DNA of 64,000 bases, taken from assembly GCF_014642075.1 (NCBI RefSeq), contig NZ_BMIK01000003.1:310001-374000 (forward strand), given 5' to 3'. This stretch comes from Parapedobacter defluvii (GTDB taxonomy: Bacteria > Bacteroidota > Bacteroidia > Sphingobacteriales > Sphingobacteriaceae). Shown piece by piece: positions 1 to 64,000 of the stretch (positions are counted from its first letter, which is position 1; every line of letters starts with the position of its first letter). Position numbers and translations under genes: made by a program. Under the pieces are notes generated by a model. The model saw only the letters and a program-made list of their open reading frames with translations. It searched no databases and was not told the origin of the DNA.

Positions 1-1
1 T

Positions 2-88
2 ATACCTGCCTGGGTTTGGATTCTCATCATTGGCTTTGTAGGTTGGGCCCTATTTTACCTGGTCCGGTATTTCTCACTGCCCCTATAA
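2..88 (+). CDS. C-terminal end of a membrane protein (partial)
   Basis: The frame open from the left window edge encodes 28 residues and ends at TAA 86-88. The visible part is one strongly hydrophobic helix (PAWVWILIIGFVGWALFYLV) with a short Arg-containing tail, so this is the last membrane span of a larger protein. It lies 22 bp before the globin gene in the same direction and may share its transcript. Small hydrophobic tails like this occur in respiratory and cytochrome proteins, but the fragment is too short to assign a family. Confidence 0.5.
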   Translation: MPAWVWILIIGFVGWALFYLVRYFSLPL

Positions 89-110
89 CACGCTGTCACG
101 ATAATAGGCT

Positions 111-506
111 ATGGATACAAAGAAAGACATTGCAACAATAGACGACATCCGCTTACTGGTAGATACCTTTTACGGCAACGTCAGAAAGGACCCGTTGATC
201 GGGCCTATCTTCAATGGCGTGATCGGCAACCGATGGCCGGAGCATCTCGAAAAAATGTACCGCTTCTGGCAGACCGTCCTGTTTGATGAACATACCTATT
301 TCGGAAGCCCCTTCACCCCGCATGCACAACTACCGGTAGACCGGCAGCATTTCGATACCTGGCTGGGCCTTTGGCACGGTACCATTGACCAATTCTTCAT
401 TGGAGAAAGAGCTGCCGAGGCGAAATGGCGTGGTGAAAAAATGGCCGGCATGTTCCTCACAAAAATCGAATACTACCAAAGCCGTTCTTCAACTCCACTG
501 TTATGA
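111..506 (+). CDS. Truncated hemoglobin, group III-like
   Basis: A 131-residue single-domain globin, the usual length for 2-on-2 truncated hemoglobins. The sequence shows a B-helix Tyr (about Y21, FYGNVRKD), the GPIFN motif, and the likely proximal heme ligand H71 in PHAQLP, followed by the F/G-region Trp pattern (FDTWLGLW) seen in group III members such as Campylobacter Ctb. Proteins of this group bind O2 or NO and are linked to nitrosative stress or microaerobic growth; that role is from the family, not shown here. It overlaps the following hemerythrin gene by 4 bp (ATGA), which indicates translational coupling of two diatomic-gas or iron proteins. Confidence 0.9.
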   Translation: MDTKKDIATIDDIRLLVDTFYGNVRKDPLIGPIFNGVIGNRWPEHLEKMYRFWQTVLFDEHTYFGSPFTPHAQLPVDRQHFDTWLGLWHGTIDQFFIGERAAEAKWRGEKMAGMFLTKIEYYQSRSSTPLL

Positions 507-979
507 ATACATCAATGAACGCCAATAAACCGTTAAAGCGGAGTCCGCACCTGAAAGCGATCAGCCGCGATCATCACCACGGACTACTCGTATGCTGGAA
601 AATCCGGGAGGGATTTAAACGCAATATAGCCATTGAACGCATCAAGCGTTATACCGACTGGTTCTGGAAGACACAGCTTGCCGATCATTTCGAGGTAGAA
701 GAAATTTATATTTTCCCCGTTTTGGGAAATGATCACGAACTGGTGAAGCGGGCGCTTACCGAGCATCGGCGGCTGAAACGGCTGTTCGAGCAGGAAACCG
801 AGGCTTGGCGAACATTGAACCTCATCGAGGAAGAGCTGGATAGCCACATCCGCTTCGAAGAGCGGATACTATTTAACGAGGTGCAGCGGGTGGCCACCGA
901 GCCGCAACTAGCGGCAATTGCAAAACACCACCGGCATCCAACGCAGTGCGAAAATTGGGACGATCTTTTTTGGGAGTGA
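503..979 (+). CDS. Hemerythrin HHE domain protein
   Basis: A 158-residue four-helix-bundle protein with the expected diiron ligand spacing: H25/H26 (RDHHHG), H62 and E66 (DHFEVEE), H88 (TEHRRL) and H115/E119 (HIRFEE). Hemerythrin-type proteins bind O2, NO or oxidants, and relatives of the YtfE/ScdA type act in Fe-S repair, but this one lacks the N-terminal cysteine domain of ScdA. The start at 503 overlaps the globin stop; a second ATG lies at 515. The stop codon directly abuts the mfd stop on the opposite strand, leaving no room for a separate terminator. Confidence 0.88.
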   Translation: MNTSMNANKPLKRSPHLKAISRDHHHGLLVCWKIREGFKRNIAIERIKRYTDWFWKTQLADHFEVEEIYIFPVLGNDHELVKRALTEHRRLKRLFEQETEAWRTLNLIEEELDSHIRFEERILFNEVQRVATEPQLAAIAKHHRHPTQCENWDDLFWE

Positions 980-3900
980 TTACGCTGCCATGTCACTCAA
1001 TATACGGATGGCCTGTCCGATGTCGGGAACCTGTTCAAAGGCGATACGCAGCGAACCTTTTACTTCTTTAAGGTTGCAGATAGTTGGGTTTTGCTGCACA
1101 AATTGGAGTACCTTTCCAAAACGGTCACTTTCGAAATAACCGGGGTTAGTTGCGAAATAACCTCTCAGTATGTTTTTCTTGAAAGAAATTTTTTCAAAAC
1201 CGATTTCTTTGCCCAGCCATTGTAGCCGCAGGGTGTTGAGCAACTCTTCCACCGGATACGGCACCGGCCCGAAACGGTCCCGCAACGACTGCTTGAATGC
1301 ATTCAGCTCCGACTCGTTTTCCAGCTTGGCAATTTCATTGTAGAGATTATAGCGCTCAGCCACATTCGTGACGTATTCATCCGGAATAAGTACTTCCAAA
1401 TCCGTATCAATCTGAGTAAAAGGAACGAAATCCCGTGGTTTCACATCTTTGAAGAGATCTGAAAACTCATCGTCTTTCAATTCCTGTATAGCCTCATCCA
1501 GGATTTTATGATACATCTCGAAGCCAATCTCTGCGATAAAACCGCTCTGCTCCGCTCCCAACAGGTTACCGCTGCCCCGGATATCAAGGTCGCGCATGGC
1601 AACATTGAATCCACTCCCCAATTCCGAAAACTCCTCGATGGCACTGAGCCGCTTGTACGCCTCCGAGGTAAGTGTGGAAAGCGGCGGACTGAGCAGGTAA
1701 CAGAACGCTTTTTTATTGGTACGCCCCACACGGCCCCGCATCTGGTGCAGGTCGCTGAGACCGAACATATGAGCATGGTTGATGATGATTGTATTGGCAT
1801 TGGGAATGTCCAACCCCGCCTCGATAATGGTAGTAGCCACCAGCACATCGTACTCGTGGTTGATGAATTTAAGCATCACATCTTCGAGCGCATCGCCTTC
1901 CAGTTGCCCGTGGGCTACCCCTACCCGGGCATGCGGCACCAGCTTCTTGATGAGAACTCCCAATTGCGGCAGGTCGGCCACCCGGTTGTGTATAAAAAAC
2001 ACCTGACCGCTGCGGTCAATTTCATACGTCACCGCTTCCTGTATCAACGTCTCGTTGAACACATGGAGCTCCGTTTGTACCGGCTGGCGGTTTGGCGGCG
2101 GCGTGTTGATGATACTCAGGTCGCGTGCCCCCATCAACGAGAAATGCAACGTCCGCGGAATGGGTGTCGCGGTCAGCGTCAGCGCATCCACATTGGCCCG
2201 GATCTGCTTAAGTTTCTCCTTCACGCCCACGCCGAATTTCTGCTCTTCATCCACGATCATCAAGCCGAGGTCCTTGAATTTGACATCCTTGCTCACCAAA
2301 CGGTGCGTACCGATGATGACATCCAGCTTACCTTCGGCCAGGCGCGCCAGGGTATCTTTGATTTCCTTGGTGGTTTTGAAGCGGTTGATATAGTCGATCG
2401 TACACGGGAAGCCTTTAAGCCGTTCAGAAAACGTGCGGTAATGCTGCATGGCCAGAATGGTTGTCGGCACCAGCACGGCTACCTGCTTACTATCGGCCAC
2501 CGCTTTGAATGCCGCCCGGATGGCAACCTCCGTCTTACCAAAGCCCACATCTCCGCACACCAGCCGATCCATTGGATGAGGCGATTCCATGTCGCGTTTG
2601 ACATCCAGTGTCGCTTTTTCCTGATCGGGCGTATCTTCGTAAATAAAAGAAGCCTCCAGCTCGGTTTGCAGGTAGGTATCCGGACTGTATGCGTTACCCG
2701 TCTGTGCTTTTCGCTGGGCATAAAGCTTGATCAGGTCCCGTGCAATGTCCTTAACTTTTTTTTTAGTGTTTTTTTTTAGTTTGTCCCAGGTGTCAGTACC
2801 CAATTTATTCATCCTGGGAACCACACCCTCTTTGCCGCTATATTTGGAAATACGGTTAAGCGAATTGATGTTTACATACAGGAGATCGTTGTCGGCGTAT
2901 ACCAACCGGATCATTTCCTGCATCTTGCCATTGACCTCCACTTTTTCCAGTCCGGCATACTTGCCAATACCGTGGTCGATGTGTGTGATGTAGTCGCCAG
3001 GCTTCAGTTCCCGCAGTTCCTTGAGCGTAATAGCCTGCGAGCGTTCGTAACCTTTTTTGCGTTTGTATTTATAATACCGGTCAAAAACCTGATGGTCCGT
3101 ATAACAGGCTACTCCCAATTCAACCTCCACAAATCCTTCACGCAGGCCAATATGGATCGGAGTAAATGTAACCGATTTATCCAAATCGTCCAGAATGGTG
3201 AGGAGCCGCTCAATCTGCTTGGGTGAATCGCTGAAAATGCAGTTGTGAATATGCGCCTTCTCGTTTTCTTTAAAGTTATGGATCAGCAAGCTGAAGTCCT
3301 TATTAAAAGAAGGTTGCGGACGCTGCTCGAATGAAATGGACTCCGTGGCCTGGTAAAAAAACTGCTTGCCGAATTCGACCACGGCGAAGTCATGCAGCAT
3401 CGCGGCAAGATTCTTTTCATCCACAAAACTATACCGCGGATCGATCCATTCCGGATTCTGATGTTTATCGGCGTCAGGAAGCGCCTTCCATAGCTCTCCT
3501 GCCTTTTTATAGCCTTTTCCCACCACATCCAGCGTAAACTGCACATCTTCAAACCAAATGGCAGAATCCGCCGAAATATACTCCAATAACGAAATATTGC
3601 CTTCTGTCAGGAATTTAGCCTGCACATTGGGCACAATTGTTACGGTGTGTATTTTACTTACCGACAACTGGCTTTCGATGTCGAAGGTACGGATGCTTTC
3701 GATGTCGTTACCAAAAAATTCAATCCGGTAAGGAAGATCGTTTGAAAACGAAAAAATGTCCACAATACCGCCACGGATGGCATATTGGCCGGGTTCGTAA
3801 ACGAAGTCTACACGCTCAAACTCATATTCCTGCAAGAACTCATTGATGAAGTCGATATCAAGGTTGCTGCTTTGGGTAATTTCAAGCGTATTTTTCTGTA

Positions 3901-4312
3901 AATCGTTCCGATTAATTACTTTTTCTGCCAACGCCTCCGGATAGGTAACCACCATTTTAGGCAGTTCGGTGGTGTGGTTGAGGGCACTGAGGGTTTCCGC
4001 ACGTTGCAAAACATGTGCACTGTCGGTCTGCGTGAAATCAAATGCTTTGCGATAAGACGCCGGGAAAAAAAGCACCTGCTTATCCAATAGACCTTCCAGG
4101 TCGCTCAGGAAATAAGAGGCATCTTCGTGCGTAGGTAGTACAAATATCATTGGCCGTTCCTGCAACTGATAGCATGCCACAGCTACCATCGCATCGGCCG
4201 ACCCCATCAATCCACGAAGCTGAATTTTCGGATTTTTGCCTTGCAAAGCCTTCGCGAGAGCGGTTACCCTTCCACTTTCGCGGTAATTCAATAAGATATC
4301 GTCTATGCCCAC
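980..4312 (-). CDS. mfd: Transcription-repair coupling factor Mfd
   Basis: This ATP-dependent translocase pushes stalled RNA polymerase off DNA and recruits UvrA. Visible parts in order are the UvrB-like N-terminal module, the RNA-polymerase-interacting CarD-like domain (about residues 435-500, KPGDYITHIDHGIGKY), Walker A GDVGFGKTE (about 586), the DEEQ box (about 690), motif VI QMRGRVGR (about 859) and the TRCF C-terminal domain. The open frame continues 86 codons further upstream, but that part has unrelated composition and runs into the next gene. I therefore choose the GTG at 4310-4312, giving 1110 residues, the usual length, with a good -7 element just upstream. Two runs of nine A separated by CACT (2756-2777) encode a Lys-rich stretch. 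Confidence 0.95.
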   Translation of the reverse strand: MGIDDILLNYRESGRVTALAKALQGKNPKIQLRGLMGSADAMVAVACYQLQERPMIFVLPTHEDASYFLSDLEGLLDKQVLFFPASYRKAFDFTQTDSAHVLQRAETLSALNHTTELPKMVVTYPEALAEKVINRNDLQKNTLEITQSSNLDIDFINEFLQEYEFERVDFVYEPGQYAIRGGIVDIFSFSNDLPYRIEFFGNDIESIRTFDIESQLSVSKIHTVTIVPNVQAKFLTEGNISLLEYISADSAIWFEDVQFTLDVVGKGYKKAGELWKALPDADKHQNPEWIDPRYSFVDEKNLAAMLHDFAVVEFGKQFFYQATESISFEQRPQPSFNKDFSLLIHNFKENEKAHIHNCIFSDSPKQIERLLTILDDLDKSVTFTPIHIGLREGFVEVELGVACYTDHQVFDRYYKYKRKKGYERSQAITLKELRELKPGDYITHIDHGIGKYAGLEKVEVNGKMQEMIRLVYADNDLLYVNINSLNRISKYSGKEGVVPRMNKLGTDTWDKLKKNTKKKVKDIARDLIKLYAQRKAQTGNAYSPDTYLQTELEASFIYEDTPDQEKATLDVKRDMESPHPMDRLVCGDVGFGKTEVAIRAAFKAVADSKQVAVLVPTTILAMQHYRTFSERLKGFPCTIDYINRFKTTKEIKDTLARLAEGKLDVIIGTHRLVSKDVKFKDLGLMIVDEEQKFGVGVKEKLKQIRANVDALTLTATPIPRTLHFSLMGARDLSIINTPPPNRQPVQTELHVFNETLIQEAVTYEIDRSGQVFFIHNRVADLPQLGVLIKKLVPHARVGVAHGQLEGDALEDVMLKFINHEYDVLVATTIIEAGLDIPNANTIIINHAHMFGLSDLHQMRGRVGRTNKKAFCYLLSPPLSTLTSEAYKRLSAIEEFSELGSGFNVAMRDLDIRGSGNLLGAEQSGFIAEIGFEMYHKILDEAIQELKDDEFSDLFKDVKPRDFVPFTQIDTDLEVLIPDEYVTNVAERYNLYNEIAKLENESELNAFKQSLRDRFGPVPYPVEELLNTLRLQWLGKEIGFEKISFKKNILRGYFATNPGYFESDRFGKVLQFVQQNPTICNLKEVKGSLRIAFEQVPDIGQAIRILSDMAA

Positions 4313-4328
4313 CGTGTAAAAAACGGTG

Positions 4329-4336
4329 CAAAGATA
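4329..4336 (-). promoter_or_regulatory. Promoter -7 element for mfd
   Basis: On the minus strand this reads TATCTTTG, an exact match to the Bacteroidetes -7 consensus TAnnTTTG, ending 16 nt before the proposed GTG start of mfd. No TTG lies at the usual 17-23 nt upstream distance, so the -33 half is weak. The position excludes the longer N-terminal extension of mfd from the transcript. Confidence 0.6.
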
Positions 4337-4358
4337 CGTAAAAATTGCCAAATTATAG

Positions 4359-5000
4359 CTAAAACCGATAGCCGATTGACAGGGAATATGCCCCGTTCCG
4401 TTGATCATACGAAGCCCTGGCAGGCGCGATATTCCGTATGCCGGCCAGGTAATTGAATGATATCGCATATCCCTGCTTGGTTTGGTATCCAATCCCCATA
4501 CTAAATCCGTAGTCTGTGGATTGCTGCGTCCCTCCGTCGCCGAAGCTAAAGTCCCTGCTGGCCGATCCATCGTAAGAACTACTTAGGTAATTCTTACCAT
4601 AAAGACCATATCCAAAGTAGCCTCCTGCTTTCACGAATACATGGCTCGAATCGTTGAAGGGTACCTTGCCCACAACCGATAGCGGAACCTGCAACCAATA
4701 GGTATGCTGGGTGACTTCACGGGAACCGAACTCCGATTTTTCCAGTGCAGCGCCAAGCCCCACAATGGAAAGTCCCGTTTCAACACCCACGTATTTAGTG
4801 GGGAAAACCGTAACCAAAGCGGCCAATTGACCATTGACCGTCGGCGAAGCCTCCCGGCTAACGCCACTGCTGATGTCGCTTAGGAAATACCGGGGAAACG
4901 TAACTCCCGCATATACACTGTAATCCGTCGTCCATTGCTGAGCTTTTGAGGAACAGACGGTGCCAACAAGTGCAAAATAGATAAGCCAATATCTTTTCAT
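4359..5000 (-). CDS. Outer-membrane beta-barrel protein (porin-like)
   Basis: A 213-residue protein starting at the ATG that begins a clear signal peptide (MKRYWLIYFALVGTVCSSKAQ). The mature part is rich in alternating, aromatic-capped strands (YVGVETGLSIVGLG, YGFSMGIGYQTKQGY) and ends in the barrel-type terminus SLSIGYRF, so it should be a small outer-membrane barrel of the PorT/OmpA-barrel kind. It is the last gene of a run with the kelch and DUF4270 lipoproteins (56 bp gap). The in-frame extension upstream of this ATG has no signal features. The specific function is unknown. Confidence 0.8.
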   Translation of the reverse strand: MKRYWLIYFALVGTVCSSKAQQWTTDYSVYAGVTFPRYFLSDISSGVSREASPTVNGQLAALVTVFPTKYVGVETGLSIVGLGAALEKSEFGSREVTQHTYWLQVPLSVVGKVPFNDSSHVFVKAGGYFGYGLYGKNYLSSSYDGSASRDFSFGDGGTQQSTDYGFSMGIGYQTKQGYAISFNYLAGIRNIAPARASYDQRNGAYSLSIGYRF

Positions 5001-5056
5001 GATAAAATAATTATTCTTAGTAGTCTCATGGAACCTGCACATTTGTCAACGGTAAC

Positions 5057-6043
5057 TTACCACGGAACCGGGATGAACCGCCACATATCGTCAAAAGGCA
5101 CCGTGCCACTGCGACCTGTAACCACATAAGCGGCCCCGTCGTGTACAAAGGTTACGGCCTGCTGTCGATAGGAACCCGAGAACAACTGGTGTTCCTCCCA
5201 ATAGTCTCCAGATGGCACATAACGCCACGTGGTACCGGTAGCCGAGCCGTTATAGCTGGTGATTCCGCCACTGATAAAAGCGGTGCCATCCAAAACAAAA
5301 GCCGCAGGATTCAGCCTTGTAAGATTGTATGTATAATCATCGTCGCGGCCCGACAGTGGTTCCTTTTCCGTCCATGTGCTACCGTCAAACGTATAAAAGG
5401 AAGTGACATTTTGATTGTTATTGGTGCCACCGCCCAGGTATGCCAGTCCATTCAGCACAAATACGAACGAAAAAGACCGTTTAACGGGCGTACTATTTAC
5501 CTTTGTCCACTGTCGCGTATCGGGCTGGTAGCTATAGAAATCGTTGTAATCCTGCGCGTCACTATCACGGCCGGTCCCTACGTACCCTTGGTCATTCAGT
5601 GTAAAAGCAACTGCTCCATAACGTGCTTCCCCCATAAAGTCGGCTATCCGGGTCCAAGCATCCTGAGCGGGATCATATTCATAGAAGTCTTTGAACATGA
5701 CCGTCGAATTGGTACCAAGGCCCACATACCCTTTGCCATTGGCTACAAACGCTACCGCATTGTTGCGTGCTTCACCCGGAAAATCAGCCATCCGCGTCCA
5801 CGTCTGTTGCGAAGGATTGTAGCGCCAGGTATCGGTAAACCGATTGGAATTTGTTCCATACCCCGTTGTTACATACGTATAGTCGCCAATGGTAAAACCG
5901 GCGGCGCCACTGCGCGGCAGGCCCTCGAAATCAGCCACCCGCACCCATTCGTCCGGATCATCTTCACTGTCGTCCGAGCAAGCACCCGCCGTCACCAATA
6001 CGACCGCCAACAACAGCAGTTTAGTTAACCATGTTTTTTTCAT
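5057..6043 (-). CDS. Kelch-repeat beta-propeller lipoprotein
   Basis: A 328-residue protein with a lipoprotein signal peptide (lipobox TAGAC, Cys about 22) followed by an acidic linker. The rest consists of about six kelch-type blades of roughly 50 residues with repeating patterns such as WRYNPSQQTWTRMADFPGEAR and GYVGLGTN. Kelch propellers mediate protein or glycan binding, or occasionally catalysis; no catalytic residues can be named. It lies 6 bp after the DUF4270 gene, an arrangement that recurs in Sphingobacteria, which suggests a shared envelope function. Confidence 0.88.
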   Translation of the reverse strand: MKKTWLTKLLLLAVVLVTAGACSDDSEDDPDEWVRVADFEGLPRSGAAGFTIGDYTYVTTGYGTNSNRFTDTWRYNPSQQTWTRMADFPGEARNNAVAFVANGKGYVGLGTNSTVMFKDFYEYDPAQDAWTRIADFMGEARYGAVAFTLNDQGYVGTGRDSDAQDYNDFYSYQPDTRQWTKVNSTPVKRSFSFVFVLNGLAYLGGGTNNNQNVTSFYTFDGSTWTEKEPLSGRDDDYTYNLTRLNPAAFVLDGTAFISGGITSYNGSATGTTWRYVPSGDYWEEHQLFSGSYRQQAVTFVHDGAAYVVTGRSGTVPFDDMWRFIPVPW

Positions 6044-6049
6044 TTTGTC

Positions 6050-7432
6050 TTAGAATTTTACGTATATTAAGTGTAATTTAATTGCTGGTTTATTCCCTTG
6101 GGCCGCAATGGCTAGCCGGTTTACAGTTGCCATTAAATCAGTCGTTGGGATGGTAAGCAGAAGGCTTTCACGCTCACTGGATGTACTGTTGCGCATTTCA
6201 CTGATGTATTCCGTGAGATCAAATACATATTTCCCGTTGCCTGCTCCCCCCGCCTGACCCGGTGCCTGATAGGAAGCTGTTTGAGTGGTGGCAGTATAGC
6301 TGGTCGTCAACAAGGAAGTCGGGGTGCCGTATTGATTCGCTACCATCATGATCAAGCTTGCCGGTGGTGGATACAATGCGTACATCGGCTGATCTGTTTC
6401 GATAATTAACTGTGCCTTGCTGATGGCGATATTTGCGCTGTTGACAAATTGGCGGGCCGTGGGAAACCGCAGACGGGTCACAATTCCCGAAGTGCCCTGA
6501 ATAAACGTGCGATGAAGCGTGGCCGACTCGGGCAGTTGATTGTTTTGATCGGAAAGGTTTTCCAACACACTACCTTGCCGATCCGATACTACGTGGTTGT
6601 ATTGATAATCCGTTGATCCGATGGTAAACTTCAGGGTATCCGACGCACGCATTCCATCAGACTGTCGCTCGTACGAATAATGAAGATTTAAGGCTAACGA
6701 ATCACGGAGGCCCACAACGCATCGATTATCACCCTTTGGCACCAAGACCATCCCCTTAAAGAAATCGGCAAAATCTTCGGCGTTTGTTAAGCGCGTATCG
6801 TTATTTAAGGCCATATCAAACAGCGTACGACCGAGCCCATCGTCCAGTCTGATTTTTACCGTATCTGTCGTAGAATGCGGTTTTGGCGAAAAGGAGGCAC
6901 TTCCCAACGGGGCCTGATCAAATGCAAATTGCTGATCGCTCCACAACGTTTCCCCGGACACAAAGACCGGGTACTCATCATCTTCCAGTGCAATGGGCAA
7001 TTCAGATCGTTCCAGATCTTCAGAAAGCCGATGAAGCGTCAGTTGAAGTTGTGCGGTTGTATCGCCATAGTAGTAACCATTGTAAAACAGCTTTAAGGAC
7101 AATGAGTCAAAAACGGCATCCGTCGGCAAGCCCGACAAACTCAACCCGCTGTTGGAAATTCTGAAATAAGACGAAAGGTGTATCTCGCCCAATGCTTCGT
7201 CTTTGAGACTTCCAACCAACAGCGAGCCCGTACCTGCCGTGGGCAGTGGGTCGAGCAAAAAGGTATTGGCTTCTACCGTCAGTGTATCGACAATTTCTAC
7301 TCCCAGATCGTCAATCCCTTCGTTGTCTAGCCGGATACCTTCTCCCTGCTTACAGGCAACGGCAACTATTGTCGCAAAAAACAACACAAAGAGACTGAGT
7401 TTATTAAACCAATTGCTTTTATATGGGTCCAT
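6050..7432 (-). CDS. DUF4270 family lipoprotein
   Basis: A 460-residue secreted lipoprotein with signal peptide and lipobox VAVAC (Cys about 27). The DUF4270 signature can be recognised in the N-terminal third (ANTFLLDPLPTAGTGSLLVGS, AVFDSLSLKLFYNGYYYGDT) and in the C-terminal beta-rich part. The biochemical role of the family is unknown; members are Bacteroidetes surface proteins. It is the first gene of the three-gene minus-strand operon and is divergent from the histidine kinase at 7555, so the 122-bp spacer should hold both promoters; only the plus-strand one is obvious. Confidence 0.85.
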   Translation of the reverse strand: MDPYKSNWFNKLSLFVLFFATIVAVACKQGEGIRLDNEGIDDLGVEIVDTLTVEANTFLLDPLPTAGTGSLLVGSLKDEALGEIHLSSYFRISNSGLSLSGLPTDAVFDSLSLKLFYNGYYYGDTTAQLQLTLHRLSEDLERSELPIALEDDEYPVFVSGETLWSDQQFAFDQAPLGSASFSPKPHSTTDTVKIRLDDGLGRTLFDMALNNDTRLTNAEDFADFFKGMVLVPKGDNRCVVGLRDSLALNLHYSYERQSDGMRASDTLKFTIGSTDYQYNHVVSDRQGSVLENLSDQNNQLPESATLHRTFIQGTSGIVTRLRFPTARQFVNSANIAISKAQLIIETDQPMYALYPPPASLIMMVANQYGTPTSLLTTSYTATTQTASYQAPGQAGGAGNGKYVFDLTEYISEMRNSTSSERESLLLTIPTTDLMATVNRLAIAAQGNKPAIKLHLIYVKF

Positions 7433-7538
7433 TAACTATGAATAAAATCCGTCACAAAACTGCCGATATCGAGTGTTAATGAATGTTACAATTTGTTAAA
7501 TATGGTTAATGCATACTTCCATCAAATCCCCTGTGTTT

Positions 7539-7546
7539 TACATTTG
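7539..7546 (+). promoter_or_regulatory. Promoter -7 element for the kinase/regulator pair
   Basis: TACATTTG matches TAnnTTTG exactly and ends 8 nt before the ATG of the histidine kinase. No TTG is seen 17-23 nt upstream. Such spacing leaves almost no 5' leader. Confidence 0.55.
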
Positions 7547-7554
7547 GCCTGAAA

Positions 7555-9132
7555 ATGGAAGATAAACTTAGACTCATATTGATCCTCATCGTGGCCGCCG
7601 GTGCGGGTATTGTGATCGTGCTCGGCTCCTGGCTGTATGGCAGCTACAACCAACGGATGGAATTATTTTTGGCCATAGCGGAGCGTACATTGTTTGATGC
7701 AATCCAGGAAACGATCCAACAGCAGGAAGATGCGGGCACCCGATCGTTCAAACAAGCCCGTCGGACACAACCGATAAAGTTCATGGCCGGAGTTGCAATG
7801 GGCCCAGCCCATACGCAAAGGCTGGTCTCCAGCATTACAAAAGCTTTTCCAAATGTCCATCCGGATTCGCTGGCATTCGTATTGGACAGTTTTCAGCAAC
7901 ACGAACATGACAGCTTTTTCAAAACGCGAAGAAAGCTGCTGTCCTCGCTGCCCGAACCAACCCGGCCTGGCCGGGGATTAAGACTGGCTGTAAACCTTGA
8001 ACCGGGCGACAGACCGCGGCAATTGCTACCTAATTTTCTGTTCGGACAGGCACCATTGGATAGCACCGCGTTGCTCCGTATCGAGGAAAAGTTCGCTCAG
8101 GGGTTAGCAAACAACGGCATACGCACTGACTTTACGCTGAGTATCGCAAAAGCTCCGTCACACTTAGCTGAGATGCTACCCGGAGACAGCACCACACTTA
8201 CACCCGCGGCACTAGGTCTCCCCTTCCCGGACAGCATTTCAGGGAAGGGACTGGCCATCCGCCCCATATTGGTTGACCCCGAAAACGGCGGGTTCATTTC
8301 CGTTTCTTTTAATCACCCTTGGCAGTATCTTTTGTACAATCTCAGCTGGCACCTGATCATTTCAGTCACGTTAGTCGCGACAATCATCGGCTGCTTTGTC
8401 TACCTCTTCCACACCATATTCAAGCAAAATAAATTGGCAGTGCTCCGGAAAACATTTGTAAACAATATGACGCACGAGTTCAGGACACCGATCGCCACGG
8501 TTTCCGCCGCGGTGCAGGCATTGCAAAGCTATGCCGACACGGAAGATGAAAAACGCCGTGACCACTACCTATCCATTTCGAAGGAAGAGCTGGACCACCT
8601 CTCTTCCATGATTGACAACGTGCTGCAGGTAGCGGAAGGCGAGCACCACACAATCAAGCTTCAATGCCGCCATTATAGTCTCATTGACCTTATCAGGAGA
8701 TGCATTGCAAATGCAGAGATCAACACGGGGCCTAAACATGTGGATTTTCAGTTCATTCCCACCCATAACATAGAAGCGCTTTATGGCGATCCAGAACACA
8801 TGAAAAACGTGGTCACTAATCTATTGGACAACGCGGTAAAATATGGTGCCACGCAAATAACTGTCGTGGTGCAGCCGTCAAAAGGGGGGAAGTTCGTGAA
8901 ACTACAGGTACACGATAACGGCATAGGCATACCAAGTGCCTATCAACACCAGATTTTCAAACCTTTCTTTCGGGTACCGCGCAGCAACACCGATACAACG
9001 AAAGGATTCGGCCTGGGATTATCTTACGTCAAACAAGTTATCCTGCGACATGGGGGGACCATTACGCTCGATAGCACGCCGGGTGAAGGCAGCATATTCA
9101 CACTATCCATTCCAAAAAATGCCAACGCATGA
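7555..9132 (+). CDS. Membrane sensor histidine kinase
   Basis: A 525-residue two-component sensor. An N-terminal membrane helix (about 5-29) and a second one (about 260-288) bracket a periplasmic domain of about 230 residues without recognisable homology. The cytoplasmic part carries the H-box (H307 in MTHEFRTP), the N-box (about 418-430, NLLDNAVKYG) and the G-boxes VHDNGIGIP and KGFGLGLSYV, so all kinase motifs are intact. The stop overlaps the start of the OmpR-type regulator by 4 bp, so the two form a translationally coupled pair. The signal is unknown. Confidence 0.93.
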   Translation: MEDKLRLILILIVAAGAGIVIVLGSWLYGSYNQRMELFLAIAERTLFDAIQETIQQQEDAGTRSFKQARRTQPIKFMAGVAMGPAHTQRLVSSITKAFPNVHPDSLAFVLDSFQQHEHDSFFKTRRKLLSSLPEPTRPGRGLRLAVNLEPGDRPRQLLPNFLFGQAPLDSTALLRIEEKFAQGLANNGIRTDFTLSIAKAPSHLAEMLPGDSTTLTPAALGLPFPDSISGKGLAIRPILVDPENGGFISVSFNHPWQYLLYNLSWHLIISVTLVATIIGCFVYLFHTIFKQNKLAVLRKTFVNNMTHEFRTPIATVSAAVQALQSYADTEDEKRRDHYLSISKEELDHLSSMIDNVLQVAEGEHHTIKLQCRHYSLIDLIRRCIANAEINTGPKHVDFQFIPTHNIEALYGDPEHMKNVVTNLLDNAVKYGATQITVVVQPSKGGKFVKLQVHDNGIGIPSAYQHQIFKPFFRVPRSNTDTTKGFGLGLSYVKQVILRHGGTITLDSTPGEGSIFTLSIPKNANA

Positions 9133-9812
9133 TCGATGTACTATTTGTGGAAGATGAAGCAAAGCTGGCCCTGATTATCACGGAAAGCCTCCAAACCCTG
9201 CATTTCAGGGTAAGGCATTGCGCCAATGGTGCACAGGCATGGCATTCTTTTCTGCTGTCAAAACCGGATATTGTCGTGTTGGATGTTATGATGCCTGAAA
9301 TAGACGGCTATACCTTAGCTTCCAAAATCCGTGAGCACGACAGCACGATCCCCATGATTTTCCTCACCGCACGTACCGCCACGGAAGATGTACTTAAAGG
9401 ATTCCGGTCTGGCGGTAACGATTACCTGAAAAAACCATTTAACATCGATGAGCTCATTGCCCGGATGGAATCGCTGCTCAGGCTCAGCAACCGGTACAAT
9501 CCCGGCGAACAGTTAATCATCGGCAACTACCTACTAGACAATGTCAAACATACCCTGCACATTGATGACCGCTGCATTCAGTTGTCTTACCGTGAAAGTG
9601 AGCTGCTTAAACGGCTTTTCGAGCATCGAAACAACGTCATTCACCGGCAGGAAATCCTCTTTGAATTTTGGAACAACGACCGCTTTTTTACCGGGCGAAG
9701 CCTGGACGTATTTATCAGCCGGCTACGGAAGTACCTTAAGGAAGATCCCAATATCAAAATCATCAATGTACGCGGCGTAGGGTATAAAATGCTGATTATA
9801 AAGCCTTCCTGA
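9129..9812 (+). CDS. OmpR/PhoB-family response regulator
   Basis: A 227-residue regulator. The receiver domain (1-120) has the acidic pair E8/D9, phosphoacceptor D52 (VVLDVMMPE), T/S in FLTAR and the Lys of KKPF. The winged-helix DNA-binding domain covers about 130-225 (YRESELLKRL, GRSLDVFISRLRKYL, GVGYKM). It is the partner of the kinase just upstream (ATGA overlap). A near-perfect palindrome 127 bp downstream could be a target or a terminator. Confidence 0.94.
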   Translation: MIDVLFVEDEAKLALIITESLQTLHFRVRHCANGAQAWHSFLLSKPDIVVLDVMMPEIDGYTLASKIREHDSTIPMIFLTARTATEDVLKGFRSGGNDYLKKPFNIDELIARMESLLRLSNRYNPGEQLIIGNYLLDNVKHTLHIDDRCIQLSYRESELLKRLFEHRNNVIHRQEILFEFWNNDRFFTGRSLDVFISRLRKYLKEDPNIKIINVRGVGYKMLIIKPS

Positions 9813-9938
9813 AATGATTTTTTAACGAACATAGCGTACAATCTACTCTCAATTTTCTCAATAAGAACGGTAAAACAAATTAAGAAATTAGGGATGACTA
9901 CAGAAATTAAGCATCATTTTATAGTTTATATATTGTCT

Positions 9939-9963
9939 TTTTATCGTCTTAAAGACGATAAAA
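9939..9963. promoter_or_regulatory. 25-bp palindrome (operator or terminator candidate)
   Basis: Two perfect 12-bp arms, TTTTATCGTCTT and its complement, face each other around a single central A. A further GTCTTT on the left and AAAGAC on the right extend the symmetry with a one-base offset. The lack of a loop argues for a dimeric-protein operator rather than a hairpin terminator. It lies between the response regulator and the AhpD-like gene, about 80 bp before the latter's start. Confidence 0.5.
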
Positions 9964-10043
9964 GACGCTTAAATTAGGGGGTTGACTTTGAAAATATGGC
10001 TACCTTTACTTCATATGTCAGTAGAAGAATCGATTCAAAAACT

Positions 10044-10511
10044 ATGAATGAACGAATTGCTTATCACGATTATCCGGCAGGATTGCTGGATGGCATGCGC
10101 AAAACGCAGGATTTTATCGAAAACTCGGGCTTGGACCTGGGACTGCTCGAACTCCTGTATATGCGTGTTTCCCAAATCAACAGCTGTGCCTATTGTATGG
10201 ACATGCATTATAAAAAGGGACTTCACTACGGCGAAACTCCCCTTCGGCTCATCTCCGTTTCGGCATGGCGGGAAACCCCCTATTATTCAGAGGCTGAACA
10301 AGCTGTTTTGGAATTTGCGGAGACCATGACGCACATGCCCGCCGAGGTGCACACCGATGGGCTACACGATAGACTACGGAAACATTTCACCCAGCAGGAA
10401 ATTGCTGTTCTTTCGCTGGCCGTTGCGCAGATCAATTCATGGAATAGGCTGATGCGTTCCTTTGGAGCGGTGCCGGGGAATTTCGAGGTGGTCGCGAATT
10501 CCTCCAAGTGA
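10044..10511 (+). CDS. AhpD-like / carboxymuconolactone decarboxylase family protein
   Basis: A 155-residue all-helical protein of the AhpD/CMD fold. The peroxidase motif is intact: a Glu in LLELLY followed by CAYCMDMH (C-x-x-C-x-x-x-H), the redox pair and proton relay of AhpD-type alkylhydroperoxidases. I choose the ATG at 10044 because family members begin close to this point (MNERI...). An in-frame ATG at 9996 would add 16 residues with no family resemblance. It stands alone, convergent with the AraC remnant, and probably works in peroxide defence. Confidence 0.85.
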   Translation: MNERIAYHDYPAGLLDGMRKTQDFIENSGLDLGLLELLYMRVSQINSCAYCMDMHYKKGLHYGETPLRLISVSAWRETPYYSEAEQAVLEFAETMTHMPAEVHTDGLHDRLRKHFTQQEIAVLSLAVAQINSWNRLMRSFGAVPGNFEVVANSSK

Positions 10512-10531
10512 CACAGATTACGTTTGTAAAA

Positions 10532-10655
10532 TTAGAGTTTATGAACTTTCCGGTATTGTGAAGGCGACATACCCATTAACTTGGTAAAGAGCCGGGAAAA
10601 ATAAAAGGAGTCGTCAATACCGAGAAGCACAGCGATCTCTTTCACCGTTTTATCG
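10532..10655 (-). pseudogene. AraC-family regulator, 3' remnant
   Basis: The last 39 codons on the minus strand ([20 protein letters not shown] onward to the stop) are the second helix-turn-helix of an AraC-type DNA-binding domain, with the signature F-x-x-x-F and SPSQYR. Upstream of about 10652 the frame no longer matches the family; it runs antisense into the GH95 remnant. The first helix-turn-helix and any sensor domain are gone, so the fragment cannot be a functional regulator. It could also be the tail of a hybrid two-component regulator, which ends in the same domain. Confidence 0.8.
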
Positions 10656-10922
10656 CCCTTCCAGATCGATGGAAACTTCGGTGGTACAGCAGGCATTGCC
10701 GAGATGCTTTTGCAAAGCCATGCCGGATTCATCCATCTTTTGCCGGCGTTGCCGGATGCCTGGGCAACCGGCGAAGTAAAGGGCCTTAAAGCCCGTGGCA
10801 ACTATACGGTGGATATCAAATGGAAAGACGGAAAAGTAATTGATTACCAAATACATTCACAGAAAAACAATCCGATTAAGGTGTTGGTGAATGGAACGAT
10901 GACAGGCTATAACGGCAGGTAA
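10654..10922 (+). pseudogene. GH95 alpha-L-fucosidase, 3' remnant
   Basis: The plus-strand frame from about 10656 to the TAA at 10920-10922 encodes the characteristic C-terminal part of GH95 fucosidases ([20 protein letters not shown], then LLPALPDAW and the KGLKARG beta domain). Complete enzymes are about 750-850 residues, so some 90 percent is missing. The fragment begins within a few bases of where the AraC remnant begins on the other strand. There is no start codon context or signal peptide, so it is a relic. Confidence 0.85.
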
Positions 10923-10928
10923 GACCCC

Positions 10929-10936
10929 TACCTTTG
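10929..10936 (+). promoter_or_regulatory. Promoter -7 element for the 10981 lipoprotein
   Basis: TACCTTTG matches TAnnTTTG exactly, 44 bp before the ATG of the small lipoprotein gene. No convincing TTG -33 element is visible. Confidence 0.5.
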
Positions 10937-10980
10937 GCATAACCTTTGCCCTTTTCACTGTGTAACAAAACTAGGAAGTT

Positions 10981-11355
10981 ATGAAGAATACAGTGAAAAT
11001 GATTGGAACATTCGTGTTGGTTTCATTGATGTTTATGGTTTCTTGTGATAAGGACACGGATCCTTCGGAAACGGATTTATTTGTTGGAACGTATGAAGGA
11101 GACATTTCGTTCAACGATGGAGAAGAGACGATTATCGACGAGGATGGCCGCGTGACGGTCGCAAAAGCGGGCGATACGTATTCCTTTATTTTTGGAAGCG
11201 GAATTCCAGATATCACCGGGGTCAAATTCGAGAAAGATGGTAATACCTATGTGGGTATAGGCGAAGGGTTTACGGGCATCCGGATCACAGCAAGTTCCCT
11301 GAATATACTTGTTACGAATGACCGGGGTACATGGACGGCGGATTGCAGCAGGTAG
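10981..11355 (+). CDS. Small secreted lipoprotein, unknown function
   Basis: A 124-residue protein with a lipoprotein signal peptide (KNTVKMIGTFVLVSLMFMVS then Cys, about 22). The mature part is short, acidic and beta-strand rich (TYEGDISFNDGEE, GRVTVAKAGDTYSFIFG), resembling one small lipocalin-like or immunoglobulin-like sheet, but I do not recognise a family. It sits right after the GH95 remnant and has its own -7 element. Confidence 0.75.
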   Translation: MKNTVKMIGTFVLVSLMFMVSCDKDTDPSETDLFVGTYEGDISFNDGEETIIDEDGRVTVAKAGDTYSFIFGSGIPDITGVKFEKDGNTYVGIGEGFTGIRITASSLNILVTNDRGTWTADCSR

Positions 11356-11430
11356 TAATTTTTTCTTACCTTGCGCCGGTTATAATGTATGCAAACTGTG
11401 ACAAAACGTAAACAACCCCGGACAAATCGG

Positions 11431-12069
11431 ATGAATTTATGGACACTAACCAAGAATCTTGTCCTCGCTGTCAGCGCGGCATTCTTGGTTAGTTCCTGTA
11501 CATTTGACAAACAGGCTAAGGCACTTCGGGCGCTTGAAAAATGCCGTTATGAATATGTTTCTGCCGACAGTGTTTTCCTGGCGGGTACAGATGTGAATAA
11601 ACTCATTGCCAACGGCCGAGTAGATGTAAGCCAGCTTCCCGGCATCGCAATGGGTTTCCTGAGCCGTGATATCCCGCTTTCAGGTGTGCTGAATGTACGC
11701 ATTACGAATCCAACAAGCAATCTTGCCGGAATTCAGCAATTTGCCTATAAAGTGGAGGTTGAAAAAAGAGAGATACTAGATGGCATTTCAGATCTACCCA
11801 TTGAGGTACCTCCGGGAGAGACCGTAACGGTCCCCATCCGGCTGCGCACCAATGTCTACAAATTCCTTTCGGACCGCGAGACCCTTAACAAATTGGTAAC
11901 GTTTATCCAAAGCGCACGGAATGGTGTGACAGACGAAAAGGTCAATCTCACCTTCAAGATCAAGCCCACGCTGGCCCTGGGAAATAAAGCAATCAACTAC
12001 CCCGGATACATTGATATCAACAAAGAAGTCGATGCTGAGTTCTTGGTAAAGCAGGGAATTTTCCGGTAG
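11431..12069 (+). CDS. LEA14-like (WHy-type) lipoprotein
   Basis: A 212-residue lipoprotein starting at the ATG that begins a signal peptide ending in LVSSC (Cys about 23). An in-frame ATG at 11389 would put 14 charged residues ahead of the signal. The mature region has the pattern of LEA14/WHy domains: a central VRITNPTSNLAGIQQFAYKV strand pair followed by VPPGETVTVPIRLR. Bacterial members are envelope proteins thought to act in stress protection or complex assembly. It converges on rfbB with one base between the stops. Confidence 0.7.
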   Translation: MNLWTLTKNLVLAVSAAFLVSSCTFDKQAKALRALEKCRYEYVSADSVFLAGTDVNKLIANGRVDVSQLPGIAMGFLSRDIPLSGVLNVRITNPTSNLAGIQQFAYKVEVEKREILDGISDLPIEVPPGETVTVPIRLRTNVYKFLSDRETLNKLVTFIQSARNGVTDEKVNLTFKIKPTLALGNKAINYPGYIDINKEVDAEFLVKQGIFR

Positions 12070-12070
12070 C

Positions 12071-13120
12071 TCAATTGCCGTACTGCTCTTCATAGTACTG
12101 TTGATAGTGCCCTGAAGTCACATCCTGCAACCACGCTTCATTGGACAGGTACCAATCCACGGTTTTCTCCAATCCTTCTTCAAATTGTAGACTGGGTTCC
12201 CAACCGAGTTCGTACTTCAGTTTCGTGGCGTCGATTGCGTAGCGGAGGTCATGTCCTGCCCTATCTTTTACAAAGGTGATCAATTTGGCCGATTCTCCTT
12301 CGCCACGGCCAAGCTTGCGGTCCATGATACGACACAGCAGCCGGATAAGGTCAATGTTTTTCCACTCATTATGCCCGCCGATGTTATACGTCTCACCAGA
12401 AGCCGCTTTGTGAAAAATGACATCGATTGCGCGTGCGTGGTCTTCTACCCACAACCAGTCGCGCACATTTTCTCCTTTGCCATATACCGGAACGGGCCGA
12501 TTGTTTTTAATGTTGTTGATGGCAAGTGGAATAAGCTTCTCCGGAAAATGATGGGAGCCGTAATTGTTCGAGCAATTGGAAATCACCACATCCAGTCCAT
12601 AGGTATCGTGGTAAGCACGTACGAAATGATCTGACGAAGCTTTGGACGCAGAGTATGGTGAATGTGGATCATACTTGGTTTCCTCGGTAAACATGCCCGA
12701 ATCGCCCAGTGCACCATACACTTCATCCGTAGACACGTGGTAAAAACGATGTGTATCATAACGGCCTTCCCAATGTTTCCGTGCGGCGTTCAGCAGGTTT
12801 ACCGTGCCCACCACATTTGTAAGCACAAACTCAATGGGATTGCTGATTGACCGGTCCACGTGCGATTCTGCAGCGAGGTGAATCACTGCATCCGGTTGTT
12901 CGGCCGCAAATAGCCCATCGATGAAGGCGGCATCTGTAATATCTCCTTTAACAAAACGGTAATTCGGACTGTTTTCGATATCTCTCAGATTGGCCAGATT
13001 ACCCGCGTAGGTAAGTTTATCCAGATTGACAATCTGATAATCCGAATACGTCGTTACAAACCTGCGGACAACATGCGAGCCGATAAATCCGGCTCCGCCG
13101 GTAATGATGATCTTCTTCAT
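12071..13120 (-). CDS. rfbB: dTDP-glucose 4,6-dehydratase
   Basis: A 349-residue extended short-chain dehydrogenase/reductase that makes dTDP-4-keto-6-deoxyglucose for deoxysugars such as rhamnose. It shows the NAD-binding GGAGFIGSHVV at the N-terminus, the catalytic Y-x-x-x-K in PYSASKASSDH, and the family motifs HLAAESHVDRSI and FVEDHARA-like WVEDHARAI. The rest of the dTDP-rhamnose pathway (rfbA, rfbC, rfbD) is not in the window. It is the last gene of a minus-strand nucleotide-sugar operon and lies 7 bp after the unknown gene. Confidence 0.95.
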   Translation of the reverse strand: MKKIIITGGAGFIGSHVVRRFVTTYSDYQIVNLDKLTYAGNLANLRDIENSPNYRFVKGDITDAAFIDGLFAAEQPDAVIHLAAESHVDRSISNPIEFVLTNVVGTVNLLNAARKHWEGRYDTHRFYHVSTDEVYGALGDSGMFTEETKYDPHSPYSASKASSDHFVRAYHDTYGLDVVISNCSNNYGSHHFPEKLIPLAINNIKNNRPVPVYGKGENVRDWLWVEDHARAIDVIFHKAASGETYNIGGHNEWKNIDLIRLLCRIMDRKLGRGEGESAKLITFVKDRAGHDLRYAIDATKLKYELGWEPSLQFEEGLEKTVDWYLSNEAWLQDVTSGHYQQYYEEQYGN

Positions 13121-13127
13121 AGTATAA

Positions 13128-13709
13128 TTATACCTCTTTTGGCAATCCCAACTCCTCTATATAGGGCTTTATACCCGACCGATGCGCGAAGGCCAATGTT
13201 TCATTCAATTCCTCCCGGAATTCAAACTGCAGGTCTTCATGCAATTTTTCATATTTCCCGAGAATGTGTTTTATTCTTCCTGCCTGATATTTCAGTAACC
13301 GATCGTTCCTGCCGTATAAATGCGGCTCGAATAGCCGGTCAAAATGAGTAAAACTTTGTGACACTAAAAATAAACGCAACTGCAGTTCACTCATCTTATC
13401 TTTGGTAATGGCGACGTGTTCATTTACCAAACCGCTGCCAAATTTTAATGCCTTCATCAACTCGTCGGCATGGCCCCGTTGGTTTTCATTCGGTATATGC
13501 TCAGTGATTTGATTAACCAACCGAACCAATTGCCGGTGAACGGTTTCAATCCGCTCTTCTAAATCCGATTCATCTTCCAGTAACTGAAAATGTAGTTGCT
13601 TCATCAACATCCGGTCTTTACTGATCAACCGTACCAAAAGCTTATCTTTTTCCTGCTGAGGAAGTCCGAGAATCGCCTTTTTCAGCTCCGGTTGCTGATG
13701 GAGTGACAT
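13128..13709 (-). CDS. Conserved-looking helical protein of unknown function
   Basis: A 193-residue soluble, highly charged, almost entirely helical protein beginning MSLHQQPELKKAILGLPQQE. There is no signal peptide, membrane span or catalytic motif that I recognise. The start at 13709 follows the galE stop by 11 bp; the longer frame (from 13763) would overlap galE by more than 40 bp. Its tight packing between galE and rfbB implies co-expression with the sugar-nucleotide genes, but its function cannot be named. Confidence 0.75.
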   Translation of the reverse strand: MSLHQQPELKKAILGLPQQEKDKLLVRLISKDRMLMKQLHFQLLEDESDLEERIETVHRQLVRLVNQITEHIPNENQRGHADELMKALKFGSGLVNEHVAITKDKMSELQLRLFLVSQSFTHFDRLFEPHLYGRNDRLLKYQAGRIKHILGKYEKLHEDLQFEFREELNETLAFAHRSGIKPYIEELGLPKEV

Positions 13710-13720
13710 AAAATACCCGA

Positions 13721-14749
13721 CTATGCCAGTGGATGATCTTTCAAATACTGTTCCCATTTCCACGCCGAGCGCATCATTTCGTCAATGCCCAGTTCGGCCT
13801 TCCAACCCAATTCCTGAGACGATTTGGAAACATCACCCCATACCTGCTCCACGTCTCCGGCCCGGCGAGGGCCGATCTGATAGTTCAGTTTTACTCCCGT
13901 AGACGCCTCAAAAGCTTTAATGACTTCCAGTACCGAGTTACCCTTCCCCGTACCGATATTGAATACATCGTAATTTCCCTTTGGGTTTCCCTTCTCCAAT
14001 AAGCGAATAGCGGCAACGTGTGCTTTTGCCAGATCCACCACATGGATGTAATCCCGGATGGCCGAACCATCGGGTGTATTGTAATCATCGCCGAAGACCG
14101 TAATTGGCCCCCGTTTACCGATGGCGCTCTGCGTGATAAATGGCACCAAGTTTTGCGGAACACCCAAAGGCAACTCACCAATGAGTGCACTTTCATGAGC
14201 TCCAACCGGATTAAAGTAACGGAGAGACACGATGTGATAATTATCAAAAGCGGCTGCAGTTTCAGCGAGAATCTCCTCGGCAATCTGCTTGGTATTTCCA
14301 TAAGGAGATTCCGCCTTCTTTACAGGTGCTGTTTCAGTGACGGGCAGTTGATCCGGCTGGCCGTATACCGTACAACTGGACGAGAACACAAAATTTACAG
14401 GTTTTCCCGCATAGGCGTTGAGCAGGTTGATCAACGAGAAGAAATTATTATGATAGTACTTAAGAGGCTGCTGAACCGATTCTCCCACGGCTTTGTAGGC
14501 TGCAAAGTGAATAATACCCGTAATGTCAGGATGTTCGGCAACGAACTGGTTAACTTTTTCATCGTCACACAAGTCGAAGTTATGGAATTCAGGCTTGATG
14601 CCCGTTATTTTTTTCAGCTGATCCAGTACACCCGCATTGGAATTTACCAGGTTATCCACGATGACCGGTGTGTAACCTGCCCGCAGCAATTCGACGACGG
14701 TATGAGAACCGATGTAACCCGTTCCGCCTGTTACTAATATTTTGCTCAT
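13721..14749 (-). CDS. galE: UDP-glucose 4-epimerase
   Basis: A 342-residue extended SDR enzyme interconverting UDP-glucose and UDP-galactose. It has GGTGYIGSHTVVELL for NAD, the family motif IHFAAYKAVGESVQ, catalytic SSSCTVYG and Y-x-x-x-K in SPYGNTK, and the substrate-region sequence YFNPVGAHESALIGE. Length and motifs are complete. The start overlaps the upstream decarboxylase stop by one base (TAATG). It serves galactose metabolism or precursor supply for surface polysaccharide. Confidence 0.96.
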   Translation of the reverse strand: MSKILVTGGTGYIGSHTVVELLRAGYTPVIVDNLVNSNAGVLDQLKKITGIKPEFHNFDLCDDEKVNQFVAEHPDITGIIHFAAYKAVGESVQQPLKYYHNNFFSLINLLNAYAGKPVNFVFSSSCTVYGQPDQLPVTETAPVKKAESPYGNTKQIAEEILAETAAAFDNYHIVSLRYFNPVGAHESALIGELPLGVPQNLVPFITQSAIGKRGPITVFGDDYNTPDGSAIRDYIHVVDLAKAHVAAIRLLEKGNPKGNYDVFNIGTGKGNSVLEVIKAFEASTGVKLNYQIGPRRAGDVEQVWGDVSKSSQELGWKAELGIDEMMRSAWKWEQYLKDHPLA

Positions 14750-15732
14750 TATTTTTTGTTATAATAGGTAAAATCTTTGTGTTTTATTTCTTGATCGGGT
14801 AATGATTTGAAATACTCGTAGGTAATACGCAATCCTTCTGCCCGGCCTATTCTGGGTTCCCACTCCAGCAATTCCCTCGCTTTGGTAATATCCGGCCTGC
14901 GCTGTTTTGGATCATCTACCGGCAGCTCCTTATACACCATTTTCTGCGTAGTTCCTGTCAGCTTAATAATTTCTTCTCCGAATTGCTTGATGGTAATCTC
15001 ATCCGGGTTACCGATGTTAACCGGATAGGGATAATCACTGAGCAACAGCCGATAAATCCCTTCTACCTGATCATCCACGTAGCAGAAGGAGCGGGTTTGC
15101 GAACCATCGCCAAAGACGGTCAGGTCTTCGCCGCGCAGGGCTTGACCGATAAATGCAGGTAACACCCGGCCATCGTTGAGCCGCATCCTTGGCCCGTAGG
15201 TGTTAAAAATACGCACGATACGGGTTTCGAGACCATGAAAGGTATGATAGGCCATGGTAATGGCTTCCTGAAAGCGCTTGGCCTCGTCGTACACTCCCCT
15301 TGGTCCTACGGGATTTACGTTACCCCAGTACTCTTCCGGTTGGGGGCTGACGGTAGGATCTCCGTATACTTCCGAAGTCGAAGCCACCAAGATACGGGCT
15401 CCTTTGGCCCGGGCCAAACCCAACAAATGATGGGTACCCAACGACCCCACCTTCAACGTCTGGATCGGAATTTTCAGGTAATCAATGGGACTGGCGGGAG
15501 ACGCAAAATGAAGAATGTAATCCAATTGCCCCGGCACGTGAACGAACGTTGACACGTCGTGTTTGTAAAATTCGAAGTTTTCTAACTTGAATAAGTGTTC
15601 GATATTTCGGAGGTCACCCGTAATGAGATTGTCCATGCCAATCACATGATAATCCTCTTTTATAAAACGGTCGCATAAGTGGGATCCCAGAAATCCGGCA
15701 GCACCGGTGATGAGTATACGTTTTCTCGACAT
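14749..15732 (-). CDS. UDP-glucuronate decarboxylase (UXS-type SDR)
   Basis: A 327-residue NAD-dependent SDR that closely fits UDP-xylose synthases: [40 protein letters not shown], the catalytic Y-x-x-x-K in [12 protein letters not shown], and the family signature [10 protein letters not shown] with SFCYVDD. It converts UDP-glucuronate to UDP-xylose. It is the first gene of the operon leading to galE and rfbB and is divergent from waaA, so its promoter should lie in 15733-15800, where I see no good TAnnTTTG on the minus strand. Confidence 0.92.
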
Positions 15733-15789
15733 AATTTGTGCGGTGTAGAATTAACCTGATAATTTACTTAATATACAACACGAATGAGG

Positions 15790-15816
15790 TTGCATACAAA
15801 AATTTATCTAAGTTTG
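15790..15816 (+). promoter_or_regulatory. Promoter for waaA
   Basis: TTG at 15790-15792 and TAAGTTTG at 15809-15816 are separated by 16 nt, one short of the usual 17-23. The -7 element is a perfect TAnnTTTG and lies 27 nt before the ATG at 15844. Confidence 0.5.
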
Positions 15817-15843
15817 GCGCGAAGATAAGGATTTATAATCAAG

Positions 15844-17106
15844 ATGTGGATACTCTATCTCGCTGGAATCAAAATATATGGACTATTAATTTATATTTTG
15901 TCACCTTTTAACGACAAAGCAAAAAAGTGGTCCCGTGGACGGCGCGGATTATTATCACGCATCGCCCGTGAAGTGGATCCGGATTCCCAAAGTATTTGGT
16001 TTCATTTCGCATCATTGGGCGAATTTGAGCAAGGACGGCCCGTGCTGGAAGGCATCCGGTTACACCGCCCCAATACTTCCATTGTGGTCACTTTCTATTC
16101 GCCTTCGGGATACGAAATACGAAAGAACACACCGCTTGCAGATCATGTGTTTTACCTACCTGAGGATACTCCGGCCAACGCGAAGGCACTGATCCGTTTG
16201 ATTAACCCTTCGTTGGCTATATTTACGAAATACGAATATTGGCCTTTTTACTTCCGCACCCTTGCCTCCCATCACATTCCCCTTTACCTTATATCCGCTA
16301 TTTTCAGGCCGGATCAGGTTTTTTTTAAACCTTATGGCGGTTTTTTTCGTAAAACTCTCACCTACGTAACCTATTTTTTCACGCAAAACCAGGATAGCCT
16401 TAACTTGTTGGCCAGGTTAGGACTCACGAACGCAAGCCTTGCCGGCGATACGCGTTTCGATCGGGTATCTACCCTCCCCGAAAGCCGGAAACACATACCC
16501 GAAATTGAGTTATTTGCGAAGGAAGCACCCGTATTGGTTGCTGGCAGCACATGGCCGGCAGATGAAGCATTGCTAGTAAATTTACATATACGGTTTCCCG
16601 ACTGGAAAATCATCATCGCGCCCCATGAAATCCACGAGGAGCACCTTCGTTCCATCGAAAAATTGTTTCCCGATGCCGTGCGCTTTTCCAAGCGAAGTAA
16701 ACCGATCACCCATCACCCATCTCCCGCAACCGTGCTCCTCATCGACAACATTGGTATGCTTTCGTCACTCTACGCGTATGGTCAAATCGCTTACATAGGC
16801 GGCGGTTTCGGGGCGGGCATACACAACACTTTGGAGGCCGCTGCTTATGGCATCCCTGTGATCTTCGGACCGAACTATCGGAAATTCCAGGAAGCAAAAG
16901 ACCTGTTGGCCAACGGCGGTGGGTTCAGCGTACAGAGCACCGATGAGTTAATTGCTGTTTTCGACAATTTAAGTGCGGATGCGTCGCACCGCCAACACGC
17001 GGGACAAACCGCTGGCCGATATGTACGGGAGCATGCGGGTGCAACGGCAGTCATCTTACACTTACTCGTCGAAAAAGAGCTCGGAAGCAATACGATCGGC
17101 GAGTAA
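15844..17106 (+). CDS. waaA: 3-deoxy-D-manno-octulosonic acid transferase
   Basis: A 420-residue GT-B enzyme that adds Kdo to lipid A in the inner membrane. It has an N-terminal membrane anchor helix, the invariant IWFHFASLGEFEQ segment containing the catalytic-base Glu region, IVVTFYSPSGYE, and the C-terminal nucleotide-binding part GGGFGAGIHNTLEAAAYGIP. The 3' end overlaps the 3' end of hemW by 45 bp on the opposite strand. The nearby acyltransferase (32030) and lptE (61951) are the other LPS genes in the window. Confidence 0.94.
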   Translation: MWILYLAGIKIYGLLIYILSPFNDKAKKWSRGRRGLLSRIAREVDPDSQSIWFHFASLGEFEQGRPVLEGIRLHRPNTSIVVTFYSPSGYEIRKNTPLADHVFYLPEDTPANAKALIRLINPSLAIFTKYEYWPFYFRTLASHHIPLYLISAIFRPDQVFFKPYGGFFRKTLTYVTYFFTQNQDSLNLLARLGLTNASLAGDTRFDRVSTLPESRKHIPEIELFAKEAPVLVAGSTWPADEALLVNLHIRFPDWKIIIAPHEIHEEHLRSIEKLFPDAVRFSKRSKPITHHPSPATVLLIDNIGMLSSLYAYGQIAYIGGGFGAGIHNTLEAAAYGIPVIFGPNYRKFQEAKDLLANGGGFSVQSTDELIAVFDNLSADASHRQHAGQTAGRYVREHAGATAVILHLLVEKELGSNTIGE

Positions 17107-18192
17107 CTTTCCCCGATGGGTCAGGGTAGCAATCTGGCCGACGAGTGATACCGCTCCCTCCGAAACAAACGGTTGCAGCCCCAAACGGAGCTTCTCACTA
17201 TAAGCCGTATCGAATTGTCTTTCTACATATGCCAAATCCATCCCCCAAACTGTCCGAAGTGAGGTCATAATGTATTCGTTGAGCCGATCCAATTCGGTAA
17301 GCTCTTCGCGTTCATAAGGGATAACACCACGCTGGACCGCCTGAATATACCGGGCGTTGTTACGCACATTCCACTGCCGGGAGTGTCCATCAAATGAATG
17401 CGCAGAAGGACCGATGCCCAGGTAAGGAACCCCCTTCCAATAGTTGCTGTTATGGCGGGCATAATGGCCCCGCCTGGCAAAATTGGAGATTTCGTATTGC
17501 TCATACCCCGCAGCGGCAAGCCGTTCCATCAACTGCTCAAACTGGGCAGCACTCTGGTTCTCATCCATGGGAGATTGTTTGCCCTTGCGGATAAAAGCAG
17601 CCAACGCGGTTTGCGGTTCAATGGTCATGCCATAGGCCGATACATGGGGAATTCCAAAATCCAGTAGTTGATCGATATTCTGTTGCCATTTTTGATCCGT
17701 AAGTAACGGATATCCATAAATCAGATCGGCGGTAATGTTTTGGTATCCACTATCCTGAACGCGTTGAATCGCTTCTGCTGCCTCGATGGCATTGTGGGCA
17801 CGGTTCATCCAACGCAAGTCTTCTTCAAAGAAGGACTGGATACCGATACTGAACCGGTTAATCGCAGTATGCCTCATTGCAGCCACCTTTTGCCCACTCA
17901 GGTCATCGGGATTCGCTTCAATGGTAATTTCAGCGTCCGGTTGGACATCAAAATAATGGGCAACCGTATCGACGAGCCACGATAGCTCATCCGCTTCCAG
18001 CAAAGACGGTGTACCTCCACCGAAATAAATGCTTTCAATCCGGCTGTCCGTTAGGTAGTGTGACTGCAGCGCTACCTCCTGTTCCATGGCGCGCAGCATC
18101 TCGTCCCGATACTTCAGGGAAGTACTGAAGTGAAAATCACAATAGTGACAAGCCTGTTTGCAAAACGGAATGTGAAAATAAATGCCGGCCAT
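17062..18192 (-). CDS. hemW: HemW-like radical SAM heme chaperone
   Basis: A 376-residue radical SAM protein. The N-terminus MAGIYFHIPFCKQACHYCDF carries the C-x3-C-x2-C cluster motif, and GGGTPSLL and the C-terminal HemN_C part follow. It lacks the N-terminal extension of true oxygen-independent coproporphyrinogen oxidase, so the heme-chaperone assignment is preferred. The start is fixed by conservation of MAGIYxHIPFC in the family. A -7 element 4 nt upstream suggests a leaderless mRNA. It overlaps waaA by 45 bp at the 3' end. Confidence 0.93.
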   Translation of the reverse strand: MAGIYFHIPFCKQACHYCDFHFSTSLKYRDEMLRAMEQEVALQSHYLTDSRIESIYFGGGTPSLLEADELSWLVDTVAHYFDVQPDAEITIEANPDDLSGQKVAAMRHTAINRFSIGIQSFFEEDLRWMNRAHNAIEAAEAIQRVQDSGYQNITADLIYGYPLLTDQKWQQNIDQLLDFGIPHVSAYGMTIEPQTALAAFIRKGKQSPMDENQSAAQFEQLMERLAAAGYEQYEISNFARRGHYARHNSNYWKGVPYLGIGPSAHSFDGHSRQWNVRNNARYIQAVQRGVIPYEREELTELDRLNEYIMTSLRTVWGMDLAYVERQFDTAYSEKLRLGLQPFVSEGAVSLVGQIATLTHRGKLLADRIASELFFDE

Positions 18193-18196
18193 GCCA

Positions 18197-18204
18197 CAAA
18201 GATA
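18197..18204 (-). promoter_or_regulatory. Promoter -7 element for hemW
   Basis: On the minus strand TATCTTTG, an exact TAnnTTTG, ends 4 nt before the ATG of hemW. Transcription would start at or beside the start codon. No -33 TTG is seen. Confidence 0.5.
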
Positions 18205-18245
18205 AAACCTACTTTTAAAAAAATGGCGTATATTAGTCTACCCTT

Positions 18246-18413
18246 ATGAACTGTATGAACCCCGTGGTCCGGATCCTATCTTTCTTGTTTGTCACTGCGA
18301 TCCTATCCGGATGTTCAGGAGGGGATTCCAACGAGGAATGGTATGCCTTTGCCGGAATCCATGAAGCGGTGCGCTACCCAATTGACACCTGTTTGCGCTG
18401 GACTCCCGTATAG
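18246..18413 (+). CDS. Tiny lipoprotein (55 aa)
   Basis: A short frame from ATG 18246 to TAG 18411-18413. The translation starts MNCMNPVVRILSFLFVTAIL and then SGC, a textbook lipoprotein signal peptide with lipobox LSGC, followed by about 32 mostly polar residues with an aromatic-rich end. The frame is divergent from hemW. A lipobox in so short an ORF is unlikely by chance, but the mature peptide matches no family I know. It could be the degraded start of a longer lipoprotein. Confidence 0.5.
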   Translation: MNCMNPVVRILSFLFVTAILSGCSGGDSNEEWYAFAGIHEAVRYPIDTCLRWTPV

Positions 18414-18452
18414 GTCTTTACTTTTCCCAGATCAAATTATCTAACTAAACAT

Positions 18453-19439
18453 ATGATAACCATGAAAAATAGCCAAGTATCAAGAAGACGGTTTCTAAAC
18501 ATTGCTGCAATAACAGCAGCCGGCATTGCCGTCTCGAAAAAAGTCACCTTTGGAATGCCTGCTTATATCAGAGATTTGAAAAAACCCCATTCGGTATTCA
18601 AAGGGGTACAGATCGGCGTCATTACTTATTCGTTCCGCAGCATGCCTAGCAGTGCCGAACAATTGCTTCAATATTGTTGCGAATGCGGCGTCAGTGCGGT
18701 AGAACTGATGGGCGATGCTGCCGAAGCATTTGCAGGCGCCCCGGTAGCACCCCCACGCCCGCAACGGGGCAGTACAGAAGGACAGGGAGCCTGGAAGGCA
18801 CACCTGCAAGCCTTGGCAGATTGGCGGCAAAAAGTGCCCATGACCCGGTTTGAGCAACTCCGGAAACTGTATAACGATGCAGGAGTCAGCATATATGCCT
18901 ACAAACCCAGCGCATTGGGAGCCAATAACACCGATGCGGAAATTGCCTATGCATTCCGTGCAGCCAAAGCCTTAGGTGCCAACCAAGCGAATGTAGAATT
19001 CCCGACCGATCCGGCGCAGACCAAACGCCTGGGCGAATTGGCCGCCAAACACAAAGTCTATGTGGGTTATCACGGACATACGCAACAAACATTCAGCATG
19101 TGGGACGGAGCCATCGCCCAATCCCCCTATAACGCCATAAATTTCGATATGGGTCATTATGTAGCAGCAGGATTCGATGCCATTGAATTTATAAAAGCCA
19201 AACATACACACATTGTGAGTATGCATGTCAAAGACCGGAAAACCAAGGAAAACGGCGGTGCCAATTTGCCTTGGGGCCAGGGAGACACCCCGATAGCGGA
19301 AGCGTTGCAACTAATGGCCAAATCGCACGTTAAATTTCCAGCAACCATTGAACTGGAATACCAGGTTCCAGAAGGGTCTGATGCAGTGAAAGAGGTAGCT
19401 AAATGCGTAGAATTTGCCAGAAAGGCATTGGGAGCTTAA
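18453..19439 (+). CDS. Tat-exported sugar phosphate isomerase/epimerase-like protein
   Basis: A 328-residue protein with a twin-arginine signal ([19 protein letters not shown]) and a xylose-isomerase-like TIM barrel. Segments typical of that family are [35 protein letters not shown] and SMHVKDRKT, which supply the metal-binding His, Asp and Glu residues. Periplasmic members of this group in Bacteroidetes act on modified sugars, but the substrate here is unknown. An alternative ATG lies at 18462. The next gene follows 52 bp downstream. Confidence 0.85.
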
Positions 19440-19491
19440 AAAAATTCGTAGCTTAGCCAAGCACACCTTAAACGACAAATGTATAAACCGT

Positions 19492-20847
19492 ATGGAGAAA
19501 AAAATCCTTTTAACCGAAAGGGACATGCCCACGCAATGGTATAACATTGTGGCCGACATGCCCAACAAACCCTTACCCCCATTACATCCGGCTACCAAAC
19601 AACCGGTAGGGCCTGATGATCTCGCTCCGCTTTTTCCGATGGCGCTTATCCAGCAGGAGGTTTCAGCCGAACGTTACATCGACATTCCCGAAGAGGTACA
19701 GCAAGCGTACCGCATCTGGCGCCCTACTCCGCTCATTAGGGCTACCCAACTCGAAAAAGCACTCAATACCGATTGCAAAATCTATTATAAATACGAAGGC
19801 ACTAGCCCGAGTGGCTCACATAAGCCCAATACGGCGATCCCGCAGGCTTACTATAATAAACAGGAGGGCGTTAAGCGTATCATTACCGAAACCGGAGCCG
19901 GCCAATGGGGTACAGCACTCAGTTTCGCATGCAGCCATTTCGGTATGGATTGCGAAGTGTACATGGTGCGTATCAGTTTTGACCAAAAGCCCTACCGAAA
20001 AATCCTGATGAACACATTCGGAGCAAAAGTATACGCTTCGCCCACCAATGGCACACAGGCAGGGAGAAATGCCCTTGCGGCCGACCCCAACACTCCCGGA
20101 AGCCTGGGACTGGCTATCTCCGAGGCCATTGAAGTGGCGGTGGGTGATGAACAAACCAAATATGCTTTGGGTTCGGTGTTAAACCATGTGCTGCTCCACC
20201 AAACCATTATCGGCCAGGAAGCTAAAAAACAGCTGGAATACACCGGTGATTATCCCGACGTCGTTATCGCTCCATTGGGTGGAGGTTCAAATTTTGCGGG
20301 GCTTTCTTTTCCTTTTGTGAAAGACAAAATAGAAGGCAAGTCTGTCCGCTGCATTGCCGTTGAGCCTGCCTCATGTCCCAAGTTGACCAAAGGTAAATTT
20401 ATGTATGATTTCGGTGATACCCAAGGGTATACCCCCTTATTGCCCATGTATACATTGGGACATACGTTCACTCCCGCAGCCATCCATGCAGGCGGACTCC
20501 GCTACCACGGGGCCAGTGTATTATGCAGCCAGTTGTTAAAAGACGGACTCATCGAGGCACAAGCCATCCAGCAACTGGAGTGTTTCGAGGCCGGGGTACT
20601 GTTTGCGAAGGCCGAAGGAATTGTGCCCGCACCCGAGGCCAATCACGGTATTGCCCAGGTAATCCGGGAAGTGAATAAAGCCCGGGAAGCGGGAACGTCA
20701 AAGACCATCCTTTTCAACCTCTGCGGACACGGTTTTGTGGATATGGCGGCTTATCAGGACTATTTTGAGGGTAAGCTGCAGGACCATTCGTTCACCGATG
20801 AGGAACTGACCGCGGAAATCGGCAAATTGGAGGCACTGCAACCGTAG
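19492..20847 (+). CDS. TrpB2-type tryptophan synthase beta-like enzyme
   Basis: A 451-residue PLP enzyme of the TrpEb_2 family: it is longer than ordinary TrpB and has the extended N-terminus ([25 protein letters not shown]). The PLP Lys is in GSHKPNTA, the phosphate-binding loop is GGGSNFAG, and [10 protein letters not shown] is the conserved catalytic segment. The ATG at 19492 is chosen because the family begins near here; upstream codons are unrelated. No trpA or other trp gene is nearby, which is common for TrpB2, whose role may be indole salvage or serine deamination. Confidence 0.92.
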
Positions 20848-20875
20848 TCAGGAGTTGGCGATAGGCAAGCTGTCT

Positions 20876-20917
20876 AAACCGGGTTGCCCTCATCCTGCTC
20901 TGAAGGCAACCCGGTTT
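20876..20917. terminator. Bidirectional terminator
   Basis: A perfect 13-bp inverted repeat (AAACCGGGTTGCC and its complement) with a 16-nt loop lies between the convergent trpB2-like gene and the lipoprotein at 20928. A short T run follows on the plus strand. Confidence 0.8.
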
Positions 20918-20927
20918 GGATGGGCTT

Positions 20928-21425
20928 TTAACTTCTTTTAAAGGTGATGGTCACACTAAAAACCGTCCCATCCCCGGTCTGGGTGGATTGCTTAAGCCGG
21001 AGCTGCTGGTCATTCGCTTCCAACACTTCCACCACAGACGGCTCTTCGCCCCGTTCGGAGATAGTCAATTGCTTGCTGCTGCTATCATACGACCAAGTAC
21101 CGGATACGTATTCCTGGGCATCGTCTTCGTCGCAGCGCAGGTTTCCTTCGTTCACCACAATACTTCCATCGCTTTTAAAAAGGGTGATGTCATCCAGCCT
21201 ACAGGGCTCCGAAAATGCCATCATATCGCTATCCGCATGCCCATCGCCATCCAAATCGATAGCTGGTGTAAGTTCCATGCGCTGTACAGTCCATTTTTTA
21301 CCGGCGAAAGCCGTTGACGTGTCTCCCCCTTCGTCTGCCCCATTCTTTTTACAGGCACTGGCTCCGGCCAATAAAACGACTGACATCAGTAGATAAATTT
21401 TTTTCAATTGCTTGTTCATTTTCAT
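20928..21425 (-). CDS. Lipocalin-like lipoprotein with a calcium-loop motif
   Basis: A 165-residue lipoprotein (signal KKIYLLMSVVLLAGASA then Cys). The mature domain follows the small lipocalin-like pattern (FAGKKWTVQRM ... GTWSYDSSSKQLTISE ... LRLKQST ... FSVTITFKRS). Near its start is DLDGDGHADSD, which has the D-x-D-x-D-G spacing of EF-hand or thrombospondin-type calcium loops. Two in-frame ATGs (21425, 21419) are both possible starts; frame further upstream lacks signal character. The function is unknown. Confidence 0.78.
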   Translation of the reverse strand: MKMNKQLKKIYLLMSVVLLAGASACKKNGADEGGDTSTAFAGKKWTVQRMELTPAIDLDGDGHADSDMMAFSEPCRLDDITLFKSDGSIVVNEGNLRCDEDDAQEYVSGTWSYDSSSKQLTISERGEEPSVVEVLEANDQQLRLKQSTQTGDGTVFSVTITFKRS

Positions 21426-21680
21426 TACATTATGATACCTAATTCTATTAATTACGCTACCAACGGCGCGTTGGATGGACACAAAACTCCCCCTGAAAAA
21501 TTTCCTTCACAACTATAACTGCCGACAGCGCTATTTTACGTTGAGAGAACGCCTTGTGCACGGCGAGGTGTGCTGGTCTATGGTTTACAGCCATCCATCT
21601 ACCAAAACACCCGGTTTGACATCGCCTAAGACAAATGGCAAATCCTTCATTTATTTTTCGCCTATCAAATCGCTCTCGTC

Positions 21681-22154
21681 ATGTTCACATTCATCTTAAA
21701 TTGTTTGGAATTCCTCATTTTGTCGGGTTATTTTGTCATTGCCGCGCAAGGTGTCTTTTATCACCTGGCCCTTGGGAGGGTATTCATGAAAATTCCGACT
21801 GCTGGTTTTCTTGAGCTTAGACAGGCTACGGATCGGTATATCCGCCGACCGTTGAAAGTATTTTACGTAAGTATGCCGCTGTTGATGCTGACCGGGATTG
21901 TGCTAGGCATCGGATACCTATCGTTAACGGCCAGTTTGTGTATGGGCATCGCGTTGCTTTTACTGCTGCTGGATATCCGGCTTATTCTCAGGAGCAGTGA
22001 ACCCATCAATCAGTTGGTAAATCAGCTGACAGACTTGCCTAATGTTGAGGGAGGAAATAATTTGCAACACGCATGGGTGCAAACTATGCTCCGCCGTGGC
22101 TATTTTAATGGGATGGGCTTCCTGTCACTGATCGTTGGGCAGGTGTTCGGCTAA
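21681..22154 (+). CDS. Four-span membrane protein, unknown function
   Basis: A 157-residue integral membrane protein with four predicted hydrophobic helices (about 5-28, 60-80, 83-102 and 138-156). A cytoplasmic Arg/Lys-rich loop (RQATDRYIRRPLK) lies between the first two. I see no catalytic motif and do not recognise a specific family. It is convergent with the LytTR regulator and separated from it by 33 bp. The 200 bp upstream contain only a poor short ORF. Confidence 0.65.
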   Translation: MFTFILNCLEFLILSGYFVIAAQGVFYHLALGRVFMKIPTAGFLELRQATDRYIRRPLKVFYVSMPLLMLTGIVLGIGYLSLTASLCMGIALLLLLLDIRLILRSSEPINQLVNQLTDLPNVEGGNNLQHAWVQTMLRRGYFNGMGFLSLIVGQVFG

Positions 22155-22187
22155 ACCTAGTATGTGGGAAGACCGGCCGGGCATCGA

Positions 22188-22916
22188 TCAGGTTGTAGGG
22201 CTGAAAAAGCGACGCTGGCACGCTGCTTTGTAATACCGACCGATTGGCAGTTCCTTCCCATTGATTTCCACGGAGTAGCTGTGATAGCTTTCTACCTTAT
22301 CCAGCGATACAATAAACGATCGGTGTATCCGGACAAACTGGCTTTCAGGCAGCAAATCATCGAGCAGCCTGATTTTCTGTTTTGAGATGAGTACCTTTTC
22401 TTTCAGCACCACTTTGATGTAATCTTTAAGGCTTTCAATCCAATAAATATCATTTACATTGACCTTCATCATCTTCCGGTCTACCCGCAGGTAAAGGTAA
22501 CTTTCGGAAGATCTTCCGGAAAGGACTGGGTCCGACTGATGGATAATCGACTGCTGTAACTTAAATTGGTCAAATACTTTATCCATAGCCTTCAGGAAAC
22601 GGTCGAAGGGTATCGGCTTCAGCAAATAGTCGACTGCATTGAGATCAAAGCCTTCAACCGCATAATCTTGAAAGGCCGTTGTGAAAATCACCTTGGGGGG
22701 ATTTTTCAAGCTGCGGAGCAGTTCTGTCCCACTTAGTCCCGGCATTTTCACATCCAGAAACATCAAATCAACTTTACTCTTTTGAAGCAGTTGAAATGCC
22801 TGTATCGCATTTGCACAGGTAGCTGTCACCGAGATTTCCGGAAAATTTGCCAAATAGCCTTCAATCACCTCGATGGCAAACGGTTCATCGTCAACAATAA
22901 GGGTTTTTATTTTCAT
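22188..22916 (-). CDS. LytTR-family response regulator
   Basis: A 242-residue regulator: a receiver domain with D9/D10 and phosphoacceptor D55 (LMFLDVKMPG), the Thr of FTTAF and the Lys of LLKPI, then a LytTR DNA-binding domain (about 138-240, YWIESLKDYIKV, FVRIHRSFIV). I choose the ATG at 22916 because the receiver begins there. The frame upstream (to 22985) simply translates a 70-bp repeat. It lies 178 bp downstream of its cognate kinase, separated by two hairpin repeats that would be part of its 5' leader. Confidence 0.93.
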   Translation of the reverse strand: MKIKTLIVDDEPFAIEVIEGYLANFPEISVTATCANAIQAFQLLQKSKVDLMFLDVKMPGLSGTELLRSLKNPPKVIFTTAFQDYAVEGFDLNAVDYLLKPIPFDRFLKAMDKVFDQFKLQQSIIHQSDPVLSGRSSESYLYLRVDRKMMKVNVNDIYWIESLKDYIKVVLKEKVLISKQKIRLLDDLLPESQFVRIHRSFIVSLDKVESYHSYSVEINGKELPIGRYYKAACQRRFFSPTT

Positions 22917-22942
22917 CTCAATAATTTGTTCTTTAAAGGGCG

Positions 22943-23012
22943 ATGAAGCTTGCATAAATTGTTCATGTCCATTTTGTATACGCAATTTATGCAGGTTTCA
23001 TTAGAATAATTT
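22943..23012. repeat. 70-bp hairpin repeat, copy 1
   Basis: This copy differs from copy 2 at three positions, all in the central loop. Within it, a perfect 11-bp core inverted repeat (TGCATAAATTG and its complement) extends to 17 matched of 19 positions, from ATGAAGCTTGCATAAATTG to CAATTTATGCAGGTTTCAT, with a 21-nt loop. It ends 27 bp upstream of the response regulator ATG. Confidence 0.9.
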
Positions 23013-23026
23013 GCTTTTTTAAGGCT

Positions 23027-23096
23027 ATGAAGCTTGCATAAATTGTTCATGTCCATTCTATATATGCAATTTATGCAGGTTTCATTAGAATAATTT
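23027..23096. repeat. 70-bp hairpin repeat, copy 2
   Basis: This is the second direct copy, 14 bp beyond copy 1. Its outer end overlaps the first two bases of the complement of the kinase stop codon (23095-23097). The stem arms are identical to copy 1, while the loop differs at three bases, so the stem appears to be conserved. Confidence 0.9.
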
Positions 23097-24243
23097 ATTC
23101 ATATTTTTGAGCTAACTCAGGCTGGTATTCACCCGTTGACAGCGGAAAATCCGCTTCCGCCTGCCGATCCAATTTGATTTCGACGATCACTGCAAAAACA
23201 TCTTCCTCCTCGTCGTAAATACGCAGTTGATGTTCATTCGGATAAACGAGTTGCAACCTTTTCCGTATGTTAGCCAAACCGATATTCCCTTTGGGAACCA
23301 TCGGTTTGGAAGGTACACTTTTCGGTTTGGCATTTGAAATTTTGAACGAAAGATGCGTTCCGGTCACAACAAGTTGCATATTGATCCACCTCGATTCTAC
23401 GGTCTCCTGCACACCGTGCTTGAATGCGTTTTCGACCAAAGGAAGGAGCAAAAGTGGTGCAATTTCCTGGTTTTCCACTACGCCTGTAATCCCTAGGTGG
23501 ATATCCAGATCAGCGTCACTCCGTAATCTTTCCAACGAAATGTACTGCTCGATGATATCAAGTTCCTTACTCAATTTAACTGTTGGCGTATCACATTCAT
23601 ACAGAATATACCGGAGAATCTGGGAGAGCCCGATCACCACCGAAGGTGCCTGTGGGGAGCGGTTCAGGGTAAGTGCATACAGACTATTGAGCGTATTGAA
23701 CAAAAAATGCGGGTGAATCTGACTCTTGAGGAAATTCAGCTCGGCTTCCACGGCGGCCTCCCTCCGCTCCCAATACAATTTAAATAACCGGATTGCAATG
23801 GCAAACCAAACCACCATATTCGTTTGTTCCGCAGCATTCATAAAGGCGGAAAAACGGATCAACTGACCCCAGACACTTCCCTGAATCTTATCCCAAACGA
23901 TCGACTGGTTAAGCTTATTCAAAAACTGGTATACATATGGATCTGCATAAAAAATTTCAACGAGGCGGAACAAGAGGATTGCGGTAAGTCCACATAACAG
24001 GGCCGAAAAAACGAAGCTCTTGTATTTTCTTTTCAGCAATGTCCGTGGGATGACCCAATAGCCTACGGCATAAAAGTACACCACCTGAATCATCCAGAAG
24101 TAGATGCTGAAGTGCAAGGATGCCCAGAAGCTTTTGATGTAGATGCTGTAAAGGACGGTCATCATCAATAAAGCGACCATCCAGAAAACGACGTGCTGCG
24201 CTATCCGATTAGCAAAGAAAAACCGAAGTGCCCGTTTCCACAT
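23095..24243 (-). CDS. LytS/YehU-type sensor histidine kinase
   Basis: A 382-residue kinase with four hydrophobic helices in the first 150 residues and no separate sensor domain, followed by a His_kinase domain (SQIHPHFLFNTLNSLYAL, phosphorylated His about 179) and an ATPase part (LLLLPLVENAFKHGV, GNIGLANIRKRL). It pairs with the LytTR regulator downstream. A TATCTTTG -7 element 7 nt upstream of the ATG leaves almost no leader. Confidence 0.93.
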   Translation of the reverse strand: MWKRALRFFFANRIAQHVVFWMVALLMMTVLYSIYIKSFWASLHFSIYFWMIQVVYFYAVGYWVIPRTLLKRKYKSFVFSALLCGLTAILLFRLVEIFYADPYVYQFLNKLNQSIVWDKIQGSVWGQLIRFSAFMNAAEQTNMVVWFAIAIRLFKLYWERREAAVEAELNFLKSQIHPHFLFNTLNSLYALTLNRSPQAPSVVIGLSQILRYILYECDTPTVKLSKELDIIEQYISLERLRSDADLDIHLGITGVVENQEIAPLLLLPLVENAFKHGVQETVESRWINMQLVVTGTHLSFKISNAKPKSVPSKPMVPKGNIGLANIRKRLQLVYPNEHQLRIYDEEEDVFAVIVEIKLDRQAEADFPLSTGEYQPELAQKYE

Positions 24244-24250
24244 GATTCAT

Positions 24251-24258
24251 CAAAGATA
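24251..24258 (-). promoter_or_regulatory. Promoter -7 element for the LytS-type kinase
   Basis: On the minus strand TATCTTTG, an exact TAnnTTTG, ends 7 nt before the kinase ATG. No -33 TTG is visible at the expected distance. Confidence 0.5.
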
Positions 24259-24388
24259 ATGAACGGCAGCATGTGTTTACATCATGAACAGACGATTTGT
24301 AGACAGACGACCTTATTTCGTCGATACACAACCGCGTATGGGCGGGCACAAAAGCGATCGTTCAATAGCGATCGCAGCAGGTCTGCGG

Positions 24389-24784
24389 TTATATTGATTT
24401 CGGATGCTTCTGCCCGTTATGACAGGTGACGCATGTGACCGTCATTGCGTTTCCTTCCTTACTGTGGTTCTTGAAATACTTCTTGTTGATTTTTGCGGTC
24501 ATCCGTAACATTTTGCGGGCGATGTCTTTGTGGTGGTTTTCATCACTTGCAAAGTCCAGCTTCTTGGGATCCGCACTGCTCGGAACGTGACAAAAGTCGC
24601 ATTTCACACCTAACGCCGCATTAAATCCCTTCATCACCTCCCGGACTTCCTGAAAAGTCATATTTTTGGGGAGAACCTTTAGATTTTGGGGGGTAGGATC
24701 TTGCGATTGGGGTACAAAGGCACTGAAAACACCTACAAAAGACAGGAGCAAAGCGGCAACCGTTAATTTCTTGACATTGTTCAT
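24389..24784 (-). CDS. c-type cytochrome (reaction-centre cytochrome-like)
   Basis: A 131-residue exported protein: an N-terminal signal helix (VKKLTVAALLLSFVGVFSAF), then KVLPKNMTFQEVREVMKGFN typical of the photosynthetic-reaction-centre-cytochrome-like family found in many non-photosynthetic Bacteroidetes. There are two heme-binding C-x-x-C-H motifs, CDFCH and CVTCH, so a diheme periplasmic electron carrier is expected. The ATG at 24784 is preferred over a TTG three codons upstream. No oxidase or reductase gene is adjacent. Confidence 0.85.
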   Translation of the reverse strand: MNNVKKLTVAALLLSFVGVFSAFVPQSQDPTPQNLKVLPKNMTFQEVREVMKGFNAALGVKCDFCHVPSSADPKKLDFASDENHHKDIARKMLRMTAKINKKYFKNHSKEGNAMTVTCVTCHNGQKHPKSI

Positions 24785-24945
24785 CTGGCACAATTTTAGG
24801 ATTACCCATGCAAGTTATTCAACTTGCGGAAAAAGTATCAACAAAATCTGCTATTTGGAATAGCTATAAATCCAAACTTGACCGTCATGCAGGAAATTGT
24901 ATATTCGCTCAGGATTATGAATAAAACGGAAGCAGGAGGCACTAA

Positions 24946-25302
24946 ATGACCATTGAAACACATCAAATCAACCACAAAGCCATTGCTGAAGTAATTTCAG
25001 ATGCATATCTGATAAAAACGGCCGAGGATGCATTGGATTTACTGGGTAATCTGTACTATCAGGGTTTTGACGGAGCCATTCTTCACGAACAGAACCTTAC
25101 ACCCAACTTCTTCGACCTGAAAAACGGGCTAGCCGGTGAGATCCTGCAAAAATTCTCCAATTATCGATTCCGGCTTGCGATTGTCGGGGATTTTACCCCA
25201 TATACGGGCAAAAGCATCCGGGATTTTATTCGCGAAAGCAACCGTATCGGACACATCAGCTTTTCGAATTCGATAGCTGAAGCGCTGGCAAAATTTGAGT
25301 AA
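24946..25302 (+). CDS. DUF4180 family protein
   Basis: A 118-residue soluble protein that fits DUF4180 from end to end: AEVISDAYLIKTAEDALDLL, ILHEQNLTPNFFDLKNGLAG, EILQKFSNYRFRLAIVGDF and KSIRDFIRESNR. The biochemical function of the family is unknown. The gene stands alone between the cytochrome and the ECF sigma factor; the flanking 160-bp spacers hold no other gene. Confidence 0.88.
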   Translation: MTIETHQINHKAIAEVISDAYLIKTAEDALDLLGNLYYQGFDGAILHEQNLTPNFFDLKNGLAGEILQKFSNYRFRLAIVGDFTPYTGKSIRDFIRESNRIGHISFSNSIAEALAKFE

Positions 25303-25470
25303 CCCCTATTACGCATCCTCCCATTTTACAAAGGCAGCATCTAAACTCCACCACCGTGCCACCGAGACCAAACACTTGTGTAATTGATTGCTGATATTGT
25401 GCGGATACGACCCATATGTACGGTGGAGTATGTCTCATATTTCCTAATTTAGCCGCCAAATTAGAAAGCT

Positions 25471-26061
25471 GTGTCGCAACGGTCATTATGGGATAAGGTA
25501 AGCAAGGGAGATCAACATGCCTTTACAAAGTGCTTTGACCAATATTGGGAGGCACTTTACCATGCTGCCTTTTGGCGTGTATGCGACGAAGAGCTTGCCA
25601 AAGATCTGGTACAGGACGTATTTATTACTTTGTGGGATAAGCGATCGGACATCGTCATAAACGATAGCCTGATCGGGTACCTGCACCGGATGCTCCGCAA
25701 CCGGATTATCAACCACTTCAAAGTAGAAGGTATCCGCCAAAACCATCATCAAGGTTCGTCCTATACCAGCCAGGCAGATGTACCGACACCCGAAACCGAA
25801 ACGTTATGGAAGGAATCCATTCAGCGATATAAAGCCGCAATAGCTAACCTACCTGAAAAAATGCGGGAAATCTTTCTGCTACGCCACGAGGAGGGATCAG
25901 CAATTTCCGAGGTAGCCGAACGCTTGGGCATCACTACCCAAACGGTCAAAAATCAATATACCGCTGCCATGAAACGTATCAAGCATGAACTGCTGACACC
26001 AGAAGGAGGGCAAAGCAATCCGCCCTCTTCGGGATTACTGGCCATCGCCATTTTTTTCTGA
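25471..26061 (+). CDS. ECF sigma factor (FecI-like)
   Basis: A 196-residue sigma-70 family ECF factor with region 2 (AFTKCFDQYWEALYHAAF, DLVQDVFITLW) and region 4 (LPEKMREIFLLRHEEGSAISEVAERLGITTQTVKNQ, about 126-170). No ATG precedes region 2 in frame, so the GTG at 25471 is the start. It heads a four-gene locus with FecR, a TonB receptor carrying an STN domain, and a DUF4249 lipoprotein, the standard layout for substrate-induced surface signalling. Confidence 0.92.
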   Translation: MSQRSLWDKVSKGDQHAFTKCFDQYWEALYHAAFWRVCDEELAKDLVQDVFITLWDKRSDIVINDSLIGYLHRMLRNRIINHFKVEGIRQNHHQGSSYTSQADVPTPETETLWKESIQRYKAAIANLPEKMREIFLLRHEEGSAISEVAERLGITTQTVKNQYTAAMKRIKHELLTPEGGQSNPPSSGLLAIAIFF

Positions 26062-26135
26062 CTGCTCTAGTACTTCGTAGCACGAGCGTTGTCAAGCTAT
26101 AAAATCCCTCAGGAGATTTACTTAGCAAAACAACG

Positions 26136-27092
26136 ATGGATGAACAAAAAATAGCGGAATTACTACGGCTGCAACGGGAACTTACCACCGAAGAAAAAGA
26201 GGTGCTGCGAGAATGGTATGATCAATTTCCCGAATACCATTACCTAACATTTGACAGCTCATCACATAAACAACGCATCGCGCAGGAAATACGCAGCCAG
26301 GTTTTCGCGCAGCTACCGATGTGCCCGCGGCAGTTGTGGCCGCTTGTCTTGCGTATCGCCTCGGTGGTTATAGCCGCCGTCGTTTTGGGCTGGTGGTTGT
26401 GGCCCCTAACACGTAAACACACACCGGACAACATCCGTTGGGTGGAAATCCATGCAGACAGCGGGGGAAAAAACAGATTTGTCAATCTTCCCGACGGTTC
26501 CAATGTAACCCTGTTCCCCGGCTCTACCCTAAAATACCGTAAGCCATTTATCCGTGAGAGACGCCTCATAAACGTTAGCGGATTAGCCTACTTCGAAATA
26601 GCGCCCGATCGTGAACATCCATTTACCGTAGATACGGAAGAAGGTATCTCGACTACTGTGATTGGCACCACATTCACCATCAAAGCATTCGCTGAGGATG
26701 GAGCGGTACAGGTGGGCTTGCTTTCCGGCAAGGTACGGGTTGACAAAAAGGGTGACGTGATCGATATACTCAATCCCAACGAACAGCTGACTGTAAGCAC
26801 AAAAGACAACGCTGTGCACAAACAGCCCCTGGACAGCAGTCCGAATACCGAATGGCTTTCGGGAACGCTCGTTTTGCGTGAGGCTCCGCTGTCGGAAGTT
26901 GCTGCCGTTATCCAGCATCTATACGATCTAGAATGCTCCTTTGATCAATTAGCTACCGCCGATATGCGCTTCAACCTGCAAATACCAATGGACGCACCGG
27001 TTGCAGAATTAATGGAAACGATTTCACTTATATCAGACCTCGATTGCCGTATCCATAAAAACACGGTGTTTTTCGAGCTAAAGACCCTTTAA
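26136..27092 (+). CDS. FecR-type anti-sigma factor
   Basis: A 318-residue inner-membrane regulator: an N-terminal cytoplasmic sigma-binding part (1-60), one membrane helix (about 68-90), a periplasmic FecR domain (FVNLPDGSNVTLFPGSTLKYR, VSGLAYFEIAPDREHPFTV) and a C-terminal DUF4974-like domain (LVLREAPLSEVAAVIQHLY). It holds the ECF sigma factor until the receptor's STN domain signals. It is followed 12 bp later by the receptor gene. Confidence 0.92.
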   Translation: MDEQKIAELLRLQRELTTEEKEVLREWYDQFPEYHYLTFDSSSHKQRIAQEIRSQVFAQLPMCPRQLWPLVLRIASVVIAAVVLGWWLWPLTRKHTPDNIRWVEIHADSGGKNRFVNLPDGSNVTLFPGSTLKYRKPFIRERRLINVSGLAYFEIAPDREHPFTVDTEEGISTTVIGTTFTIKAFAEDGAVQVGLLSGKVRVDKKGDVIDILNPNEQLTVSTKDNAVHKQPLDSSPNTEWLSGTLVLREAPLSEVAAVIQHLYDLECSFDQLATADMRFNLQIPMDAPVAELMETISLISDLDCRIHKNTVFFELKTL

Positions 27093-27104
27093 CACCTACG
27101 TATT

Positions 27105-29783
27105 ATGTCCTTACTTCCGTTCAAAACCGTTATTTTAGTTAGTTTCCTATCCCTTGTTATGGCGCTACCTGCTAACGCCCAGCGTGTTGATCATGATCCG
27201 TTTATAACTTGTACAATCACGAAGGGTAACCTAGCTAACGCCATACAGACGCTGGGCAAAGCAGCCAATGTGCAGATCATCTTTGAACGTAGCCTCCTTG
27301 ACCACTACCAGGTTACCGACCAAACGTTTACCGGAACGCACCTTTCCGTAGCCATCCGGCAACTCCTTGCCTCTACCCAACTGCAACTGGTCATTCGGGA
27401 CGGTAAACTCCTCATCGGCCCAAAACCCAGCAAGGTAGGCAGTCAATCGGGCGTAATCAGTGCCACACTCAGTGGGTATGTAGCAGATGCTTCCAGCGGT
27501 GAACGGCTGGTGGGTGTGACCATTGACATACGGGGCGTTGCTACCACAACCAATAACTACGGTTATTTTAGCATCACCGTTCCTGCGGGCGATACCGAAA
27601 TCCGTATTTCCATGATGGGGTATCAGACGTTGACGGAAACACTGGCTCTGCAACAAAACATCCATCGCACGTTCGCGATGGATCGAAAAGCCATCGTACT
27701 GGACGATATTGAAGTCACCGCCTCCACCTCTCCTTCGATCCAGCAGCGGACACAAATGGGAAATATCAACCTTTCGGTTGAGCAAATCCAATCGGCTCCG
27801 CGCTTCATGGGTGAGGCAGATGTGTTGAAGACCGTCCAGCTATTGCCGGGTATTCAGCAAGGGTCGGAAGGAACTTCGGCGTTACTTGTGCGGGGTGGGT
27901 CGCCCGATCAGAACATGTTCCTGCTTGATGGCACGCCGCTTTACAACCCTTCCCACTTGTTGGGAGTATTTTCTACGTTCAATACCAGCACACTCAAAAA
28001 TGTAGATCTGTATAAAGGTGCTTTTCCCGCAAGATTCGGGGGCAGACTCTCCTCCGTGCTGGATATCACGACCAAAGACGGCAACCTCAACGAACTGCAT
28101 GGAGATTTCTCGATCGGCTCGATGGCCTCCCAGTTTACGTTGGAAGGACCACTGAAAAAGGGGAAAACTTCTTTTGTCTTGTCAGGAAGGCGAACGTATG
28201 CCGATCTCGTGGTACGTCCCTTCATGGGAAAATTCGAAGAAGACGTAGACAAATTCGCGGTGTTTTTCCATGATATTAACGTAAAACTGCACCATAAATT
28301 TTCCGATGATGATCGCCTGTTCTTCTCGGTCTATTCCGGTCGCGACTATTTCCGTGCACGCACCGACTACCAAAGCAACCATGGTCCCGAGGGATGGTAC
28401 ACCCGTTCGCAAGATGATTTTCGCATCGGGTGGGGTAATCATACCGGCACCATCCGTTGGAACCACATATTCGGCCCCAAGTTATTTGCCAATGTATCGT
28501 TGATGGGTTCACAATACCGTTTCAATACCGCTGCGGCCAGCGAAACCACTGATCCGGATAACCGATCTACCTCTGACAATGAGCTTATCTCAGGTATCCG
28601 CGATTTCGGAGGCAAAATTGACTTTGATTACCGGCCCCATCCCGCCCATGCTGTCAAGGCCGGAGTGGGCATCATCAACCATCGTTTCACCCCCGGGTCG
28701 AGCAGTCTATCCTACGATACAGGAAGGTCTGGTGCTCCGGTGAATGTAAGCCTTTCTACGGTCCTGCATGGCAACGAGATCAATGTCTATGCGGAAGATG
28801 AATGGCAGCTGTCCCCGAGGGCAAGCGTCAACCTGGGCCTGCATGGCAGCCTATTTGCAACCGCTGGCAAAACATATGGGTACGTCCAACCCCGGATCAG
28901 TGGACGGGTCATGCTTCCCGGTGATGTGGCATTCAAGGTGGGGTATGCGCAAATGGCCCAATACCTGCATCTGTTGTCCAACAACACGATATCGCTACCC
29001 ACTGATCTGTGGGTTCCCGCAACAAGCCGGGTAAAACCCCAGTTGGCCCAGCAGCTATCGGCAGGTTTCGCCCGCAGCATTGCTCACAATACGGTCGAGC
29101 TTTCGGTGGAAGGCTATTATAAGAATATGGATAACGTTATTGAGTATAAAGAAGGGGAACTGTATTTTGCAACGGCAGGTAGAGACTGGGAACATAAAGT
29201 TACATCCGGCAACGGACGGGCCTTTGGCGTGGAGTTTTTTGCCCACAAGAAGGTAGGCCGGCTCAACGGGTGGGCGGGTTATACGTGGGCAAAGACAGAC
29301 CGCAAAATTGAGGGAGTTAATTTTGACCGGCGTTTTCCCTATAAATACGACCGCAGGCACGAATTCAAGGCATTGGCCATCTATAAACTTTCAAAAGGCA
29401 TTCACATCAGCGGCAGTTGGGTATACCAATCGGCCACGCCGTTTACCCTTGTGCTGGGCGAATACGAGGGCATAAGCGACCCCATACCGTATGGGTATGG
29501 TACAGGGGCAGCGGGCAATAAACGTGTCCCGTTGGTCAACTCGCGTAATAACATCCGGCTGGAAGATTATCATCGGTTAGACATCAGCATCGACTTTGTC
29601 AAGATAAAACGCAACGGCAACCAGCGTATCTGGAATTTCAGTGTATACAATGTATACAACCGTCAAAATCCCTTTACTTACTATCCCGACGGTGGGATTG
29701 CCGGCGGCGGCCAATATCAGGAGCTTACGCGCGTAACCCTACTCCCCATCTTACCCAGTATCAGTTACATCCTCAAATTTTAA
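27105..29783 (+). CDS. TonB-dependent receptor with STN signalling domain
   Basis: An 892-residue outer-membrane transporter. The order is signal peptide (to about 25, ANAQ), STN/secretin-N domain (about 35-106), CarboxypepD_reg-like domain (about 122-205), plug (about 215-320, LLVRGGSPDQNMFLLDGTPL) and a 22-strand barrel ending in ILPSISYILKF. The STN domain allows FecR-mediated signalling to the sigma factor upstream. The substrate cannot be read from the sequence; the DUF4249 partner is typical of transporters for peptides, metals or small ligands rather than glycans. Confidence 0.92.
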   Translation: MSLLPFKTVILVSFLSLVMALPANAQRVDHDPFITCTITKGNLANAIQTLGKAANVQIIFERSLLDHYQVTDQTFTGTHLSVAIRQLLASTQLQLVIRDGKLLIGPKPSKVGSQSGVISATLSGYVADASSGERLVGVTIDIRGVATTTNNYGYFSITVPAGDTEIRISMMGYQTLTETLALQQNIHRTFAMDRKAIVLDDIEVTASTSPSIQQRTQMGNINLSVEQIQSAPRFMGEADVLKTVQLLPGIQQGSEGTSALLVRGGSPDQNMFLLDGTPLYNPSHLLGVFSTFNTSTLKNVDLYKGAFPARFGGRLSSVLDITTKDGNLNELHGDFSIGSMASQFTLEGPLKKGKTSFVLSGRRTYADLVVRPFMGKFEEDVDKFAVFFHDINVKLHHKFSDDDRLFFSVYSGRDYFRARTDYQSNHGPEGWYTRSQDDFRIGWGNHTGTIRWNHIFGPKLFANVSLMGSQYRFNTAAASETTDPDNRSTSDNELISGIRDFGGKIDFDYRPHPAHAVKAGVGIINHRFTPGSSSLSYDTGRSGAPVNVSLSTVLHGNEINVYAEDEWQLSPRASVNLGLHGSLFATAGKTYGYVQPRISGRVMLPGDVAFKVGYAQMAQYLHLLSNNTISLPTDLWVPATSRVKPQLAQQLSAGFARSIAHNTVELSVEGYYKNMDNVIEYKEGELYFATAGRDWEHKVTSGNGRAFGVEFFAHKKVGRLNGWAGYTWAKTDRKIEGVNFDRRFPYKYDRRHEFKALAIYKLSKGIHISGSWVYQSATPFTLVLGEYEGISDPIPYGYGTGAAGNKRVPLVNSRNNIRLEDYHRLDISIDFVKIKRNGNQRIWNFSVYNVYNRQNPFTYYPDGGIAGGGQYQELTRVTLLPILPSISYILKF

Positions 29784-29801
29784 TGTACCAGTATGATTTT
29801 T

Positions 29802-30713
29802 ATGAAAAAACAATGCATTCTTTATACACTTGTTTTTGTTCTATGTGGATCGATCAGTGGATGCACGGATACCATCGATTTCTATCAGGAAGATCGACAA
29901 TCGGCCATCGTACTGAACAGCCTGCTCAATACCGACAGCATCGTTTACGCCCGGATGACGTGGATGAACAAACCGGGAGCAATGTACGACTATTGGACCT
30001 TTAATGAAATCAAGGATGCCGAAGTCTCGCTGTATGAAAACGGGGATTTCGTTGAGCGCCTTGCGCCTGTAACCATCGGCGACAGCCTCTATAATTCTCA
30101 CTATTACAAAAGCACCCACTCTGTGCGTCAGGGACAAACCTATCGGTTGGTTGCCACCCTGCCAGATGGGCAACGGGTATCAGCGGAGGGATGGATACCC
30201 GCCCAGCCTTCCTTTTCGATCGGAAAGGCTAAATGGATACCTTCACCTTCGAATCCGGGACGCGATGAGACCCAAGTCGATTTAAAGCTGAATGATCCCC
30301 CCGGTGAGCGCAACTATTACCGTATCCGGATATTCACTTTTTTTGAAGGTTATGTCGAACGTCGGTTTCAACACTTCACCTGGATCGGCCCCGGTAAGCA
30401 GGAAGCCAACTTCTTTGAGGATGAATTCCATCAACAGGTGTTTATTGACGACGAACTGTTTGATGGGCAATCCGTCGAACTGATCCTGCGCTGCGAAAAC
30501 ATGCTTTTTGAAAACGACCGGATCGAAGTGACGGCCCTTACGCAGGAATCTTACCGCTATCTCCGCAACAATGCCTTTGCAAACGAATCAGTCGATAATA
30601 TCCTTACCGAACCGATCCCGGTGTATACCAACGTGACTGACGGGCTGGGATTTGTCGGCGGTGTGGCTGTACGTGAGCAAAACATTGAAGTGGATAGAAC
30701 GGGTGCTCCTTAA
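29802..30713 (+). CDS. DUF4249 family lipoprotein
   Basis: A 303-residue lipoprotein (signal KKQCILYTLVFVLCGSISG then Cys). DUF4249 features include IVLNSLLNTDSIVYARMT, DAEVSLYENGDFVERL and GQTYRLVATLPDGQRVSAE. Members are surface partners of TonB receptors in Bacteroidetes. The ATG at 29802 opens the signal peptide; 29793 is an alternative. The stop codon lies inside a 23-bp direct repeat whose twin forms the 3' end of the methyltransferase-like gene at 31525, so this gene's downstream context was altered by an insertion. Confidence 0.88.
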   Translation: MKKQCILYTLVFVLCGSISGCTDTIDFYQEDRQSAIVLNSLLNTDSIVYARMTWMNKPGAMYDYWTFNEIKDAEVSLYENGDFVERLAPVTIGDSLYNSHYYKSTHSVRQGQTYRLVATLPDGQRVSAEGWIPAQPSFSIGKAKWIPSPSNPGRDETQVDLKLNDPPGERNYYRIRIFTFFEGYVERRFQHFTWIGPGKQEANFFEDEFHQQVFIDDELFDGQSVELILRCENMLFENDRIEVTALTQESYRYLRNNAFANESVDNILTEPIPVYTNVTDGLGFVGGVAVREQNIEVDRTGAP

Positions 30714-30730
30714 AACCGGATGCGAAAATC
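30708..30730. repeat. 23-bp direct repeat, left copy
   Basis: CCTTAAAACCGGATGCGAAA plus ATC is identical to 31523-31545. It contains the stop codon of the DUF4249 gene. The two copies bracket 792 bp holding the MntA/HepT pair. The sequence reads as the last codons of the methyltransferase-like gene in reverse, so this left copy is the displaced duplicate. Confidence 0.9.
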
Positions 30731-30741
30731 TGGTTTTCAAG
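30709..30741 (+). terminator. Hairpin after the DUF4249 gene
   Basis: The arms 30709-30719 (CTTAAAACCGG) and 30730-30741 (CTGGTTTTCAAG) pair imperfectly around a 10-nt loop. The left arm comes from the direct repeat and the right arm from the inserted segment. It may terminate the sigma/receptor operon; there is no long T run. Confidence 0.4.
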
Positions 30742-30771
30742 TGACCTACTCAGGACATTAAAATTCCTCTA

Positions 30772-30802
30772 TTGCAAATGCAATAAAAATATCGTATCAT
30801 TG
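30772..30802 (+). promoter_or_regulatory. Promoter and operator-like palindrome for the MntA/HepT pair
   Basis: TTG at 30772-30774 and TATCATTG at 30795-30802 are spaced by 20 nt; the -7 has one mismatch to TAnnTTTG. The palindrome ATTGCA-AA-TGCAAT (30771-30784) covers the -33 region, a position suited to autoregulation. The predicted start of transcription lies beyond the ATG at 30805, which favours the ATG at 30826 as translation start. Confidence 0.5.
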
Positions 30803-30825
30803 TCATGAAGGCTAATGGGTTGCAC

Positions 30826-31131
30826 ATGAAACTCAGTAAAAAGGACATAAACACGATCAGAAAGTATTTTTCCCGAATACCGGTAAATAAGGCTTATTTA
30901 TTCGGTTCATTTGCAAGAAATCAAGCGGATGAAAGCAGCGATGTGGATATCTTGGTTGAACTTGACTATCGACAACCCATCGGCCTCCGCTTTTTTACCT
31001 TCCAGGATGAATTATCAACACTTTTGAATCGAGGAGTTGATTTAGTGACCGAAGATGGTCTCTCAAAGTATGTTCGGCCATTCGTTGAAAATGACAAAGT
31101 CCTTATCTATGAAAGGCCAGCTCGGCGATAA
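30826..31131 (+). CDS. mntA: MntA-type minimal nucleotidyltransferase antitoxin
   Basis: A 101-residue protein with the MNT motif GSFARNQADESSDVD (G-S-x10-D-x-D) followed by the third acidic strand (GVDLV). In type VII toxin-antitoxin systems MntA transfers AMP to a tyrosine of the HepT toxin and silences it; that role is from the family. I choose the ATG at 30826 because the promoter places the transcript start after 30805. It overlaps hepT by 23 bp. Codon use and base composition are visibly more AT-rich than the flanking genes. Confidence 0.85.
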   Translation: MKLSKKDINTIRKYFSRIPVNKAYLFGSFARNQADESSDVDILVELDYRQPIGLRFFTFQDELSTLLNRGVDLVTEDGLSKYVRPFVENDKVLIYERPARR

Positions 31132-31456
31132 AGTTAGGATTCAACATGTTTTAGATGCTATTGGTGAAGTCGAATCCTATCTTAAAGGGGTGGAATACGA
31201 GGCGTTTATCCAAAACTCTGAAAAACGGTTTGCCACGATTAAGCAAATTGAGATCATCGGAGAAGCTTGTAACGCAATAAGCCAAAAAATAAAAGATACA
31301 AACAGCGGAATTCCCTGGAAAGCGATTAAAGGATTCCGTAACATATCTATTCACGAATATTTCGGCGTCAACCTACGAATCATTTGGGATATCGCTCAGT
31401 ACGACTTGCCCCCGATGAAAGAACAACTTCAAAACATACTTAAAACGTTGATTTAA
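31109..31456 (+). CDS. hepT: HepT-type toxin (DUF86)
   Basis: A 115-residue all-helical HEPN protein. The active-site motif RNISIHEY (R-x4-H-x-Y) is intact, including the Tyr that MntA-type enzymes modify, and IEIIGEACNAIS is the family's central helix. HepT proteins are RNases that stop growth when not AMPylated. The start at 31109 gives a 23-bp overlap with the antitoxin gene. The pair lies between 23-bp perfect direct repeats and splits two genes that would otherwise overlap end to end. Confidence 0.88.
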   Translation: MKGQLGDKVRIQHVLDAIGEVESYLKGVEYEAFIQNSEKRFATIKQIEIIGEACNAISQKIKDTNSGIPWKAIKGFRNISIHEYFGVNLRIIWDIAQYDLPPMKEQLQNILKTLI

Positions 31457-31522
31457 TTCAAAGTATTTTCTTATACGACTCGCTACTAACTCTTTCAGAT
31501 CTAGGAGGAGGAAGGGCCGAAG

Positions 31523-31545
31523 CCTTAAAACCGGATGCGAAAATC
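31523..31545. repeat. 23-bp direct repeat, right copy
   Basis: This copy is identical to 30708-30730. It is the native position: on the minus strand it encodes the last residues DFRIRF and the stop of the methyltransferase-like protein, an ending typical of that family. Confidence 0.9.
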
Positions 31546-32001
31546 CTCCTTGGCCTGCCCTTCGTGGAAAAATACCATGCCCAGGTGGAACAAATCGACG
31601 GTTACCGTCACGTCTGGTCGCTTTTGAAGGGTACGCCAAAATTTTCTCATCTGTTTGCCACGGTAAATACCGATCAGTACCAATACGCTACCCGTGTGAA
31701 GCTGTGACCAAAGCTGCCGCAGTTGGGATGTTAGCCGGTCTACATCATTCCCGTTGACGATGACCAAGTCCAACGGATAGGTGGGTAACGGTTCGCCTAT
31801 CCGATATACCGTATCGGGAGTAAACCTGGCAATTAGCCGGGCTATCAGCCGTTCTACTTTACCAAGGGGTTCTTGACTCCTTCGGGGTGCGTAAATTACT
31901 TCATCCACTAGCTTATACACGAAAGGCGAATGTGTACCATGACGCGAATGGGACGTCAGGAAATGCAGGATGTAATCAACGTAAAACCGAGGGCTGCGCA
32001 T
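31525..32001 (-). CDS. Eroded class I methyltransferase-like protein
   Basis: A 158-residue protein that keeps both ends of a Bacteroidetes SAM-methyltransferase family normally about 230-265 residues long: the start SRHGTHSPFVYKLVDEVIY and the end DLVIVNGND ... VTVDLFHLGMVFFHEGQ ... DFRIRF. The central part is missing: the SAM-binding ELGTSxG motif appears only as YRIGE and runs straight into the later strand, and the conserved DDIHW becomes IGIYR. It is unlikely to bind SAM. The frame is intact, so it may have a non-catalytic role or be an early-stage relic. The ATG at 31999-32001 fits the family start. Confidence 0.7.
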   Translation of the reverse strand: MRSPRFYVDYILHFLTSHSRHGTHSPFVYKLVDEVIYAPRRSQEPLGKVERLIARLIARFTPDTVYRIGEPLPTYPLDLVIVNGNDVDRLTSQLRQLWSQLHTGSVLVLIGIYRGKQMRKFWRTLQKRPDVTVTVDLFHLGMVFFHEGQAKEDFRIRF

Positions 32002-32029
32002 CGGATCAAAGATACGGGAAACTGTCTGT

Positions 32030-32932
32030 TTATTTCCATCTCCGATGCGACCAAAGCCAATACGCCGGTTCCTTCCGAATGGTTTCTTGCAATCGCTCAC
32101 CGAAGCACCGGGTTATCTCGCCTTTGGCTGTTTCGTTAGGTTTATCTGTTATTAATGAAAAATGCACATCCCATCCGGCTTCCCCATTTCTTTCCAGCTC
32201 GATATAGAAAACCACTGCATCGATTGCTTTGGCTAATTTTTCAGCTCCATCAAATAAGGCGGTCGGCTGATTCAGCAATTCCATAGGAAGGCCCCGATTG
32301 CGCCCCGGAAACTGATCGGCAATAAACAGACTGAGGGAAGCATCGTCTTTCGCTTTCATCAATTGGCGTACGGCCTTTTCTGCCGGAATCAACTGCATCC
32401 CAAACCGGGAACGGGTGTACATTACGAAGCGACCTACCGATTTGTTTGACAAGGGTTTGTACAGGGCTTTTACCGGTATGGACAGTTTACTGGGTAAGAT
32501 ACTCAGACTCTCCCAGTTGCCGTAATGTCCAAGCAATGCTACCATGGGTTTTGCCTTACACTGATACTGTTCCAGTAAATCTGCATCCACAATACGGACA
32601 CGACCGGCCAGTTCTCGCCTACTGACGGAAAATGATTTAATAATTTCAACTACAAGACAGGAAAAATGCCGATAAAAGTCTTTTGCCAAGGCATGGATTT
32701 CTGCATAGGGCTTTTCTGGAAACGAACGCGAAAGATTTTGGACAACCACCTGATAGCGGTAACGGGCAAACGAATAAATAAAGAAATAGCAGCATCGCCC
32801 AATGGTGGCCGACAATAGGGGCTGAGGCAACCTACTGAGGAGAAACACAGGAAAGAGCATAGCCCCGCAAATAGCCCTTTCCCATACGGCGGGCCATCGC
32901 TCCCTGATCCTAGTGCGGCCATTCATAGTCAT
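32030..32932 (-). CDS. LpxL/HtrB-like lipid A acyltransferase
   Basis: A 300-residue inner-membrane acyltransferase of the lauroyl/myristoyl family. It has an N-terminal membrane helix (about 20-45), the catalytic H-x4-E in LLGHYGNWES, the substrate-binding FIADQFPGRNRG and the strongly conserved C-terminus YWLWSHRRWK. It adds secondary acyl chains to lipid A. Neighbours are the eroded methyltransferase 28 bp downstream and a tiny membrane ORF overlapping its 5' end. The start is not certain within the first few codons (ATG at 32932 or 32926). Confidence 0.9.
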   Translation of the reverse strand: MTMNGRTRIRERWPAVWERAICGAMLFPVFLLSRLPQPLLSATIGRCCYFFIYSFARYRYQVVVQNLSRSFPEKPYAEIHALAKDFYRHFSCLVVEIIKSFSVSRRELAGRVRIVDADLLEQYQCKAKPMVALLGHYGNWESLSILPSKLSIPVKALYKPLSNKSVGRFVMYTRSRFGMQLIPAEKAVRQLMKAKDDASLSLFIADQFPGRNRGLPMELLNQPTALFDGAEKLAKAIDAVVFYIELERNGEAGWDVHFSLITDKPNETAKGEITRCFGERLQETIRKEPAYWLWSHRRWK

Positions 32933-33050
32933 GGTCGCAAGTTGTATGCAATTCGGTTAGTGCAGTTCTCAGTAAATAGAGACATCCCAGCAAGGCGATA
33001 ATAGCGACAAGTCCTCCAGCGCAGGTAACAAGGATAATCCAGTTTTCCAT
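32910..33050 (-). CDS. Tiny single-span membrane protein (46 aa)
   Basis: A short frame from ATG 33048-33050 to TAG 32910-32912. It encodes MENW, one hydrophobic helix (IILVTCAGGLVAIIALLGCL) and a polar tail ending HDYEWPH. It overlaps the first 23 bp of the acyltransferase gene, as expected of a translationally coupled leader gene. The family is unknown, and the frame could be fortuitous; the clean helix-plus-tail architecture is the only support. Confidence 0.4.
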   Translation of the reverse strand: MENWIILVTCAGGLVAIIALLGCLYLLRTALTELHTTCDHDYEWPH

Positions 33051-33140
33051 AACCTCATACATTTGAACGATTGGTGTTTATGGAAAGACAACTTCCAACG
33101 GTTATACCCTTACGCCAGGCGCAACAAACGCAAAGAACAT

Positions 33141-34700
33141 TTACCACCGATAGGCTATACCACCCATAATGCCCATCTGGAAGGTGCGGTTGGATTCAAA
33201 AAGGTAATTGATCGTCGGCCCGGCGAAGACTTCCCAATGCGGGCTGAGACGAAGGTGGGGAAGTAAACGGAAAGAAGCTTGTTGTTCCGGGATGGCTTTA
33301 AAATCCGGACTGATCCTGTTAGCCAATTCCACATCCAGTCCGAACCGGGTCGTCTGCCAAATATGTGCGCCGATCCCCGCTTCAAAAACATACCTCGTCG
33401 GCTTGTCATTCAACTGGTACCCAACACCCAGTAGGCCATACAACACCCGTCCGCCCGAGCGGAAGGTCAGTTGGACAGCTCCCGAGTCATCCAGCCCGGC
33501 CGCAAGGCTCTTTCTGCCATTTTTGACCAAGTTCACCAATCCGATCGGATAGTCACTGCTATCTGCCACGTTGACCAGTCCCGATAGCTGAACACCCTTT
33601 ACTTTTTCTGCAACATTGACAACCCCGGCCAGCTGGATGCCTTTTATTTGGCCTGCAACATTGAAAAGACCCGTCAATTGAGCGCCGTTGACGTTTCCTG
33701 CGCGGTTGTTTACTCCCGCTACCTGAACACCCGAAACATTGCGCACCACGATGTTGGAAATTCCCGCGGCCTGTACCCCCTGCATATCATTCCCTACCAA
33801 ATTGAACAGGCCGGCAGCCTGAAAATAACGGGCCTGTTGCTGGTTGATGTTGAACACCCCACCCACCTCGACGCCGTTTACGCCTGCGGTGTGCCCTCCG
33901 AGGACATTCAGCGAAACCTGATTGACCACCTGACTGTTAAATAATCCCTGCGAACTCAATCCCGGGGTCAGCGAAATCTGGTAAGGACTATACGCAAAAA
34001 AGCCACCCAGATTGATGCGCTGAATACGTTGTCGTGAACTGGTAAAAAACCGTCCCAACGCCGTGCCATCCAATCCGCCCCCGCTGCCGTCATCCGGAGC
34101 AAACCAATACCGTCTTTTGTTTTGCCTGGTGTTAACCTGTACAGGTGGCAGTAAGGCAAGGGTTGTATCGCGGTAATTTTCTTTGCTGATGGTCAGCCAC
34201 AGCGTTTCCTCAGGCCGTTTGATGGTTAATCTAAAATTACCCGTAGGTCCAGACAATGTAGAAGCCAAGACGTTGCGCTCGTATATACTGGCCAGATACA
34301 CGCCTTTCCTGTGATCCGCATCCGTGATCTGCCCCTCCACCACCATGGGGCCGTGCCGACGCTTTTCAACATTAACGGCAACAGCCATTCTGCGGGGTGC
34401 GTACCGGATGACGACGTATCCCGGGCTTTCCTTAAATTCATAGGCAGGACCAAACGTGCCAGTCAAAAAATCAAGTAGCTTGCCCTCGTACCGTGAAACG
34501 GTAATCACGCTATCCGCGGGTACCACCTGGTTGTTGTAGGAAAAATAAAAATTCTGCGATTTGCTGATGGCATCCAGTACGTCCCGGATCGACTGAGCAG
34601 CCGTGAAACGCAGGTGGACATCCCGCACCAGGTATCCTTGTCCCCTGACGGAGACAGCTAACAGAAACGAAAAGCAAATCAATGGTATCCGGACATTCAT
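33141..34700 (-). CDS. STN and CarboxypepD_reg protein with surface repeats, not a TonB receptor
   Basis: A 519-residue exported protein (signal IPLICFSFLLAVSVRGQ). Parts in order: an STN/secretin-N domain (about 20-100, IRDVLDAISKSQNFYFSY), a CarboxypepD_reg-like sheet (about 115-190) and a repeat array of about 20-residue units with the pattern G-V-Q-x-A-G-x-x-N-x-A-x-x-x-x-G (about 255-400, GVQVAGVNNRAG, GIQLAGVVNVAE) resembling LA_2272-type surface repeats. A beta-rich C-terminal barrel-like part ends MGIMGGIAYRW. There is no plug domain. It is encoded after an ECF sigma and a FecR gene, the position normally held by a TonB receptor. Confidence 0.85.
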   Translation of the reverse strand: MNVRIPLICFSFLLAVSVRGQGYLVRDVHLRFTAAQSIRDVLDAISKSQNFYFSYNNQVVPADSVITVSRYEGKLLDFLTGTFGPAYEFKESPGYVVIRYAPRRMAVAVNVEKRRHGPMVVEGQITDADHRKGVYLASIYERNVLASTLSGPTGNFRLTIKRPEETLWLTISKENYRDTTLALLPPVQVNTRQNKRRYWFAPDDGSGGGLDGTALGRFFTSSRQRIQRINLGGFFAYSPYQISLTPGLSSQGLFNSQVVNQVSLNVLGGHTAGVNGVEVGGVFNINQQQARYFQAAGLFNLVGNDMQGVQAAGISNIVVRNVSGVQVAGVNNRAGNVNGAQLTGLFNVAGQIKGIQLAGVVNVAEKVKGVQLSGLVNVADSSDYPIGLVNLVKNGRKSLAAGLDDSGAVQLTFRSGGRVLYGLLGVGYQLNDKPTRYVFEAGIGAHIWQTTRFGLDVELANRISPDFKAIPEQQASFRLLPHLRLSPHWEVFAGPTINYLFESNRTFQMGIMGGIAYRW

Positions 34701-34743
34701 AGTTTCGGGCGGAAAAACCCGACAAGTATACAAATATGTTAGG

Positions 34744-35709
34744 CTACCTCAATACAATTTTATTGCCTTGTCGCTTCACCTCAATTCGCAGCGTTTCGCC
34801 GATGACATGCAATATTTTGTCCAGATCACCGCGATGAAAAGTCGTTGTCATCCGCAGGTCGCGGATTTTCGGATTTTCAATACGGATGTCCGCATGATAA
34901 GCTTGGCGGAGCACCTCGACGAGGCGCCAAAGCGGCGTATTATCCAGTACAAACCGGTTGTCGACGTAATAATTGTGTAGTTGATCGCTCACCGCTCCCT
35001 CCTCAAACCGGTGGGTAGCGGTATTGATCAGCAGCCTACGTCCCAACGATAACTCGACCTCCCGCCGTGGGCCTGTAACCTTAACGTGACCGCTTTCGAC
35101 GATGACTTCGGTTTCGTCCCCGACCCGCTTTACGTGGAAGGAGGTTCCGAGCACCCGGACCGTAACCTCTCCAGATTGGACGATAAACGGCCTATTGGGA
35201 TCACTTTTCACGTTAAAAAACACTTCACCTTCGTCCAGCGTCGCGACACGCTGCTGGGTACGAGCCTCCTGCGCATACCGTAAAGCGGCGAAGCTGTTTA
35301 GGGTAATGACGCTCCCGTCTGCCAATGTATCGGTTTGCGGTGATGCTTCGGTTTCATATACGACGGGCACCGAATCCACAGGACGGTTACTCCAAACAGT
35401 ATAAAGTGCCCATACTGCCAACGGAAGGAGCACCACAGCGGCCGCATATCGCAGCCAGGTTATCGGCTTTACGGATCCCCCCTTGCGCGCAGAGGCCACG
35501 GAATCCCGGTGTTGCACAAAACGGCGCCACGCATCTTCCTCACTCACGGTCAGCTCCTTTCCAAGCGACTCACTGGTTTTCCAGATCCGTTGCAGTTGCT
35601 CAAACCGTCGCGCATTGTCGGGATGTGCAGCCATCCACGTGCGCACGGAGCTTGACTCGGCTTCGCTTGTCTCGTTCAATAAATATTTGGTCAACAGTAT
35701 ATCATCCAT
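34744..35709 (-). CDS. FecR-type anti-sigma factor
   Basis: A 321-residue protein starting at the ATG 35707-35709 (MDDILLTKYLLNE), which overlaps the sigma-factor stop by 8 bp. It has a cytoplasmic sigma-binding part, one membrane helix (about 84-106), the FecR domain (TLADGSVITLNSFAALRYAQ, VATLDEGEVFFNVKSDPNRPF) and a C-terminal DUF4974-like domain (FVLDNTPLWRLVEVLRQAYH). By analogy it restrains the adjacent sigma factor until the periplasmic STN domain of the downstream protein makes contact. That contact is an inference. Confidence 0.92.
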   Translation of the reverse strand: MDDILLTKYLLNETSEAESSSVRTWMAAHPDNARRFEQLQRIWKTSESLGKELTVSEEDAWRRFVQHRDSVASARKGGSVKPITWLRYAAAVVLLPLAVWALYTVWSNRPVDSVPVVYETEASPQTDTLADGSVITLNSFAALRYAQEARTQQRVATLDEGEVFFNVKSDPNRPFIVQSGEVTVRVLGTSFHVKRVGDETEVIVESGHVKVTGPRREVELSLGRRLLINTATHRFEEGAVSDQLHNYYVDNRFVLDNTPLWRLVEVLRQAYHADIRIENPKIRDLRMTTTFHRGDLDKILHVIGETLRIEVKRQGNKIVLR

Positions 35710-36280
35710 AGCCGTATAGATTTGGCAATACAATGAGCAACAATGGCAGGAAATCAGCCAATTGTACACGCAATAATTTCAATGCTTTTCCCATGTGGGC
35801 TTCAACTGTTTTTAGCGAAATACCCAATCTCTCAGCAATTTCCTGGTACTTAAGTTCTTCGAAACGGCTTAACTGGAAGACCGTACGGCATTTTTCCGGC
35901 AGTTGTCGGAGTGCCTGCTGTAACTGACGTTGGAGTTCCTTATCCGCCTCCGTTTCTTCGGTCTGTTGTTGTTTATAAGCCACGATCGCTTCCTCCATAT
36001 ATTTCCGTTGAACCTTTTTATGTTTCAAATAGTTCAAGCTTTCGTGGTACACGGATTTGTAAAGATACGCCCGAAGCGAGGTGTGTATCGCCATCCGTTC
36101 CCGGCTTTCCCAGAGTTTCATAAAAACGGTCTGAACGATTTCTTCCGCCACGGCCTCGTCTTGCAGCATCGTATACGAATAGGCATGCAATGCTTTAAAA
36201 TTACTTTTAAACGCCGCTTCAAAAACGGCTTCCTGATCCGTATGTACCAATGTTTCTCTTTTGGCCAAAGTTACTTCCAT
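35702..36280 (-). CDS. ECF sigma factor (FecI-like)
   Basis: A 192-residue ECF sigma factor: region 2 (AFKSNFKALHAYSYTML, EIVQTVFMKLWESRE) and region 4 (LRQLPEKCRTVFQLSRFEEL, EIAERLGISLKTVEAHMGKAL). It ends in an unusual hydrophobic C-terminus (LADFLPLLLIVLPNLYGYG), a feature seen in some Bacteroidetes ECF factors and possibly membrane-associating. It is translationally coupled to FecR (8-bp overlap). The start at 36280 gives a slightly long N-terminus; a shorter form cannot be excluded. Confidence 0.92.
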   Translation of the reverse strand: MEVTLAKRETLVHTDQEAVFEAAFKSNFKALHAYSYTMLQDEAVAEEIVQTVFMKLWESRERMAIHTSLRAYLYKSVYHESLNYLKHKKVQRKYMEEAIVAYKQQQTEETEADKELQRQLQQALRQLPEKCRTVFQLSRFEELKYQEIAERLGISLKTVEAHMGKALKLLRVQLADFLPLLLIVLPNLYGYG

Positions 36281-36406
36281 TTGGTTATGTTGACAACTTT
36301 GTCGCGGTATACCCTTAGTCAGGATTTGATTTTTTCACGCTGACGGCAACGTTTTTTTTTGGAAAGCCGGATAGCCGTCAGGCAGCTTTCTTAGCGCCTT
36401 GCGACT

Positions 36407-36433
36407 TTGCGTGATATTTTTTTACTAATTTTG
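36407..36433 (+). promoter_or_regulatory. Promoter for the SirB1-like gene
   Basis: TTG at 36407-36409 and TAATTTTG at 36426-36433 are spaced by 16 nt. The -7 is an exact TAnnTTTG and ends 5 nt before the ATG at 36439, which predicts a leaderless transcript. Confidence 0.5.
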
Positions 36434-36438
36434 TGTTG

Positions 36439-37293
36439 ATGAACGAGAAAGAATTAGATTCTTTGATCAAGTTGCTGGATGATCCCGATTCGGAAGTTTT
36501 CCAGCATGTGGAGCAAAAGCTGATTACCATGGGGCCCGAGGTGATCACGCGATTGGAATCCGCTTGGGAGCAATCGTTTGACGTAGTGTTGCAAACCCGC
36601 ATCGAAAACCTGATTCATAAAATCCAGTTCGAAGACGTTTTGCAGGAACTGGAACTTTGGAAGGTAAGCGGTTCCTTTGATTTGCTTCAGGGGCTCATCA
36701 TTGTCAACAAATACCAATATCCTGACATGAATGAGCAAAAAATCATCAATCAAATTGAAGCGATCAAGCGCGATGCTTGGTTGGAGATGATTTACAGCAT
36801 GAGCGCGGTTGAAAAAGTTCGGTTGCTCAACAACATCATTTACAATACCCATGGATTCTCGGGAAACACCAGCAATTACCACGACCCGCAGAACTCCTAC
36901 ATCGGCCAGGTACTGGAAACCCGTCGGGGAAGCCCTATCCTTTTGGCATGTGTATACAGCATCGTAGCCCAAAAGCTCGACATACCGATTTATGGCGTCA
37001 ATCTGCCCAAGCATTTTATTTTAGCTTACACCGAAGACCATACGCCGGTTGAGGATAAAAACGGCATTTTGTTTTATATCAATGCATTCAACCGCGGTCA
37101 GATATTTGGGCGCCACGATGTCATCGCCTTTCTGAAGCAGCTTAACCTCGCTCCCAGCGAAAATTTTGTGCTTCCCTGTTCGAACCTTGATATCGTTACC
37201 CGCGTGCTGCGCAATTTGGTTTCGTCGTATTCGCAAGCGGGTAATACCGCCAAGACTGAAGAAATTAATCGGATGATTGACGTCCTAGCGTAA
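36439..37293 (+). CDS. SirB1-like transglutaminase-core protein
   Basis: A 284-residue protein of the SirB1/Transglut_core2 family: a helical repeat-like N-terminus (LIKLLDDPDSEVFQHVEQKL) followed by RRGSPILLACVYSIVAQKLD, where the catalytic Cys of true transglutaminases is replaced locally by the SPILLA-C pattern, and by GVNLPKHFILAY with the family His. Members are conserved in Bacteroidetes and Proteobacteria but their reaction is unproven. The ATG at 36439 is preferred to the GTG at 36433, which overlaps the promoter. Confidence 0.85.
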   Translation: MNEKELDSLIKLLDDPDSEVFQHVEQKLITMGPEVITRLESAWEQSFDVVLQTRIENLIHKIQFEDVLQELELWKVSGSFDLLQGLIIVNKYQYPDMNEQKIINQIEAIKRDAWLEMIYSMSAVEKVRLLNNIIYNTHGFSGNTSNYHDPQNSYIGQVLETRRGSPILLACVYSIVAQKLDIPIYGVNLPKHFILAYTEDHTPVEDKNGILFYINAFNRGQIFGRHDVIAFLKQLNLAPSENFVLPCSNLDIVTRVLRNLVSSYSQAGNTAKTEEINRMIDVLA

Positions 37294-37296
37294 TCC

Positions 37297-38439
37297 CTAT
37301 TGGGAGTTAGGCCTTCCCCTTACATCCAGAAATAGGCCGAACGGCCGACGGGCATTGTTTAAGGTATCCAGTGAAACGGACGCCTCCGGTGCCACGTTTC
37401 CGTCGTCTGAGAGCCGGAATCGTAAAATCCTTCCCGGTTGCCCGCCTGATACTTGTGTGTCGTAATCGGCTACAAAAATCGTTCGTCTGTCCTTTCTCGG
37501 ATCAATCGCCACATCCATGGGACCGGTTAATCCCGTTAGAGCCCCCTGAATGGTGCGGGTTGGCGTAACAGTGGTGACAGAACCAGGCGCAAGTTTGGCT
37601 TTGATTCCGTCAATGATATAGATCCGACCATCCATCACCGGATCATTAACCGTTCCGGTACCGTAATCGGCGGCTACCAGTACATCCAACGAATCAACGA
37701 ATGCGATGCCACGAATCGATGTAGCACCTTCGATGCGAACCGTTGAAAGCGCCGAGAAATCAGCTGCCAACGAATCGACGTCGGACAACCCGTCGTATAA
37801 CGATATTCCTCCATTTCCATCTGCCGAATTAGATACCAACAGATTATTTCCCCATAGTGCCATCCCCCAGGGCCTCATGGAAGATTCCAGCCGGAGAACC
37901 TTGTGGGGCCGGGTATATCCACTGCGATTCTTGGGCCGGTGATACCCATAAATCACGGTTCGTCCTTCAATTTCGGTTGAGTTATTGGCGACGTACAGAT
38001 ATTCCGACAGATGGTGATAGACAAGCCCGCGCATGGCATTAAGTCCGCGATACTGTATGGTCGTGTTATTGCTAAGAACTCCGAACGGGCCGACGTTCAT
38101 GATCCGGATGGTGGTATCTCTACCTCTCCCATCTCCATAGCCGGCCTGAAAAACCGCGCTTGCAAACGGATCGAAATAAATTCCTGCCCCGCCCTGCAAT
38201 GCTTCCGAATCGTGGCTAAGCGCCACACCCAGCGCTGCCCCTGTGGTATCCGCCGGATCGATCAGTAACACATTGTCAATGGGCTCCCCGGACGTATTCG
38301 TCTGATAATTCCCAATTGAAATATACAGCCGTGCAATCGGCCGTACAGGCGTAGCGGGTTCATCGTCATTGCGCATACAGCCACCCAGCATCATTGCCGC
38401 AATCGCCGTTACTACGAAAAAGCCAAACAAATTCTTCAT
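37297..38439 (-). CDS. Beta-propeller lipoprotein (NHL/SMP-30-like)
   Basis: A 380-residue lipoprotein (signal KNLFGFFVVTAIAAMMLG, lipobox LGGC). The mature part is a repeat of beta-propeller blades with patterns such as NAMRGLVYHHLSEYLYVANN, MRPWGMALWGNNLLVSN, SIRGIAFVDSLDVLVAADYG and GPMDVAIDPRKDRRTIFVAD, resembling NHL or SMP-30-type propellers. The ligand is unknown. The start at 38439 is fixed by a full promoter whose predicted start site lies downstream of the alternative ATG at 38457. It converges on the SirB1-like gene with a 3-bp gap. Confidence 0.8.
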   Translation of the reverse strand: MKNLFGFFVVTAIAAMMLGGCMRNDDEPATPVRPIARLYISIGNYQTNTSGEPIDNVLLIDPADTTGAALGVALSHDSEALQGGAGIYFDPFASAVFQAGYGDGRGRDTTIRIMNVGPFGVLSNNTTIQYRGLNAMRGLVYHHLSEYLYVANNSTEIEGRTVIYGYHRPKNRSGYTRPHKVLRLESSMRPWGMALWGNNLLVSNSADGNGGISLYDGLSDVDSLAADFSALSTVRIEGATSIRGIAFVDSLDVLVAADYGTGTVNDPVMDGRIYIIDGIKAKLAPGSVTTVTPTRTIQGALTGLTGPMDVAIDPRKDRRTIFVADYDTQVSGGQPGRILRFRLSDDGNVAPEASVSLDTLNNARRPFGLFLDVRGRPNSQ

Positions 38440-38454
38440 CCAACCGGTTTTTGG

Positions 38455-38486
38455 CAAAGTTAGAAAAATTATCGCTGATCCGGCAA
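38455..38486 (-). promoter_or_regulatory. Promoter for the beta-propeller lipoprotein
   Basis: On the minus strand TTG (38484-38486), a 21-nt spacer and TAACTTTG (38455-38462) match the Bacteroidetes consensus TTG-N17-23-TAnnTTTG fully. The -7 ends 15 nt before the ATG at 38439. Confidence 0.7.
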
Positions 38487-38597
38487 CAATCGCCCTGCCA
38501 GGAAATTACGGAATGGGACCGGCCGGGCTGGCAAGTTATTTGCAACAGTCCGCCAATCTCCGTAATATTGCATTTTGAAAATAAGTAGGTGCGTACG

Positions 38598-39275
38598 ATG
38601 GATACCGGAATCAAACGTGAAAAACTAGAACTGCCTAACGGCGAAAGTAAATTGCTGTTGCACTCCTGCTGTGCGCCTTGCTCCGGCGAGGTGATGGAAG
38701 CCTTGATCGCTTCGAACATTGATTTCACCATATACTTTTACAACCCCAATATCCATCCCCGCAAAGAGTATGACCTACGCAAGGATGAAAACATCCGGTT
38801 TGCCGAAAAGCATAACATTCCCTTCGTGGATGCCGATTACGATGTAGACAATTGGTTCACCCGTGCTAAGGGAATGGAGCATGAGCCCGAACGTGGCATC
38901 CGTTGCACCATGTGCTTTGACATGCGATTCGAGCGCACGGCACTGTATGCGTATGAAAACGGATTCCCTGTGATTACCAGCTCGCTGGGCATTTCGCGTT
39001 GGAAGAACTTCCAGCAGATCAACGACTGCGGCGAACGTGCTGCGGGTCACTATCCCGGCATTACGTACTGGACCTACAACTGGCGTAAAAAAGGCGGGTC
39101 TTCACGTATGCTCGACATCTCCAAACGCGAACATTTTTACATGCAGGAATACTGTGGTTGTGCCTATTCGCTGCGCGACACCAATCATTGGCGGCTTCAA
39201 AACGGCCGTGAACGCATTGAAATCGGCAAAAACTACTACGGGGATGAAGGCAATGCTACCCCAGCTTGCTCTTAA
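38598..39275 (+). CDS. queH: Epoxyqueuosine reductase QueH
   Basis: A 225-residue QueH (DUF208) protein that performs the last step of queuosine synthesis in place of QueG. All cysteine motifs are present: [18 protein letters not shown] and the C-terminal CGCAYS, which bind the Fe-S cluster and second metal site. ATG 38598 is preferred over the GTG at 38589. The last 20 bp overlap the 3' end of the convergent dienelactone hydrolase gene. Confidence 0.95.
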
Positions 39276-40107
39276 AAAAATCAATGGTTCGTTTCCAAGC
39301 CAATTTAGCAGCTTCTGCATTGTACCGTGTAGGTGATGTATCGTTATTGAATGCGTGATTCACGTCTTCATAAACATATAGCTGATAATCCACGCCATTC
39401 GCCTTGAGCGCATCCTCATATGCCGGAATGCCCGCATTGATCCGCTCGTCCAGTCCCGCATAGTGTAGCATCAGGCTAGCCTTTATCTTCGGCACATCGA
39501 CTGCATCCGGTTGGCTGCCATAGTAGGCTACAGAGGCCTGCAGGTTCGGATCACCCACGGCTAGCCTACCTGCCATTGCCCCGCCCCAGCAGAAACCCAC
39601 ACAGCCCACCTTTCCGTTGCTCCCCTCGGCTTTTCGTAGGTAATCAAGCCCATTCAGGTAGTTTTGGACGGTTTTTCCCATGTCTAACTGACCGATCAAT
39701 TCCCGCCCCTTATCTTCGTCTGCGGGAGTACCCCCGAAGGGCGACAATGCATCCACACCCAAGGCAATGAATCCTTCTGCTGCGATACGCTTGGTTACGT
39801 CGATGATGTGCGGATTCAACCCACGGTTTTCGTGGATAACCACCACGCCACCTACTCCGGACTTCCCTTTGGGCTTTGCCAAAATCGCCTTCACACTACC
39901 GTCTACACCTGCATATGTGATGTTTTCGGCAGTAATGTCATCGCTATGAAACGGCTTTGCTGCGGCATAATTATTCTGCAGTAAAGGCAATAGGGTTATC
40001 GCGGCGGCGGTACCACCCGTGAGCATGGCAAGTTGTTTCATAAACTCCTTGCGTCCGATCTGGCTGTGGGTATACCGATCGTATAAATTAATAACACGTT
40101 GGTCCAT
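39256..40107 (-). CDS. Dienelactone hydrolase family protein
   Basis: A 283-residue alpha/beta hydrolase with an N-terminal hydrophobic segment ([20 protein letters not shown]) that may direct export. The catalytic Cys nucleophile sits in GFCWGG, with an Asp in GLDERI and the His in VNHAF, the triad of the DLH family. [10 protein letters not shown] is the oxyanion-side motif. The substrate is unknown. It lies 17 bp downstream of the thiol peroxidase gene in the same direction, so the two are probably co-transcribed. Confidence 0.9.
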
Positions 40108-40124
40108 GACAACGGGTTTTATTT

Positions 40125-40727
40125 CTATTTTACGGCCGCGAGTGCAGCCGCATAATTGGGTTCCTGTGAAAGTTCCGGCACCTGTTCTTCATAAACGATT
40201 ATTCCTTCCGGATCGATGACGACCACTGCCCGGCTGAGCAATCCCCGCATGGGGCCTTCCGCAAGCTGAACTCCGTATTGCATTCCAAAATCAGATCGGA
40301 AATCAGACAGCATGACGACTTGATCTATCCCCTCGGCACCGCAAAAAGCCTTCAGCGCAAATGGTAAGTCTTTAGATATACAGAGTACCGTCGTATTGGG
40401 GAGATTAGCCGCATCTTCATTGAACTTCCGGACGGACATCGCACATACTCCTGTATTGACGCTGGGAAAAATATTGAGAATGATGTATTTCCCTTTGAAA
40501 TCTTCCAAACGCTTCTCGGATAAATCTACGGCGGTTAACGTAAAGTCTTTGGCTGATGTGCCCACCGCGGGAAGCTTTCCTACTGTGTGCACGGGTTCGC
40601 CGCGAAGTGTAACTGTGGTTGACAACGAATTGTGCGGCGATTGTGCCACCGCAGTGAGTAGCCCAAACATGAGGGCAGAAAAGATCAACGAGCGTATACC
40701 CGATTGAGTGCTTACGAAACGTTTCAT
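40125..40727 (-). CDS. tpx: Exported thiol peroxidase
   Basis: A 200-residue peroxiredoxin of the Tpx family, about 35 residues longer than the cytoplasmic E. coli enzyme because of an N-terminal signal peptide (IRSLIFSALMFGLLTAVAQ). The peroxidatic site is FPSVNTGVCAMSVRKFN (Cys in TGVC) and the resolving Cys lies in LKAFCGAEGID. The TLRGEPVHTVGKLPAVG opening of the mature domain is typical. An extracytoplasmic location is inferred from the signal. It heads a two-gene unit with the hydrolase. Confidence 0.92.
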   Translation of the reverse strand: MKRFVSTQSGIRSLIFSALMFGLLTAVAQSPHNSLSTTVTLRGEPVHTVGKLPAVGTSAKDFTLTAVDLSEKRLEDFKGKYIILNIFPSVNTGVCAMSVRKFNEDAANLPNTTVLCISKDLPFALKAFCGAEGIDQVVMLSDFRSDFGMQYGVQLAEGPMRGLLSRAVVVIDPEGIIVYEEQVPELSQEPNYAAALAAVK

Positions 40728-40790
40728 GACTCTTTTTCATTTTAAACGTTTTTTCACCCGACACTCGTATCGTGTAACGAAAATAATCTA

Positions 40791-40833
40791 AAGTGCTCTG
40801 CAAAACTTAACTTAACAAGCTTGCAGAGCACTT
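40791..40833. terminator. Terminator after the SusD-like gene
   Basis: A perfect 13-bp inverted repeat (AAGTGCTCTGCAA and its complement) with a 17-nt loop lies 15 bp beyond the SusD stop on the minus strand. It separates the utilisation locus from tpx. Confidence 0.8.
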
Positions 40834-40847
40834 ATCCCACTGTGTAT

Positions 40848-42395
40848 TTAATAGCCGTGGTTCTGAGTCAAATTGGTGTTGATCTGTAATTCACGGGCCG
40901 GAATGGCGTATATGAATTTATCTTCACTGATGTCAAAGGTATTGGGAAGCAGCCAGCCATACAGTGCCTTTAAACGTTCGCCCTTTGCCTGAATGGCCTC
41001 GATGGCCATACCGGTACGTATCAGATCTGTCCAACGATGGTTTTCAAATGCCAGCTCATGCCGCATCTCGTTGGCGACGTCTAACGCCGTAACGGTACTA
41101 AGCTCGCCCAGGTTTGCCCGCTTTCTCACTTGATTAATATAGGGAAGGGCTTCAGTTGCCTTACCCTGCGCTACGAGACTTTCAGCTAATAGCAGCAAAG
41201 CTCCAGCATACCGAAAAACCGGCCAGTTATTGTCTGTGTTAAATTCCACTTGATAAGGTGGATGAAGATATTTCCTAATAAAATACTGATAACCCACACC
41301 CGGAGTAGGACGGTAATTCACTGGGCTTTTTACGCCAGTAATGGTCATCACATCGTTGTTATCTACAGACCCTTCTGCCACAGCAATGGACTTAGCAAGC
41401 CGCTCGTCACCAGTTTCATACGAATCGATCATTTCCTGCGTAGGGACGTTCCAGCCGCCACTTGTCAAACCACCCCGAGCGTTGGTACCGTTAACTCCAA
41501 GAATAAAATCCGGATTGGTAGCCTTGGGAATGAAGCGCCAGATAAAATCACTGTGCTGCCCCTCGTTACCCTGTTTGTACTGGACTTCAAAAATCGATTC
41601 CTTATTGTTTTTATGAACAGGGTCAAATACATCAGCATAGTCGTCCATTAAGCCATAATTCATTTGTGTAATATCCAAAAGCTCCGCAGTAGCCTTTTCA
41701 TATTCTTTAGTGGGCTTAGACAAATACGCATATGCGAGCAGCATTTTGGCGGCTCCACGTGTCGCACGGCCCGATTGAGGAAATGTAGAAGCTATCGGTA
41801 ATAGCGGAATGGCTGCATTGAGATCCGTAATAATCTGGGCATACACTTCTTCAGCTGTAGAACGGGGAATAAAAGCTTCTTCGGCTACTACAATTTCTTT
41901 CAACTGAAGGGGTACCCCGCCAAAGTGTTGCACTAGGTCGTAATAGTAAAATGCCCGGAGAAATAGGGCCTCTCCGGTTACTTTATCTTTTTCTTCGGCA
42001 GATAAATTGGCATTTTCTAACCTGCTTAATATGGTGTTAACCTTGGAAATACCTTCATACGCATTGCCATAACGATTTCCCGGCGAATTAGGAGATTGAC
42101 TGGTGAGGCTATTATCCCTGAATTCGGGGTACGCTTCGGCACTGACAAACGAACCCCTATCAGCTGCATAGCGGGTAAAAAAGGTATTATCCGACCGCAT
42201 TTCGTCCATAAATATTCCCATGAAGGCAATGCCTCTGAGATTGGTATATGCGGCAACGGTAGCTTGGTCAAATTGCTCGGCATTTTGATAGAACGAAGCT
42301 GAACTCAGCGACGTGGGAGGAACAAGGTCGAGAAAATCGTTCGAACAGGCTGAGAGTGTCAGCACTGAAACGGTAATATATGCTATTCTTTTCAT
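40848..42395 (-). CDS. SusD/RagB-like outer-membrane lipoprotein
   Basis: A 515-residue glycan-binding lipoprotein (signal and lipobox LTLSAC, Cys 17, followed by NDFLDLVPP, the usual SusD opening). TPR-like helical segments carry the family motifs GEALFLRAFYYYDLVQHFGGVPL, AKMLLAYAYLS, and PYINQVRKRANL with ELAFENHRWTDLIRTG near the end. It forms a lid over the SusC channel encoded 25 bp upstream. It is the last gene of the minus-strand utilisation locus. Confidence 0.96.
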   Translation of the reverse strand: MKRIAYITVSVLTLSACSNDFLDLVPPTSLSSASFYQNAEQFDQATVAAYTNLRGIAFMGIFMDEMRSDNTFFTRYAADRGSFVSAEAYPEFRDNSLTSQSPNSPGNRYGNAYEGISKVNTILSRLENANLSAEEKDKVTGEALFLRAFYYYDLVQHFGGVPLQLKEIVVAEEAFIPRSTAEEVYAQIITDLNAAIPLLPIASTFPQSGRATRGAAKMLLAYAYLSKPTKEYEKATAELLDITQMNYGLMDDYADVFDPVHKNNKESIFEVQYKQGNEGQHSDFIWRFIPKATNPDFILGVNGTNARGGLTSGGWNVPTQEMIDSYETGDERLAKSIAVAEGSVDNNDVMTITGVKSPVNYRPTPGVGYQYFIRKYLHPPYQVEFNTDNNWPVFRYAGALLLLAESLVAQGKATEALPYINQVRKRANLGELSTVTALDVANEMRHELAFENHRWTDLIRTGMAIEAIQAKGERLKALYGWLLPNTFDISEDKFIYAIPARELQINTNLTQNHGY

Positions 42396-42420
42396 GATCG
42401 TTGCATTAATTGATAAGATC

Positions 42421-45400
42421 CTAAAAACCTATGTGTAAACCTGCCGAAAATACACGGGGGACAGGATAACCGACAAAATCACGGCCTTGATTCAAGCCAT
42501 TCAGCCCATTGATGCCCGCCTCCGGATTAAGTCCAGGATAATTGGTGATGATGAAGGCATTCTGCGCGCTTAAATAAATACGTATTGACCTGAGATAGCT
42601 GAGTTTCGGTGAAAAAGAATACCCAAGAGTTATGTTTTTAGCTGCAATGTACGAACCGTCAAAAACCTGCCGAGTTGTGAAATTACGGAAGTCTTCAGTA
42701 GTACCACTCCGGGTCCGTGGATAAATGCCATCTCCCGGGTTTTCCTCCGACCGCCAACGACCCGCTACCCCTTTTCTGACGTTGAAAACACCGTCGAGGT
42801 TTTCGGTAGACTGGAATGCATCGTCTGCAATGTCGTTGCCTACCGTTCCAGCCAATACAATACTCAGGTCAAAATTTTTGTAGGAAAATGTGTTAACCAT
42901 GCCGTATGCGAATGTCGGATTGGGGTTCCCTATGAATGTACGGTCATAACTATCAATAATCCCATCCGGAACACCATCTGGACCGCTGATGTCCTTAAAC
43001 CGGGCGGTACCCACCATGGATGTCGAACTGTGGGGCTGGGTTTCAAACTCTTCCTGGGTCATGTATACCCCTGTATTGATATATCCATAAAACAGGCCGA
43101 TGGGATGCCCTACCGCCGTACGGTTATCGTCCCAATACAAATTGTAGCCACCTATCGGCGCATCGCTCGTTCCCAGTTTCTTAACCAAGTTACGGTCGAA
43201 CGAAATATTGAAATCAGTGGTCCACTGGAATTCACCTACCAAATTTCTCGATCCGATGGTAAACTCATGTCCCCAGAAGTCAAACCGACCAACATTAGAC
43301 GTGATGCTCGAAAACCCCGATTGTATGGGGATATCAATAGCATATAGTAACCCATCGGTTTTCTTCCAATAGTAATCATAGGTAAAAGACAACCGGTTAT
43401 TGAATAGTTCTAAGTCAAGACCAATATCATATCCTTCGGTAGTTTCCCATGTTAAGAAACTATTTCCGATACCATTCAATGATTTGCCGGGTGTTACTTG
43501 ATTACCGAATACGTAGTCGTTGCTGTTCACAGCAGCCAAATATGTATAGTCGCCGATGTTATTGTTACCCACCTTTCCATAACTCAACCGTAACTTCAGG
43601 AGGTTAATCTGCCGGATATTCTGAATAAAGGGTTCTTCAGAAAGTACCCAACCAAGTGAGGCGGAAGGAAAATCACCGAATCTTGTATTTTGACCGAACT
43701 TTGAGGATCCGTCGCTACGGAAAGCGAACGAAGCCAAATATTTGCCGCGGTAATTGTAATTTAGCCGTCCATAGTAGGAAAGCAATGACCAGTCGGCCGC
43801 CTCTACGTTGCCAATCCGCGTAATGGCTGCACTTATCCAGGGAATATCATCATCGGCGAACTCCCGGCCATCGATATAACTATTTTCTCGGCTGTATTTC
43901 TGAACGGTATAGCCACCCAATACATCGATGTTGTGATCATTGTTGAACGATCGCTGGTAAGTTAGCGTATTTTCGCTCATCCAAGTAACGAAACCGGATG
44001 ATTCATACCGGCCGGTGGCCAGTTGTGGTGGAGCACTTCCAAGCCCACCCTGCGCAATTGAAGGGTTGAACGCTCTAAGATTCCCATTATCGGTGTTAAC
44101 ATTAAAACTGGTTTTTGCTTTCAGTCCTTCCAGCAGTTCAAATTCGACATAGCTATTAGCCAAAAAACGATTGGCACGTGCTTTCCGGATGCGCTCGGTT
44201 ACCACCAAGTACCAGTTTGGGTTGGCAAACATGCCGGGTTGTGAAAACGAAACCGGATAGGTACCGTCTTCGTTCCGATAGGAAAGGGTGGGATCCATCA
44301 GATACGCCAATTGGATGATGTTCCTTCCATTGTCCAGTCCGGACACACCGTTATTATAGCCGTTGGAAAACTCAAGGTTCAAGCCCAAAGTCAATCGATC
44401 GGAAACGTTATAGATGTTATTGGTCCGCGCAGTAATCCGCCGATCGGAAGTATTGAGAATCACCCCATTCTGTTTGTTGAGATTCACATTGAAGACCGAC
44501 TTCAGTTTGGTGGTGCCACTGCTGTATGAGATGTTATAGTTTTGATTCATTGCATCACGGAGCAGAACATCAAACCAATCGGTACCATAATTCCCTGCGT
44601 AGCGACTTGGGTCTGCATATACTTCAGGTACTCCTCCCGTATAGCCTTCGTAACGGGCAGCATCTTCGTAGTATTCTTTCTTAAATTGCGCAAATTCCTC
44701 AGCGTTCATTAGATCTGGCCGGCCCCGCTGAGGTACCTGCTGCATACCCATGTTGACCGAAAGTTCCAAGTGCTGCTGTCCATCTTTCGCCTGTTTGGTG
44801 GTGACCAACAACACTCCGTTGGCGGCACGTGATCCGTAAAGTGCGGCGGCAGATGCATCTTTCAATACACTGATGGACTCAATCTCATCGGGACTGAGTG
44901 TTTGGAGGCCGCTTGCCGACGGGAATCCATCAATAACGATAAGCGGTTGATTGCCCGCGCCAATGGAGGCTGCTCCTCGGATGCGGAAAGACATTTCCGA
45001 GCCGGGTGTACCCGAATTGTGATTGATTTGTACACCAGCCATTCTTCCTTGCAGTTTTTGGCCAACATTGGCTACCGGCATATCCCTAAGCTGCGTGGCA
45101 TCGACCTGCACAACGGCACCTGTGAGCTCCCGTTTTTTCTGAGTACCGTAACTCACTACGACTACTTCTTCCAATACTTCTGAACCTGGGGTTAACTGAA
45201 CAGCCAAACTACTGCCTGTCAAAGTAACCGCTTTCCGCAAATAGCCTACGTAGCTGAATACCAAAATGTCGCCCGTCGAGGCGTTGATGGTGAAACGCCC
45301 TTGTCCATCCGTTTGGGCGCTCGTAGAGGTGCCCTGTAAGGTTACGGTTACACCGCTAATAGGCGCTGCAGTCACCGAGTCGGTTACCACCCCTTCTACG

Positions 45401-45492
45401 GACATCTGTGCCATGGCCAAATTGCTGCTAATTGCAACAAATAGTGACGCCAAAACACAGAAAACGAGATGTTTGCAATACTTCGTTTTCAT
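42421..45492 (-). CDS. SusC/RagA-like TonB-dependent transporter
   Basis: A 1023-residue outer-membrane glycan importer: signal peptide (to about 29), CarboxypepD_reg-like domain (about 31-110), the SusC signature region LEEVVVVSYGTQKKRELTGA, a plug (about 115-235, LQGRMAGVQINHNSGTPG) and a barrel ending in VFSAGLHIGF. It works with the SusD lipoprotein immediately downstream. There is no STN domain, so it is not wired to an ECF/FecR pair. A 95-bp spacer separates it from the GH78 gene and may contain its own promoter. Confidence 0.96.
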   Translation of the reverse strand: MKTKYCKHLVFCVLASLFVAISSNLAMAQMSVEGVVTDSVTAAPISGVTVTLQGTSTSAQTDGQGRFTINASTGDILVFSYVGYLRKAVTLTGSSLAVQLTPGSEVLEEVVVVSYGTQKKRELTGAVVQVDATQLRDMPVANVGQKLQGRMAGVQINHNSGTPGSEMSFRIRGAASIGAGNQPLIVIDGFPSASGLQTLSPDEIESISVLKDASAAALYGSRAANGVLLVTTKQAKDGQQHLELSVNMGMQQVPQRGRPDLMNAEEFAQFKKEYYEDAARYEGYTGGVPEVYADPSRYAGNYGTDWFDVLLRDAMNQNYNISYSSGTTKLKSVFNVNLNKQNGVILNTSDRRITARTNNIYNVSDRLTLGLNLEFSNGYNNGVSGLDNGRNIIQLAYLMDPTLSYRNEDGTYPVSFSQPGMFANPNWYLVVTERIRKARANRFLANSYVEFELLEGLKAKTSFNVNTDNGNLRAFNPSIAQGGLGSAPPQLATGRYESSGFVTWMSENTLTYQRSFNNDHNIDVLGGYTVQKYSRENSYIDGREFADDDIPWISAAITRIGNVEAADWSLLSYYGRLNYNYRGKYLASFAFRSDGSSKFGQNTRFGDFPSASLGWVLSEEPFIQNIRQINLLKLRLSYGKVGNNNIGDYTYLAAVNSNDYVFGNQVTPGKSLNGIGNSFLTWETTEGYDIGLDLELFNNRLSFTYDYYWKKTDGLLYAIDIPIQSGFSSITSNVGRFDFWGHEFTIGSRNLVGEFQWTTDFNISFDRNLVKKLGTSDAPIGGYNLYWDDNRTAVGHPIGLFYGYINTGVYMTQEEFETQPHSSTSMVGTARFKDISGPDGVPDGIIDSYDRTFIGNPNPTFAYGMVNTFSYKNFDLSIVLAGTVGNDIADDAFQSTENLDGVFNVRKGVAGRWRSEENPGDGIYPRTRSGTTEDFRNFTTRQVFDGSYIAAKNITLGYSFSPKLSYLRSIRIYLSAQNAFIITNYPGLNPEAGINGLNGLNQGRDFVGYPVPRVFSAGLHIGF

Positions 45493-45587
45493 AGTTAATT
45501 TGTTTGTTTATTAAAAGTGTGTTTACTAATTAGGCTACTTAATAAGATGTCGACCTGTTTATTCTTTAGCGCAGCGTTGGTCCATTG

Positions 45588-47873
45588 TTAAAACAAAGCA
45601 AATGACCATTTTCCCGGCCCTACCTCGAAATAATAATAATCATGATCTTCTTCGTGCGCAACAGCCGTTTTTCCGTTACAGGTAATGTTTGACAATTCCG
45701 GCGCTATCCGTGGTATGCCTACACGGGCCCTGGAATCGGGAGGAATAATCACCGATAAGGTGATACCACGATCCGTTCGTTTAATATCTACCGTGATATT
45801 ACCCTTCACGGTCGGTGTAATACAATGTACTTCCTTCAATATCCCCAATTGGGGGCAGATCGTAAATGTCTCAAACCCTGGCCGATCAGGGGCGATGCCT
45901 GCAACGTATTGGTGCATCAGCGTTAAGGGGCCGCCGGACCATCCGTGGTTATATGAACCTCCACCATATCCTGCCGAACCGATGCCCCACCCTTCCCAAA
46001 GCGTGGTCAATGGGCTTTCTACCATATTGGAATAGCGCTTTTTCATCCGTGCCAACCCTCCTTCTGCGTCGCCCATTATGAAAAAAGATTCCAGAATGTA
46101 TTTTTCCATGTAAGGACTCGCATGGAATTCATTTTCCAGTACTTTCTTTATCGCGTCATATTTGGTACGATCGGCAAGACCTGCAATCACGGCCAATCCA
46201 TTGCCCCGATCGTCAATCACGCCGTGGTTAGCTGGACTCTTATAGGAAGACCCATTCCAAAACAGTCGGTTATAATTCAATTTTATGGACTCCATAGCTT
46301 CCTGATATCCGGCGATATCTGCTTGGTGACCGGTCAACTCGGCCATCTGGGTTGCCGCCTCCAGCGCCATATAGTACCAAGCGTTTTCAATCAATGGCGC
46401 GTCGATATCATCTCCCCAATCCAACCAATCCCATCCACCGGGACGGTGGACAAGCAATCCATCGTCGCCAAATTCCCACAGATTCAAGTAACGTTTAACC
46501 GCAGGATAGACGTAATGCATCATCGCGGTATCGGCAGTATAACGAAAGTAATTCCAGAATCCATATTTTCCGACGCTGGCAAGCATCTGCGCCGGCAATT
46601 CGCGATCCCAGCTGCCCGCGGGTACCGGCGAATACAATACACCATCCGGTTTTTGCCAGTCAACCAGATTACGTATTGCTTTCTGGATGGCCAAGTGACT
46701 ATTCCCATCGCATGCATACAGCATTTCCCCCAACAAGATAACGGCATCACCCCACCACTGTGCCCGTTCGCGGTCCGGATCCTGAATGGCATCGCGCAGA
46801 TTGACATTGAGTGTATTGTATGATTTTTTCCAAAGCACATTGTAAAAGGAATCGTCCGTGTTAAAAACACCGACTTTTTCCGTATTATAGCGAGTTTCAC
46901 GGTATTTTAATTCCAGGATTTTTACCCCTTCAGGGATGGCATACCGGACCTCATGTCCATTCATGTATCCGAATGTCTCAAATTCCTGCACTCCTTCTTT
47001 GGTAATGTATTCCGTACGTACATTATATTCGCTCCCACCTTTGTAGTTATCTGTTCGGATATCGATTTTCAATCCGCCAGGGGCATCAATCTTCAGGTAC
47101 GGTGTGATACTGATATTCTTAGGGAGCTTGGCGATAATGGTGTCTCCGGTACTCTCAGCAGGCAGATCACGCTTGTTTTCATAAGTCACCAAACCGGCGT
47201 CCTTCCACAGGGGAATAGGCCGCTTTTCAAGGTGATTCCATGGGCCAACAGGCGGGATACCATATGACATAACCGAAAGCCACATACCGTTGCTAACCTC
47301 ACCGAGTTGCCAATGAGGCAGGTCGTGACGTGCATCGAAATGGATGTTGAATTCGGGCAAACGATAGTTGGGACGTGGCGGTCCCGAGTGGCCAAAAGCC
47401 GGATGCCTCAGGGCCTTCCATGTAGTATCCGACTGCAGGATTTCATTGCCCAATGCGGCTTCAAACAACAGTGCAGATTTCCCGCTATTCTTGTGGTTAA
47501 ACCCATCACGCCCCCAGTACCAGGTCAGTACGGCAATGGTATTTTTACCCTTCACCAAATAAGGGGCTAAATCTACTTCATCAAAGTAGGTATCACGAGG
47601 ATTGGGGCCTCTCTTCAATTGACCTTCAAACACGGCCAGTCGACCATTTATCCACAGCCAGTATTTTGAGTCGGTCGCTATTTTTGCATAGGCGGTTTTA
47701 GGGATCTTTTTTAGCTGATATACTTTATGATAGGCCGTCCATACATTGGTATCTGCGGGCGCATGTGGCAGTCCAATCCATTCCGCCTTCCAATTGGAAG
47801 TCTGCCCCATAGCGGCAAGATTAACAAACAGCACCGCGCTATAAGCGAGAGATTTGATTACATACTTTATCAT
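45588..47873 (-). CDS. GH78-like alpha-L-rhamnosidase
   Basis: A 761-residue secreted six-hairpin glycosidase (N-terminal signal YSAVLFVNLAAMGQ). The GH78 pattern is visible: an N-terminal beta domain (SKYWLWINGRLAVFEGQ, PYLVKGKNTIAVLTWYWGRD), the catalytic-barrel segment QDPDRERAQWWGDAVILLGE, GGWDWLDWGDD, and the C-terminal ITPTVKGNITVDIKRTD domain. GH78 enzymes release terminal rhamnose. It is 8 bp from the next hydrolase gene and shares its operon with SusC and SusD, so the target is probably a rhamnose-containing plant or bacterial polysaccharide. Confidence 0.88.
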   Translation of the reverse strand: MIKYVIKSLAYSAVLFVNLAAMGQTSNWKAEWIGLPHAPADTNVWTAYHKVYQLKKIPKTAYAKIATDSKYWLWINGRLAVFEGQLKRGPNPRDTYFDEVDLAPYLVKGKNTIAVLTWYWGRDGFNHKNSGKSALLFEAALGNEILQSDTTWKALRHPAFGHSGPPRPNYRLPEFNIHFDARHDLPHWQLGEVSNGMWLSVMSYGIPPVGPWNHLEKRPIPLWKDAGLVTYENKRDLPAESTGDTIIAKLPKNISITPYLKIDAPGGLKIDIRTDNYKGGSEYNVRTEYITKEGVQEFETFGYMNGHEVRYAIPEGVKILELKYRETRYNTEKVGVFNTDDSFYNVLWKKSYNTLNVNLRDAIQDPDRERAQWWGDAVILLGEMLYACDGNSHLAIQKAIRNLVDWQKPDGVLYSPVPAGSWDRELPAQMLASVGKYGFWNYFRYTADTAMMHYVYPAVKRYLNLWEFGDDGLLVHRPGGWDWLDWGDDIDAPLIENAWYYMALEAATQMAELTGHQADIAGYQEAMESIKLNYNRLFWNGSSYKSPANHGVIDDRGNGLAVIAGLADRTKYDAIKKVLENEFHASPYMEKYILESFFIMGDAEGGLARMKKRYSNMVESPLTTLWEGWGIGSAGYGGGSYNHGWSGGPLTLMHQYVAGIAPDRPGFETFTICPQLGILKEVHCITPTVKGNITVDIKRTDRGITLSVIIPPDSRARVGIPRIAPELSNITCNGKTAVAHEEDHDYYYFEVGPGKWSFALF

Positions 47874-47881
47874 ACGTTAGC

Positions 47882-50356
47882 TCAATTTGCGTGTAATGCA
47901 TCCGACCGGAGTGCGAACATTGTGGCGGATTCATCGGCGCGTATTGCCAACGATCCATCCTTGGCTACCCTCACCTTCTGAGGCTGCCCATTGATCATCA
48001 ATTGGTAGTCAGTATCAGGCATCAGCCCAACAACAGTGAATTGCTTTCGTTGTTCACCCCTGGCAGTCCATTGATAGTTTCCGGCCTCCCATTGAATCAC
48101 CTCCAGGTCGGAAAAATCATTAGGCTCGGTATGGACGGCTAAACGCATGGTTTCCTTATTCTCCGGATAATAAATCACGTCACTCCCTGACCTGCCTACA
48201 CCAAATGCTTGGCTGCTCTTCACCGAAAAATCCTGTGTTTGTAACCGATAATCATTTACGCTTAACGTAAGCTCATATACCGTATCCCGGAGGGTGTACG
48301 TAAATTTGGTGCCGTTAAGCCGGGGAACCATGTTCGGCTCAACCCCCATGCGGTTCCATTTAGGACGGACGCCGTAGATGTCGCTGTAAAGTGCGGTAAC
48401 GGTGGTGCTGATGCCTGCCAGAATATCCGTACCCAGCCCCGATTGATCCGTCCGGCTGTAACGCTGAGACGAAAGTCCATCTTTCCGATACTGTTCTAAT
48501 AGGTTCCGGATGTACTTCAGTGCTAACTCTTTATTAAACTGTACATAGGAGCGTATCCCCAAGTATCCCCAGGTGGGAAAGATATCACCATTTTCATAAC
48601 GTGGAAACGGCCAATTGTTGTCGTGCACTTCCTCGCGTTTAAAAGAGTCGAAACAAAGAGGCCAGTGAAAAAGATGCTCATCGACCGTACGTTTTTCAAT
48701 GTGCTCAAGGATAGTAGCGACGCGTTGCGGGTCGTCACATAGACCGAAAGCGATGGCCGCAAAATTAACCGGCGTGACCAGGTTATCGCCGTGCACAGTT
48801 CCATCGTTATCCCGCCAATATACATATTGTTTCTTCTCAGGCAACCAAAAACCGCCCTCTTCAACTGTCTTATTGAATGCCTGTTTGAGACGGTTGGCTA
48901 CCGACCGGTAATAATCGGCTTTTTCAAGGTCGCCCAATACTTCCTCGCATTCCGCCCATTGGTTCAGGGCCTCATACATCTGGGCATTTACAAAAGCATT
49001 TTCGAAACCAGCCCATACAATATCGATCCAGTCGCTTGCCTTCTTTTCGGCAATGTTGTTGTTGACCATCTCAAAGATACCGTTGCCATTGGTATCACGG
49101 CGGATCAACCAATCGAGCGCACGTTCACACGAGTTTTTGTGCGAGCGCAGCCAATCCACATCACCCGTTTGCTGGAATTGTTCGGAGGCGTTAATCACAT
49201 AACCTGTTTGCGAATCAATGGTATACCCCCACATGGCTTCGTAATAACCAGTTTCTTCGTTATACGTATTCGGGATTTCATCACCCGGCACGTCGTGCCA
49301 GCGTGACAACACCCTGCCGTCAGCAAGCATGGCTAGGTCACGCTCCTGATCCAGGGTAGCAGACAGGTTACGGGTATAGTTTTTATCATTCACTGCCAAC
49401 CCGATCTGAGCAAAAAACGGTTCATGCAAACATTTCCAGTTTGTAATCCAGCCGTTGGCTCCGACGATACGGTTGTCCACGACGCCGTACCGTCCGGTTG
49501 TATTGAGCAATTCGCGGACGGCGGTCTGATCTATTCCCGGCAACGTTCCACGATCATACACCTCAAAATAATTGATACGCGACAATTCATAGGTTACCTG
49601 CGTGCGTCCCCGCTTGACTTCAAAAGGCGCAAAGACATCGGCTTTGCCGTGCACAAACCGACTCAGGTGATAGCGTTGGCCCAATTCGGTATCCGTCACC
49701 AGATGTGTACAGGTGAAAGCGCCCTGCTCATTTTGTGAATACTTTGCGGCAATGAACCGGCCGTCATCAGCATACGCAGCAATATGCAGTCCGTCTTGTT
49801 TCTCTTCGTTCCAAAATGTTACGCCACCTGTATGCACGCCGTAGGTATCGTGAGGAGACGCGAGGTACTTGCACCATACCATGCCACCATTGTCCAGTAT
49901 GCCACCTTTCCACGTAGTAAGGTCGGCAAAATGCCAAGCCGGCATGGCCATATCTTCCAAGGCAAGGTCTGCGGCATACGTTCTGCTGATTGTCCATATA
50001 ATCTTATCCCCTTTCACATCAAACTGCCACGATTCAGTAGCAGCTCCGAGCGTGATTCCCTCCAATATAACCCGGTCAGACCGGGAAGACACATCGATTT
50101 CCCTGGGTTGCTCCTGCGATGACAGGTAAGCATCGGTTGTCTGAATTGCCGTAAAGATGCCCGTTGGAGCTAATGTATTCTCGTTGTTGATTTCCAACGC
50201 GGTAATCTGACATCCCGTAGCATAGTCAATGGATATAGCGAGCTGTTTGTCCGCGGTGATAATGCGAATATTTTTTCCTACAGGATCGTGAACAACTTGT
50301 CCCCGTACTCCTGCCGTAACCAACAGCAGCAAGACAGTAAACGAAAATCGGGTCAT
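47882..50356 (-). CDS. Six-hairpin (alpha/alpha)6 glycoside hydrolase
   Basis: An 824-residue exported enzyme (signal TRFSFTVLLLLVTAGVRGQ; ATG 50354-50356 chosen, 50368 possible). An N-terminal beta-sandwich (about 25-270) is followed by a helical-toroid domain with GYYEAMWGYTIDSQTGYVIN, DTNGNGIFEM, SDWIDIVWAGFENAFVNA and NNWPFPRYENGDIFPTWG, which resemble MGH1/GH63/GH78-like clans. A C-terminal beta domain ends the protein. I cannot assign the GH family or substrate with certainty. It is the first gene of the minus-strand utilisation locus. Confidence 0.8.
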   Translation of the reverse strand: MTRFSFTVLLLLVTAGVRGQVVHDPVGKNIRIITADKQLAISIDYATGCQITALEINNENTLAPTGIFTAIQTTDAYLSSQEQPREIDVSSRSDRVILEGITLGAATESWQFDVKGDKIIWTISRTYAADLALEDMAMPAWHFADLTTWKGGILDNGGMVWCKYLASPHDTYGVHTGGVTFWNEEKQDGLHIAAYADDGRFIAAKYSQNEQGAFTCTHLVTDTELGQRYHLSRFVHGKADVFAPFEVKRGRTQVTYELSRINYFEVYDRGTLPGIDQTAVRELLNTTGRYGVVDNRIVGANGWITNWKCLHEPFFAQIGLAVNDKNYTRNLSATLDQERDLAMLADGRVLSRWHDVPGDEIPNTYNEETGYYEAMWGYTIDSQTGYVINASEQFQQTGDVDWLRSHKNSCERALDWLIRRDTNGNGIFEMVNNNIAEKKASDWIDIVWAGFENAFVNAQMYEALNQWAECEEVLGDLEKADYYRSVANRLKQAFNKTVEEGGFWLPEKKQYVYWRDNDGTVHGDNLVTPVNFAAIAFGLCDDPQRVATILEHIEKRTVDEHLFHWPLCFDSFKREEVHDNNWPFPRYENGDIFPTWGYLGIRSYVQFNKELALKYIRNLLEQYRKDGLSSQRYSRTDQSGLGTDILAGISTTVTALYSDIYGVRPKWNRMGVEPNMVPRLNGTKFTYTLRDTVYELTLSVNDYRLQTQDFSVKSSQAFGVGRSGSDVIYYPENKETMRLAVHTEPNDFSDLEVIQWEAGNYQWTARGEQRKQFTVVGLMPDTDYQLMINGQPQKVRVAKDGSLAIRADESATMFALRSDALHAN

Positions 50357-50588
50357 GTAACACACCATTCGTTGGACGGTTCTTTTGGGCGTTGGTCTGT
50401 CCTGATAAAAATGGATTGCGCCCCACGCAAGCGGCGCCTTGCCTAATGTGTTGTTCATATGCGGTAAACTGGTTATACAAAAGTAGCCTTCTGACATCCG
50501 CAAAAAATAACCAAACCGGGGAAGTTTTTGCACCTTTTGATTTTTTTCCACCTCATAACAAAAAATTTCATATCTTATATTTTATACT

Positions 50589-50596
50589 TACCTTTG
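50589..50596 (+). promoter_or_regulatory. Promoter -7 element for the DUF177-rpmF cluster
   Basis: TACCTTTG, an exact TAnnTTTG, lies 19 nt before the GTG start at 50616. No TTG is found at the usual upstream distance. Confidence 0.5.
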
Positions 50597-50615
50597 CAGG
50601 CTCAATTGTGGGACG

Positions 50616-51146
50616 GTGAATTATTTGAAGCGATATCGGATCCCCTTTTCGGGGTTGAGTTTGGGCACGCACGACTTTGAGTTTGACATAGACAAGGCGT
50701 TCTTTGATTGCTATGAATATTCCATTGTAAAAGACGGAACTCTTAAGGCATCGGTCAGTCTGCATAAGCAGGAGAACATGATGGTGGTTCGGTTCCATAT
50801 TTCAGGCACCGTTAATCTGGTGTGTGACGTATGCCTTTCCTCTTTTCCGGCAGAAACCGAGATCAACGAGCAGCTAATCGTCAAATTCACGGACGAGGAT
50901 TTGGCCGAGACCACAGATGAAATTATTGTGCTGGCTAAGCATGAACATGAACTGGATTTGGCACCGGTGCTCTACGAATTCATTAACGTATCGGTACCGC
51001 ACTATATAAAGTGCAGTGAACAAGGCAATAACATTACATGCGACGAGGCGGTGTTAGCTAAATTAAGCAACCTCTCTGCGGAGCAACAGGAAACGGAGCA
51101 AACAGATCCCCGTTGGGAGGCATTAAAGAATATTAAATATAATTAG
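50616..51146 (+). CDS. DUF177 (YceD-like) protein
   Basis: A 176-residue cytoplasmic protein with the YceD/DUF177 core VCDVCLSSFPAETEINEQLIV and the acidic HELDLAPVLYEFINVSVPH segment. A second Cys pair (YIKC, ITCDE) could complete a metal site with CDVC. YceD-family proteins affect 23S rRNA processing and are almost always encoded directly before rpmF, as here. The start is GTG at 50616, supported by the promoter position. Confidence 0.9.
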   Translation: MNYLKRYRIPFSGLSLGTHDFEFDIDKAFFDCYEYSIVKDGTLKASVSLHKQENMMVVRFHISGTVNLVCDVCLSSFPAETEINEQLIVKFTDEDLAETTDEIIVLAKHEHELDLAPVLYEFINVSVPHYIKCSEQGNNITCDEAVLAKLSNLSAEQQETEQTDPRWEALKNIKYN

Positions 51147-51241
51147 CAAATTCGTTGATTTGCCCGATTCGCAACGATCGAAAGAGGCAACGAACGAAAA
51201 GCAATTAAATAAATAAGCGAATAAATAAATAACAATACGAG

Positions 51242-51433
51242 ATGGCACATCCAAAACGTAAAACCTCCAAAACACGGAGAGACAAAAGAAGAACACATTA
51301 CAAAGCTGAGCGGCCTACGCTGGCAACCTGCAAAGAGACAGGCGCGGTACACCTGCCCCACCGTGCGTACCTGGTAGATGGCAATCTATATTACAACGGC
51401 AAATTAATCATCGAAAACGCTGCTGCCGTCTAA
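51242..51433 (+). CDS. rpmF: Ribosomal protein bL32
   Basis: A 63-residue basic ribosomal protein starting [20 protein letters not shown], the standard bL32 opening, with [15 protein letters not shown] later. Only one Cys is present in the region where some bL32 proteins have a zinc-binding Cys set, so it is the non-zinc type. It sits between the DUF177 gene and plsX in the conserved order. Confidence 0.97.
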
Positions 51434-51614
51434 GTTCATCTTTCAAAAAATTGAACATCCCATAACGTATAACTAATTTTTTATGCGTTACTTTGGGGTG
51501 TTTTTGCGTATTATTGGATAGAAACCGCTTAGCGATAATAAAAAAGAATAGACTAGGGATAGCGGTTCCTTCCGGCTTTTAAAGTAAACTTTTGCGGAAG
51601 AAAAACAATAACGG

Positions 51615-52556
51615 ATGAAGATCGGGTTAGACATTTTGGGCGGTGATTTTGCACCAGAAGCTACCATACAGGGGGCCATTCTGGCATCGAAACAGCTTTC
51701 GAAAGAGCAGAAGATCGTACTCATTGGCGACCAAGATATTGCTAAACAACAAATTGAACAAGCAGGGGAAAATCCTGCTTTTTTTGAATATGTACACGCC
51801 CCCGAAATTATCGGGATGGGTGAACATCCCACCAAAGCCATTGCACAGAAACCCAATTCGAGTATCAGCCGTGGGTTTCAGCTTTTAAAAGATGGGGCGA
51901 TCGATTCATTCGCGTCTGCAGGTAGTACCGGAGCGATGCTTGTGGGGGCGGTATTCAGTGTCAAGAATATTCCCGGCGTAATCCGGCCGGCTATCGGCAC
52001 CTATGTTCCCAAAATATCCGGAGGGTATGGTATTTTGCTTGATGTAGGTGCAGTATCCGACTGCAAGCCGGAAATGCTTTCACAATTCGGCCTGTTAGGC
52101 AGTCTATTTGCTGAACATGTGGCAGGCATGAAAGATCCCAATGTAGCGCTCCTTAATATCGGGGAAGAGGAAGAAAAAGGGAATGCCCTTACCCAGGCAA
52201 GTTATCCGCTGCTTAAACAAAACCAACGCATCCGCTTTATGGGTAATATTGAGGGCCGTAACATATTTGACGATGGCGTGGATGTCATTGTTTGTGATGG
52301 ATTTACGGGCAATGTGGTGCTGAAAATGGCCGAATCATTTTATGTGATGACCCAAAAGAAAGGCCTGAAAGATGAGTTTTTCGATCGGTTCAACTATGAA
52401 ATATATGGAGGCACACCGATATTGGGTGTAAATGCCCCTGTCGTAATTGGACATGGCATTTCCAATCCCAAGGCCATCGAAACGATGATTATGCTTTCCA
52501 AAAACATGATCGAATCCGATATCATCGAGAAAATCAAATCTGCTTTCAACGAATAA
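51615..52556 (+). CDS. plsX: Phosphate acyltransferase PlsX
   Basis: A 313-residue enzyme that converts acyl-ACP to acyl-phosphate for phospholipid synthesis. It has [20 protein letters not shown] at the start, the glycine-rich [11 protein letters not shown], and [12 protein letters not shown] with [14 protein letters not shown] in the C-terminal half, all PlsX signatures. It is separated by 181 bp from rpmF and by 4 bp from fabH, so it probably has its own promoter; I see only a poor -7 candidate there. Confidence 0.96.
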
Positions 52557-52560
52557 CTAT

Positions 52561-53556
52561 ATGTCAAAAATACATGCTGCCATCACGGCTGTAAACGGGT
52601 ATGTGCCCGATTATGTCCTGACCAATCAGGAGCTCGAAACCATGGTAGATACCAACGATGAATGGATAACTACACGTACGGGTATCAAAGAGCGGCGGAT
52701 TTTAAAAGGAGAAGGTTTGGCCACATCTGACATGGCCGTACCTGCCGTAAAGGGCTTACTGGAAAAGCGGGGTATCGGTGCCGAAGAAATCGACCTGGTT
52801 ATTTTCTGTACGGTTACGCCGGATATGCCTTTCCCGGCAACCGCCAACATTCTCGCTGATAAAATCGGTGCGGTCAATGCCTGGGGTTACGATCTGATGG
52901 CTGCCTGTTCGGGATTCATCTTTGGACTCACAACGGGAGCTCAGTTCATCGAATCGGGCATGCATAAAAAAGTCTTGGTAGTGGGAGGCGACAAGATGTC
53001 TTCCATCATCAATTACAAAGACCGCAGTACCTGCATCATCTTCGGCGATGGCTGTGGCGCCGTACTTCTTGAACCTAATTATGAAGGATTGGGTGTGGTG
53101 GATTCCATCTTGAAGAGCGATGGATCCGGATGCTCTTACCTGAATATCAAAGCCGGTGGCTCACTTTATCCGGCTTCGCATGCCACTGTGGATGCGGGCA
53201 TGCACTATGCTTATCAGGAAGGACGTGCGGTTTTTAAGTTTGCTGTGACCAACATGGCCGATGTCGCCGCAGAAATTATGGAACGCAATCAATTAACGGC
53301 AGACGATGTCACCTGGCTGGTACCTCACCAAGCCAATAAACGAATCATTGACGCAACGGCTGACCGCATGGGATTGAGTGAGGATAAAGTAATGGTCAAT
53401 ATCCAACGCTATGGAAATACCACGGCGGGCACAATACCACTTTGCCTTTGGGAATGGGAAAACCAGTTAAAAAAAGGTGATAACCTCATTCTGGCAGCAT
53501 TCGGCGGCGGATTTACCTGGGGTTCTGTATACCTGAAATGGGCGTATGGAAACTGA
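52561..53556 (+). CDS. fabH: 3-oxoacyl-ACP synthase III
   Basis: A 331-residue initiating ketosynthase that condenses acetyl-CoA with malonyl-ACP. The catalytic triad is intact: Cys116 ([10 protein letters not shown]), His in [10 protein letters not shown] and Asn in [10 protein letters not shown]. The start is conserved ([17 protein letters not shown]). It follows plsX by 4 bp. Confidence 0.97.
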
Positions 53557-53590
53557 AAAAGACAACAGGTGAAATAAATCCCGATTTTTA

Positions 53591-53621
53591 TTGTTAAATA
53601 ATAGATTAGATCATATTTTTG
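53591..53621 (+). promoter_or_regulatory. Promoter for accB-accC
   Basis: TTG (53591-53593), a 20-nt spacer and TATTTTTG (53614-53621) match TTG-N17-23-TAnnTTTG fully, 24 nt before the accB ATG. It could allow expression of accBC separately from plsX-fabH. Confidence 0.7.
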
Positions 53622-53645
53622 ATTGTATTATCAAACCACTAAACA

Positions 53646-54122
53646 ATGAGCATGGATATCAAACAGATTCAAGACCTGATTAAATTTGTGGCTAAATCAG
53701 GGGTGAATGAAGTATCTATCGAAGAAGAAGATTTCAAGATTACGATAAAAACAAATCAAGCACCCACCTATGTGACTGCTACGGTGCCTACTGCACCGCA
53801 GGTGCAACCGGCGGCTACTGTACCCGCTCCTGCCGCAGAAGCACCGCAACCAACAGCACCTAAAACGGAAGATACGTCGAATTACGTAACCATCAAATCA
53901 CCCATGATTGGCACGTTCTATCGGTCGCCATCGCCCGATAAACCGGTATTTGTCAATGTGGGCGATGAGATCACTGCTGGTAAAGTGGTTTGCATCGTGG
54001 AAGCCATGAAATTATTTAACGAGATCGAATCGGAAGTCTCGGGAAGGATCGTCAAGATATTGGTAGACGATGCCCAGCCCGTTGAATACGACCAACCGCT
54101 GTTTTTGGTTGAGCCAAAATAA
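53646..54122 (+). CDS. accB: Biotin carboxyl carrier protein of acetyl-CoA carboxylase
   Basis: A 158-residue carrier: an N-terminal helix region, a Pro/Ala-rich linker (about 47-75) and a biotinyl domain with the target Lys122 in VEAMKLFNE. The thumb segment [16 protein letters not shown] is typical of AccB. An alternative start lies two codons downstream (53652). It delivers carboxybiotin from AccC to the carboxyltransferase, whose genes are not in the window. Confidence 0.97.
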
Positions 54123-54192
54123 ACACACTTCGCTAAATCATTTTTGTATTCAACGTCGTTAAACATTGCCCATTAGGTATAGCTAAACATTC

Positions 54193-55533
54193 ATGTTCAA
54201 AAAGATATTAATAGCCAATCGGGGAGAAATTGCATTGCGGGTTATCCGTACCTGCCGCGAAATGGGGATTAAGAGCGTTGCTGTATATTCTACAGCCGAT
54301 CGAGATAGCCTGCATGTGCGGTTTGCGGACGAAGCGGTTTGCATCGGCCCCCCGCCCAGCAAAGAATCCTATCTCAATATTCCAAATATCATATCCGCGG
54401 CCGAATTGACAAATGCGGATGCCATACACCCGGGATATGGATTCCTTTCTGAAAATGCGCGGTTTTCTTCAATATGCAAGCAATATGGCATTAAGTTTAT
54501 TGGTGCCACCGCCGAGCAGATTCAGCAAATGGGCGATAAGTCGTCTGCCAAGGAGACCATGAAAAATGCAGGCGTCCCCACCATCCCAGGCTCGGAAGGA
54601 TTGGTAAAAGATGTCAAAGAAGGAATTAAAATTGCCAACGAGATCGGTTATCCGGTCATCCTCAAAGCAACAGCCGGTGGCGGTGGCCGTGGCATGCGCA
54701 TCGTATGGAAAGACGAAGAGTTTGAGCCGGCATGGGATTCTGCCCGTCAAGAGGCGGGTGCTGCTTTTGGCAATGACGGCATCTACCTCGAAAAATACGT
54801 AGAAGATCCCCGGCACATCGAAATACAGGTGGTAGGTGACCAATTTGGTACCGTTTGCCACCTTTCCGAGCGTGATTGCTCCATTCAGCGGAGACATCAG
54901 AAGCTGATCGAAGAAGCACCATCTCCGTTCATCACTCCGGAACTGCGTAGAGCCATGGGCGAAGCAGCCATTAAAGGTGCCAGAGCGGTCAACTATGAAG
55001 GTGCGGGCACGATCGAGTTTTTGGTCGATAAACACCGCAATTTTTACTTCATGGAAATGAATACCCGTATTCAGGTGGAACACCCGGTTACCGAGGAGGT
55101 TATTAATTTCGACCTCATCAAGGAGCAGATCAAGGTAGCGGCAGGTATTCCCATTTCGGGCAATAACTACGAGCCGACCATGCACGCCATTGAGTGCCGC
55201 ATCAACGCCGAGGATCCATTCAACGGCTTCCGGCCTTCGCCGGGCCGGATCACCAACTTCCATTCGCCGGGTGGTCACGGCGTCCGGGTGGATACACATG
55301 CTTATTCAGGCTATGTGATTCCGCCCAACTACGATTCGATGATCGCTAAACTGATCTGCGTGGCCCAAACCCGTGAAGAGGCCATTTCTACGATGGAACG
55401 CGCACTGAGCGAATTTGTCATCGAAGGGATAAAAACAACGATACCCCTTCATTTACGCCTGATGCGTGACCCGAATTTTAAGGCGGGTAACTTCACTACC
55501 AAGTTCATGGAAACCTTTGATCTTAGTGAATAA
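54193..55533 (+). CDS. accC: Biotin carboxylase subunit of acetyl-CoA carboxylase
   Basis: A 446-residue ATP-grasp enzyme: [20 protein letters not shown] at the start, [13 protein letters not shown], the glycine-rich ATP loop [30 protein letters not shown] and the C-terminal [15 protein letters not shown]. All catalytic segments are complete. It follows accB by 70 bp and is closed by a strong terminator. Confidence 0.97.
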
Positions 55534-55552
55534 ATATAAGATACCTCCATAC

Positions 55553-55586
55553 AAAATACCATTCTTACGAAACAGAATGGTATTTT
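55553..55586 (+). terminator. Rho-independent terminator after accC
   Basis: A perfect 12-bp stem (AAAATACCATTC and its complement) with a 10-nt loop runs into a T run (55583-55587). The right arm also contains the -7 element of tatC. Confidence 0.85.
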
Positions 55587-55588
55587 TG
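55581..55588 (+). promoter_or_regulatory. Promoter -7 element for tatC
   Basis: TATTTTTG is an exact TAnnTTTG built into the right arm and T run of the accC terminator, 16 nt before the tatC ATG. A terminator and a promoter thus share the same bases. No -33 TTG is obvious. Confidence 0.45.
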
Positions 55589-55604
55589 CTTTTTATCCGT
55601 TGTC

Positions 55605-56489
55605 ATGAGTAAACTATCCGGAAAGAAATTAATCGATACTATCAAAAATAAAGGGAAGAATCTGGAAGCAGAAATGTCTTTCTTTGACCATCTTGAGGTA
55701 CTCCGCTGGCACCTCATCCGGTCGGCCATTGCGATAGCTGTCTTCATGGTACTTGCCTTTTCCTTCTATGATTTCATCTTTGACGATATCATCATGGGCC
55801 CCAAAAGCCCTGATTTCTGGACATACCGGGTCATGTGCAAAATTGCTGAATGGCTGAATACACCGGATTTCTGTGTCACAGAAGTACCAGGTACCATCAT
55901 CAATACGCAGATGGCCGGGCAGTTTATCTTACAGATCAATTCCTCGTTGATTATCGCTGTGTTGCTGGGTTTTCCCTACCTATTATACGAAGTATGGCTT
56001 TTTGTCAAACCCGCATTGACCGATGTCGAGCGGAAATCATCTAGCGGATTTGTATTTTACGCAAGTATCTTATTCATATTAGGGGTGTTATTTGGCTATT
56101 TCGTGGTAGTTCCCCTTGCAATGAATTTCCTGGCCAATTATTCCATCAGTGATTCAATATCCAATACGATCACCATCGATAACTACCTGTCATTTGTAGC
56201 GACCCTTACCTTGGGATGCGGCATTGTTTTCGAGCTACCGATCGTTATTTTCATCCTTTCGAAATTGGGAATCATGACGCCGCAATTCATGCGCAAGTCC
56301 CGCCAATATGCGGTCGTGGTAATACTGATTATTGCAGCCATTATTACCCCTACACCGGATATTATTACCATGCTGACGGTCAGTTTCCCCATGTTCCTGC
56401 TCTATGAACTGAGTATTGTGGTGGCTGCGCGTGTATATAAAAACAAGATGAAAGCTGAAGTCGACTTTTATCGTGGAGAAGACCAATAA
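55605..56489 (+). CDS. tatC: Twin-arginine translocase subunit TatC
   Basis: A 294-residue inner-membrane protein with six predicted helices and the TatC marks MSFFDHLEVLRWHLIRSAI (Tat-signal-binding N-terminal face with the conserved Glu), FVKPALTDVERK, and the late PTPDIITMLTVSFPMFLLYE. Tat-type signals elsewhere in the window (18453) show a client. No tatA/B gene is adjacent. rpiB follows 6 bp downstream. Confidence 0.96.
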   Translation: MSKLSGKKLIDTIKNKGKNLEAEMSFFDHLEVLRWHLIRSAIAIAVFMVLAFSFYDFIFDDIIMGPKSPDFWTYRVMCKIAEWLNTPDFCVTEVPGTIINTQMAGQFILQINSSLIIAVLLGFPYLLYEVWLFVKPALTDVERKSSSGFVFYASILFILGVLFGYFVVVPLAMNFLANYSISDSISNTITIDNYLSFVATLTLGCGIVFELPIVIFILSKLGIMTPQFMRKSRQYAVVVILIIAAIITPTPDIITMLTVSFPMFLLYELSIVVAARVYKNKMKAEVDFYRGEDQ

Positions 56490-56495
56490 ATAACG

Positions 56496-56936
56496 ATGCT
56501 AACAAAAAGAACAATAGCCATTGGTGGAGACCATGCGGGATTCGGGTATAAATCTGCATTGGTACAGTTTCTTACAGACGCGGGATATTCCGTGAAGGAC
56601 TTTGGTACGGATACCGCCGATTCGGTCGACTATCCCGATTTTGCTCATCCCGTAGCAGCTGCTGTAGAAAGCGGTGATTTTGAACGGGGTATTCTGGTAT
56701 GTGGCAGCGCCAATGGTGTGGCTATCACGGCAAATAAGCATGCCGGAATACGGGCGGCCATCTGCTGGCTGGAAGAATTGGCGTCGCTTGCCAGGAAACA
56801 CAATGACGCAAACATTATCTGTATCCCCGCACGTTTCATTGATATTGATTTAGCAAAAGCGATCGTCAACACATTTCTGAATACCGGTTTCGAAGGAGGC
56901 CGCCACGCCAACCGGGTCAGCAAAATCTCTTGTTAA
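56496..56936 (+). CDS. rpiB: Ribose-5-phosphate isomerase B
   Basis: A 146-residue RpiB/LacAB-type sugar-phosphate isomerase: IAIGGDHAGFGYKSAL at the start, the Cys-containing active-site turn GILVCGSANGVAITANK, and ARFIDIDLAKAIVNTFL. It interconverts ribose-5-phosphate and ribulose-5-phosphate. It follows tatC closely and its stop codon is the first unit of a heptanucleotide repeat tract. Confidence 0.95.
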   Translation: MLTKRTIAIGGDHAGFGYKSALVQFLTDAGYSVKDFGTDTADSVDYPDFAHPVAAAVESGDFERGILVCGSANGVAITANKHAGIRAAICWLEELASLARKHNDANIICIPARFIDIDLAKAIVNTFLNTGFEGGRHANRVSKISC

Positions 56937-57003
56937 TGTCTGACGTCCGACGTCTAATGTCTAATGTCTAATCTCTGACGTCTAATCTCTGACATCTGAT
57001 ATC
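56934..57003. repeat. Heptanucleotide tandem repeat, 10 units
   Basis: Ten consecutive 7-bp units follow the pattern T-R-A-Y-N-T-C (TAATGTC, TGACGTC, CGACGTC, TAATGTC, TAATGTC, TAATCTC, TGACGTC, TAATCTC, TGACATC, TGATATC); only the third unit deviates at the first base. The first unit contains the TAA stop of rpiB. The tract ends 18 bp before the M28 peptidase ATG. Confidence 0.9.
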
Positions 57004-57021
57004 CAAAAATCAAATAGCACC

Positions 57022-58599
57022 ATGAAGCAGTTTTTTTTTCTATTCGTATCTCTTGTTCCAACTTTTTCTGGATGTGTTTTGGGTCAGGATCAGGATCCCA
57101 TCCAGCAAAAATATGCCACAGAAATAAATCCTGAATCTGCCCGCAGGCACTTGTCTATCCTTGCGTCAGCTGAATATGAAGGTCGTGGAACCGGAGAACT
57201 AGGTGGCGAAAAAGCAGCGGCTTATATTGCAGCGGAGTTTAAAAGGCTGGGGTTGACCGCTCCCGTGGAGGGCTCCTATTTCCAGCCTGTGAAACTAGTG
57301 CGGACACGCTTTGATGTCAAGGAATTTGCCATCGCGGGGCAATCGTTTCGCAATGGTAAAGATTTCTATTTCGTAGGCGGTGGACCTGAAACCCATATTC
57401 AGGCAAAGGATATCGTATTTATCGGCTATGGAATCAGTGAAGACAAATACGACGACCTGAAAGGCATCGACATCGAAGGTAAGGTGGTACTGGTACTCAG
57501 TGAGGGAGAACCCAAAGACTCAAAAGGCAATTCCCTGATTACCGGAACAGATACGCCATCTGACTGGGCAACTTCCAACACCAAACGCCTGCAAAACATC
57601 ACTTCCAAAAAACCGGAATTGATTATTGCCGTATCCAATACGCTTAAAGAATCGCTTGCACGCTTTGGATACCGACTTACACAACCACGGATCGCGCTTG
57701 ACGAAGGCAAAAGCCAAGTTACCCATACCGCTCCCGTAGTAACCATCGGCAAAGACATGGCTAATCTATTGTTTGCGAAAACCGGAACCTCCGTCGATAA
57801 GCTATCCGCAAAAATCGATGCAACCCAAAAGAGCCAGAGTGGCGTTTATAAGGTCGACTTGAACACTTCGTTCGGCTCCAAAACCGAACCATTCACATCA
57901 AACAACGTACTGGGATACCTCGAAGGAACAGGTCTTAAGGATGAGCTGCTTGTCATTACGGCGCATTACGATCACGAGGGGAACCAAAACGGTGTCATAT
58001 TCTTCGGGGCCGATGATAACGGTTCGGGGACGACAGGTGTCCTGGAAATTGCCCGTGCATTTGCCAAAGCAAAATCCGAAGGCCACGGACCGCGACGGAG
58101 TATCCTGTTTATGGCAGTCACTGCCGAGGAAAAAGGTTTATTGGGTTCAAACTACTATTCGCGCCATCCGGTATTTCCCTTGGAAAATACGGTCGTAAAC
58201 CTGAATACAGATATGATTGGGCGCATTGACGACAAGCATTTGAACGGCAACCACAATTACGTACATGCCATTGGTTCCGATAAGCTCAGTTCTGAATTGA
58301 AGGCCATTAATGAAAAAGCAAACGCTACGTATACGCAACTGGAGTTAGACTATATGTATGATGATCCAAAAGACCCCATGCGGATCTATTACCGGTCGGA
58401 CCAATACAACTTCGCAAAACATGGCATTCCTGTAATTTTCTATTTCAGCGGACTTCATCCCGATTACCATACACCCGCTGATACCGTTGACAAGATTCAT
58501 TTCGAATTACTCTGCAAACGTGCACGCCTGGCTTTCCATACAGCATGGGAAATCGCGAACCGTGATCAACGCTTAGTTGTGGATTCGAATAAAGAATAG
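57022..58599 (+). CDS. M28-family zinc metallopeptidase (lipoprotein)
   Basis: A 525-residue exported aminopeptidase-type enzyme. The signal ends in FSGC, a lipobox. A PA-like insert lies at about 120-270. The zinc ligands are recognisable: ITAHYDHEG (His, Asp), GADDNGSGTTGV (bridging Asp), AEEKGLLGS (catalytic and ligand Glu), LNTDMIGRID (Asp) and a late His in SGLHPDYHTPADT. It probably trims peptides in the periplasm or at the surface. The heptamer repeat occupies its upstream region, where no clear -7 element is seen. Confidence 0.92.
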   Translation: MKQFFFLFVSLVPTFSGCVLGQDQDPIQQKYATEINPESARRHLSILASAEYEGRGTGELGGEKAAAYIAAEFKRLGLTAPVEGSYFQPVKLVRTRFDVKEFAIAGQSFRNGKDFYFVGGGPETHIQAKDIVFIGYGISEDKYDDLKGIDIEGKVVLVLSEGEPKDSKGNSLITGTDTPSDWATSNTKRLQNITSKKPELIIAVSNTLKESLARFGYRLTQPRIALDEGKSQVTHTAPVVTIGKDMANLLFAKTGTSVDKLSAKIDATQKSQSGVYKVDLNTSFGSKTEPFTSNNVLGYLEGTGLKDELLVITAHYDHEGNQNGVIFFGADDNGSGTTGVLEIARAFAKAKSEGHGPRRSILFMAVTAEEKGLLGSNYYSRHPVFPLENTVVNLNTDMIGRIDDKHLNGNHNYVHAIGSDKLSSELKAINEKANATYTQLELDYMYDDPKDPMRIYYRSDQYNFAKHGIPVIFYFSGLHPDYHTPADTVDKIHFELLCKRARLAFHTAWEIANRDQRLVVDSNKE

Positions 58600-58825
58600 T
58601 CCGCTCTTTCGCCGCGGAGGCGACTTCTTTATTCGCGATCATTTGTTTTTATCGGCGCTCATGCTTTCTCCGCCTTTGAGGCGGCTCAGGTCTGCTTGAC
58701 CAGAAAGAAGCAAAGAGTCAAGGCTGTGAAGCCTCGGTCGCGAGCTGATTGCAAAGCATTCATAGCGCGGATTGCAGCCGCTGCTTTAGTTCATATGCGC
58801 GTGTTTAATTTCAAAGGCCGTATGG

Positions 58826-58860
58826 ATTGTTCATGCATCCCATTTTGCAGCATGAACAAT
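58826..58860. repeat. Inverted repeat with 11-bp arms
   Basis: ATTGTTCATGC (58826-58836) and its exact complement (58850-58860) flank a 13-nt loop. There is no T run, so this is a structural or repeat-element hairpin rather than a simple terminator. The left arm plus loop partly resembles the start of the 70-bp repeats at 22943 and 23027. Confidence 0.8.
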
Positions 58861-59121
58861 TCCCCAATCCGCTTGTTTGCTGCTGGTACGCAGGTTCATG
58901 CACATGCTTTTCCGCCAGCCGGCGGATTCCCGATCCTTCAAGGCCGGTTGCCCTCCGAACGAAAGTTTAGTGCGGAAGGACGGCCATTCTCCTACGAACG
59001 ATCGTTCCGTGCGTCTATTAGCACCAGCCCACCGTATGGCTTTTTATGCCACATGGGAGATCCTGCGGGATGCAGTGGGATGCACTACCAACCGTAGCAG
59101 GAACTCCAAGTGGCGAGTTTT

Positions 59122-59145
59122 GGTACTTTTGCGGTCAAAAGTACC
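59122..59145. repeat. Inverted repeat with 10-bp arms
   Basis: GGTACTTTTG and its exact complement flank the 4-nt loop CGGT. It lies inside the gene-free block 87 bp before the miaB -7 element. Confidence 0.85.
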
Positions 59146-59231
59146 GAGCTCTTGCGGCGATTGAGCAAAGCCCCTACGGCTTGAGCAGAAATCCCTTTCT
59201 GCCAAACTGTCATTCATTCAAAATTTATTGT

Positions 59232-59239
59232 TAACTTTG
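59232..59239 (+). promoter_or_regulatory. Promoter -7 element for the miaB cluster
   Basis: TAACTTTG, an exact TAnnTTTG, lies 19 nt before the miaB ATG. No TTG is placed at the usual distance upstream. Confidence 0.55.
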
Positions 59240-59258
59240 TAGGCTTTAATCAACGACG

Positions 59259-60662
59259 ATGTTCGAGATACCGACAAGTACAAAACAGCATGACGAATCG
59301 CGGCAGGGAGAGGCATTACTGCTGGAGAATGATCCGAAAAAGAGCAACGGCCGGAAGCTGTACATTGAAAGTTACGGTTGCCAAATGAATTTCTCGGACA
59401 GCGAGATTGTGGCCTCAATCCTGTTGGATAAAGGGTTTGAAACGACACGTGACTATAAAGAAGCCGATGTGGTATTCATTAATACCTGTTCTATCCGCGA
59501 AAATGCCGAACAGCGGGTACGCAATCGGTTAAAAGAATTTGAATCAGCCAAGGCAAAAAACCCCGGCATGGTGGTGGGTGTGTTGGGCTGCATGGCGGAG
59601 CGGTTGAAGTCTAAATTTCTGGAAGAGGAAAAACTGGTGGATGTTGTCGTGGGTCCCGACGCGTATCGTGACTTACCCAACCTCATTGAACAAGTAGACG
59701 AAGGCTCACGTGCTGTCAATGTACTGTTGTCGCGCGAAGAGACCTATGCAGATATCAGTCCGGTACGCCTTAACACCAATGGCGTAACGGCATTCATTTC
59801 CATCATGCGTGGCTGCGATAACATGTGCTCTTTCTGTGTGGTGCCCTTTACTCGTGGGCGTGAACGAAGCCGCGATCCGCAGTCCATCGTGAAGGAAGCA
59901 ACCGATCTATTCAATGCGGGATACCGCGAAGTGACCCTCTTGGGACAAAATGTCGACTCCTATAAATACGAGGCCTTAACCTTTGCTGGCCTGCTGGAAA
60001 GGGTTGCGCAGGTAAACCCCTTATTGCGGGTACGTTTTTCAACTTCACATCCCAAAGACATCACCGATGAGGTGCTGCACACGATGGCCAAGTACGAAAA
60101 CATCTGTAAATACATACACCTACCTGTACAGTCAGGCAATTCAAGAGTTCTTAAGCTGATGAACCGTACCTACGATCGCGAATGGTACATGGACCGGGTG
60201 GACGCGATTCGCCGGATTATTCCCGAATGTGGGATTTCGACGGACGTCATCACAGGTTTTTGCAGCGAAACCGAGGAGGAACACCGGGATACACTGTCGA
60301 TGATGGATTATGTGAAGTATGATTTTGCTTATATGTTTGCTTATTCCGAACGGCCGGGCACATTGGCAGCCAAGCGCTATGCGGATGATGTTCCAGAGGA
60401 GGTAAAAAAGCGGCGACTGACCGAAGTAGTAGACCTGCAGCGCGAACATAGCCTGCAACGACTGCAAACTTATGTTGGAAAGGTACACAAGGTACTGATT
60501 GAAGGATTATCAAAACGTTCTGACGATGACTATTGTGGACGAAACGACCAAAACAGCATGGTGGTATTTCCCAGGGACAATCGATACAAAGTGGGCGACT
60601 ATGTCAATGTATATGCAGAAAAATGCACATCGGCAACATTGATTGGAAAGATTACTAGTTAA
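59259..60662 (+). CDS. miaB: tRNA-2-methylthio-N6-dimethylallyladenosine synthase MiaB
   Basis: A 467-residue methylthiotransferase. The N-terminal UPF0004 domain supplies three cluster Cys ([28 protein letters not shown]). The radical SAM domain has [20 protein letters not shown] with C-x3-C-x2-C. The C-terminal TRAM domain covers about 400-467. It modifies A37 of tRNAs. It opens the conserved Bacteroidetes cluster leading to secG. Confidence 0.97.
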
Positions 60663-60703
60663 TAACGGCACCCAACACCAATACTCAATACACGAGGTAA
60701 AGA

Positions 60704-61951
60704 ATGGACATTCAAGATATCAAAAATAGATTTGGGATCATTGGCAACTCACCGCTGCTCAACCGGGCAATCGATGTAGCCCGCCAGGTAGCTCCCACAG
60801 ATATTTCAGTGTTGATCACAGGTGAAAGTGGAAGCGGTAAGGAAGTGTTTTCACAAATTATCCATCAACTCAGTGCACGCAAACATGGTCCGTTCATCGC
60901 AGTCAACTGCGGAGCCATTCCCGAAGGCACCATTGATTCCGAGCTATTCGGACATGAAAAGGGGTCTTTCACAGGGGCACATGAAGCACGTAAAGGATAT
61001 TTTGAGGTGGTCAACGGTGGCACGATCTTCCTAGATGAAGTGGGTGAATTACCCTTGGGCACACAGGCTCGATTGCTACGTGTATTGGAAACCGGCGAGT
61101 ACATCCGCGTGGGTTCGTCAAAGGTACAGAAAACCAATGTCCGTGTGGTTGCAGCTACCAACGTGGATATCTACGATGCTGTACAAAAAGGAAAATTCCG
61201 TGAGGATCTCTATTACCGCCTAAATACCGTGCCACTACGCATACCTGCTCTGCGCGACCGCAAGGAAGATATCCACCTGCTTTTCCGCAAATTTGTAGCA
61301 GACTTTACCGACAAATACCGGAGTCCAAACGTACAGTTGACGGAAGATGCGCAGCAATTGCTTGCCAATTATCCATGGCCGGGCAACGTAAGGCAATTAA
61401 AGAATATAGCAGAACAGATTGCCGTGTTGGAAAAAGAGCGGCTGATTGATGCACGGATTCTGGGACAATACTTGCCCACAGATAACAGGAGTACACTTCC
61501 GGTACATGTATCGGCTGGCGCAAATGACGATTTTTCCGAACGGGATTTACTCTATAAAGTCCTTTTCGATATGAAAAAAGACATGGTGGAGCTGAAGAAA
61601 CTGGTGATTGGAATCATCGAGAATGGCGTCAACTCCCGGATTGTCGAAGATCACTCGCCCTATATTAATCAGCTGTACCGCGAGGTGGATAGCCCGGCTC
61701 CGGAGCAGTTGGCTCCGCCTTCTACATTAACCATTCACCACCCACAGGGTGGGAAGAGTGAGGATTTTCATTTCCACACGCAGGAAGCTGAAGAAGTAGA
61801 AGAGGAATCGCTTTCCTTGGTAGAGAAAGAGTCGGATCTCATCAAAAAAGCATTGAAAAAACACAAGGGTAAACGTAAATCTGCGGCACAGGAGCTGGGG
61901 ATATCTGAACGGACACTCTACCGGAAAATTAAAGATCTGAATTTAAATTGA
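60704..61951 (+). CDS. Sigma-54-dependent activator without receiver domain
   Basis: A 415-residue protein consisting of an AAA+ activator domain (about 10-245; Walker A GESGSGKE, Walker B GGTIFLDEVGE, R-finger region DLYYRLNTVPLRIPALRDRKE) and a Fis-type helix-turn-helix at the end (SAAQELGISERTLYRKIKDL). The sigma-54 contact loop reads GSFTGA instead of GAFTGA. No receiver, GAF or PAS domain precedes it, so activity must be set by level or a partner. A linker of about 110 residues separates the domains. lptE overlaps its stop by one base. Confidence 0.93.
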   Translation: MDIQDIKNRFGIIGNSPLLNRAIDVARQVAPTDISVLITGESGSGKEVFSQIIHQLSARKHGPFIAVNCGAIPEGTIDSELFGHEKGSFTGAHEARKGYFEVVNGGTIFLDEVGELPLGTQARLLRVLETGEYIRVGSSKVQKTNVRVVAATNVDIYDAVQKGKFREDLYYRLNTVPLRIPALRDRKEDIHLLFRKFVADFTDKYRSPNVQLTEDAQQLLANYPWPGNVRQLKNIAEQIAVLEKERLIDARILGQYLPTDNRSTLPVHVSAGANDDFSERDLLYKVLFDMKKDMVELKKLVIGIIENGVNSRIVEDHSPYINQLYREVDSPAPEQLAPPSTLTIHHPQGGKSEDFHFHTQEAEEVEEESLSLVEKESDLIKKALKKHKGKRKSAAQELGISERTLYRKIKDLNLN

Positions 61952-62475
61952 TGAGCGCTCATATCAAGATGGGAAAGAGAATAGGTTATTTTGTGTTCTT
62001 ATCGGCAATTTTATTCATCCAGGGATGTGGAATCAAATACGGCTTCACAGGGGGTTCCATTCCTGAAGGAATGAAAACCTATACCGTGGAGTTTTTCGAA
62101 AATACGGCTCCGATCGTCTATCCGACACTCAGCCAATCATTCACGGAGGCACTCAAAGAACGCATACGAAGCCAATCGAGTCTCAGCCAGGTGACCAATG
62201 ATGGCGATGCTATTTTTGAAGGACGGATTACCGGGTACAGCATTACCCCCGCCGCCGTTGAGGCTGGCACCGACCGTGCGGCACTCACCCGGTTATCCAT
62301 TACCGTCAATGTTAAATATACCAACAATATCAAACCGGATGACAATTTTGAACAACCGTTTACCCGGTTCAAAGACTTTTCCGGCGCCATATCAGCACAA
62401 GAAGAATCGTTGATACGTGATATCAATCAAATGCTCACAGAAGATATTTACAATAGGGCATTTGCAAACTGGTAA
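61951..62475 (+). CDS. lptE: LPS-assembly lipoprotein LptE
   Basis: A 174-residue lipoprotein (signal RIGYFVFLSAILFIQG then Cys) with the Bacteroidetes LptE pattern YGFTGGSIPEGMKTYTVEFF, LSQSFTEALKERI and FEGRITGYSITP. It plugs the LptD channel and guides LPS to the surface. The first ATG (61951) overlaps the activator stop; ATG 61969 is also possible and keeps the signal peptide. Confidence 0.92.
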   Translation: MSAHIKMGKRIGYFVFLSAILFIQGCGIKYGFTGGSIPEGMKTYTVEFFENTAPIVYPTLSQSFTEALKERIRSQSSLSQVTNDGDAIFEGRITGYSITPAAVEAGTDRAALTRLSITVNVKYTNNIKPDDNFEQPFTRFKDFSGAISAQEESLIRDINQMLTEDIYNRAFANW

Positions 62476-62501
62476 ACTAAAAATTGGAGGTTATTGGCCG
62501 C

Positions 62502-63434
62502 GTGGAACAGTTAGATTATAGCGCATTATACCATAAAACGTTGTCGGATCCATCGGCAGTCGACGAACAAACCTTGTCCATGCTGATCGATCGTTATCCG
62601 TATGCCCAGTCTTTACGCTTTATCCATGCCCGAAAATATTTTCAGGAAAACGGAGAATGTAATTTCAACCATGTTTTGTTGTATACCAGCTCTCCCCATT
62701 GGTTGCAGGGTTATTTGATCGAAGGTCCTCCGCAAGCGGTGGATATACCAGCGGTGGATGCACAACCTATTATTGAACCGGCCGATACACATCCAGCTAT
62801 TCCTGAACACCCGGCGGGAATGGATTACTTCGTATACACCGAACAGGAACAAACAACCGAATCGACGGAAGTCGTACCTTTATCGGAAGCCACACCGCAT
62901 GAAAAAGTGAGCCTCTATAACGATGAGCATATGCCTTATAGTTTTCTCTGGTGGCTTAACAAAACCCGCATGGAGCACGCTCAGACGTATCAACCGTATG
63001 CTCCGCTAAACAACAAGTCTCAACATGTGGGCAATACTGCACAAAAGCTGGACGCAGAACAGCTCTTGGACCAACAGATCCGGGAAAATATTTTCCACTT
63101 ACAGGCTCCGGAAGAAAAACTGAGTGCAAAACACCGGACACATACTGTACCTTTTCAGGTACCCCAAAAAATAGACCCGATCATCGAACGTTTCATCCGC
63201 GAAGAACCCCAGATCAAACCTCCTCCAGCAAACAAGATCGACCTGGAAAATAAAGCCCGCAAGAGCGCGGAAGATCAATTAACGATGGTTTCGGAAACCT
63301 TGGCAAAAATATATGTTGAACAGGGCTTGTATCCGAAAGCAATCGCAATCTATAAAAAATTAAGTTTGAAATATCCCGAAAAAAGTGGTTACTTTGCCGC
63401 TCAAATAGCTGAGCTATCGAACAAATTAACATAA
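62502..63434 (+). CDS. TPR-like protein of unknown function
   Basis: A 310-residue soluble protein with an N-terminal helical part ([40 protein letters not shown]), a long polar, Pro/Glu-rich middle and a C-terminal helical hairpin of TPR type ([29 protein letters not shown]). The start is best placed at GTG 62502, preceded by a GGAGG ribosome-binding site at 62486-62490; a TTG at 62484 overlaps that site. It is a fixed member of the lptE-secG cluster in this phylum. The function is unknown. Confidence 0.8.
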
Positions 63435-63447
63435 CGAAATACCGAAA

Positions 63448-63801
63448 ATGCAAACACTATTAATTATATTAATCATTTTGGCCAGTATCTTATTGGCATT
63501 CCTTGTATTGATCCAAAACCCGAAAGGCGGTGGATTGGCTTCTGGGTTTGCAGGCGGTGCCAATTTAATGGGCGTAAAACGTACGGGAGACATTTTGGAG
63601 AAAGGTACATGGATCATGGTCATTGCCATCATGGTCTTTTCACTAATTGTTAATGTTTTGGGGCCCTCATCCGGATCAGGTGGTACGGGTTTGAGCGATA
63701 AAATCAACTCAACTGCGCCTGTGACTTCTCCGCTTTCACCAACGGAAACTCCGACAGCTGCACCCCAGGAGACCCCTTCAAATTCAGATACCGCTCAGTA
63801 A
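63448..63801 (+). CDS. secG: Preprotein translocase subunit SecG
   Basis: A 117-residue protein with two membrane helices (about 2-22 and 52-71) joined by the conserved QNPKGGGLASGFAGGANLMGVKRT loop, whose gene-family pattern is unmistakable; the C-terminal tail is Pro/Ser/Thr-rich and disordered. SecG assists SecYE at the inner membrane. It is the last gene before a strong terminator. Confidence 0.95.
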   Translation: MQTLLIILIILASILLAFLVLIQNPKGGGLASGFAGGANLMGVKRTGDILEKGTWIMVIAIMVFSLIVNVLGPSSGSGGTGLSDKINSTAPVTSPLSPTETPTAAPQETPSNSDTAQ

Positions 63802-63825
63802 AAACAAAGTATTTGACGAAAAAGC

Positions 63826-63858
63826 AACGCCCCTCGAAATAAAAACGGGGGGCGTTTT
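63826..63858 (+). terminator. Rho-independent terminator after secG
   Basis: The arms AACGCCCCTCG and CGGGGGGCGTT pair with one mismatch around an A-rich loop and run into TTTT, 24 bp after the secG stop. Confidence 0.85.
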
Positions 63859-64000
63859 CATTGGGCATCGGCCAACAAAACTGCCATTATCACTGACATC
63901 CTGACACGCACACGACTCGCTTCGCCAACACATTCGCTTCTAAAATGAAAAAATGGCAAGGTAAACAGCGGAATCCCGACTTGGCATAATTGATGAGATA

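Follow-up and report, generated by a model that had tools for sequence, protein, structure and literature searches.

Comparison of the window (the whole 64-kb stretch of DNA that was analysed, located at G000:C3:310001-374000 of a 5.8-Mb genome) with the Parapedobacter congener G006 reveals that a toxin-antitoxin (TA) pair, MntA/HepT, has been inserted between two convergent genes with duplication of 23 bp of target sequence, and that both flanking genes have remained intact. The best explanation of the whole, to which we assign a probability of about 0.7, is that a TA fragment was inserted where the target had been opened with a stagger or by a strand switch, and that the target was copied on both sides as direct repeats. 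The finding bears on how lone chromosomal TA modules outside known mobile elements reach new sites. When a solitary module is bracketed by a duplicated gene end and a sister species has the site unoccupied, such movement acquires a measurable signature, and the scar ties TA modules to a mode of insertion proposed for restriction-modification (RM) systems. In addition, the signature permits surveys of the frequency and recency of TA module insertion and of the genes that are targeted.

The inserted segment and the empty site

The two 23-bp direct repeats, located on the plus strand at 30708..30730 and 31523..31545, match each other exactly (23/23) at the coordinates given in the initial annotation, and they are the only copies of the 23-mer in the entire genome when up to 3 mismatches are allowed. 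A DUF4249 gene (PF14054; 29793..30713, plus strand) ends within the left repeat, with its stop codon at 30711-30713, and the right repeat is the native 3' end of a minus-strand gene of 191 aa (31525..32100, stop at 31525-31527), which confirms the positions that had been assigned to both copies. Each of these target genes is retained at full length. The right-hand gene adjoins a gene of the lipid A acyltransferase family and has no Pfam or NCBIfam match; its earlier description as methyltransferase-like finds no support in either collection. A search of the 64-kb window for 20-mers occurring exactly twice returned one other direct repeat, a tandem repeat near 23 kb (22943-23096) with 31-bp exact matches at a spacing of 84 bp in two stretches.

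Between the 23-mers lies the inserted segment (30731..31522, plus strand), 792 bp that are missing from G006. Its GC content of 39.1%, compared with 47.7% for the window and 48.5% and 49.7% for the two flanking genes, is so low that only 0.08% of the 792-bp windows sampled lie in the same bottom range, in keeping with the AT-richness noticed earlier. MntA and HepT are the only plus-strand ORFs of at least 60 aa in the insert, and the remaining ORFs of the list are minus-strand frames that overlap them; Pfam and the ORF list thus agree with the initial annotation that the repeats enclose this pair only. No recombinase or integrase gene was detected in the 792 bp by the ORF list and Pfam, and no terminal inverted repeats were detected at the window insert (local score 12).

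At the orthologous site G006 has no MntA/HepT pair and contains a single copy of the 23-mer with 2 mismatches, the ortholog of the left repeat. The flanking genes in G006 are orthologs of those in the window (protein identity of 81% for DUF4249 and of 62% over the last 167 residues for the right-hand gene) and are convergent, with stops overlapping by 4 bp (CTAA). Precisely such an empty site, with one 23-mer and convergent genes overlapping at their stops, had been predicted from the window sequence. The alignment blocks of the two genomes overlap by exactly 23 bp at this locus. In the window, the 4 bp equivalent to CTAA fall within the duplicated segment, and each gene has its own stop. Since the stops overlap by 4 bp, only an insertion that duplicates at least 4 bp keeps both genes, and this need partly explains the survival of a duplicating event at the locus. 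In the other seven congeners the neighbours of the right-hand gene are different, and these genomes are uninformative on the empty site.

The MntA/HepT pair

The predicted antitoxin MntA, a minimal nucleotidyltransferase (PF01909/PF18765), is encoded at 30826..31131 on the plus strand with an intact GSX10DXD motif, and the predicted toxin HepT, a HEPN RNase (PF01934), is encoded at 31109..31456 on the same strand with an intact RX4HXY motif. The end of mntA and hepT overlap by 23 nt. The MntA start was selected by comparison with the protein of P. soli (the listed ORF begins at 30805) and the HepT start by homology. The text seen from PMC7641770 gives GSX10DXD and RX4HXY as the marks of the class I HEPN/MNT pair, that is, type VII HepT/MntA, and the window resembles that pair in having PF01909 and PF01934 genes as neighbours, with the antitoxin gene upstream and both motifs present. 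By domains and motifs the window pair is a type VII HepT/MntA-like TA module, with toxicity and adenylylation as predicted activities. It differs from type VII HepT/MntA in that its scores of 50.1 and 42.4 bits fall under the curated NCBIfam equivalog cut-offs of 60, the threshold for naming, and in that it is known here from sequence.

The closest relative found is a pair of Parapedobacter soli (G008, L074 4045-4392) with 75% HepT identity. It has no flanking repeats and is located directly upstream of another gene, the start of which is overlapped by the end of hepT; the downstream gene is presumably rlmH.

Flanking repeats at TA loci across the Bacteroidota

Direct repeats were scored by local alignment of the left against the right 400-bp flank of each TA unit, with a score of at least 40 regarded as strong; the score thresholds were fixed after an initial look at the data. 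From 165 MntA/HepT loci, 8 without a detectable pair or flanks and 3 duplicates were dropped, and L074-L077, L196, and L197 had been excluded at an earlier stage because they duplicated loci that were already included. Among the remaining 154 distinct Bacteroidota loci, which are best or chosen search matches and not a random sample, many of them from draft genomes, flanking direct repeats were present at 21 with a score of at least 40 and at 26 with a score of at least 34. Shifted brackets of the same loci reached 40 in 6 of 1170 cases and cross-locus pairs in 0.03% of 23,562. Ordinary gene units of 500-1000 bp had such repeats in 1 of 355 cases (1/112 from the same loci, 0/124 from G000:C3, and 0/119 from G006:C18), and the difference from 21/154 is significant by Fisher's test (p 7e-11).

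Apart from the window, the loci scoring at least 40 came from the named genomes (2/33), the best matches in the class (6/26) and the phylum (2/22), and the second sets from class (5/19) and phylum (5/20). In the window's own family, none of the 33 loci that passed the filters (window not counted) reached even 34, and 40 other loci had no exact flanking repeat above 13 bp. The link between pair and repeats emerged only with loci from other families. The initial annotation had held that pairs without repeats would remove this link. Such pairs exist, with 133 of the 154 loci scoring below 40, and the link is thereby limited to some insertions: the repeats are not obligate, and are the scar of certain insertions and not part of the module.

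Other TA families also have flanking repeats. Scores of at least 40 were recorded for 4 of 20 usable ParE-type modules (30 loci given; positives L305, L316, L320, and L328) and for 4 of 25 usable PIN-type modules (30 given, with an antitoxin ORF found in 21 of the 25; positives L340, L355, L356, and L357). The repeat at L305 resembles, by eye, a coding gene 3' end. DUF1801, a family of small non-TA genes, had no repeats at this score in 25 usable loci of 30 given; the contrast with the pooled TA loci (29/199, p 0.05) is weak by itself, the DUF1801 sample being small. The generality of TA insertion with duplication would be carried by the repeat scars, empty sites having been checked at two loci only. 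Overall, similar scars at other TA modules in the phylum suggest a common route of entry into genomes.

The unit between the repeats measured 657-1208 bp, and flanks of 400 bp would miss larger units. When 57 loci longer than 7 kb were searched with 3.5-kb flanks, the best 12 of the 57 included far repeats at L188 (score 182) and L170 (score 59) and seven others scoring 35-41.

Gene ends in the repeats

The repeats at the 21 loci scoring at least 40 have aligned lengths of 23-199 bp and locus-specific sequences. They extend into the end of a neighbouring gene at 11 of these 21 loci, and at 13 of the 26 loci scoring at least 34. According to Pfam, the 3' gene ends include, besides that of the window, those of carbamoyl-phosphate synthase large chain (L168 and L288), an arginase family protein (L257), 2-phosphosulpholactate phosphatase (L269), an epimerase (L278), a biotin/lipoate ligase (L217), and RimK (L180); that of L280 belongs to a 252-aa ORF without a family. 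The 5' gene ends are those of PhzF (L231), thymidylate synthase (L263), a sigma-54 activator (L215), and gyrase/topoisomerase IV A (L277, with 11 coding positions only). The repeats of ten loci scoring at least 40 are mostly non-coding or perhaps interspersed (L189, L202, L204, L205, L220, L234, L262, L267, L272, and L275), and three loci at 34-39 also fall outside the gene-end class (L229, L253, and L287). One of these ten, L189 of Thermoflexibacter ruber (3556-4592), has its pair bracketed by a repeat of ~155 bp, the two copies of which are 87% identical; this repeat looks interspersed.

The second locus with an empty site, L257, has a perfect direct repeat (62/62). A single copy without the insertion is present in four of five sibling species (G051, G325, G355, and G384), and the left flank was not found in the fifth, G258. 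The two L257 copies are identical, and the sibling sequences depart from them at 12-13 of the 62 repeat positions, so that both copies derive from the recipient lineage; the identity of the window copies (23/23), with 2 differences in G006, agrees with this pattern. The genome that contains L257 (G294) has a second repeat-bracketed MntA/HepT unit at a different gene, L263.

Diverged repeats present a more complex picture. Pooling the 11 coding repeats gives 66 differences, of which 42 are at third codon positions (p 6e-7 for an expected share of one third and 0.04 for one half) and 42 are synonymous. Per locus, third positions account for 3/3 differences at L168, 7/8 at L278, and 5/6 at L288. 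This bias exceeds what is expected from duplication followed by free decay, and some loci may contain the gene end of a donor. Constraint on the native copy, replacement of the native gene by another allele, or a donor-borne gene end could each contribute to the bias. The clean cases, L257 and the window, are read as target duplications, and donor-borne ends are possible for some of the diverged cases.

Mechanism and alternative explanations

The insertion probably proceeded as follows. The target would be opened with a stagger, through two offset nicks or through strand switching where a fork had stalled; a fragment of TA DNA would be joined into the opening; both overhangs would then be copied to yield the direct repeats; and the module would be retained through its own addiction effect, as may be supposed from what TA modules do. 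Illegitimate insertion of this kind fits the locus-specific sequence and variable length of the repeats, the use of both 5' and 3' gene ends, the lack of a recombinase, and the lack of terminal inverted repeats at the window. The repeats at other loci often cover a gene end, as the duplication repairs the gene that was struck and leaves one full copy. The same mechanism may have acted at the window and at the other TA loci.

End joining dependent on Ku was considered as the general cause and was ruled out. In a survey of 80 genomes, Ku was present in G000 and in 6 of 8 congeners, and it was present in only 2 of the 22 genomes with a repeat-positive MntA/HepT locus (score of at least 34, G000 counted); Ku-dependent joining is thus not the general route, and it could have operated at the window locus. 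Among the 50 remaining TA-bearing genomes, which include one with a repeat-positive ParE locus (G309), 6 have Ku. A broader and more tentative proposal is that solitary HepT/MntA, ParE, and VapC/PIN modules are gene-sized mobile units of Bacteroidota, moved by one recombinase-free and Ku-independent process that leaves long, variable duplications and restores gene ends unharmed, and that is maybe driven by or selected through the toxin.

Integrase sites typically have direct repeats at the 3' end of a gene, and the initial annotation had considered the 23-mers as an att-like scar. They would then be attL and attR of a small non-autonomous element or an island remnant, integrated by a tyrosine recombinase that worked in trans or was later lost. 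The genome does encode an enzyme of this type, in a 36-kb island with a 14-bp exact repeat at a tRNA-Glu gene on the same contig, and the window shares with tyrosine-recombinase integrative elements the formation of direct repeats by a gene 3' end. It differs from them, as do the other TA loci, in lacking an integrase and a fixed core and in the use of gene 5' ends as well, and the units contain the pair only. No further copy of the 23-mer exists in the genome, viral contigs contain no exact match to its form degenerate at 2 positions, and no fixed att core recurred in the genome, the congeners, the viral contigs, or the other TA loci. ORF lists of the seven other congeners, inspected by eye, revealed no common element at the end of the right-hand gene. 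The 23-mer was also considered as the att site of a larger element, and this was rejected when nine loci downstream of the right-hand gene (the 7 congeners and 2 further family members), inspected by eye, had no element in common. Relatives of HepT were absent from the viral contigs, gave 4 weak matches in 50,697 phage records, and occurred in 1462 of 72,556 plasmid records, all below 60% identity; these searches identified no donor element. The variation in repeat length and sequence, the lack of an integrase, and the lack of terminal inverted repeats argue against an att scar, which we regard as unlikely, and also against a classical transposon. A precise insertion with duplication could also come from classical transposition if the target-site duplication were fixed at an unusual length. 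This is highly improbable, since neither a transposase nor terminal inverted repeats (local score of 12) were found and the length of the duplication is variable; DDE transposons and insertion sequences differ from the window in their terminal inverted repeats and from the TA loci in their fixed, short duplications.

Campbell-type integration offers another source of the repeats. A circular TA-bearing DNA with the gene end of a donor species would have recombined at short homology with the resident gene. The third-position bias between copies (42/66 pooled, and strongest at L168, L278, and L288) is in line with such an origin, but it is also explicable by constraint on the native gene or by allele replacement. 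A stretch of 23 bp is short homology for RecA-dependent exchange, and the copies are identical where relatives diverge, both in the window (23/23, with 2 positions different in the congener) and at L257 (62/62, with 12-13 different in siblings). The text available from PMC2869330 proposes a circle model for repeat-flanked genes of Arabidopsis. Integration of the Campbell type is quite unlikely here. The least credible explanation is coincidence, with repeats on either side of the pair by mere chance or as a frequent feature of intergenic DNA. Interspersed repeats perhaps bracket ten of the 21 repeat-positive loci, which would suit it; the one-copy empty site in G006 refutes it at the window locus, the 23-mer occurs only twice in the genome, and the controls gave 1/355 and 6/1170. 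Staggered or strand-switch insertion of a TA fragment is the explanation retained.

Relation to known systems

Nobusato et al. (2000) and Furuta et al. (2010) are said to have described insertion with long target duplication (ILTD) for RM systems of Helicobacter pylori. In the portions seen of four papers (PMC1643837, PMC3031569, PMC3874152, and PMC3154945), ILTD is reported for RM systems, and PMC1643837 includes a two-genome comparison for RM insertion with long target duplication. As in the ILTD of these accounts, an addiction-type selfish unit has been inserted relative to a close relative and is flanked by variable direct target duplications: the target is single-copy in relatives (G006 and those of L257), the duplication varies (23-199 bp), and the unit has no recombinase. 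The window differs in that its unit is a TA pair (MntA/HepT) in Bacteroidota and not an RM system, for which ILTD is stated in those portions, and in that its duplication is short at 23 bp. The window insertion resembles ILTD as a process, with a TA module as the moved unit instead of an RM system. ILTD is already known for RM systems, and its likeness for TA modules appears to be new, as the titles and abstract openings returned by a literature search contained no report of TA modules with long target duplication. The suggestion in the initial annotation that TA cassettes move without their own recombinase thus holds as a pattern (21/154 MntA/HepT loci, together with ParE and PIN modules), but the mechanism is inferred and resembles the RM process.

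In the text seen from PMC4615327, PabI RM insertions include one with only TAAA at the boundary and no long duplication. The transposed Arabidopsis genes (PMC2869330, as far as its accessible text goes) resemble the window in that moved genes lie between direct repeats, and many of these repeats correspond to the orthologous target region of a relative; they differ in being plant genes with an excision-circle model and no TA content.

Other insertions between the two genomes

The comparison of G000:C3 with G006:C18 yielded 17 clean insertions of at least 150 bp in both directions. The longest exact end repeats among them were 23 bp, at the MntA/HepT locus, followed by 15 bp and 14 bp, and the other 14 insertions had at most 11 bp. 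The 14-bp case is the 36-kb island (G000:C3:131988-168453; L120 and following loci), located outside the window and missing from G006. It lies at a tRNA-Glu(ttc) gene, the 3' end of which forms the 14-bp exact repeat, and the left end of the island holds a tyrosine recombinase gene (PF00589). The 15-bp case is an insertion of 572 bp that G006 has and G000 lacks (L142 14845-15596; G006:C18:214845-215596), where the flanking alignment blocks overlap by 184 bp, which suggests a partial internal duplication.
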